DNA from: Bacteroidales bacterium
GTDB lineage: Bacteria > Bacteroidota > Bacteroidia > Bacteroidales > Bacteroidaceae
Assembly (NCBI GenBank): GCA_030532685.1
Contig: JAUNKN010000011.1
Span: forward strand, 17,490-50,284
Direction: 5' to 3'
Length of the DNA: 32,795 bases
Shown here piece after piece: positions 1 through 32,795 of this stretch. The notes below the pieces were generated by a model that saw nothing but the letters and a program-made list of their open reading frames with translations, searched no databases and was not told the origin of the DNA. The first letter of the stretch is position 1. Every line of letters begins with the position of its first letter. A program made the position numbers and the translations under genes.

Positions 1-20
1 TTTTCTTCCCACGTAGATTT
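1..20. repeat. Single unit of a dispersed CCCACGTAG repeat
   Basis: The window opens with TTCTTCCCACGTAGATTTT. The same core (TTCCCACGTAG flanked by A/T runs) recurs as tandem units at 25551-25633 and inside the inverted repeat at 31958-32026. It appears to be an intergenic repeat family of this genome. The unit may continue beyond the window edge. Confidence 0.6.
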
Positions 21-115
21 TCGTGTCTTGCAAGAGGAAGCAAAGGCTCGCTTTGAGCGAGGCTCGTGTTGCACTGTTTTTCTGTCGCTACCTTATTTCC
101 GCATCTTTTTCGCTT

Positions 116-1573
116 ATGATTAATTTTCGTATCATTGCCCGTGCATTGGGCGGTCTTATGCTTCTCGAAGCACTCTTGCTCTTGGCCTGTCTGGGAGTGG
201 CGATTTTCTATGGCGAAGGCCACTGGCATCCTTGGTTGGTGCCTGCTGGGATTTGCTTCCTGCTGGGCATGACAGGCGTGGGCGTGGGCTACCATGCGCA
301 CAACAACTTTAACCGTCGCGACGGCTATCTCATCGTGGCCACCGTGTGGATTATCTACACCGCCGTGGGCATGCTCCCTTTCCTCTTGGGGGGGCATACC
401 GACCGCGTCGCAGTGGCTTTTTTCGAGACGATGTCGGGATTTACGACGACGGGGGCCACAGCCTTTTCCGATGTCGACGCGCTGCCACACTCCATCCTTT
501 TTTGGCGCGCACTCACGCATTGGATAGGCGGTATGGGTATCATTTTCTTTACCCTTGCTCTGCTTCCCGCCTTGGGGATAGGCGAGCAAAAGCTCTTCTC
601 GGCCGAGGCTACGGGCTTGAAGATGGGCAAGCTCCACCCTCGCATCTCGACCACCGCCCACTGGTTGTGGATGGTCTATTTTCTGCTCACTCTCGCCAGT
701 ATGCTCACCTACTATTTCGGGGGAATGGGACTATTTGATGCTGTGTGCCACTCGCTGGCCACTGTGGCCACAGGAGGATTCTCGACCCACACGGATTCTA
801 TGGCTTGGTTCAATAGCCCCTTCTTGGAGTATGCCTCGACGGTGTTCATGCTCCTTTCGTCCATCAATTTTACGCTGCTCTATCTGCTCTTTATTAAGCA
901 ACGTTTCAAGCAGGTGTGGCGCGACGAGGAGTTGCGGCTCTTTGTGGGCATCATTCTCCTTTCGGTCGTGATTATCACCTTCACGCGCTGGATAGAGCAA
1001 GGCGTCATCAGCGAGAGTTCCTTCCGCAGTTCGCTCTTTCACACCGTTTCGCTCATCAGCACCACGGGTTTTACAACCGACGACTTCATGCTGTGGCCCC
1101 ACTTGGCGTGGATTGTGCTCACGGTGATTTGTGTGATTGGCTCGTGCTCGGGAAGCACCTCGGGAGGTATCAAAATGGTGCGTGTGCTCACCTCTATCAA
1201 GATAGTGCGTTCGGAATTTAAGCACATTTTGCACCCACGGGCAGTGCTCCCTGTGCGCATCAATAAGGACTACCTGGGCAGCAGCATCACGCAGAGCATC
1301 TTTGCCTATACCTTTTTCTATATCGTGCTCATCGGTCTGGGCTCGGCGGCAATGACGATGATGCACCTGCCCATTCTCGATGCGGTGAGCCTGAGCATCT
1401 CCGCCTTTTCCAATGTGGGGCCCACCATAGGCCATTTGATAGGACCGCTCGATGGTTGGGGCATCATCCCTGACACGGCCTTGTGGATCAATTCGTTTTT
1501 GATGATTGTGGGTCGTTTGGAGATTTTCTCGCTCTTGCTTCCCTTCGTTCCCTCGTTTTGGAGGGACAATTAA
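116..1573 (+). CDS. trkH: TrkH-family potassium transporter, membrane subunit
   Basis: Ion-conducting inner-membrane subunit of a Trk/Ktr-type K+ uptake system. The protein is 485 aa when read from MINFRIIARALGG, the usual family length. The frame is open further upstream, but that extension is not TrkH-like. Four pore-loop filters typical of the superfamily are visible: FTTTGAT (about residue 109), ATGGFST (about 217), STTGFTT (about 316) and SNVGPT (about 431), each with the key glycine. Multiple hydrophobic helices surround them, and the end GRLEIFSLLLPF...SFW is the conserved TrkH tail. A cytosolic TrkA gating partner is expected for the family but is not in this window. The gene stands alone and is closed by a strong terminator directly after the stop. 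Family assignment is secure; ion preference (K+ versus Na+ coupling) cannot be read here. Confidence 0.95.
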   Translation: MINFRIIARALGGLMLLEALLLLACLGVAIFYGEGHWHPWLVPAGICFLLGMTGVGVGYHAHNNFNRRDGYLIVATVWIIYTAVGMLPFLLGGHTDRVAVAFFETMSGFTTTGATAFSDVDALPHSILFWRALTHWIGGMGIIFFTLALLPALGIGEQKLFSAEATGLKMGKLHPRISTTAHWLWMVYFLLTLASMLTYYFGGMGLFDAVCHSLATVATGGFSTHTDSMAWFNSPFLEYASTVFMLLSSINFTLLYLLFIKQRFKQVWRDEELRLFVGIILLSVVIITFTRWIEQGVISESSFRSSLFHTVSLISTTGFTTDDFMLWPHLAWIVLTVICVIGSCSGSTSGGIKMVRVLTSIKIVRSEFKHILHPRAVLPVRINKDYLGSSITQSIFAYTFFYIVLIGLGSAAMTMMHLPILDAVSLSISAFSNVGPTIGHLIGPLDGWGIIPDTALWINSFLMIVGRLEIFSLLLPFVPSFWRDN

Positions 1574-1577
1574 AGGA

Positions 1578-1616
1578 CAAAACGCCCATCGGCCTGTGTG
1601 GCCGATGGGCGTTTTG
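1578..1616 (+). terminator. Strong hairpin terminator after trkH
   Basis: A perfect 17-bp stem (CAAAACGCCCATCGGCC paired with its complement at 1600-1616) has a 5-nt loop. It starts 5 nt after the TAA stop. The ends of the stem are A- and T-rich, so it could also stop transcription arriving from the convergent minus-strand gene. Confidence 0.85.
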
Positions 1617-1676
1617 CCTTGGGAGGTTGCGAGAGCCTATAGCCCTTCGCAGCGTGCTGCACTACGCATAGAACAT

Positions 1677-1727
1677 TCGCCCTCGCAGCTGCTCTACTTT
1701 TCGAGTAGAGTGGTGCTGCGAGGGCGA
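1677..1727. terminator. Second intergenic hairpin between convergent genes
   Basis: TCGCCCTCGCAG pairs with CTGCGAGGGCGA (12 bp). After a 3x5 internal loop, CTCTACT pairs with AGTAGAG (7 bp). TTTTG follows on the plus strand. It lies between trkH and the end of the minus-strand DUF3472 gene at 1781, so it may act as terminator for either. The T-run is short. Confidence 0.55.
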
Positions 1728-1780
1728 TTTTGTTGAACAGAAGGGAGGCTTGCGCCTCCTGTGGAGAGGAAAGGGAGGGA

Positions 1781-4552
1781 TTAGCGCATCACCTTTCGTC
1801 CGTCTATGATGTAGGGTTGTCCAGCGGTAGGTTGTGCAACGCGGCGTCCTTGGAGGTCATAAATGCCAGCGGGAGCGGCGGGAGTAGCAGCCTCTTGCAC
1901 TTTTTGCAAGCCCGAGGGAGCAACAAATTTTCCCGTGACTGCTGCCTTGCGGAGCGCGGCCACCAAAGCCTTGTCGGGGCTGAGGCTAAAATTGTCGTAG
2001 AGATGCCAGAAATTGCCCTTTTCGCGTGCATGGCTGTTTTGGCTCACTTCTACGCCATTGCTGGCCTCGGGATTGAGGCACACGTCATTATAGGCTGGGC
2101 GCTTGCTTCCTTGGTCGAGTGCCGTGAGGACAAAACCTTGTTGGTCCTTGCGGATTTGCACGAGAATGGGCTGGTCGCTCATGCTGCTGGCACTAAGTTT
2201 GCCAGCTGTGGTGGGATTGAAAAATTTGCCCGTGCCCAGATTGTAGATGAGGTAGTGAGGGCGGTGGTTGTCGGCCCCAACGATGAGCCAGTTGGCACTT
2301 TCTTGAGAAAGTTCGACAGCGGGCTGATAGGCAGCCTGCACCAGCTTACCGTCCTTTGGAGCAGCACCGCGCAGAGTGGGGTAGGCCACTCCTTCGGCAT
2401 TGACCAGTGTGCCGTAGCCGTAGACATTGGAGAGGAGGTAGGCTCGCTCGGCATTGAGGTCGCTCATTTGTGTCACAGGGCCGTATTTCACGAGTTTGGC
2501 TGCATGGGAGAGGTGCGTGAGGGCGGTAGAGAGTTGCTCGGGAGTGGCTGTGGCGAGCTGCTGGTACACGGCACCGAGATATTTTTCTACATCGGCCTTC
2601 GTATAGCGATTAAACTGGCCTGCATTTTCATAGTGTTCTTTCAACAGCTGGCGCAAAGCCTCGGGATCTTTGGTCGAGAAGTTGATTTCGGAAATGGCCA
2701 TAAAATGCTCGCCGTGGCCATAGCCAGCGGTGAAGTAAAGGCGGAGTTGACTGCCGGAGGGGAGAGTGAGCGGAGCGGTGAGCCGTATGCTTTGCTCGGT
2801 GTCGTCGGGCAGCGTGTAGGTGCCCACCGTGCTCCAGTGTCCAGCGTTTTGCACCTGCACCTGCACGGTCTTGGCCAAATATTGCTTGCTCGTGTGTTTG
2901 CTGGAAGTGGTCAGGTCGATTTGGTCGATGACCACATCGCCATCGTGCACGAAGCTGATGTAGTGAGGATAGTTCTTTTGATTGTAAGAAGCGCCTACCC
3001 ATTGTGTGTGCCAGTAGGTTTTCTTGTCGCCATCGAGTACGTATTTGGCCCAACCATTGTTGGCCCCTTCGCCCGATTGTTCCTGGCTGCTGTAAGCCTT
3101 GACCTTCCATTGAGATTGCGGAGAGCGCACGAGCACATCGGCAATGGCTGTTTGCATGCGTTGTATATCCTGTGTTTGGAGAGCGGGCAAGACATTTTCT
3201 GCAATGAGGCCCTCCAATTCGGCATCGGAGGGCAAGAAGTCGCCTGCCTCTACATAGGGAATGGTGAACCGACGGCCATCGCCTTGAGGCATGTCGGGCT
3301 CGATGTAGCCGCCACTTTGCATGTAAACTGCGGGCTCGCCTTCAAAATCCTTCTTCCAAGTTTGATGGCGGTCGTTGCGCGCACCTTTGGCATCTCCGCC
3401 ATCGGTGTGCCCGAAGCTGAATATGTTGCGGTTGTACCAAGTGGCGCCCTGCATGGAACGGGTAAAGATGCGGCGATAGTAGGCCTTGTGCTTCATGTGT
3501 CCCTGGCTGGTGTTGCCACGCGTATATTCCTCCAGAAAGGCATTGAAGCCAGAACCGAAGTAGCGTTTTTGTCCCGCCATGCGCTGTGAGGAGATAAAAT
3601 GCCACTTGTTGTCAAGACCGCGCACATTATACCACGCGGAGATAATCAAGTTGTCGTAGTTGGAACCATCTTTCAGTTGGATTTGTTCTGGGCGCACGTT
3701 GAGCAAGAAGCGCACCCATTTGCCAGGACGCCAGTAGTCGCCGTTCATGATCACGTGTACGCCCGTACCTTCGCCACGAAAACGTTCGGACACGGTGTGC
3801 TGTTTGGTACTGTCGATGGCCAGCACACCACTGCGCTTGTAGTTGGCCAAGGCAGGGTCAGAGTCGGTGTCGCCATTGTCCCACGTAGAGAAGATAATGG
3901 TGTGGTTGCGTGTCGTCTTGTCGCCCATCCAACCATTGTTTTGGATACCAATATAGCCTCCTGCAAAGCCAAAGGCTTCGACATAAGTGCCCAAATAGTC
4001 GGCCTCCTCAGGAATGAGCACTTCGTCGTAGATCCAATCGAAAGCATCGCCCGCAGGAAGTTTGGGGTGGGTCGAACTGAAAGTGTTCAGGTGCAAGGAA
4101 GGAACGCTTCGCCAATCGGCCAGATAGACCGCATCCTTTCCTTTTACATCGGTAGAGGAGATGGAAAAGTCGTGTAGCTGCTCGTTCGTGCGCCCGTCTG
4201 TCAGGACAAAACGATACCATGCCGCTTCCGAAGCTCGGAAAGAGAAATCTTTTGCATCGTTCTTTGTCGAAACATCTTGGTTGGTATTCATGTTCCGAAT
4301 GTCGATTTTCCCATGGTTTTGCGACTTTACCGAGTAGTTGCCCTTGGGAAAGCGAATGTACCAAGCAGGCATAAAACCTCTTCGAGGATATTGCTCCGAG
4401 TAGCCCAACTGTTCGGTACTTTTTCCTTCTTTGTCGATGATGTAACCACCCGCAGTGCCTTGATTGGCCACTTTGATGGTCCACGACGTCTGTGCGAAGA
4501 GCCATGGCGAAACCAATAGCCCCGCGAGAAAACAGAAAAGTTTTTTTCTCAT
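1781..4552 (-). CDS. Secreted DUF3472 protein with F5/8-type C (discoidin-like) domain
   Basis: Large exported protein of 923 aa, probably acting on or binding extracellular glycans; the substrate is unknown. It has an N-terminal signal peptide ([21 protein letters not shown]). A beta-rich N-terminal region of about residues 22-165 is followed by a DUF3472-like domain at about 169-400, with [23 protein letters not shown] and many conserved aromatics. About 480-627 (WKVKAYSSQ to AISEINFS) reads as an F5/8 type C carbohydrate-binding fold. The last 28 residues ([10 protein letters not shown]...YIIDGRKVM) form the short C-terminal motif common on secreted Prevotella-type proteins. It resembles, but is not clearly, a type IX secretion signal. 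The gene is monocistronic, with a promoter-like site about 230 nt upstream and a structured leader. The domain assignments are from memory of the families, not a search. Confidence 0.8.
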
Positions 4553-4567
4553 AGTAACGATGTGTAT

Positions 4568-4750
4568 TTAAGACAAAACGCTGCAAAACCTACGGCGTTT
4601 TGCTTGTGAAAAAGAGTGTTCCTGCAGAAAGCTCTCTCCTCGCCTTAGCAGCGAGAGAAGCTGTTGTACTTTACGGAGCCAATAGAGCGAAGCATCCTCC
4701 TTATTCTTATTGCGCTCTACGGCTTCGCTGATTTCAACAAAGGGAATCAT
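4568..4750 (-). CDS. Possible 60-aa leader ORF upstream of the DUF3472 gene
   Basis: An open frame (MIPFVEISEAVERNKNKED...) starts about 20 nt downstream of the expected transcription start of the promoter-like site at 4779-4786 and ends 15 nt before the DUF3472 start. It would therefore lie in the same mRNA. The product would be a basic, partly helical peptide with no family I recognise. It could be chance coding in a 5' leader. Confidence 0.25.
   Translation of the reverse strand: MIPFVEISEAVERNKNKEDASLYWLRKVQQLLSLLRRGESFLQEHSFSQAKRRRFCSVLS
4574..4602 (-). promoter_or_regulatory. Alternative hairpins in the DUF3472 leader
   Basis: CAAAACGC (4574-4581) pairs with GCGTTTTG (4595-4602). An alternative stem, GCAAAAC (4583-4589) with GTTTTGC (4597-4603), uses the same 3' half. 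The two folds exclude each other, an arrangement seen in attenuators. No T-run follows on the minus strand, so the function is uncertain. Confidence 0.3.
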
Positions 4751-4778
4751 TGTGTGAAAGGTGCCATAAGGAGACTCG

Positions 4779-4786
4779 CAAAGTTA
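4779..4786 (-). promoter_or_regulatory. Bacteroidetes -7 element for the DUF3472 gene
   Basis: The minus strand reads TAACTTTG, an exact TAnnTTTG match, inside an A/T-rich stretch. No good -33 TTTG is seen at the expected distance. It implies a leader of about 220 nt. Confidence 0.45.
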
Positions 4787-5163
4787 CGTATTTTTCAAAA
4801 TAAAGAATAGTCTTTTTTTCTTTTTCTTCAAGCACATGGGGAATGTGGGGGAGGGAGGAGAGAGAACATTGTCTCATTCGATACTCTTTGTTCCTACGGG
4901 TTTTCTTCTATGTTTTTCGACACTATTTTCATAGAAGGACATACCTTGTTGATGTACGGTTGAGAGAAAGAAATACAGATAGTAGTGAGGAAATTCGAGT
5001 TTTTATGATTAATCCTCGTAAGGAGAGTTTACTTTATGGATTTGTGATATTAAATTCTAATTATTTTGTACATTTGCTCGTGCAATAGTCTGCTGTCTGC
5101 AAGAATATTTTATGGAGCAAGAAACTTTGCTTTGGGGGAGGACCTTCTGTTTTGTAAAAAGAG
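4787..5163. other. A/T-rich intergenic region upstream of csx27-like gene
   Basis: The region separates the divergent DUF3472 gene and the CRISPR operon. It is clearly richer in A and T than the housekeeping flanks. An 81-codon open frame at 4843-5088 has no start context or family resemblance and I do not call it. The only recognisable signal is the -7-like element at 5069-5076. Confidence 0.5.
5069..5076 (+). promoter_or_regulatory. Candidate promoter of the csx27-cas13b operon
   Basis: TACATTTG is an exact TAnnTTTG match. The nearest TTTG upstream (5041-5044) is 24 nt away, longer than the usual 19-21, so the -33 part is weak. It predicts transcription from about 5083, some 80 nt before the first gene of the type VI-B operon. 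Confidence 0.45.
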
Positions 5164-5736
5164 ATGACTCTTGCTCCTCATTTCTCACCTTTATCTTTTG
5201 TCTTTATGTCTGCTTTATCGAAAGAACATCTCGAGATAGCCAAACGTATTGAAGAGTTGAACAATTATGTTTCTTCTTCGCTCACTTTAGTAGAAGCCAA
5301 GCATGCTTCTTTTGTTGCTTTGCTGTTGGTTTTCTTAAGTGGGGTGTTAGAATTGGAATTCTCGAAAATGAAGAGCCTTTCGACTCTGTTTTTCTTACTT
5401 AGTGTTATTGAATTATTGATTTGTATGGGGATAAGTCTTTGGGCGCTTTATCCTCGGGCTTCAGGGAAAAGAAAATATAAAACGACTTCCTGCGAAAGAT
5501 TACTGTTTCGTTGCGAAACCCTCGAAGAGCTTTCTAAGGAGCAGCTGCAAGAGCTCTTGAAAAAAGATTGTTCAACCTATCGATTTAGTGAGTACGAACA
5601 AGCAAAAATAGAGAGCCTGCTCAATGCTTCTAAAGCGGCTGCACGTAAGTATCGCTTGTTTCGCTGCTCACTCCAATGTTTCGCCGTGTTTATTGTTTGC
5701 TTTTTACTCCTGATTCTCTCTTACATCCTTTTATGA
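5164..5736 (+). CDS. csx27: Csx27-like membrane accessory protein of type VI-B CRISPR
   Basis: Small integral membrane protein of 190 aa (176 aa if the ATG at 5206 is used). It sits directly upstream of cas13b, the position of Csx27 in type VI-B1 loci. Csx27 was reported to dampen Cas13b interference in tested systems. Visible are an amphipathic N-terminal helix (about 18-40), TM1 at about 48-66 preceded by EAKHASF, TM2 at about 72-96 ending in LYPR, a charged cytosolic segment of about 97-160, and a C-terminal TM at about 168-190 after KAAARKYRLFR. No RxxxxH motif is seen, which argues against Csx28. The arrangement (N-terminal helix, EAKxA motif, 2TM hairpin, LxPR, soluble segment, KY...R then TM) resembles the PycTM/DUF5706 effector fold. 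Its stop overlaps the cas13b start in ATGA. Naming rests on context and topology rather than clear sequence identity. Confidence 0.7.
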   Translation: MTLAPHFSPLSFVFMSALSKEHLEIAKRIEELNNYVSSSLTLVEAKHASFVALLLVFLSGVLELEFSKMKSLSTLFFLLSVIELLICMGISLWALYPRASGKRKYKTTSCERLLFRCETLEELSKEQLQELLKKDCSTYRFSEYEQAKIESLLNASKAAARKYRLFRCSLQCFAVFIVCFLLLILSYILL

Positions 5737-8700
5737 CTCCATCTTCCTCTTCTGTCCCTTATTCCGTTGAATGGCATCTTCGGCAATTTGTCATGCAAAA
5801 GCCCAATGTGGCGCCTGTTGTCGATAAAAGTCTTAGAAATATAGAATGCCAACGCAACTATTCCTCAGACAAAAAGTCTGGGGAAATAAAAGAGTTCTTA
5901 CTTGAGCGTGGGCGACACCGCCTCTACTATTTTGCGGTAGGGCACAAATGGAAGTCTTTGTCTCCTGTGGCATTCCAGCGTTGTTATGACGAGGAGCAAG
6001 ACAGATACCACGTCAACGATTATCTCGCTCTTCAAAAAGAGTACTTCCCTCAAGTAGAGGCGTTTAAGAAACTTGTGGAGAACCTGCGCAATCTCAATAG
6101 CCACTACATGCACAGTTTTCAGTTTCTCAAAATGGAAGAGGAGCATGACGTGATGAGGCGCTTTCTGCTTGAGGGGTTCCGTATGGCCGTTACTATGGTC
6201 TATTTTGATCAAAAGGACATATGGAAAGAGCTTCGCGCAAAGGTAGATGAAGAGAACAGAGCGATGAACTTTACATCTGAACAATACGAAGAGCGTTTGC
6301 AGGGGGAGTATCGTCGATGGATTTTGAATCCTCTGCATCAAGGCCTACTCCATTCTTTCTTGTTCGAGAAGTTCTTTCCAATACTCAGAACCAATACTCA
6401 GAACAAGCAGGAGGAAAATAAACAGTACGAAAAGTGGCGCAACAAGATGGGCAAGCTCTCTTTCGAGAACTTGCTTGAACGCGTGCTCTTTTTTGAGGTA
6501 CCCTCCGATTTCGATTGGACAATCGGCCAAGGGCATCGCTTGTTCTGCGTAGAAAAAGGGACGTACCTTTCTTTTGTAGGTGCGCTTTTTCTGTTGTCCA
6601 TGTTCCTTTACAAGGACGAAGCCAACCTCTTGATTTCCAGAATCAAGGGCTACAAGCGAAACGAAGGAAAGGAGATGATGGCCAAACGCGATATTATGAC
6701 CTTCTTTTCCAAAAAGGTATCGGCACAGGATTTTGATTGCGAGGAGAAAGATCTCATCTATTTTCGAGACATTCTGCTCTACTTAAGTAAATATCCCTTG
6801 GAGTGGAACGAGGTATTGGAAACTACAGAAGAGCAAACCTCGGCCATCTCCGCGCTAAAAACTTCCATTGCCAAACTGGAGGAAGCCCGCATTTTAGAAG
6901 CCTTCCCCAAGTTTTATCCCTCTGGAACCATCTCCTCTTTCATCGTAGGCAAAAACTCTCGTCCCACTCCCACCCCTCCGGCGCTTCCTTATTGCACTTT
7001 CCTAAAGCAACGAGAGCACGAAAAGGAGCAGCAGCAGCAACAAATAGAGGCGGCCAATCGTGTGCTCGACACCCTCGAGCGTCGCTTGGACGACCAAACT
7101 TTCTTTTCTTCTTACGGGCGCAATGAGGATCGTTTCATAGAGTTCGCCCTTCGCTTCCTTTGGCAAGAAGGCTACTTTGGGCAGGATGCCCTTATCAAGT
7201 GCTATCGTTTCTACACGACCGAGGAGCAAACAGAATTTTTGGAGGAAGCTCGACAAACAATGCCCAAGAAGGAGTTTGACAAACTGAAGTTTCATCGAGG
7301 CCGCCTCACTCATTTCGTGAGCTTTACCGAGCATAAGGCTCTGTATCCAGAGTGGGACACACCTTTTGTCGTCGAGAATAAAGCGGTGCAGATTAAAGTC
7401 TGTTTGGAACAACAACAAGTTTTGTTCTCCTTCCAGCGTCCACTGTTGATGGTGCTCTTGCAGCACGCCTTGCAGAGCGCGACAGTGCTCAATAGTGGAT
7501 GTGGTCTTCTCTCGGGCTACTACAAGCACTACCAGGAACAATTTACTAAAGTTCGTAAGACCTTCGAAGAGAGCCTGCAGGAGAGTATAGGTTCAGAATC
7601 TCCAATGAGTACAACTCCAGCGTTCCGAAAAGAGGCCAAGCGATTACTGCCCCGTCGTGCCCTTCGCCAGCTGGATGCTCCCGCTCTTCTTACCAACGAG
7701 AAGCAGACTTTGGAGCAGTGGCTCGTCGATGCTGAGCGCGAAGCAGAACGCTACCAAACGCGCTTGGAGCACGTGCGCGAGCTTGCCCGCAAGAACCATC
7801 GCCCTGAACTCCTAACTCACTTTCTTAAAAAGAACAAGGGCAAACAATTCAAACTCCGTTTCATCAAGAAGGTTTGGAACCTCCTGTTTTTCAAGCCCGT
7901 CTATCAACAACAACTCTTGGCCAATGAGCGAGGAGTCCCCGAACATCACAAAGCCTTTCACCTTACGCGCGACGAGTATAAGGATTTTTGTCGCTACCTA
8001 TTTGCACTCGATAGTGTGCCTCACTATAAGGTGCTCTTGCGTGAACTCCTCGAGAGAAAAGGTTTCTTGAGCGATGAGCAATTCCGAGAGATTTTTGAAT
8101 CGGAGCATTCGCTCAGCGGTTTTTACGACCGCACCAAAGAAGTTTTCTCCACTTGGCTCTCCACCTTTAGCCCTGCTCCTCGCTCTGACCGCTATGTGCT
8201 CTCGGCCTATAAAAACTTACCTAATATCGCCGAGCTGTCTCCTCGCCTTTTTGAGCAGCCTCCTCACATCCTTTACATCAATTTAAAGCACTTTTTGGAC
8301 TACGAAAAAAGCAAGCACGCAGCAAAGAGCGGTGTGACGAAGCAATATGCCTACGCCCTGCCGCAGAACCAAGAATACCTCGTATCGACCTACTATTTGG
8401 AGGGAGTACAGGAGGAAAAAGTGCTGCGTAAGCTCCACTTCAAGCTCCGCAACACTCGTGTAGAGGATTGCCTGCTCTACGAGTTGGCCATGCGCTATTT
8501 GCACAAGGGGAAAGACCTCCAAGAGAGTGCTCGAGCTGCTGTTGGAGAACTCCTTCAAAGAGAACTCGAACTTTCCATCCCACTTAGCGATGGTTCCACC
8601 TATCATCTCACCTTTCCTTTCAAGCATTTGGAAAAGGTCGAATCTATGCTGCAGTATGATCACGAAAAAAAGATGTTGCAAGAAGCACCAAACTACCTGC

Positions 8701-9293
8701 AATTGCAGTTCAACTCCTCCGCCAAGAATCGCCCAGCACCACAAGACATTAAGGCGATGCACCAGCGCTATCAACAGGAGCAGAAGCTCTCGCTCAACGA
8801 CTTTGAAAAACTAAAATCGAAACTCATAGCCCAAGCGGGAACTTTCCTACCCATTATCTTGGACTTGGAGCGGTATTTTTTGCTCAAGGAGGGTATCTCC
8901 CTGCCCAGCAATAAGCACTACATCCCTTACAAAGAAATGAAAGTCTTGCACCATTTCGTAGAGCGTGAAATACGCAATCGTGTTTGTCACTTCCGTTTTC
9001 CTGAGAAATCCTACCCCAAACTTATCGCTGAGGTGGAGCAGAAGTTTTTGCAGCAAGAAAAAGAGGAGTGGAAATCTTGCCTTTCTGCTTCTCTCCCCGA
9101 AGACTTCTCAGGCTTTCCTCCTCCTTTGCGCGACCTACTCTTCGATTTCTTAAAGGCCATACATGATAAGTTCTTTGACCATAAAATAAAGGATAGTCAA
9201 GAGAAGAAATGCCAAGCACAAAAACGATATATTCGAGAGGTCTTGTCAGCTGTGCTTGCTTATAGTTCTGCCAAAACTCCTTCTGAACACTAA
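5733..9293 (+). CDS. cas13b: Cas13b, type VI-B RNA-guided RNase
   Basis: Single-protein effector of type VI-B CRISPR. It processes its crRNA, binds target RNA, and cleaves target and bystander RNA with two HEPN domains. Read from the ATG at 5733 it is 1186 aa, within the family range. The frame is open 19 codons further upstream, but the ATGA overlap with the upstream stop marks 5733 as the coupled start. The N-terminal HEPN motif is R119-N-L-N-S-H124 and the C-terminal one R1081-N-R-V-C-H1086, near the two ends as in Cas13b. Other family-like stretches are the FLLSMFL...IKGYK helix, EDRFIEFALRFLWQEG, the basic KGKQFKLRFIKKVWNLLFF segment and HHKAFHLTRDEYKDFCRYLFALDSVP. Both catalytic arginines and histidines are intact, so the enzyme should be active. 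The CRISPR array follows by 34 nt in the same orientation. Confidence 0.96.
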   Translation: MTPSSSSVPYSVEWHLRQFVMQKPNVAPVVDKSLRNIECQRNYSSDKKSGEIKEFLLERGRHRLYYFAVGHKWKSLSPVAFQRCYDEEQDRYHVNDYLALQKEYFPQVEAFKKLVENLRNLNSHYMHSFQFLKMEEEHDVMRRFLLEGFRMAVTMVYFDQKDIWKELRAKVDEENRAMNFTSEQYEERLQGEYRRWILNPLHQGLLHSFLFEKFFPILRTNTQNKQEENKQYEKWRNKMGKLSFENLLERVLFFEVPSDFDWTIGQGHRLFCVEKGTYLSFVGALFLLSMFLYKDEANLLISRIKGYKRNEGKEMMAKRDIMTFFSKKVSAQDFDCEEKDLIYFRDILLYLSKYPLEWNEVLETTEEQTSAISALKTSIAKLEEARILEAFPKFYPSGTISSFIVGKNSRPTPTPPALPYCTFLKQREHEKEQQQQQIEAANRVLDTLERRLDDQTFFSSYGRNEDRFIEFALRFLWQEGYFGQDALIKCYRFYTTEEQTEFLEEARQTMPKKEFDKLKFHRGRLTHFVSFTEHKALYPEWDTPFVVENKAVQIKVCLEQQQVLFSFQRPLLMVLLQHALQSATVLNSGCGLLSGYYKHYQEQFTKVRKTFEESLQESIGSESPMSTTPAFRKEAKRLLPRRALRQLDAPALLTNEKQTLEQWLVDAEREAERYQTRLEHVRELARKNHRPELLTHFLKKNKGKQFKLRFIKKVWNLLFFKPVYQQQLLANERGVPEHHKAFHLTRDEYKDFCRYLFALDSVPHYKVLLRELLERKGFLSDEQFREIFESEHSLSGFYDRTKEVFSTWLSTFSPAPRSDRYVLSAYKNLPNIAELSPRLFEQPPHILYINLKHFLDYEKSKHAAKSGVTKQYAYALPQNQEYLVSTYYLEGVQEEKVLRKLHFKLRNTRVEDCLLYELAMRYLHKGKDLQESARAAVGELLQRELELSIPLSDGSTYHLTFPFKHLEKVESMLQYDHEKKMLQEAPNYLQLQFNSSAKNRPAPQDIKAMHQRYQQEQKLSLNDFEKLKSKLIAQAGTFLPIILDLERYFLLKEGISLPSNKHYIPYKEMKVLHHFVEREIRNRVCHFRFPEKSYPKLIAEVEQKFLQQEKEEWKSCLSASLPEDFSGFPPPLRDLLFDFLKAIHDKFFDHKIKDSQEKKCQAQKRYIREVLSAVLAYSSAKTPSEH

Positions 9294-9327
9294 TTTGAAG
9301 TGACAACGGGTTATAAAAAACACACAG

Positions 9328-10220
9328 AAAGTGTATTCCCCTATTTTGTGGGGTAGAAACAACAGATGGTATCGCGCTGGTGTCGCGCAAATCGTTGTAA
9401 GTGCCCCTATTTTGTGGGGTAGAAACAACAGAAAAGGCGATATTGTTGCCCAAACACTTGTTGTAAGTGCCCCTATTTTGTGGGGTAGAAACAACCTTAG
9501 ATGCTAATCGTGAGAAGACATTCTTGTTGTAAGTGCCCCTATTTTGTGGGGTAGAAACAACGCAAAAGTATTTGGCGTACTTTGATGTACTGTTGTAAGT
9601 GCCCCTATTTTGTAGGGTAGAAACAACAATCCATACCATCTCGAAGATTGATATTCGTTGTAAGTGCCCCTATTTTGTAGGGTAGAAACAACTCCCATCG
9701 CAGGAATTGCGCTTGGATGTCGGTTGTAAGTGCCCCTATTTTGTAGGGTAGAAACAACGAGAAGCCCATATATTTGCATAGATGGTCAGTTGTAAGTGCC
9801 CCTATTTTGTAGGGTAGAAACAACCTATAGGTCGGCATATATTTTCACTATTGAGTTGTAAGTGCCCCTATTTTGTAGGGTAGAAACAACTTGAGGAGGG
9901 TTTAGGTGGTCTAACGGGGGGTTGTAAGTGCCCCTATTTTGTAGGGTAGAAACAACGATTGTGAAAGCGTTATATTCGTTTGTTGTGTTGTAAGTGCCCC
10001 TATTTTGTAGGGTAGAAACAACAGAGCCGAGGAATTTATAGCAAAATTGAGAGTTGTAAGTGCCCCTATTTTGTAGGGTAGAAACAACCCTATGAATCGT
10101 ATAATCAAGTTTGCTCACGTTGTAAGTGCCCCTATTTTGTGGGGTAGAAACAACTATCATGAATGTCTTACGAAGGGAGATCTGGTTGTAAGTGCCCCTA
10201 TTTTGTGGGGTAGAAACAAC
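9328..10220 (+). CRISPR. Type VI-B CRISPR array, 14 repeats and 13 spacers
   Basis: The 36-nt repeats begin GTTGTAAGTGCCCC and end GGGTAGAAACAAC. Repeat starts are 9328, 9394, 9460, 9526, 9592, 9657, 9723, 9789, 9855, 9921, 9987, 10053, 10119 and 10185. Spacers are 30 nt except the fifth, which is 29. The 5' GTTGT and 3' ACAAC can pair and the central CCC/GGG encloses a TTTTG loop, the form of Cas13b repeats, where the repeat is the 3' handle of the crRNA. Orientation by this rule is plus, the same as cas13b. Repeat position 23 is G in repeats 1-4 and 13-14 and A in repeats 5-12. Repeat 1 differs at 7 of its first 10 bases and is then perfect. No spacer matches another part of this window that I could see. 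Confidence 0.98.
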
Positions 10221-10304
10221 TCTTTTTTTGAGGCAGCAAGAGGAGAAAAATAGACATGAAGAAGGCTGGATACAACTTTGCACTGAAGCCGCAAATTTTA
10301 TGGG

Positions 10305-10353
10305 AAAACAACCGCAAGCGAAGAGTTCAGAGCTCAGGGATTGCGGTTGTTTT
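10305..10353 (+). terminator. Terminator closing the CRISPR transcript
   Basis: A 13-bp stem (AAAACAACCGCAA at 10305-10317 with TTGCGGTTGTTTT at 10341-10353) merges into a T-run reaching 10355. It lies 85 nt after the last repeat and would end the pre-crRNA. Confidence 0.85.
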
Positions 10354-10355
10354 TT

Positions 10356-10825
10356 AGGCAGAGGGGAGAGAAACAGCCGAGTAGATAAGGCTATTTAGAG
10401 GAGGTGAAGATGGAGATGCTCTCTTATCGCTTTGGTATGAGTTCGGAGAGGCGTTTCGCATTTGATGCAGGAGAGCCACGCTCGGCAAATGAGGAGGTAG
10501 GCCTGCGAAAATGAAGGAGCGAAGCTCCCAACTTGCAGGGTGGCAAACGAAAGTGGGACGCAGAATTTCTTGAGCACAAAGTCCCTCAAGGAGCGAGAGA
10601 GCAAAGGGAGTTGCAGAGGGAGAATGGCATGGAGCTGCTCGAAGGAGGAAGATGAAGGCGAGGGAGAAGTGCTGGGTGGGGCGCTCGGAGCAGAGGAGGA
10701 GGGGAAGGGTGGAGAGGAGCAGGCCGAGAGTGAGGAAGAAGCACGGAGTGCCGATTTGTCGAGGAAGTGGCCGAGAGGGCTTTCTTTTTTTCAAGGTGGG
10801 GCAAAACAAAGCCAACTTTTTTCGC
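10356..10825. other. Purine-rich intergenic region before dnaX
   Basis: About 470 nt without a convincing gene. Bases of about 10630-10760 on the plus strand are almost entirely G and A. The open frames here (minus 10354-10815, plus 10540-10860) owe their length to this skew and look low-complexity. A small hairpin, GGAGC-GAA-GCTCC, lies near 10514-10526. Confidence 0.5.
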
Positions 10826-10833
10826 TATCTTTG
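10826..10833 (+). promoter_or_regulatory. -7 promoter element of dnaX
   Basis: TATCTTTG matches TAnnTTTG and lies 20 nt before the chosen dnaX start. It therefore excludes the longer upstream frame as coding. A clear -33 element is not seen. Confidence 0.6.
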
Positions 10834-10852
10834 CCGAAAAGAAATCCGTCCC

Positions 10853-12700
10853 ATGTCTGACTACATCGTATCGGCGCGAAAGTATCGCCCCACGAGCTTT
10901 GATAGCGTTGTGGGGCAAAGCGCGCTGACCACCACCCTCAAAAATGCCATAGCCTCGGGCAAACTGGCACATGCCTACTTGTTCTGTGGCCCTCGTGGGG
11001 TGGGCAAAACCACCTCGGCACGCATCTTTGCCAAGACCATCAACTGCTTGAGTCCTACGCCCGAAGGCAATGCCTGCGAGCAGTGTGAGAGTTGTGTGGC
11101 CTTCAACGAGGCGCGCTCCTACAACATTCACGAGCTGGACGCGGCATCCAACAACTCGGTCGACGACATACGCCAGCTCATCGAACAGGTGCAGATTCCT
11201 CCTCAGGTGGGACGCTACAAGGTGTTTATCATCGACGAGGTGCACATGCTCTCACAGGCGGCTTTCAATGCCTTTCTGAAAACGCTCGAGGAACCTCCGG
11301 CTCATGCCATATTCATTTTGGCAACGACCGAGAAGCACAAAATCTTGCCCACCATCCTCTCGCGCTGTCAAATCTACGACTTCAACCGCATGGAGGTGGC
11401 CGACACCGTGCGCCACTTGATGCACGTGGCGCAGAGTGAGGGCATACAATATGAGGAGGCCGCCTTGCACGTCATAGCCCGAAAAGCCGATGGCGGAATG
11501 CGCGATGCCCTGTCGATTTTTGACCAAGTGGCCTCGTTCACGGGAGGCAACATCACCTACCAGCAAGTCATCGACAATCTCAACGTCCTCGACTACGACT
11601 ACTATTTCGACATCACCGACCAGCTCTTGGCACAGGACATTCCTGCCGTGCTGCTCACGCTCAATAAGATATTGAGTCGCGGCTTTGAGGGCAACCATTT
11701 CATGGGCGGTTTGGCCTCGCACCTGCGCGATGTGCTCGTGAGCCGCGATGCGCAAACACTTCCGCTCCTGGAGGTGGCCGAGGCCGTGCGTGAGCGCTAT
11801 GCTCAGCAAGCACAACGCTGCACGCCTCAATTCCTATATGCTGCGCTGCGGCTGTGCAATGAGTGCGACATGAACTATCGTACGGCACGCAACAAGCGGC
11901 TTCTCGTTGAGCTAACGCTCATACAAGTGGCGCAACTCCTCGCCAGCGAGGAGGAGGCGCCGAGTGGTGGGCGTCGCCCTGCGCGACGTCTTCTCCCCAT
12001 CTTCTCGCCCGCGGCCCCAGTAGCTGAGGCTGCGGCGCCCCCCCGAGTGGCCACTCCTGCGCCCTCGGTGGCTTCCGTTGCGAGTGCTGCTCCTGCGGCT
12101 GTGCCTGCGGCCAGCACTCCTACCATACCTCCTGCGGCGCGCCCCACGGCTGCGCTCCCTGCGGCCATGGCTCAACGCTTGCAAACGGTATCGCTCACGC
12201 GCCGCACGGCACCGGGCATGCCATCGGCCCAACCCGCTGCTGTGACTCCACGCTCCACGACCAATATCCCTACACCGGGCGAGCGAACGTGGCGCACGAA
12301 GAGCTTCGACCTCGACACGCTGGCCTACCAGTGGATGCGTTTTGCCAATGAGCTGCCGCGCGAGCATAGTGCTGCCGCAGGCCGCCTGAAACTCATAGCC
12401 AGCGAGACGGAGCGCTTCCAATTCTCTCCCCCTGTGGAGGGAGCTGAGCAGGCGGTGCCCATACAGGTGCTCATCGAAAATGCTCCCGCAGCCCAGCTGC
12501 TCAACCAGCTCCTGCCCGAACTGACGGTGCACTTGCGCAACACGCTGCAAAACGATTTTGTACAAGTGTCGTTCGTGGTCGATACGACACAGGTCATCAA
12601 GAAACGCGCGCACTCGCCGCGTGAAATATACAACGAGATGCTGAACAAAAATGCAGCATTCAAAGAATTGGCCATCAAGCTCCGCTTGGAGTTGGCCTAA
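10853..12700 (+). CDS. dnaX: DNA polymerase III subunits gamma/tau
   Basis: Clamp-loader ATPase of the replicative polymerase; it opens and loads the beta clamp together with delta and delta'. The protein is 615 aa from MSDYIVSARKYRP, the normal N-terminus. Walker A is G46-PRGVGKT53, zinc-module cysteines are C65, C75, C78 and C81, and the Walker B region is FIID128-E129. The SRC sensor motif follows (ILSRCQIYDF). Domains I-III occupy about the first 365 residues. They are followed by an Ala/Pro-rich linker (about 380-470) and a C-terminal tau-like region ending in KNAAFKELAIKLRLEL, a helix like those that bind the polymerase subunit. No slippery heptamer that would make a separate gamma form was noticed. 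The partner delta gene (holA) is at 30367. Confidence 0.97.
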   Translation: MSDYIVSARKYRPTSFDSVVGQSALTTTLKNAIASGKLAHAYLFCGPRGVGKTTSARIFAKTINCLSPTPEGNACEQCESCVAFNEARSYNIHELDAASNNSVDDIRQLIEQVQIPPQVGRYKVFIIDEVHMLSQAAFNAFLKTLEEPPAHAIFILATTEKHKILPTILSRCQIYDFNRMEVADTVRHLMHVAQSEGIQYEEAALHVIARKADGGMRDALSIFDQVASFTGGNITYQQVIDNLNVLDYDYYFDITDQLLAQDIPAVLLTLNKILSRGFEGNHFMGGLASHLRDVLVSRDAQTLPLLEVAEAVRERYAQQAQRCTPQFLYAALRLCNECDMNYRTARNKRLLVELTLIQVAQLLASEEEAPSGGRRPARRLLPIFSPAAPVAEAAAPPRVATPAPSVASVASAAPAAVPAASTPTIPPAARPTAALPAAMAQRLQTVSLTRRTAPGMPSAQPAAVTPRSTTNIPTPGERTWRTKSFDLDTLAYQWMRFANELPREHSAAAGRLKLIASETERFQFSPPVEGAEQAVPIQVLIENAPAAQLLNQLLPELTVHLRNTLQNDFVQVSFVVDTTQVIKKRAHSPREIYNEMLNKNAAFKELAIKLRLELA

Positions 12701-12726
12701 ATCCAAACTTTTCGACACTATAAACA

Positions 12727-13341
12727 ATGGAACAAGCACGTAATCGCTACATCACCGTAGCTTATCAACTTTTTGCCGACAACGACAAAGGCATTCACGA
12801 ACTCATCGAGGAAGCTCCCAAAGACTATCCTTTCCAGTTTATCACCAATTTGGGCATGGCCCTCGACAGCTTCGAGTCGCAGGTGCGCGACTTGAACGAG
12901 GGCGACACGTTCGACTTTACGATTCCCATGGAGGAGGCTTATGGCCCTTACGACGAGAAGCACGTGATCAGCGTGCCCAAGGAAACTTTCCACGTCGATG
13001 GTCGCTTCGATAGCGAGGTGATTTATCCAGGCAACTATATCCCCCTTGTCAATGAGGACGGCCATCGTTTCGATGGGCTTGTGCTCGAAGTGAAAGACAC
13101 GGAAGGCGTCGTGGTCATTGACTTGAACTCTCCCCTTGCGGGCAAGGCACTGCACTACAAGGGTAGTGTGGTGACGGCTCGCGAAGCTACACCCGAAGAA
13201 ATCCAAGGAGCCTTCAACTTGATGGCTGGAGGCTCGAGCGGTTGTGGCTGCGATTGTGGCTGCGGCTGTGGCGACGAAGGCGGCCACGAGGGCGACGACT
13301 GCAGTGGCGGTGGTTGCGGTGGTGGTTGTGGCTGCCACTAA
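12727..13341 (+). CDS. SlyD-like FKBP-type peptidyl-prolyl isomerase with metal-binding tail
   Basis: Cytosolic prolyl cis-trans isomerase and chaperone, 204 aa. The N-terminal FKBP half has the SlyD pattern: short strand, [45 protein letters not shown], then an insert-in-flap domain. The last 40 residues are almost only Gly, Cys, His and Asp ([20 protein letters not shown] and so on), as in nickel-binding SlyD tails but richer in cysteine. Nickel or zinc storage, or delivery to a metalloenzyme, is possible; no urease or hydrogenase gene is in the window. It follows dnaX by 26 nt and could be read through from it. A hairpin closes the pair. The paralogous name slyD is likely but not certain. 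Confidence 0.9.
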
Positions 13342-13358
13342 AAAGCTCACATGGCATA

Positions 13359-13411
13359 AGGGTGTTTTGTCGTGCTGCAGGCTTGCCTGCGCAGCAGGGA
13401 CAAAACACCCT
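13359..13411 (+). terminator. Hairpin between FKBP gene and aroC
   Basis: AGGGTGTTTTGTC (13359-13371) pairs with GACAAAACACCCT (13399-13411), with an inner GCTGC/GCAGC stem. The pyrimidine run CTCTCTTTCC follows. It probably separates the dnaX-FKBP transcript from aroC. Confidence 0.7.
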
Positions 13412-13448
13412 CTCTCTTTCCAAAGTTCCATTTCCAATCCTTTCCTCT

Positions 13449-14516
13449 ATGAATACATTTGGCCATATTTTTCGCCTCAGCACCTTCGGTGAGAGCCACG
13501 GCCCAGCCGTTGGGGGCGTGATCGATGGGATGCCCGCAGGCATTCCCATAGATCTCGACTTTTTGCAAAGCGAGCTCAATCGTCGCCGTCCTGGGCAAAG
13601 TTTGCTCACCACTCCTCGCAAGGAGCTGGATCGCGTGGAGTTGCTCTCGGGCGTGTTTGAAGGCAAAAGCACGGGTTGTCCCATAGGCTTCGTCGTGCGC
13701 AACAACAATCCGCACTCCAACGACTATGACAATTTGCGCGACCTCTTTCGACCTTCGCATGCCGACTATACCTACCACGTGAAGTATGGGCATCGAGACC
13801 ACCGAGGAGGCGGACGCTCGTCGGCCCGCGAAACCATAGCGCGCGTAGTAGCAGGGGCACTGGCCAAGATGGTGCTCCGCGACATGGGGATAAGCATCAC
13901 GGCCTGGACGAGCCAAGTGGGCCCAATCGTCTTGGACACTCCTTATCAAGAGTTGGACTTCTCGCTCATTGAGAGCAATGGGGTGCGATGCCCCGATGCC
14001 GAGGTGGCCAAACGCATGGCCGATCTTATCATGGAAGTGAAGGGAGAAGGCGACACGGTGGGAGGCGTTATCAGCTGTGTGGTGCAAGGCTGTCCTGCTG
14101 GCTGGGGCGACCCTGCCTTTGGAAAATTGCATGCACAGCTTGGAGCTGCCATGCTAAGCATCAATGCGGTCAAAGGTTTTGAGTATGGTTTGGGCTTTGC
14201 TGGATGCAGCCAGAGAGGTTCGGAACAAAACGACGAGTTCCTCCCTGGATTTACCACAGCTACCAACCGCAGTGGAGGCATACAAGGAGGCATCAGCAAT
14301 GGGCAGGACATTCCTTTCCGAGTGGCCTTTAAGCCTGTTTCGACCCTGCTTCGCGAGCAAAACACCATCGACATTCATGGCGAGCCTACCGTGGTCAAGG
14401 CCCGTGGTCGCCACGATGCTTGCGTGCTGCCTCGTGCTGTGCCCATCGTGGAGGCTATGGCCGCTATGGTGCTGGTCGATGCCTACTTACGTCAACGTTC
14501 TGTGCGCTTAGATTAG
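13449..14516 (+). CDS. aroC: Chorismate synthase
   Basis: Last step of the shikimate pathway: converts EPSP to chorismate using reduced FMN. The protein is 355 aa from [18 protein letters not shown]. An open frame extends 69 codons upstream but crosses the FKBP tail out of frame and is spurious. The three family signatures are visible: [18 protein letters not shown] near the N-terminus, the central [21 protein letters not shown] stretch with the conserved histidines and arginines, and [17 protein letters not shown] near the C-terminus. The length fits the short, monofunctional (flavin-reductase-free) enzyme. It appears to be a single-gene unit between two terminators. Confidence 0.97.
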
Positions 14517-14574
14517 ACATTTGTCTACCGAATTGTCCAAAATAACCACTAAAAAATAGTGGATTGCAGAAAAG

Positions 14575-14602
14575 ATGAGGAGAAATGAAAATTTTTCCTC
14601 AT
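14575..14602 (+). terminator. Terminator after aroC
   Basis: ATGAGGA-g-AAA pairs with TTTTCCTCAT (one bulged G) and TTTCTTT follows. A smaller hairpin, CCACTA-AAAAA-TAGTGG, precedes it at 14546-14562. It ends 4 nt before the -33 box of the next promoter. Confidence 0.6.
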
Positions 14603-14606
14603 TTTC

Positions 14607-14638
14607 TTTGGCCGATGTGCCCGAAACTCGTACATTTG
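14607..14638 (+). promoter_or_regulatory. Consensus Bacteroidetes promoter without an obvious gene
   Basis: TTTG (14607-14610), exactly 20 nt, then TACATTTG (14631-14638): a full match to the Bacteroidetes -33/-7 consensus. Transcription would start at about 14645 and run toward the convergent porin gene, with no protein gene in between. Confidence 0.75.
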
Positions 14639-14644
14639 CTTACG

Positions 14645-14837
14645 AATAGTTGCCGAAGGCAACTTAGACTGAATAGTTTAGTTAAGTCTAGTTTAGTTTT
14701 TGTGTTGGTTAGTGGGGCCCCGCAGTGGCGGATTGTCCCACTAATTCTGTATTTATACCTCTATACTCTTTCTCTGATTGTTCTGCTCCTTTCGCATAGC
14801 GTAGCCACTTCCTTGACTGCTACGAATGAATGGAGTG
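14645..14837 (+). ncRNA. Candidate structured small RNA
   Basis: The region downstream of the consensus promoter folds into consecutive hairpins. GTTGCC-GAA-GGCAAC lies at about 14650-14664. TAGACT/AGTCTA follows. TTAGTGGG/CCCACTAA encloses an inner CCGC-AGTG-GCGG at about 14711-14745. CGTAGC/GCTACG lies at about 14802-14825. No long reading frame begins after the start site. I do not recognise it as tmRNA, RNase P RNA or SRP RNA. A 6S-like RNA is conceivable, but the required long closing stem is not evident. The 3' end is uncertain, because the only strong terminator nearby faces the other way. Confidence 0.4.
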
Positions 14838-14840
14838 CAT

Positions 14841-14876
14841 AAAAAAACGTCCTTCCACTCAGCGAGTGGGAGGACG
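14841..14876 (-). terminator. Terminator of the OmpP1/FadL gene
   Basis: On the minus strand a 13-bp stem (CGTCCTCCCACTC with GAGTGGAAGGACG, one G-T pair) has a 3-nt loop and is followed by seven T residues. It lies 44 nt after the porin stop. Confidence 0.9.
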
Positions 14877-14919
14877 ATGTCTATTAAGAATAATTGTGTC
14901 TTACGAGAGGGCGGGAAGT

Positions 14920-16377
14920 TTAGATTTTCACCTCTACGCCTACGCCTACAACCTGGTTGGTACGTGTGAACACATCGCTGCCAGCAATCTGGGTGCCGTT
15001 GTAGTTGGCACTCTGCTTCGTGTACTTGTCGTAGAAAGTTTGGAAGTAGGCGACATTGAGCTTGACGCGATCGCTGAGCTTATAGCCCACGCCGAGTCCG
15101 AGGCTGGTGCTATTGACCGTGAAAGAGGCGTCGTGCATCATCGCGTCGGTATTGGGATACATCGTGTGCTGCAAGCCTGCGCTCACTTCAATATCTGAAG
15201 TTACGTCATACTCGGCACCGAAAAGTAGCTCTTGAGTGTTGCCATCGATGGCTTTGTTTTTCCATCCAGTAGTGGCACTACCCGATTGTGCAGCTTGGTC
15301 GAAATAGAGGTGATAGCCCGCGGAGAGACGCAAACCATCGAGCACGGCATAGCGAGCGCCGAGGGTGAGCAGAGCGGGAATGTCGCTGCGCGTCTTTGCA
15401 CCATCGTGGTAGGCGGCGAGATTGGGCGAAGCCTCGGCCACAGCATTGTTCTTGGCCTTATTGCTCAGTTCGATGGGTGTGGAAAACTCGTATTTGGCCG
15501 CGAGATCGAGACGGTTGTTGTGGTAGTGCAGGCCCAAGATAGGAGCAAGGCCAAATCCTGACTGCTCAGTGTCGATTGCTACTCCCGAAGCCAAGGCTGC
15601 GCCTTGACGGAGCTGGGCAACGATGGGGGCAGGGGCTCCTGCTGTGGCGGCAGCTTGAGCGGCTCCTGCAAAAATGGGAGCTGCGGGGGTGAGCTGGTTG
15701 CCTGCGGTGAGCAGTTGCATGTTGCGCAGATAGCCTTCATAATGGGCCGAGGCCAAAATGGCGCGTGCACCGAGATAGGCAGCCCAATTGTCGTTGAACT
15801 TATAGCCTGCTCCCAAAGTGGCTCCAAAATAATATTGACGACCCGACATGTGTGCATCGACATCATAGCCCTTGAAATCGCCATACTTTCCGTCACGATT
15901 GATGTCGAGGCGAGTGGCCGCGAGAGCACCATAGGCAGCTACCAGCGATTCGAAAGAGGCCAATCCCTGCTTATATTCGGCTTTTCCGCCACCGCCCACG
16001 AGTGCGGCATTGAGGTGAAAACTCCAGCGTTCGCCCACCCAAGCGGCTTGCAAGGAGGGAATGACAGGAGCTTGAGCCTCTCCCTTGAAAAGTTTGCTGC
16101 TTTGTCCAGCATTTTTCACCCCGAGGGCAAAGGGAGCGAAGCTAGAGGTTACCTCGCGAGTTTGAAAGGCAGCTTGCCAGTTCACTCCAAGATGAAAACC
16201 TTTCTCCATGAAGCTCACACCAGCGGGATTGGAATACACACCATTGAGATTGATGGAGGCGTCTTGTGCAGGATTGCGCAAGAAAGCTACGTTTTGGTTC
16301 GTGTTGGTGAGATAGCCTCCTGCCTGGGCTACGAGTGTGGTAGCGACGAGCGCCACAGAAAGAAATATCTTCTTCAT
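14920..16377 (-). CDS. OmpP1/FadL-family outer-membrane transporter
   Basis: Beta-barrel outer-membrane protein of the family that passes hydrophobic compounds such as fatty acids through a lateral opening. It is 485 aa with signal peptide MKKIFLSVALVATTLVAQA. The mature start GGYLTNTNQNVAFLRNPAQDAS...NGVYSNPAGVSF is the conserved FadL/OmpP1 N-terminal hatch, including the NPAG motif. The rest alternates in beta-strand fashion and ends in an aromatic/hydrophobic strand (VVGVGVEVKI). It has its own consensus promoter (16407-16437) and terminator, so it is monocistronic. The substrate is not known. Confidence 0.93.
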   Translation of the reverse strand: MKKIFLSVALVATTLVAQAGGYLTNTNQNVAFLRNPAQDASINLNGVYSNPAGVSFMEKGFHLGVNWQAAFQTREVTSSFAPFALGVKNAGQSSKLFKGEAQAPVIPSLQAAWVGERWSFHLNAALVGGGGKAEYKQGLASFESLVAAYGALAATRLDINRDGKYGDFKGYDVDAHMSGRQYYFGATLGAGYKFNDNWAAYLGARAILASAHYEGYLRNMQLLTAGNQLTPAAPIFAGAAQAAATAGAPAPIVAQLRQGAALASGVAIDTEQSGFGLAPILGLHYHNNRLDLAAKYEFSTPIELSNKAKNNAVAEASPNLAAYHDGAKTRSDIPALLTLGARYAVLDGLRLSAGYHLYFDQAAQSGSATTGWKNKAIDGNTQELLFGAEYDVTSDIEVSAGLQHTMYPNTDAMMHDASFTVNSTSLGLGVGYKLSDRVKLNVAYFQTFYDKYTKQSANYNGTQIAGSDVFTRTNQVVGVGVEVKI

Positions 16378-16406
16378 TTTTTACAATTTTCTGTTTGAAA
16401 CTACCG

Positions 16407-16437
16407 CAAAAGTAGGTCTTTCCAGCACACAAGCCAA
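16407..16437 (-). promoter_or_regulatory. Promoter of the OmpP1/FadL gene
   Basis: The minus strand reads TTGG (16434-16437), 19 nt, then TACTTTTG (16407-16414), fitting the TAnnTTTG rule. The leader is about 25 nt. Confidence 0.8.
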
Positions 16438-16447
16438 TTTTTTGTGC

Positions 16448-16496
16448 AAAAAAATAGCCTGTATTGCGCAGAAGGTGGACTTTTGCGCAATACAGG
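16448..16496 (-). terminator. Terminator of the ComEA-like gene
   Basis: CCTGTATTGCGCA pairs perfectly with TGCGCAATACAGG (13 bp) and TATTTTTTT follows on the minus strand. It is placed 12 nt after the stop at 16509. Confidence 0.9.
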
Positions 16497-16508
16497 TTGC
16501 GAAACCTG

Positions 16509-17285
16509 CTAATCAAAGCGGAAGTAAGGGGCAAGCCGACCGAAATCTTGTTCGGTGAAATGAGGATTATTGCGCAGTTCGTCCCAAGAACGTAAAGGCC
16601 CCATCTTTTGGCGACGATTGACGATGCCTTTCACTTGCTCGAAATTGAGATAAGGATGCCGCAAAAGCTCTTTGAACGAAGCGCGGTTCAGAGCAATGCG
16701 CTTCACGATGGGGTGCGCATCGGTACGAAACCAATGTTCGATGCCATGAGGGAGATGCTCGACTTCGGCTATCTGTTGAGCGGAAACAAAGCCCCCCAAG
16801 CGTTCACGATAGGCGATAATGGCGCGCGCATAGTGCCGTCCGATGCCTGGAATGCTCATGAGTTGCGTGGTGTCGGCTGCATTGGCATCGAAAATTGTTC
16901 CTATCTTGACTTTTTCGGGACGAGTCCGCCGTAAACTATCGTAGTGAGCCTCTCGCATAGCTCGAGCGGCGGCCCGCTGCGCTTTCTCTGCAGCCCATTG
17001 TGCACGCAGGGCCTCGTATTGTGCTTGGCGAGCTGCACGAGCTTCTTGGCGGGCTTTCCATTGTGCCTCGCGTTGTGCAGCGGCAGCGATGGAGTCGGCA
17101 CGCCGCTGTTGTTCAAAAGCCAAAATAGCTTGCCGTTCTTCTTGGCTTGGAAGAACATCGCTGGCGGCAGGTTGAGTAAAGAAGGGAAGCACCCAAAAGC
17201 GCAAGGCCATGAGCAGCGCAATGCTCAGCAAGAGAAACAGCAAGCCCCAACGCAGCTCGCGAGATAAAGCAGGACGCATAGCCAT
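16509..17285 (-). CDS. Membrane-anchored helix-hairpin-helix (ComEA-like) protein
   Basis: 258-aa protein with one N-terminal membrane helix (about 13-35), a long Ala/Arg/Gln-rich helical linker (about 50-120) and a C-terminal DNA-binding region. That region has two helix-hairpin-helix units: the first around LMSIPGIGRHYARAIIAYRERLGGF (about 143-167), the second around EQVKGIVNRRQKMGPL (about 217-232). ComEA proteins bind incoming double-stranded DNA in natural transformation. In Bacteroidetes such proteins are common and their role is less clear. It lies 23 nt after the antiporter gene in the same direction and probably shares its transcript. The linker is unusually long and basic. Confidence 0.85.
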   Translation of the reverse strand: MAMRPALSRELRWGLLFLLLSIALLMALRFWVLPFFTQPAASDVLPSQEERQAILAFEQQRRADSIAAAAQREAQWKARQEARAARQAQYEALRAQWAAEKAQRAAARAMREAHYDSLRRTRPEKVKIGTIFDANAADTTQLMSIPGIGRHYARAIIAYRERLGGFVSAQQIAEVEHLPHGIEHWFRTDAHPIVKRIALNRASFKELLRHPYLNFEQVKGIVNRRQKMGPLRSWDELRNNPHFTEQDFGRLAPYFRFD

Positions 17286-17308
17286 ACAGTGGAGAGAAAA
17301 ACGAAGAA

Positions 17309-18616
17309 CTAACTATAGCGACGTGGGTAGCGCAGGAGAATACCTCCCAGAGCGACGATGCCGAGCACAAAGTTGTAATACAGGTGAGGGATAATCTCAA
17401 GAGGAGACAGCGTGGCCAATCCGGCTGCAATGAGCAACTGAGCTCCATAGGGCAGCAAACCTTGAACGACGCAGGAAAAAGTGTCCAGCAAAGAGGCGCT
17501 CTTTCGTTTGTCTACTCCGAAACGCTCAGCGATATCGTGCGATATTTTTCCTACCGATAGAATGGCTACGGTATTGTTGGCCGTTACGCAATTGGTGAGC
17601 GAGACCAGTGTTGCAATGGCAGCTTCTGCTCCTCGCTTTCCTGAGATGTGGCGCGTGAGCCGCTCAATCAGGAAATCAATGCCTCCATTGTGACGAACTA
17701 CTTCCATAAGGCCACCTGCCAACAAGGCGACCATGATCGTTTCGCTCATGGAAGATACTCCCTTGTTCATTGCGCCAAACCATGTGGCGACATCAAAACT
17801 TCCACTCAATAGACCCACCAGTCCGACCAAAGCATTGCCTAAGAAGAGAACCAGCATCACGTCCATTCCTGCCACTGCCACGACCAGCACGGCTACGTAA
17901 GGGAGCACTTTCCACACATCTACTGCTGTTGGCGTGGGGAGCGCTTGAGCCTCATGTCCCAACAATACGTAGGTAGCCAAGCACACCAAAGCAGCCGGGA
18001 GTACCAGCTGAAAATTGGCGCGGAATTTGGCATTGAGTTTCACCCCTTGGGAGCGTGTCGCCACGATGGTGGTGTCGGAAATAAAAGAGAGATTGTCGCC
18101 AAAAAAAGACCCTCCTACGACGCTTGCCACCAGCAGAGCTGGCGCGATGCCCGAAGCTGTGGCCAGCCCTGAGGCCACAGGAACAAGCGCCACAATGGTG
18201 CCTACGCTCGTCCCAATGCTCAACGATACAAAACAGGCCGCCAGAAACAAACCAGGTAGTAGGAATTGGGAAGGCAAGAGGGTGAGCGTGAGTTGTACCG
18301 TCGCGTCGATCGCTCCCATTTGTTTGGCCCCCTCGGCAAAGGCTCCTGCGAGTAGGAATATCCAAAGCATCATCATCAGGTTGCTATTGCCTGCTCCGTG
18401 GCTAAATATGCGAACGCGCTCCACGACTCCCAAGGGCACTTTCTCTTCTTCCACTTCGCCCCTGCGCGTAATAAAAAGGGCATAGGCCGCAGCCAAAACG
18501 AAAACAATGATGAGAGGAACCTTATAGAAATCGCCCCAAGCTATTCCCAAGCCGAGGAACAAACCAACGATAACAAAAAGCGGACTAATAGCAAGTAGAC
18601 CTTGACGAGTAGACAT
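17309..18616 (-). CDS. nhaC: NhaC-family Na+/H+ antiporter
   Basis: Integral membrane antiporter of the NhaC/ArsB-type superfamily, 435 aa from MSTRQGLLAISP. The frame extends 13 codons upstream, but a promoter-like site overlaps that part, so the internal ATG is preferred. About ten hydrophobic helices are visible. Conserved features are SIGTSVGTIVALVPVA, VVGGSFFGDNLSFISDTTIVATRSQG and LTNCVTANNTVAILSVG, all characteristic of NhaC. It may exchange Na+ for H+, or in some relatives organic anions such as malate/lactate; the sequence alone does not decide. It is the first gene of a likely two-gene unit with the ComEA-like gene. Confidence 0.9.
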   Translation of the reverse strand: MSTRQGLLAISPLFVIVGLFLGLGIAWGDFYKVPLIIVFVLAAAYALFITRRGEVEEEKVPLGVVERVRIFSHGAGNSNLMMMLWIFLLAGAFAEGAKQMGAIDATVQLTLTLLPSQFLLPGLFLAACFVSLSIGTSVGTIVALVPVASGLATASGIAPALLVASVVGGSFFGDNLSFISDTTIVATRSQGVKLNAKFRANFQLVLPAALVCLATYVLLGHEAQALPTPTAVDVWKVLPYVAVLVVAVAGMDVMLVLFLGNALVGLVGLLSGSFDVATWFGAMNKGVSSMSETIMVALLAGGLMEVVRHNGGIDFLIERLTRHISGKRGAEAAIATLVSLTNCVTANNTVAILSVGKISHDIAERFGVDKRKSASLLDTFSCVVQGLLPYGAQLLIAAGLATLSPLEIIPHLYYNFVLGIVALGGILLRYPRRYS

Positions 18617-18652
18617 ACGTTTTGAGCGGTAAAAGAGTTGAATTTTTGCTTG

Positions 18653-18660
18653 CAAAAATA
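18653..18660 (-). promoter_or_regulatory. -7 promoter element of nhaC
   Basis: The minus strand reads TATTTTTG, a TAnnTTTG match 36 nt before the chosen start. No clear -33 box is seen. A weaker plus-strand element, TAATTTCG near 18726, could serve the divergent mnmE. Confidence 0.5.
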
Positions 18661-18751
18661 CGAGAAAAGGCCGAGAACTACTTGCTTTTCCAAGCTGGAA
18701 TAGCTGCTCTCTCGCCTTTTTTCGCTAATTTCGCTGCATAGACTTCAACTT

Positions 18752-20173
18752 ATGCCATTCAACTCCACCATTTGTGCCATCGCTACCGCTCCAGGAGGCG
18801 CGATAGGCATTATCCGAGTGTCGGGAACAGAAGCTATTGCGCTGACCGACCGTATATTTCGTCCCTTGAAAGGGAAGCGACTTGCAGAGCGTGCCTCCCA
18901 TAGTCTAGCCTTTGGACATCTTGTGCAGGGCGACGAAGTGCTCGACGAAGTGCTCGTATCTATTTTCCGTGCCCCTCACTCTTATACCGGCGAAGAGTCT
19001 ACGGAGATTGCCTGTCACGGTTCGTCCTACATTCTGCAAGAAACGCTTCGTTTGCTCACTGCAGAGGGAGCGGTATTGGCCGAAGCAGGGGAATTTACCC
19101 AACGTGCTTTCCTCAATGGGCGTATGGACCTTTCTCAAGCCGAAGCCGTGGCCGATGTTATCGCTACTACCACAGCGGCTCAGCATCGCGTGGCCATGAG
19201 CCAAATGCGCGGAGCCTTTGGGCGTAAGTTGGGGCAACTGCGTGAGCAATTGTTGCATCTCACCTCTTTGCTCGAACTTGAATTGGATTTCTCCGACCAC
19301 GAAGACCTTGAATTTGCCGATCGCACACAGCTCGACCAGATTGCTCAACAAATTGAGGCAGAGTGTCAAAATCTGGCCGCCTCTTTTGCGGCAGGCAATG
19401 CTATCAAACGAGGCATTCCCGTAGCCATTGTCGGAAGTACCAATGCTGGAAAATCGACACTGCTCAATGCTTTGCTTCATGACGAGCGCGCCATTGTGAG
19501 CGATGTGCATGGCACAACGCGCGATGTGGTCGAAGATTGCTATCATCTCCACGGCACGCTGTTCCGTTTTATCGATACAGCTGGGCTTCGCCAAACGAGC
19601 GACCGTGTCGAACAAATGGGAATAGAGCGTAGCTGGGCCAAAATGGAGGAAGCGAACATTCTGCTTTTTGTCGTCGATCCAACAGCCGATACTGCAACTT
19701 GGACAGAGTTGATGCCTCATATTCTTCAACAGGGGCAAAACAAGCATTTGCTCGTCTTGCTCAACAAATGTGATATTGCCACGTCACAGCAACTGGAGCG
19801 CGTCGAACATCTTTGGCACACGCTCTATCAAGAACAGGTTGCTGCAACGTCGCCCGCAGTGTTGTTGCGACTCAGTGCGCATTCGGGGCTGGGGCTGGAA
19901 ATGCTCACTCAGCAGCTTTCCAAGCTGGCCGAGCAACTCACGCATAGCGAGAGCGAGCTCATCATTACCAATGCCCGTCACCATGCAGTCTTGCAAGCCG
20001 CTCTTACCGATATACGCCGCGTGCGCTATGCCTTGGCGGCTCAGCTCTCGGGCGATTTTGTGGCGCAAGATCTCCGCGAGTGTCTGTTCCACCTTGCCGA
20101 GATTACGGGCGGACAAATCACTACCGACGAAGTTCTGGGCACGATTTTTCAGCACTTTTGTGTGGGTAAATAG
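18752..20173 (+). CDS. mnmE: tRNA modification GTPase MnmE
   Basis: With MnmG it installs the carboxymethylaminomethyl group on U34 of certain tRNAs. It is 473 aa, normal length. The N-terminal folate-binding domain begins STICAIATAPGGAIGIIRVSG. The helical domain is interrupted by the G domain, with G1 G228-STNAGKST236, G3 DTAG and G4 NKCD. The C-terminus is FCVGK, the conserved motif carrying the functional cysteine. The gene is divergent from nhaC and followed by a bidirectional terminator. mnmG is not in this window. Confidence 0.97.
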   Translation: MPFNSTICAIATAPGGAIGIIRVSGTEAIALTDRIFRPLKGKRLAERASHSLAFGHLVQGDEVLDEVLVSIFRAPHSYTGEESTEIACHGSSYILQETLRLLTAEGAVLAEAGEFTQRAFLNGRMDLSQAEAVADVIATTTAAQHRVAMSQMRGAFGRKLGQLREQLLHLTSLLELELDFSDHEDLEFADRTQLDQIAQQIEAECQNLAASFAAGNAIKRGIPVAIVGSTNAGKSTLLNALLHDERAIVSDVHGTTRDVVEDCYHLHGTLFRFIDTAGLRQTSDRVEQMGIERSWAKMEEANILLFVVDPTADTATWTELMPHILQQGQNKHLLVLLNKCDIATSQQLERVEHLWHTLYQEQVAATSPAVLLRLSAHSGLGLEMLTQQLSKLAEQLTHSESELIITNARHHAVLQAALTDIRRVRYALAAQLSGDFVAQDLRECLFHLAEITGGQITTDEVLGTIFQHFCVGK

Positions 20174-20269
20174 CAAGCAAAAAGCTGCTTTTTCGAGTCT
20201 CATATAAATGTTTCGGCTTCTGCATTTGGGGTAGTCCTTCTTCTCGTTGAAGTGCCTCATGCTGTACTA

Positions 20270-20317
20270 AAAAGCTCCCTCCCTGTAAAACCGAGATTTT
20301 ACAGGGAGGGGGCTTTT
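20270..20317. terminator. Bidirectional terminator between mnmE and the thiamine operon
   Basis: AGCTCCCTCCCTGTAAAA pairs with TTTTACAGGGAGGGGGCT (18 bp with one G-T pair, 6-nt loop). T-runs occur on both strands (GCTTTTAGCTTTT on plus, GCTTTTTAG on minus). It lies between convergent mnmE and the pyrophosphokinase gene. Confidence 0.9.
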
Positions 20318-20365
20318 AGCTTTTCTGTGCTTGCAAAAGATTTTGCAGAGCGAGCAACGAGAATT

Positions 20366-20974
20366 TCAATCCTCTTCGGCTACATAAACGAGAAATCGTC
20401 CTTTGGCATGGATAGCAATGTCAGGGCGGAGTGCTTTGTTGAGCGTCCCCTGCCAAAGGCGAGTGAAATCGTAGAGAGGATACTCCAAGCCAATGGCCGA
20501 GAAATAGCGAGCTCCGAAGTTGAAGATGCTCACTTCCTGTCCTACGCGCACGCTGAGGCGGAGCTGATCGGTGGCAGGATAGAAAGTGCCATAGTCGCTC
20601 ACCATGGTTACACTTGGGAGTTCTTCGGCGTAGTCCATAAGTAGGGCGATATTGCCCAAGGCATGGTCTTCGCGTTTTCCCGTAGCCCCAACGATGGTGA
20701 TGTCACGGTGTCCCAAAGCGAGGCATTGGCGAAAGGTTTTGGTCAGGTCGTTGTGCTCCTGGTCGGGAGTGTGCACGAAGCAGTCGGCATAGCGTTGTTT
20801 CAATGCTGGAGGTAGGCTGTCGCCGTCGCCCACGATGAGCTGGGGCTCGTGTCCTGCTGCCAAGCAGGTTTGAGTTGCTCCATCGCAGCAAGCTATGAAG
20901 TCGGCTTGCTCGAAGAGTTGGAGCACGCGCGGCGTACGCGGAAAGTCGCCCGCAGCGAGGATGAGGGTTTTCAT
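20366..20974 (-). CDS. thiN: Thiamine pyrophosphokinase
   Basis: Transfers pyrophosphate from ATP to thiamine, giving the cofactor TPP. It is 202 aa from MKTLILAAGDFP. Family marks are ACCDGATQ, LIVGDGDSLPP (the metal- and substrate-binding DGDS), DQEHNDLTKTF (the conserved D-x-N-D-x-x-K) and GATGKREDHALGNIALL. The C-terminal beta-barrel thiamine-binding part follows. Its start overlaps the pnuT stop by 4 nt (ATGA), so the two are translationally coupled. It is the last gene of the TPP-riboswitch operon, which confirms the substrate. Confidence 0.95.
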   Translation of the reverse strand: MKTLILAAGDFPRTPRVLQLFEQADFIACCDGATQTCLAAGHEPQLIVGDGDSLPPALKQRYADCFVHTPDQEHNDLTKTFRQCLALGHRDITIVGATGKREDHALGNIALLMDYAEELPSVTMVSDYGTFYPATDQLRLSVRVGQEVSIFNFGARYFSAIGLEYPLYDFTRLWQGTLNKALRPDIAIHAKGRFLVYVAEED

Positions 20975-21624
20975 GCCACTTGTTGTTTCATGAGCTTCTT
21001 CCAGTTCATATAGCCCAAGATGGCGATGAGCGCGTAGGCAAAGAAGAGGACGGCCCAAAGATAGGTGGCCGAGGCGATGTACACGTAGATGAAAGCAACA
21101 TTGACCACAATCCAAAGCAACCACTGCTCCAGATATTTGCGAGCGAGCAGCCACATGCCAACGAAGCTCAAGGCCGTAGCAAAGCTATCGAGTAGCGGGG
21201 CTTGTGCGGGAGCCACTACTGCTGTCGCAGAGAAGAAGCGCACGATGCTTTCGATGTGCAGCTGCCCCCAATAGATGAGGCCTGTGAGTGCAGCCGTGAC
21301 CGCCAGTAGGGGAAGATACATGCGGCGAGGAATGGGACGGATGTAGAAAACGCCCTGTTCTTTCTCCGTGTCGGGGGTGACGAAAATGGACCAAACGGCA
21401 ACAACGAGATAGTAGACAAAAAGGAGGAAGGAGGCGTAGTTGCCCACCACGAAGTTCAGACCGATGAAGGGGAGAGAATTGACGATGGAAACGTACCACA
21501 CGCGAGGGTTGGCTGTATATTGAAAATACATATAGACGAGGCCGATAATCGTTCCGAAGATTTCGACATACTCCTTCCACGTTAGGGAGGAGAAGAGAGC
21601 TGAGAGTAGAGGATACATTTCCAT
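20971..21624 (-). CDS. pnuT: PnuT, PnuC-family thiamine transporter
   Basis: Inner-membrane facilitator of the PnuC family, 217 aa with about seven hydrophobic helices. The family core SFATALSFVGMWLLARKYLEQWLLWIVVNV is present, including the WxxW pattern and the end GYMNWKK. PnuC proteins can carry nicotinamide riboside, riboflavin or thiamine. Position between a TPP-controlled TonB receptor and thiamine pyrophosphokinase indicates thiamine here, with phosphorylation trapping the vitamin inside. It is separated from the TonB gene by 117 nt containing a hairpin, and overlaps thiN by 4 nt. Confidence 0.93.
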   Translation of the reverse strand: MEMYPLLSALFSSLTWKEYVEIFGTIIGLVYMYFQYTANPRVWYVSIVNSLPFIGLNFVVGNYASFLLFVYYLVVAVWSIFVTPDTEKEQGVFYIRPIPRRMYLPLLAVTAALTGLIYWGQLHIESIVRFFSATAVVAPAQAPLLDSFATALSFVGMWLLARKYLEQWLLWIVVNVAFIYVYIASATYLWAVLFFAYALIAILGYMNWKKLMKQQVA

Positions 21625-21680
21625 AGTGCGTTAAAGTTGTTGAGGGGCACGGAGTGCCTAAGGTATAAACGGGAAAATGA

Positions 21681-21712
21681 GGCCGTGTCAAAACCTACGC
21701 TTTGACACAGCC
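21681..21712 (-). terminator. Intra-operon hairpin between TonB gene and pnuT
   Basis: On the minus strand GGCTGTGTCAAA pairs with TTTGACACGGCC (12 bp, one G-T) and TCATTTTCCC follows. It may partly terminate transcription after the receptor gene or stabilise its mRNA, giving less pnuT-thiN than receptor. Confidence 0.5.
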
Positions 21713-21741
21713 CCTTTTGATGAAACAATAGTTCGTCGTTG

Positions 21742-23916
21742 TTAGAACTTTACACTCACATTGAGCATAAAGTTGCGGCCAGCCATGGGATAGAATCGGG
21801 GATCACTACCGATGGACTTGGTGGCAGGGTTGGCGATATAGCTCATGGAGTAGCCGTTGGTTTCGTACTCGTGGTTGAGCAGGTTGTAAATCGCCGCGGT
21901 GAGCTTCACATCCTTACCAGCCAGCGCAAAAGAGTAGGCTGCAGTGAGGTGCGACACACAGTAGGCATCGAGCGAGTTTTCCTTCATTTGCATGTTGTCG
22001 AGATATTGACGACCCACATATTGCGTGGTCAGGGCAATATCCCAGCTGCGAGTGGGGCGGAAACTCAAAATGCTGTTGGCTGTGAGCGAGGGAGAGAAGG
22101 CTATGGTGGTTTCGCCCATGGGGAGGGCATACTCCTTGTAGTCTGTGTCGTAGAGATAGGCCGTATAGTCCTTAATCTTGTTTTCGCTCAGCGACACGTT
22201 GGCCGCCCATGAGAAGTGGCGGCAGGGCGTCCAAGCACCTTCAAACTCGACACCACTGCGGAAGCTCGTGGGCACGTTTTCGAGCACGGCTTCGCCGATT
22301 TCGTTGTACTGACCATTGGCCACAAACTGGTCCTTGTAGTGCATGTAGTAGGCATTCACACCTGCCATCCAGTGGCGGCTGCGGAACTTGTAGCCCCACT
22401 CGGTATCGATGAGGCGTTCCACTCTGGGCTCGTGCGTGGCAAAGGCTTCGGTATAGCTGTTGCGAGCAGGCTCGCGATGAGCCACGGCCACCGAGGCATA
22501 GAGCATGTGGTTGCGCGAGGGTTGGTAGGTCAAACCGAACTTGGGATTGAAGAAGTGGAAATCCTTCTTCACGTCGAGCATGGGCTTCTTGTCGCTCGTG
22601 CCATCAATGCTGTAGTTGATGAAACGGTATTGGAGGTCGGCAAATAGGTTGAGCGTAGAGGCTACCTTGTAGTTGGTGCGGAAAAAGAGGTTGCCATCGG
22701 TCTTCAAACCACGATTGCGGTAGTATTCATGCTCCTTGCTGGGTTGCGTGGGAGCTCCCTTTACCCAGTTTACGTGACCAAAGTGGTCGCCGATGTAGTG
22801 ATTCAGTGCCAAACCACTGAGGATGTCCCAGCGCTCGGTGTTGTAGTGGAGCGTCGAGTTGCCTCCGAAGAAGTGGTTTTGTAGATGCTTTTCGCGCACG
22901 AGGTCGGCCTTCTTTTGGGCTTCGCCATTCAGGTCAAAGCTGGGGAGGTTGTATTCCTTGAGTTTGCGATTTTTCTTGTATTCCTCGTAGTAGCCCGTAC
23001 CATAGGTGTAGTGCAGCGCGCCCGAGAGGCTCAGCTCGTTGGAAAACTTGTGGGTGAGTAAGGCTTGTGCGTGCTGCTGGAAATAGTTGTCCGTTTGGTT
23101 GGGATAGTACACACCGTCCTTGATTTCGCCATTGGGATTGAAGGTGCGGTTGTCCTTGAGCTGTTTGCGTGAGATGCCGTCCCAGGCATGGTAGGTCTGC
23201 TCCTTGCCACCGAAGGCCAAAAGTTTGAACATCGTGGCACCACTATAGTGTGTGGCTTGGGCAAAATAGCTGTTCAGCTTGGCCCATCCGCGGTCGCGAT
23301 AGCCATCGCTCTGGAGGTGGGAGAGGCGACCATCGAGGGCCCAGCCATTTTTCATCACCCCAGTACCGCCTTTGAGTGTAGCCTTGTAGGTGTCGAACGA
23401 GCCAAAGGAGGCATTTACCTCGCCAAAGGGCTTGTTGGGCGTGCGAGCGGTGAGCGTGTTGAGGCTGGCCCCAAAAGCACCTGCCCCATTGGTCGAGGTG
23501 CCGACACCGCGCTGCAACTGAAGGTCTTGGAGTGAGGAAGCAAAATCGCCCATGTTCACCCAAAACACCGTCTGGCTCTCAGAGTCGTTGAGGGGAATGC
23601 CATTGGCCGTGATGTTGATGCGCGAAGCATCGGTGCCGCGCACGCGGAAGGCCGTGTAGCCAATGCCGTTGCCGGCATCGCTCGTGGCCACCACACCGGG
23701 CAAGGTAGAGAGGAGCATGGGGATGTCCTGTCCGAAGTTGCGGGCTTCGATTTCCTCCTTGCCCATGTTGGAGTAGGCAATAGGAGTGCGGCTCGTGGCG
23801 CGATTGCTCACGACCTGTGCTTCGCCCATGTGCACTTCGCGGGTACTATTGTCGGTCTTCTGGGCAAGGGCAGGAGCGGCTGTGAGCGCACAGCCGAGGA
23901 GTAAAAATTTCTGCAT
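21742..23916 (-). CDS. TonB-dependent outer-membrane receptor for thiamine
   Basis: TonB-driven outer-membrane transporter, 724 aa. The signal peptide is MQKFLLLGCALTAAPALAQ. There is a short TonB-box region, then a plug at about 45-160 (PMLLSTLPGVVATSDAGNGIGYTAFRVRGTDASRINITANGIPLND...) and a 22-strand barrel ending in the typical aromatic strand NFMLNVSVKF. It lacks the carboxypeptidase-like N-terminal extension of SusC proteins, so it is a classic vitamin or siderophore-type receptor. The TPP riboswitch 17 nt upstream and downstream pnuT-thiN point to thiamine or a phosphorylated form. A thiamine-regulated receptor of this kind has been predicted in Bacteroidetes from comparative genomics. 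Confidence 0.93.
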   Translation of the reverse strand: MQKFLLLGCALTAAPALAQKTDNSTREVHMGEAQVVSNRATSRTPIAYSNMGKEEIEARNFGQDIPMLLSTLPGVVATSDAGNGIGYTAFRVRGTDASRINITANGIPLNDSESQTVFWVNMGDFASSLQDLQLQRGVGTSTNGAGAFGASLNTLTARTPNKPFGEVNASFGSFDTYKATLKGGTGVMKNGWALDGRLSHLQSDGYRDRGWAKLNSYFAQATHYSGATMFKLLAFGGKEQTYHAWDGISRKQLKDNRTFNPNGEIKDGVYYPNQTDNYFQQHAQALLTHKFSNELSLSGALHYTYGTGYYEEYKKNRKLKEYNLPSFDLNGEAQKKADLVREKHLQNHFFGGNSTLHYNTERWDILSGLALNHYIGDHFGHVNWVKGAPTQPSKEHEYYRNRGLKTDGNLFFRTNYKVASTLNLFADLQYRFINYSIDGTSDKKPMLDVKKDFHFFNPKFGLTYQPSRNHMLYASVAVAHREPARNSYTEAFATHEPRVERLIDTEWGYKFRSRHWMAGVNAYYMHYKDQFVANGQYNEIGEAVLENVPTSFRSGVEFEGAWTPCRHFSWAANVSLSENKIKDYTAYLYDTDYKEYALPMGETTIAFSPSLTANSILSFRPTRSWDIALTTQYVGRQYLDNMQMKENSLDAYCVSHLTAAYSFALAGKDVKLTAAIYNLLNHEYETNGYSMSYIANPATKSIGSDPRFYPMAGRNFMLNVSVKF

Positions 23917-23933
23917 GATTAGGTTGAAAATTT

Positions 23934-24017
23934 GTTTTGATGACTACGCCAGCATTACCTGGTTCAGTTCTGGGGATATGTTCTCAGCTACACAAAGCGT
24001 GTGGCACTCCCTAAAAC
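23934..24017 (-). promoter_or_regulatory. TPP (THI-box) riboswitch
   Basis: The minus strand carries the conserved THI elements in order: GGGAGTGCC, AGCTGAGA, CCCCAGAACTGAACCAGG and TAATGCTGGCGTAG. The closing helix P1 is visible as GTTTT (24017-24013) with AAAAC (23938-23934). The domain begins within a few bases of the predicted transcription start and ends 17 nt before the TonB gene ATG. No separate terminator hairpin fits in that space, so control is more likely at translation initiation (inference). Confidence 0.96.
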
Positions 24018-24021
24018 GCCG

Positions 24022-24052
24022 CAAAGGTACAAAAAAACTGCACACAGTCCAA
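24022..24052 (-). promoter_or_regulatory. Promoter of the thiamine operon
   Basis: The minus strand reads TTGG (24049-24052), 19 nt, then TACCTTTG (24022-24029). The start site would fall at about 24015, at the first base of the riboswitch. The -33 box lies in the loop of the preceding gene's terminator. Confidence 0.85.
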
Positions 24053-24066
24053 GTCTGTGTGCAGTT
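24031..24066 (-). terminator. Terminator of the LuxR-type regulator gene
   Basis: On the minus strand AACTGCACACAG, loop ACTTGGA, CTGTGTGCAGTT (12-bp perfect stem), then a T-run. It sits 13 nt after the regulator stop and overlaps the thiamine-operon promoter. Confidence 0.9.
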
Positions 24067-24079
24067 AATCGACTTTTTT

Positions 24080-24784
24080 TCATTCTCCCACCTCTACCAA
24101 ACCATTCATTACGGCATAAATGATAATGTCGGAGAGCGAGTGGGCCGCGAGCTTGTTCATGATATTCTTGCGGTGGGTGATGACCGTGGTCAGGCCGATG
24201 TTCATCGCGTCGGCTATTTCCTTATTGGCCAGCCCGCGAGCCAAGAGTTGCACCACTTCCGTTTCGCGTGGTGTGAGCGGTTGCTCGTCGGCAGGGAGGG
24301 CGGGCATGCTTTTGGGAGGGCGCGGCCTATGAGGTCCGCTGCCGTGGCCATGCTGGTGCAGTTGGAGCAAATCGGTGGTGAGCTCCTGTTCCGAGCGATT
24401 GATGTTGAGCGTGAGAATGCCAGGCAGCGGAGGGAGGTTTTCGCCGCTCACCAGCACAATCGTCTTGTAGGCACGCTGGCGAAAGAACTGCGTGTGCTCG
24501 ATGTAGATGCGCGAGGCCACAAAATAGTGGGCCACCTCCTCGGGAGCGGCTTCTTGGAGCGCTGCAAAAGTGTGGTACACCTCGACCACTGCAATGGGAA
24601 TGACGCTGCGCAAAATGTGGCTCAGCCCCATGCAAGCGAGCATGTTGCTATCGACAATGGCCACGCGCACGGCAGGCATTTCGCCCATGGGCTTTGTGCC
24701 ATGTGCTCCATGGGGAGGCCGAGCAGGAGGCAGGGCATCTTCCACAATGTCGGGGTGAAGGGAGGGAGAGGAGGGGCTGTGCAT
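24080..24784 (-). CDS. LuxR/NarL-type regulator with degenerate receiver domain
   Basis: DNA-binding regulator, 234 aa from MHSPSSPSLHPD. A TAAATTTG promoter element about 27 nt upstream excludes the longer open frame. The receiver-like domain at about 37-145 starts VRVAIVDSNMLACMGLSHIL. The usual acidic pair is reduced to one Asp (VDS), and the strand that should carry the phospho-acceptor reads HYFVASRIYIEH with no Asp. It is therefore probably not controlled by ordinary phosphorylation. A His/Pro-rich linker leads to a clear LuxR helix-turn-helix at about 173-228 (LTPRETEVVQLLARGLANKEIADAMNI...ITHRKNIMNKL). No histidine kinase is adjacent. Target genes are unknown. Confidence 0.88.
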   Translation of the reverse strand: MHSPSSPSLHPDIVEDALPPARPPHGAHGTKPMGEMPAVRVAIVDSNMLACMGLSHILRSVIPIAVVEVYHTFAALQEAAPEEVAHYFVASRIYIEHTQFFRQRAYKTIVLVSGENLPPLPGILTLNINRSEQELTTDLLQLHQHGHGSGPHRPRPPKSMPALPADEQPLTPRETEVVQLLARGLANKEIADAMNIGLTTVITHRKNIMNKLAAHSLSDIIIYAVMNGLVEVGE

Positions 24785-24810
24785 ACAATGAAATAACAGA
24801 TATTGGGGAG

Positions 24811-24818
24811 CAAATTTA
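24811..24818 (-). promoter_or_regulatory. -7 promoter element of the LuxR-type regulator
   Basis: The minus strand reads TAAATTTG. A TTTG lies 23 nt further upstream, slightly far for a -33 box. The site gives a leader of about 20 nt and fixes the start at 24784. Confidence 0.6.
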
Positions 24819-25078
24819 CGGAAAAGACCGAAAAGGAAGCACAAAAGCTTGTAAAAACCTGTATTTTTGATTTGACATCTTCCTGTGCGTGGTGCTGATG
24901 CAGCTGTGTCGAACGGGAGAGAATCACACTCTTGCAACGGTCGAACTCGTGCGAGGTCGGAGCCCATCGTGGAGAGAGAAGAGGAGGGCTTCGCAAGGCA
25001 AGGCTAAGGTGCTCTCTCGTTGGCTTGCGGTGCAGGCACAAGGTTTTGGCTTTGCTCCATCTTGTGGGGGAGTTGCCC

Positions 25079-25474
25079 TCACTGTGGCCACAGCTGTCGC
25101 TTCAGTGCACCGACCACTTCGACGTCGGCGGGTAGCCACGAGATCGTGTCGAGTTTGTGAGGGGCGAGCCATTGCAAGGCGCGATGTTCGGTGAGTTGAG
25201 GAGTGCCTTGCAGGAGGGTGCACCAAAAGCTGTGCATCGTGAGCTGGAAGTGAGGATAGCGGTGGTGCGTGGTGCAAACGGCTTGCCCCACGCGGATGTC
25301 GACTTGTAGCTCCTCGGCAATTTCGCGCACGAGCGCAGCTTCGCGAGTTTCGCCCTTTTCGATTTTTCCGCCGGGAAATTCCCACAAGCCAGCCCACTCG
25401 CCCGTGGCGCGCTGGGTGGCCAGAATTTTTCCTTCGTGCTGCACAATGGCTGCCACGACTTCTATGGTTTTCAT
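25079..25474 (-). CDS. mutT: MutT-type Nudix hydrolase
   Basis: Probable (8-oxo-)dGTP diphosphatase that cleans oxidised nucleotides from the pool, 131 aa from MKTIEVVAAIVQHEGKILATQR. The Nudix box is GKIEKGETREAALVREIAEELQV: the G-x5-E-x7-REUxEE core is intact and only the late Gly is replaced by Gln. WEFPGGK precedes it and ALQWLAPHKLDTISWLPAD follows, both typical of MutT. Specificity within the family cannot be proven from sequence. It is a single gene with a -7 element at 25519-25526. The 294 nt between its stop and the LuxR-type gene start hold no other gene I can support. Confidence 0.92.
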   Translation of the reverse strand: MKTIEVVAAIVQHEGKILATQRATGEWAGLWEFPGGKIEKGETREAALVREIAEELQVDIRVGQAVCTTHHRYPHFQLTMHSFWCTLLQGTPQLTEHRALQWLAPHKLDTISWLPADVEVVGALKRQLWPQ

Positions 25475-25518
25475 GTTGAGGTTTTGGAGTTCCGCTCGGC
25501 CATTGCGGCTTGGCTTTG

Positions 25519-25526
25519 CAAAAGTA
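25519..25526 (-). promoter_or_regulatory. -7 promoter element of mutT
   Basis: The minus strand reads TACTTTTG, matching TAnnTTTG, 44 nt before the mutT start. The -33 region would overlap the first units of the 21-bp repeat block. Confidence 0.5.
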
Positions 25527-25530
25527 AGCA

Positions 25531-25633
25531 TTTCCTGCGACGCATGCCCGAAATCCTACGACGCACGTAGAAAATTCTACGTCCCACGTAGAAAATCCTG
25601 CTTCCCACGTAGGATTTTTTCCTTCCCACGTAG
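25531..25633. repeat. 21-bp tandem repeat, about five units
   Basis: Units end at 25570, 25591, 25612 and 25633, each in CACGTAG (mostly TTCCCACGTAG). The first clear unit is 20 nt and the next three are 21 nt; a degenerate unit precedes them at 25531-25550. Two units carry internal ATTCTACGT or ATCCTGC variants that could pair with neighbouring units. The same core recurs at 1-20 and 31958-32026. Confidence 0.85.
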
Positions 25634-25871
25634 AAAAAGCTCTCTTTGAGCAAGCAGCGTCCAGCCTCCTGTTTGCCTCTTCAAGGCGTTGAGCAGCCTG
25701 CGGTTGGGGTGGAGAACTGGGCAAAACAAGAGAGGAGCAAACTGCCGAGGCGGTGAAGAGGCGGAGCGGTGTCGTCTTTGCCACGGCCGGAATAGAGGAT
25801 TCTCGCGCACGCGCGCGTACATATATTATGGAGTGGGGGAGGAAGAGGGGAGAGGGCTGACATTTTTGCAG
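25634..25871. other. Intergenic region with alternating purine-pyrimidine tract
   Basis: No gene is seen. Bases 25804-25826 alternate pyrimidine and purine without a break (CGCGCACGCGCGCG then TACATATAT), a sequence type able to adopt Z-DNA or to melt easily. A G/A-rich run follows at about 25829-25858. Confidence 0.5.
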
Positions 25872-25888
25872 TTGGCACGGCCTTTGCA
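25872..25888 (+). promoter_or_regulatory. Sigma-54-like promoter upstream of htpG
   Basis: TTGGCACG, four bases (GCCT), TTGCA: an exact match to the -24/-12 consensus YTGGCACG-N4-TTGCW. Transcription would start at about 25899, giving a leader of about 70 nt to htpG at 25970. An imperfect copy of the left part (CAGTTGGGGCACGGCCTG) follows at about 25903-25920. No TAnnTTTG element is apparent between this site and the gene. Confidence 0.65.
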
Positions 25889-25969
25889 AATACAGAGGCC
25901 AGTTGGGGCACGGCCTGTCCCCACGCAGTACGGAACATTGTCTCTAACAAAAATATCAACATCATACAC

Positions 25970-28027
25970 ATGGCTACACAAAAAGGACACATCGGTATCA
26001 CGACCGAAAACATCTTTCCCGTCATCAAGAAGTTTCTCTACTCCGACCACGAAATTTTCCTGCGCGAGGTCGTAGCCAACGCGGTGGACGCGACCCAAAA
26101 GCTGCGCACCCTTGCGGCCAAAGGCGAAGTGAAGGGCGAGCTCGGCGAACTCTATGTCGAGGTGAGCATCGACAAGGAGGCGGGCACGCTGACCATCAGC
26201 GACCGAGGCATCGGTATGACGGCCGAAGAGATAGATCGCTACATCAACCAGATAGCCTTCTCGGGGGCCACGGAATTTCTCGAAAAGCACAAGGACGATG
26301 CGGCCACCATCATTGGCCACTTTGGCTTGGGTTTTTACAGCACCTTCATGGTGGCCAGCCGCGTAGACATCATCACGCGCTCCTACCAAGAGGGAGCCGA
26401 AGCGGTGAAATGGAGCTGCGACGGCACGCCCGAATTTACCATCGAGGCTGCTACGCGTGAAGACCGCGGAACGGACATCGTGCTGCACATCGACGAGGAA
26501 AATCAAGACTTCCTCGAGCGCACACGCGTCGAAACGCTCCTGAAGAAGTATTGCAGCTTCTTGCCCATCCCCGTGCGCTTCGGATTTGAGCAAGAGTGGA
26601 AAGACGGTACGCAGGTCGATACCGACAAGCCCAACCAAATCAACGACACGACGCCCCTGTGGACGCGCACACCCTCGCAACTCAAGGACGAGGACTACCA
26701 GAAGTTCTACCGTCAGCTCTATCCCATGCAGGACGAACCGCTCTTCTGGATTCACCTCAATGTGGACTATCCTTTCAATCTCACGGGCGTACTCTATTTC
26801 CCAAAAATCAAGAACAACCTGGAGGTGCATCGCAACAAGATTCAACTCTATTGCAACCAGGTGTTCGTGACCGATTCGGTCGAAAACATTGTACCCGACT
26901 TCCTCACCCTGCTACATGGTGTGATCGATAGCCCCGACATTCCCCTCAACGTGAGCCGCTCTTACTTGCAGAGCGATGCCAATGTGAAGAAAATTTCGTC
27001 CTATATCACCAAGAAAGTGGCCGACCGCCTTGCCGCCATCTTCAAGACCGAGCGCGAGCAGTACGAAGGCAAGTGGGACGACTTGAAGCTCTTCATTCAT
27101 TACGGCATTCTCTCGGAGCCCGACTTCTACGACAAGGCCAAGGGATTTGCACTCCTCAAGGACATCGAGGGCAAGTGCTACACCTACGACGAGTATCGTG
27201 AGGCCATCAAGGAGGCGCAGACCGACAAGGACGGCAACCTCATTTGCCTCTATACCAACGACCGCGAAGCACAATATGCACACATCGAAGCGGCCAAGGC
27301 CAAGGGCTACAACGTGCTCCTCATGGACGGACAGCTCGATGCGCCTCTCGTGAGCGAACTCGAACGCAAGTGGGAGAAAACTCGTTTCGTGCGTGTGGAT
27401 GGCGACACCATAGATCGCCTCATTGCCAAGGCCGACGAGGAAAAGAACGAGGTGGATGCCACACTGCGCGAGAATCTGAGTGCCGTGTTTACAGCCGTGT
27501 TGCCCAAGGTCGAAAAGGCAGAGTTTCATGTAGAAGCCGCTGCCATGGGCGAGGCTTCGCAGCCTGTGGTCATCACGCAGAGCGAATACATGCGCCGTAT
27601 GAAGGAAATGGCTAAGCTACAAGCTGGTATGAGTTTTTATGGCGAAATGCCCGATATGTACAGCCTCGTGCTCAACACTGACCACGCACTCGTGCGCCGT
27701 GTGAGCGAGGAACTCAACACTTCGCTTTCCGAACGCTTGGCACCCATCGATGCTGAACTGCGTGGACTCAATGCTCGTCGCCAGGCCATGGAGCAAATGC
27801 AGGAAGGCAAGAAAGCCGAGGAAATCGGTGAGCAGGAAAAGGCCGAACTCGAAGCTGTGCGCACGGACATCGAGACGCAGCAACAGCTGCGCACGGCTGC
27901 CCTGAGCGACTATGCACGCAGCAACAAGGTGGTGCCTCAACTCATCGACCTGGCACTCTTGCAGGGAGGCTTGCTTCGTGGCGAAGCGCTCAATGCCTTC
28001 GTGAAGCGCAGTGTCGAACTCATCTAA
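25970..28027 (+). CDS. htpG: Hsp90-family chaperone HtpG
   Basis: Cytosolic ATP-dependent chaperone that refolds and remodels client proteins as a dimer, 685 aa. The N-terminal GHKL ATPase domain shows motif I EVVANAVDATQKL (usual N for ATP/Mg binding), motif II SDRGIGM (family DNGIGM) and the lid glycines GHFGLGFYSTFMV. The middle domain carries the conserved stretch LNVSRSYLQSDANVKKISSYITKKV with the catalytic-loop Arg. The C-terminal dimerisation domain is present, with a charged insert (EQMQEGKKAEEIGEQEKAELE). It is preceded by a sigma-54-like promoter rather than the usual Bacteroidetes promoter and may be co-transcribed with the DUF1460 gene, 8 nt downstream. Confidence 0.97.
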   Translation: MATQKGHIGITTENIFPVIKKFLYSDHEIFLREVVANAVDATQKLRTLAAKGEVKGELGELYVEVSIDKEAGTLTISDRGIGMTAEEIDRYINQIAFSGATEFLEKHKDDAATIIGHFGLGFYSTFMVASRVDIITRSYQEGAEAVKWSCDGTPEFTIEAATREDRGTDIVLHIDEENQDFLERTRVETLLKKYCSFLPIPVRFGFEQEWKDGTQVDTDKPNQINDTTPLWTRTPSQLKDEDYQKFYRQLYPMQDEPLFWIHLNVDYPFNLTGVLYFPKIKNNLEVHRNKIQLYCNQVFVTDSVENIVPDFLTLLHGVIDSPDIPLNVSRSYLQSDANVKKISSYITKKVADRLAAIFKTEREQYEGKWDDLKLFIHYGILSEPDFYDKAKGFALLKDIEGKCYTYDEYREAIKEAQTDKDGNLICLYTNDREAQYAHIEAAKAKGYNVLLMDGQLDAPLVSELERKWEKTRFVRVDGDTIDRLIAKADEEKNEVDATLRENLSAVFTAVLPKVEKAEFHVEAAAMGEASQPVVITQSEYMRRMKEMAKLQAGMSFYGEMPDMYSLVLNTDHALVRRVSEELNTSLSERLAPIDAELRGLNARRQAMEQMQEGKKAEEIGEQEKAELEAVRTDIETQQQLRTAALSDYARSNKVVPQLIDLALLQGGLLRGEALNAFVKRSVELI

Positions 28028-28035
28028 GCCATCTT

Positions 28036-28911
28036 ATGCTACGCACATTTTTATGGTCTACACTTTTCGCGGTGAGCGCTTGGGCACAGCCCCAAGTGCT
28101 CACCGCGAGTGCTTCGTGCCCCAGCGTGCCGCAAGTCGCGGTGTGCAACACGGCCGATCGCACACGCATCGAACAATTATTGGCCGACGCTCGCCTGCAA
28201 ACGCCTCTCGATTTCGCCCGAAAGTTCAAGGGGAAACCCTATGTGGCGCATACGCTCGAAAGCAACGAGCGCGAGCAACTCGTCGTGAATACCAGCGGGC
28301 TGGACTGCGCGACACTGGTCGAAACGGCCTCGGCACTGGCCATGACGCGCGCACAGGGCAAACGCACTTTTGCCGATTTTGCCGACAATCTCCGCAAGTT
28401 GCGCTATTTCGACGGGCGCATCGATGGCTACACTTCGCGCCTGCACTATCTGAGTTTTTGGATAGCCGAGCAGACCAAGCAGCAGCGCATCCAGGAGGTG
28501 CAGCTGCCACAGCGCCTCACAGCGCCCTTGCACATCCGCCTCAATTATATGAGTACGCACCCCGATAGCTACGAGCATTTGGTGGGGCATCCCGACCGCG
28601 TGGCACGCATCGCCCAATTAGAACGCCAGCACTCGGGAGCGGCGGGACGCTATTTGCCCAAACAACAAACGAACCGCTCGCGCACGGACTTGGGCGCCAT
28701 ACGCGATGGCGACATACTCCTCATCGTGACGTCCAAGGCTGGACTGGACTATTCGCACCAGGGCATTGCCTATTGGGGCAAGGATGGCCGCTTGCGCATG
28801 CTACACGCGTCGAGCGAGCGCGGCCGTGTGATTGAGGACGAACGTACTTTGTACCAATATCTTGCAGGCATCAAGCATGCACGGGGCATCCGTGTGTTTC
28901 GCCTGCGATAG
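28036..28911 (+). CDS. DUF1460 family N-acetylmuramoyl-L-alanine amidase-like protein
   Basis: Exported 291-aa protein with signal peptide MLRTFLWSTLFAVSAWA. DUF1460 proteins have a papain-like (NlpC/P60-related) fold and are thought to cut peptidoglycan or muropeptides. The likely nucleophile is the Cys in NTSGLDCATLVETASAL, and the likely His is in LDYSHQGIAYWGKDG. LHYLSFWI and the C-terminal RGIRVFRLR also fit the family. The gene starts 8 nt after htpG, so a shared transcript is likely, although a functional link is not obvious. It is followed by a strong hairpin. Confidence 0.9.
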   Translation: MLRTFLWSTLFAVSAWAQPQVLTASASCPSVPQVAVCNTADRTRIEQLLADARLQTPLDFARKFKGKPYVAHTLESNEREQLVVNTSGLDCATLVETASALAMTRAQGKRTFADFADNLRKLRYFDGRIDGYTSRLHYLSFWIAEQTKQQRIQEVQLPQRLTAPLHIRLNYMSTHPDSYEHLVGHPDRVARIAQLERQHSGAAGRYLPKQQTNRSRTDLGAIRDGDILLIVTSKAGLDYSHQGIAYWGKDGRLRMLHASSERGRVIEDERTLYQYLAGIKHARGIRVFRLR

Positions 28912-28936
28912 GAGGGACTCGATGCTCTCCTTATAA

Positions 28937-28980
28937 GCACCTCCCCCGCTGCTTCAACTATGAAGCAGCGGGGGAGGTGC
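28937..28980. terminator. Hairpin between convergent genes
   Basis: GCACCTCCCCCGCTGCTTC pairs perfectly with its complement at 28962-28980 (19 bp, 6-nt loop). No strong T-run follows on either strand, but position and stability suggest termination for both the DUF1460 gene and the convergent lipoprotein gene. Confidence 0.75.
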
Positions 28981-28998
28981 TGTATGGTCAATGAGAAG

Positions 28999-29331
28999 TT
29001 ATTGTCCTTCGTAGGGCAGATAGTAGGTCGTTGTGCTGGGGGTGTAGATGCCCCAAGTCAGCACGTTGAGCAAACCATCGATGAAGCTCAGCTGCTTCTT
29101 AACTTGATAGTTCTTGGCCTTACCTACATATTGGGAGTCTTGGAGTTTGTCATTGGAGATGGGAACCAAACCATAGATGAGGTAGTGATTCTTCACCGAG
29201 TTCACTTTGACCATAGGTGTGTTCTTGTCGAGCGAGCCCACGCAAGTGGTCGTGGAATAGCAGGAGGTGAGGCTGGCAACGAGAAGGCCAGTGGCGAGGA
29301 GCTTACCTGCCCATTTCTTGTGTTGTGTCAT
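28999..29331 (-). CDS. Bor-family lipoprotein
   Basis: Small lipoprotein, 110 aa from MTQHKKWAGKL. The frame is open further upstream, but a consensus promoter at 29370-29401 rules that out. The signal peptide ends in the lipobox LTSC, with C24 as the lipidated residue. The mature part shows the pattern of phage lambda Bor: a hydrophobic strand (HYLIYGLVPIS), then IDGLLNVLTWGIYTPSTTTYYL, closely like the lambda VNGLLGFITLGIYTP segment. Lambda Bor is a serum-resistance/outer-membrane lipoprotein; bacterial relatives are mostly uncharacterised. The gene is alone, convergent to the DUF1460 gene and divergent from the AMP nucleosidase gene. Confidence 0.85.
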   Translation of the reverse strand: MTQHKKWAGKLLATGLLVASLTSCYSTTTCVGSLDKNTPMVKVNSVKNHYLIYGLVPISNDKLQDSQYVGKAKNYQVKKQLSFIDGLLNVLTWGIYTPSTTTYYLPYEGQ

Positions 29332-29369
29332 GTTGTATAAACGAAATAGATGAGAATAAAACTTTGCTG

Positions 29370-29401
29370 CAAAGATAGGAGAAAAGGGCGAAGTAGGCAA
29401 A
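29370..29401 (-). promoter_or_regulatory. Promoter of the Bor-like lipoprotein gene
   Basis: The minus strand reads TTTG (29398-29401), exactly 20 nt, then TATCTTTG (29370-29377), a full consensus. The leader is about 32 nt. Confidence 0.85.
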
Positions 29402-29532
29402 GGAAAAGAGAAAATAGGTGAGAATAGATGTCTTATGGACGATGAAAAGTAAAGGAGGCCTTGAGAGAAGAGCAGAGGGGAGGAGCGCAAAAGAAAAACG
29501 GAGAGCCCGCTCTTCTAATCGTTGCGGCTGAG

Positions 29533-29563
29533 TTGGCTTTCCCGATATTTATGACTAACTTTG
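29533..29563 (+). promoter_or_regulatory. Promoter of the AMP nucleosidase-holA unit
   Basis: TTGG (29533-29536), 19 nt, then TAACTTTG (29556-29563). The start site at about 29570 leaves about 17 nt to the ATG at 29587 and shows that the upstream in-frame ATG at 29551 is not used. Confidence 0.8.
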
Positions 29564-29586
29564 CCCCAATACAAATTTATGATCTC

Positions 29587-30363
29587 ATGAAAAGCAAAGA
29601 AGAAATATGCGGCAACTGGCTGCAACGCTATACGAAGCTCCCACTGTCGGAGTTTGGCGAGCTCATACTGCTCACCAATTTCAATAATTACGTCGATATG
29701 TTTTGCGAACAGATGGGTGTAGAAGCCGTGGGCTTTGAGGCCAATATGCGTGCAGCCACAGCCGAGGGAATCACGATGATCAATTTCGGTATGGGCTCGC
29801 CCAATGCTGCACTCATCATGGATTTGCTCTCAAGTGTGAAGCCCCGTGCGGTGCTTTTCCTTGGAAAAACTGGCGGCATCAGCAACAAAACTCAGCTGGG
29901 CGATTATATTTTGCCGCTTGCCGGCATACGTGGAGAAGGAACGAGCAATGACTATTTGCCCCCTGAGGTTCCCTCATTGCCAGCCTTTATGCTGCAACGC
30001 GCCATCTCGACGGCCATGCGCGATGCTGGTTTGGACTACTGGACGGGCACCGTCTATACGACCAACCGCCGAGTATGGGAACACGATGAGGCCTTCAAAA
30101 CTTATTTGCGCAGTACGCGAGCCATGGCAGTCGATATGGAAACGGCCACTCTCTTTTCTTGCGGTTTTTACAATCATATCCCCACAGGGGCACTCCTACT
30201 GGTGAGCGACAATCCCATGACGCCCGAAGGCGTGAAGACGGAGAAGTCAGACCATCACGTGACGCAAAATTTTGCGGCCACGCATGTGCGTCTGGGCATT
30301 GAGTCGCTGCGCCTGCTGCAAGGAGATCGGAAAACGGTGCGTCACTTGAAATTTGACTGGTAG
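29587..30363 (+). CDS. amn: AMP nucleosidase, Bacteroidetes type
   Basis: Splits AMP into adenine and ribose 5-phosphate, a purine salvage step. It is 258 aa from MKSKEEICGNWLQRYTKLP. The fold is that of the nucleoside phosphorylase superfamily: INFGMGSPNAALIMDLL, AVLFLGKTGGISNKTQLGDYILP (phosphate-side strand), AVDMETATLFSCGF (the Met-Glu pair contacting ribose) and LLVSDNPMTPEGVKT with the Asp expected near the purine. The short form lacks the extra N-terminal domain of the E. coli enzyme. holA follows after 3 nt and is almost certainly co-transcribed. Confidence 0.92.
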   Translation: MKSKEEICGNWLQRYTKLPLSEFGELILLTNFNNYVDMFCEQMGVEAVGFEANMRAATAEGITMINFGMGSPNAALIMDLLSSVKPRAVLFLGKTGGISNKTQLGDYILPLAGIRGEGTSNDYLPPEVPSLPAFMLQRAISTAMRDAGLDYWTGTVYTTNRRVWEHDEAFKTYLRSTRAMAVDMETATLFSCGFYNHIPTGALLLVSDNPMTPEGVKTEKSDHHVTQNFAATHVRLGIESLRLLQGDRKTVRHLKFDW

Positions 30364-30366
30364 TCG

Positions 30367-31401
30367 ATGGCTATGGCAAAGAAAGCCACCAATTCCGTGA
30401 CGCACGAGAGTATCGTGCGAGAAGTGCGGGCGGGCAATGTCGCGCCCGTCTACTACCTCATGGGCGAAGAGAGCTATTACATCGATCGCCTGAGTGATTT
30501 CTTGGTCGAAACTTTGTTGCGTCCAGAGGAACGCGATTTTAACCTCATCACGCTCTTTGGGCCAGATACCGATGCTACTTCCGTGGCTCACGTGGCCATG
30601 GGATTTCCTATGGGAGCCGAGCGCTTGGTCGTGTTGGTCAAGGAGGCGCAGGCACTCAAAAACTTGGAGCAACTTGAGCCATATTTGAAGCAACCACAAG
30701 CCTCGACCACGCTTATTTTTTGCCATAAGAATGGCAGTATCGACCGTCGAAAGGCCATTGTGAAGCATCTTGAAAAGTCGGGCGTGCTCTTTGAAAGCGC
30801 ACGCTTGCGCGACTATCAATTGCCCGCTTGGATCACCAGCTATCTGCGCCGCAAACAACTGGCGATAGAACCTCCGGCAGCCGAGATGATGGCCGAATAT
30901 GTGGGATCCGATTTGAACCGCATGGCGGGAGAACTCGACAAATTGGTGCTCGCCCTCACTGCCGAGCAGCAGATTATTGACACGACGCTCGTTTCCTCGC
31001 ATATCGGAGTGAGCAAGGAGTACAACATTTTTGAACTGACCGACGCGCTGGGCAAAAAGGATGTACAGAAAGTCAATCAGATTGCGAATTATTTTGATAA
31101 AAATTCAAAGGCCAATCCCATTCAAATGGTGCTGCCTTTTCTCTTCCGTTACTTCTCCAATTTGATGCTGGCTTATTATGCCCCCGACAAGAGCACCCGA
31201 GGCATCGCTACTTGGATTGGAGCCAGTGAGTGGCAAGTCGAGAAAAATGTGTTGCCAGCCATGAAAATCTATACAGGAAGGAAAGTGATGGAAATCATTG
31301 GTCAAATTCGTAGAACAGATGCACGAAGCAAGGGAGTGGACAATCCCTCAATCTCTTCGGGCGATTTGATGAAAGAGCTTCTCTTCTTCATTCTTCATTA
31401 A
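30367..31401 (+). CDS. holA: DNA polymerase III subunit delta
   Basis: Clamp-loader subunit that opens the beta ring, working with the DnaX protein encoded at 10853. It is 344 aa; the second ATG two codons later is an alternative start. Typical segments are VAPVYYLMGEESYYIDRLSDFL near the N-terminus (a degenerate nucleotide-binding fold), ERLVVLVKEAQAL, GSDLNRMAGELDKLVLAL (the conserved helix with N and E-x-x-K) and a C-terminal collar domain ending SISSGDLMKELLFFILH. It is the second gene of the amn-holA pair and is closed by a terminator. Confidence 0.95.
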   Translation: MAMAKKATNSVTHESIVREVRAGNVAPVYYLMGEESYYIDRLSDFLVETLLRPEERDFNLITLFGPDTDATSVAHVAMGFPMGAERLVVLVKEAQALKNLEQLEPYLKQPQASTTLIFCHKNGSIDRRKAIVKHLEKSGVLFESARLRDYQLPAWITSYLRRKQLAIEPPAAEMMAEYVGSDLNRMAGELDKLVLALTAEQQIIDTTLVSSHIGVSKEYNIFELTDALGKKDVQKVNQIANYFDKNSKANPIQMVLPFLFRYFSNLMLAYYAPDKSTRGIATWIGASEWQVEKNVLPAMKIYTGRKVMEIIGQIRRTDARSKGVDNPSISSGDLMKELLFFILH

Positions 31402-31423
31402 GAAAAATAGAATAATCTCTTTG

Positions 31424-31466
31424 AGACTCTCGAAACTCTAACTCAGAGCTTCGAGAGTCTTTCTTT
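31424..31466 (+). terminator. Terminator after holA
   Basis: AGACTCTCGAA (31424-31434) pairs with TTCGAGAGTCT (31450-31460) and TTCTTTTTAT follows. It begins 22 nt after the stop. Confidence 0.9.
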
Positions 31467-31957
31467 TTATCGGAGATAGCTGTTTTTGTGACGATGAAGG
31501 AGAGTAGGGAGCAGCGTGTTTCTTGATATCGTGGCATCTGGCCTACTTGTGTTTTGAGGATAGCTTCTGGAGGGGCGGACTTTTCTTTGTCGCCTGTTTT
31601 TGCATGCTCTTGTTTGTTGCATCATGCTTCGTTCGGTATGGAGTATGCGCGCTCCATTTTTGAGGCTTTTCTCTTTGTCCTATTTTTTCGACCTGTCTGT
31701 TAGAAGGGCGTCGGCTGCTTCTTCTCTTCGCTTTCTTTCTTGTTGAGCCCTTTTTCAAGCTGCAATCGTTAGCTATAAATCCATTTTCTGGAAGGCTATT
31801 TTGCTTCCACTTTTTTTAATAGCTTTTCTCGTCACGAGGAGTAGGGGAGTTGGAACTGGAAATTGGAGCGATTTTCTCCCTTTTGAATTGCGAAAATTTT
31901 TGCGAAAACTCTTCCTTCTTCTCTTTGCGCATCTCCGGATTTTGGGAACCTATCTGT

Positions 31958-32026
31958 AAGAACGAAACTGGGACGTAGGATTTTTTTTTTCCCACGTAGA
32001 AAATCCTGCGTCCCAGTTTCGTTTTT
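31958..32026. repeat. Long inverted repeat containing the CCCACGTAG core
   Basis: Arms 31958-31984 and 32000-32026 are complementary over 27 positions with only two G-T pairs. The loop is T-rich and holds CCCACGTAG. Both arms carry GGGACGTAGGATTTT or its near complement, i.e. pieces of the 21-bp repeat family. It could be a mobile or structural intergenic element. Confidence 0.8.
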
Positions 32027-32437
32027 CTCCTTCCCATTCTCGTCGTTTGCTCAAAGGACGCGGAGCGAAAATGTAAATTTCCACGCTTTCCCTCTCTTTT
32101 CTTCTCCTTTTCCCCTCTTTTCTCCATTTGAAGAGGGAGTTTCGACTGTTTTAAGCTCCCAACTGCACGCTCTCTCCATTTTTTAGCGTTCTCTTGTATG
32201 GCTTCCGTTTTGGTTGTTATCCGTAGATTATCAGAGTATTAGCTTGGATTCTGGGCGCTGAGAATAGCGCGAAAATGAAAAAGGCGCATTCTCCCTCGAA
32301 TTGTGGCCTCCTTTGTTATTTTAGCTCCTTTTCTACTCCCCAAGAATAGACATTAACCTTTAGAAGCATTTATACCCTTGAATATAGCTTTGTGTTTTAT
32401 ACGTCGTACAGCGACGTAAATATACAAAGTACAACTC

Positions 32438-32468
32438 TTCGACTTTTTATCTCCCAAATTTACATTTG
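32438..32468 (+). promoter_or_regulatory. Promoter-like site near the window end
   Basis: TTCG (one mismatch to TTTG), 19 nt, then TACATTTG (32461-32468). No convincing gene follows inside the window. The 69-codon frame at 32466 would start upstream of the predicted transcription start. Confidence 0.45.
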
Positions 32469-32795
32469 CGTATCGTATGTTTGTGTTTTAATATCAATAC
32501 GGCAACAAATTTATATCGTAAAATATGCAATTTGAATATTGAGGTAAATTATGTTGATAACCAGTGTTTTATGAGTTTTAGTGGGAGCGAAAGAATGAAG
32601 TATAGCGCTTGTGTAGATTCTAAGCGTTGGATTTTTGGATATTTCCCATTATCTTTAAATATAAGTATCTTGTAATCAGTTTTTAGCTCGTTTATAGATG
32701 AGTTTATCTACAACTCTTTATTAAGTGATTTGTTGGCGTTGGATTTGGAATTTGTGATTGTGTATTTCTGTGGTGTTGTTTTGTTGTTTGGTTTT

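Follow-up and report, generated by a model that had tools for sequence, protein, structure and literature searches.

A divergent Cas13b locus with a PycTM-family membrane protein in the partner position in a Bacteroidales bacterium

Organization of the locus and its CRISPR array

The window, the whole 32,795-nucleotide stretch of DNA analyzed here, carries a compact locus whose features all lie on the forward strand, as follows.

5164–5736, + strand: gene for a PycTM-family membrane protein of 190 aa (PF18967, PADLOC models, hydropathy, and same-slot homologues in genomes G942, G822, G201, and G118)
5733–9293, + strand: gene for a divergent Cas13b of 1186 aa with two HEPN motifs (PADLOC PDLC01469; NCBIfam VI_Cas13b at 46.2 bits, under 150)
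9294–9327, + strand: 34-nt gap between the Cas13b stop codon and the first (degenerate) repeat, the probable leader side of the array
9328–9363, + strand: first repeat, which is degenerate on the 5′ side and has 7 mismatches in 36 positions
9394–10220, + strand: 13 intact 36-nt repeats in two variants (fold, covariation)
10305–10353, + strand: hairpin resembling a terminator, with a T run after it (inverted repeat I5; fold z = −4.25)

The open reading frames, the array, and the motifs thus confirm what an initial annotation had described, namely, a two-HEPN protein of about 1186 aa with a small multi-TM gene upstream and a 36-nt-repeat array downstream; the terminator that it placed at the locus end is likewise supported by the predicted fold of the final hairpin and the U run after it. 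This hairpin was absent from the output of a simple terminator scan of positions 4500 to 10700, and a scan for sigma-70 promoters gave a result no better than shuffled sequences. The stop codon of the membrane gene overlaps the Cas13b start in an ATGA (5733–5736), through which translation of the membrane protein is probably coupled to that of Cas13b. An alternative ATG at 5676 would yield a 1205-aa effector; we took the 5733 start because the longer frame overlaps the upstream gene and the alignment of the relatives begins at 5733.

In the array (9328–10220), 14 repeats, each 36 nt long, enclose 13 spacers; one spacer measures 29 nt, and the other 12 are 30 nt long. Two repeat variants differ at a single base, with the G form at both ends and the A form as a middle block of eight. 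Both are predicted to fold into a hairpin (z = −4.12 for the G variant and −2.24 for the A variant); in the predicted fold of the first repeat, the outer stem is unformed because the 5′ side is degenerate. The hairpin was further evaluated by covariation among 10 repeats from nine loci, in an alignment that contains neither the 35-nt repeat of locus L014 nor the second L028 array and whose L028 row, shifted by one base, is missing the final base of the repeat. In this set, 93.6% of cells pair, versus 35 to 52% when the partners are slid, and five pairs have changed on both sides. Values as high were reached by 0 of 500 shuffles on four of five measures and by 230 of 500 on the fifth (further pair types). 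The array has the 36-nt hairpin repeat, spacers of about 30 nt, and orientation on the cas13b strand of type VI-B loci. No spacer target was found by exact matching of spacer cores, which covered 6 of the 13 cores in IMG/VR and 1 of the 13 in phages.

The effector and its membrane partner

The effector carries RNLNSH at residue 119 (R119 to H124) and RNRVCH at residue 1081 (R1081 to H1086). Both motifs are intact, as initially annotated, and also conserved, their R, N, and H being invariant in all four clade members. The profile search that the annotation had proposed gave a divided answer: the PADLOC Cas13b model PDLC01469 matched the protein strongly (5.3e-77, 258 bits), whereas NCBIfam VI_Cas13b scored 46.2 bits against a curated cutoff of 150. 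That cutoff was passed by none of six effectors from PycTM- or Cap15-bearing loci, compared to all three canonical Cas13b proteins. In a profile-profile comparison, the lineage of the window aligned with three canonical Cas13b proteins over just 85 columns (E = 3e-5, probability 73%), and a sequence search found no PDB relative. Taken together, the sequence comparisons support the assignment of the effector to Cas13b, as a divergent lineage. The claim of a Cas13b within a complete type VI-B-like locus is accordingly upheld by the PADLOC VI-B model, repeat covariation, and the profile-profile match.

For the identity of the upstream protein, the initial annotation was not supported. It had proposed a Csx27-like partner; however, neither Csx27 nor Csx28 PADLOC models matched the protein at E values up to 1, while genuine Csx27 and Csx28 proteins, one of each and taken from other genomes, matched their own models at 2e-63 (1.7e-63) and 2e-46, respectively. 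Comparison of the partner family profile with those of Csx27 and of Csx28 using hhalign also found nothing, and both identifications were rejected. Instead, the protein matched PF18967 (PycTM, known as the membrane effector in the anti-phage system Pycsar) at 30.8 bits, above the Pfam cutoff of 27.2, and the PADLOC 2TM Effector and PycTM models at 4e-14 and 2e-12. A weak match to NCBIfam mob_CxxC_CxxC (21 bits versus a cutoff of 70) was set aside. The type VI-B1 label, which rests on a Csx27 partner, is accordingly not supported.

By hydropathy, the partner has hydrophobic segments at about residues 48 to 66, 72 to 90, and 172 to 190, with roughly 80 aa separating the second and third. The partners in G942 and G822 share this three-segment pattern with the PycTM of G066, which adjoins two Pycsar-type cyclases; in the G201 and G118 partners, the first segment lies under the threshold used. 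Csx27 shows four hydrophobic regions and Csx28 one. PycTM has been described as a disruptor of membrane integrity, with cyclic pyrimidines as its home ligands (PMC11224242). The grouping of the Cas13-linked membrane proteins into a single clade is insecure, with support of 56/50 in a tree that left out 6 of 10 long PycTM frames not picked by the motif filter.

Occurrence of the arrangement in other genomes

The order of a PycTM-family gene, a Cas13b-like gene, and a same-strand CRISPR array recurs in four other Bacteroidales genomes (G942, G822, G201, and G118), and the five loci span two Cas13b lineages. All five partners exceed the PF18967 cutoff, four of them only just: 30.8 bits in the window, 28.4 in G942, 30.3 in G822, 28.0 in G201, and 50.8 in G118. 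Where the window has the ATGA overlap, the gap between the two genes is approximately 2 nt in G942, 1 nt in G822, 13 nt in G201, and 170 nt in G118. In Mongoliitalea lutea, a relative of the same lineage, the partner slot holds the CBASS membrane effector Cap15 (PF18153, 39.9 bits, cutoff 31.2), a finding from one genome; the home ligands of Cap15 are cyclic dinucleotides. We found no earlier report of a PycTM-Cas13b pairing in the open-access literature searched.

A PycTM domain is present in 13 of 149 Bacteroidales genomes, including that of the window, and two of the four small stand-alone PycTM frames in this set, one being the window's, adjoin a Cas13b-like gene and CRISPR. A search with the partner across 301 genomes of the family returned five matches. 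Two were the query's own rows (window and G201), and G942 and G822 adjoin a Cas13b-like gene and CRISPR; the fifth, in G931, is weak, has internal stops and no Cas13b nearby, and was left out of the count. Also left out were Cas13b-model matches in G709 and G543, short frames judged by eye as not Cas13b. A weak score was also noted for G201, and the count of five loci stands. In G238, Cas13b is cut by the contig end and a partner is not visible.

The effector itself is rare. tblastn against 61 genomes (its own and 60 relatives) recovered only itself, and among 393 genomes of the order PDLC01469 matched the window and, weakly, three others. A clade I profile matched two of 58 genus members and three of 395 genomes from the phylum; these three were the window and the marginal G095 and G1256, with G095 representing a canonical Cas13b. 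Viral contigs (pattern-based search), phages, and plasmids yielded no match to the window effector, nor did plasmids to the M. lutea effector or the window partner.

We also searched these genomes for Pycsar-type cyclases, using two models, PDLC02367 and PF00211. The PycC model PDLC02367, which matched the G066 positive control, had no match in the window genome (G000), G942, G822, G201, or M. lutea. Among the five PycTM-bearing genomes it matched only G118, where a PycC-like domain lies within a 1198-aa frame on a contig other than that of the locus. The class III cyclase family PF00211 had no match in five genomes tested, G118 not among them; it is an imperfect probe, as one G066 cyclase of the two scored under its cutoff, and completeness is only 77% and 86% in two of the genomes lacking a cyclase match, the latter being G000. 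No Pfam cyclase was found at E values up to 1e-4 in a scan of 20 other open reading frames of the window. In M. lutea, the sole SMODS nucleotidyltransferase match is on a contig other than the Cap15 locus. Elsewhere in G000, Cas1 is encoded beside Cas9 and Cas2.

Proposed function and alternative explanations

Among known systems, type VI-B2 (Cas13b with Csx28) resembles the locus in its two-HEPN Cas13b, its 36-nt hairpin repeat read on the same strand as Cas13b, its small membrane partner and, by analogy, a probable membrane-disruption arm. However, the partner here is of the PycTM family, has three hydrophobic segments, and lies upstream of and overlapping cas13b, whereas Csx28 (as in L016) lies downstream, has one segment, and matches other models; a Csx28 partner was not found, and the effector scores far under the NCBIfam Cas13b cutoff. 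Type VI-B1 (Cas13b with Csx27) has the same layout of a multi-TM gene directly upstream and an array downstream (as in L015), but neither sequence nor profile comparison found similarity of the partner to Csx27. Pycsar (PycC with PycTM) has in common with the locus a membrane effector of the PF18967 family; here, in contrast, Cas13b and then the CRISPR array take the position of the adjoining cyclase, and PF00211 and PDLC02367 were unmatched in the 86% complete G000. The likeness to CBASS lies in the Cap15 partner of M. lutea, although the SMODS match there is not on the Cap15 contig.

On balance, we think it fairly probable that the locus provides RNA-guided anti-phage defense of a type VI-B-like kind, with a PycTM-family membrane effector occupying the slot of Csx27 in VI-B1. 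Transcription of the array would begin on the Cas13b side, the transcript would be processed into guides of spacer plus repeat, and the HEPN RNase would be activated by a guide that matches phage mRNA. At that point the PycTM-like protein would breach or depolarize the inner membrane, so that growth arrest is added to the decay of RNA, much as with Csx28 in VI-B2. The cas1-cas2 genes next to cas9, elsewhere in the genome, could provide new spacers in trans.

Alternatively, the partner could be a membrane tether whose sole role is control of Cas13b, as the slot shared with Csx27 and the coupled production suggested by the ATGA overlap might indicate. We regard this as unlikely, since the G066 relative adjoins cyclases of the Pycsar type, a setting in which members of this family are membrane effectors (PMC11224242), the M. 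lutea slot is filled by another membrane effector, and, according to a 2025 classification (PMC12669027), Cas13b immunity is augmented by Csx27 as well as by Csx28. Membership in a cyclic-pyrimidine receptor family raises another explanation, that the partner is gated by a cyclic nucleotide and answers a separate cyclase in the cell, the operon merely pooling two defenses; the PycC-like domain of G118 and the SMODS nucleotidyltransferase of M. lutea, each on another contig, fit it. The PycC model was nevertheless unmatched in four of the five PycTM-bearing genomes and PF00211, with the limits in probe and completeness given above, in all five genomes tested with it, and we consider this explanation improbable.

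A type VI-B1 locus with a divergent Csx27, as initially annotated, has position and multi-TM nature in its favor, yet the Csx27 model that detects a real Csx27 is silent here, profile-profile comparison found no similarity, and the PycTM match exceeds its curated cutoff; already disfavored, it now appears very improbable. Least credible is a chance juxtaposition of an unrelated 2TM gene with Cas13b. PycTM domains do occur away from Cas13b; even so, gene order is kept at five loci and in two Cas13b lineages, half of the small stand-alone PycTM frames adjoin a Cas13b-like gene and CRISPR, and so do two of the three non-query matches (G942 and G822) in the family-wide search.

Thus, judged from sequence, the locus most likely encodes RNA-guided immunity coupled to membrane disruption, Csx28-like but with a module drawn from cyclic-nucleotide signaling. 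Given a PycTM-type partner in some relatives and Cap15 in one, our data suggest that Cas13b borrows interchangeable membrane-attacking modules.

How such a module might be triggered is a more speculative matter. HEPN cleavage leaves 2′,3′-cyclic phosphate ends, and collateral decay would therefore release small cyclic-pyrimidine products. Conceivably, though we give it a rather low probability, Cas13b itself supplies the trigger, these products being sensed by a retuned PycTM-like or Cap15-like receptor. If so, type VI would gain a second-messenger arm of its own, parallel to cyclic oligoadenylate signaling in type III, and Cas13b would work with exchangeable membrane effectors that are gated by nucleotides. 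With members of two receptor families of known home ligand in one slot, the activation of Cas13b membrane partners becomes testable, and the membrane arm of Cas13b immunity would be shown to be modular and common to Pycsar and CBASS.

The locus and its effector

The window (G000:C34:17490-50284) lies in a genome of 1.87 Mb that is 86% complete. The locus comprises the following features:

5164-5736, + strand, membrane protein of 190 aa
5733-9293, + strand, two-HEPN protein of 1186 aa, overlapping the membrane-protein gene by ATGA
9328-10220, + strand, CRISPR array with 14 repeats of 36 nt
10305-10353, + strand, strong terminator-like hairpin

A 36-nt-repeat array downstream of the effector, followed by a terminator, had been proposed in the initial annotation, and the array and a terminator-like hairpin are present, the hairpin being absent from the output of a simple terminator scan. 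On the left, the locus is adjoined by a gene for a 923-aa protein with DUF3472 and F5/8 type C domains (1781-4552, − strand), and the right flank holds a dnaX-like gene (10652-12700). The G+C content is 45% in the locus versus 53% in its flanks. The gene upstream of the pair differs between two loci: a DUF3472 protein (Pfam) in the window, and a 988-aa frame, judged by eye only, in the related locus of G942, a genome of the same genus. Low G+C and a differing upstream gene are compatible with horizontal acquisition but are no proof of it.

The same annotation had called the large protein a Cas13b, and profile searches bore this out: the effector matched the PADLOC VI-B Cas13b model PDLC01469 with an E value of 5.3e-77, although its NCBIfam VI_Cas13b score was just 46 bits, against a required 150, and the PADLOC and NCBIfam scans listed no other Cas13 type's model. 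Among PDB chains, there was no match for the effector alone (E up to 0.001) or for profiles of three (E up to 1) or four members (E up to 10), while a control profile of three canonical Cas13b proteins retrieved 6dtd, 8wf8, 8wfb, and 6aay. By its sequence matches, the window effector is a divergent Cas13b.

Related effectors fall into two clades. Clade I contains the window effector and those of G942 (47% identical), G822 (36%), and Mongoliitalea lutea (NZ_BMYF01000020.1; 32%); clade II consists of G201 and G118, which share 31% identity across 1129 columns and carry two HEPN motifs. As proteins, the clade II effectors had no PADLOC or NCBIfam match, the G201 protein bearing a 39-residue N-terminal read-through in one of those scans; in a six-frame search, the NCBIfam Cas13b model gave G201 a score of 27 bits. 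In profile-profile comparison, clade II aligned with canonical Cas13b over 296 columns (E 4.5e-8, probability 95%). Clade I matched clade II weakly (57 columns, E 0.002, probability 13%; 56 columns and 7% with G201 alone). Furthermore, in a tree of ten effectors, each clade was supported at 100/100, and their grouping together was weak (75/80, with a long-branch warning).

Repeats and the array

A set of ten repeats, drawn from nine loci, retains one two-helix fold with compensatory changes; it includes canonical VI-B repeats and two variants from one locus, and leaves out the L014 repeat and one array of L028, the G822 locus. In L028, two arrays with slightly different repeats lie on both sides of the same PycTM-Cas13b pair (127-294 and 5819-6052, Cas13b orientation).

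As described in PMC13187072, type VI systems with spacer-repeat crRNAs would produce an undesired "extraneous" crRNA from the first repeat, which in many cases is kept from doing so by base-pairing to the leader. The window array agrees with those systems in orientation and form. Instead of being blocked by the leader, however, its Cas13b-proximal first repeat (9328-9363) has lost the 5' stem half, with mismatches at 7 of 36 positions, and the predicted fold of leader plus first repeat contained no leader-repeat hairpin. We suggest that a degenerate first repeat may be another route to avoiding the extraneous crRNA. Unlike the window, loci L027, L032, and L015 have their degenerate repeats at the far array end. 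A block pattern was also seen at 9592-10088, where eight consecutive repeats carry A and both flanks carry G (TTTTGTAGGG versus TTTTGTGGGG).

Identity of the membrane partner

The small upstream protein had initially been considered Csx27-like. This identity was rejected: neither Csx27 nor Csx28 models matched the window partner at E up to 1, while control proteins matched their own models strongly (L015 Csx27, 1.7e-63; L016 Csx28, 1.9e-46) and had no PycTM match. Instead, the partner passed the Pfam PycTM cut-off (PF18967; 30.8 versus 27.2 bits) and matched the PADLOC 2TM and PycTM models, and hhalign comparison of the four-member partner family with Csx27, Csx28, and Cap15 found nothing. Hydropathy likewise sets it apart, with three hydrophobic segments versus four regions in Csx27 and one in Csx28. 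The G942 and G822 partners share the three segments, positioned as in the G066 PycTM protein beside two cyclases; in the G201 and G118 partners, the first segment is under threshold.

Cyclase searches used the PDLC02367, PF00211, and SMODS models, on genomes including G000 (86% complete) and G822 (77%). PycC PDLC02367 had no match in the G000, G942, G822, G201, and M. lutea genomes, one in G118 (on another contig, within a 1198-aa frame), and two in the G066 control. PF00211 matched in none of five genomes (G118 not among them), and a SMODS nucleotidyltransferase occurred in one of five, M. lutea, on another contig. Cas1 was found in four of five, the exception being G822. In G000, it sits between Cas9 and Cas2, and new spacers could accordingly be acquired in trans. 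That locus, L059 (G000:C46), encodes Cas9 (1499 aa), Cas1, and Cas2 at 2931-8777, with no repeat array seen in the 16 kb examined.

Recurrence of the pairing and the partner slot

In five loci (the window, G942, G822, G201, and G118), a Cas13b-like gene is preceded by a PycTM-family gene and shares its strand with a CRISPR array, and all five partners passed the PF18967 cut-off. The genes overlap or are separated by at most about 15 nt; only in G118 is the gap wider, at about 170 nt. G201 emerged when 395 genomes were searched with a Cas13b model. In 301 family genomes, a profile built from the partners of the window and G201 gave five matches: the two query rows, G942 and G822 beside Cas13b-like genes, and a weak match with internal stops in G931. 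G118 came from a search independent of these loci, in which PF18967 was run against 149 genomes of the order and yielded 14 matches in 13 genomes, ten in frames of 307-445 aa and four in frames of 167-192 aa. The short frames lie beside Cas13b-like genes in the window and G118 and beside two cyclases in G066 (PF00211, 25.5 and 16.7 bits, cut-off 21.9; both match PADLOC PycC models); the remaining one, in G166, had neither gene type adjacent, its neighbors being judged by eye. The long frames are apparently a separate widespread family, and the one tested had a C-terminal PycTM domain and an HD domain just under the Pfam cut-off. PycTM domains in frames of roughly 300-445 aa were seen, for example, in L060 (G167; 5579-6784) and L038-L047.

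Not every Cas13b has a PycTM-type partner. Among other complete Cas13b loci from the model surveys (G1256 left out), G095 has Csx27 and G651 has Csx28, and G055 and G129 had no such partner gene among frames of at least 80 aa. In the membrane-protein tree, the five Cas13-linked proteins formed one group, but its support was just 56/50. The partner of G201 grouped with clade I partners (81/86), whereas its effector grouped with G118, a mismatch that may reflect exchange or noise.

No report of the PycTM-Cas13b pairing was found in the open-access literature searched, which included passages of PMC11014256, PMC12642688, PMC12669027, PMC10910872, PMC11224242, and PMC13187072 and part of the main text of Hu 2022; an earlier report may exist. 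The 2025 classification mentions notable diversity of VI-B associated genes, citing Hu 2022 together with a 2025 paper in Cell (PMC12669027).

In M. lutea, a 211-aa protein encoded 0-3 nt upstream of the clade I effector matched Cap15 (PF18153; 39.9 bits, cut-off 31.2) and ten PADLOC 2TM effector models (1e-21 to 6e-10). Cap15 is a CBASS effector that binds a cyclic dinucleotide, oligomerizes, and disrupts membranes (PMC11014256). One effector lineage thus has, in the same position, two nucleotide-signaling membrane effectors with no similarity found between them. Judged by sequence, the partner slot appears modular, with one Cap15 case. The predicted RNase and guide functions of the locus are well grounded by homology; the putative membrane arm is grounded by family membership and by analogy to Csx28 (PMC12669027).
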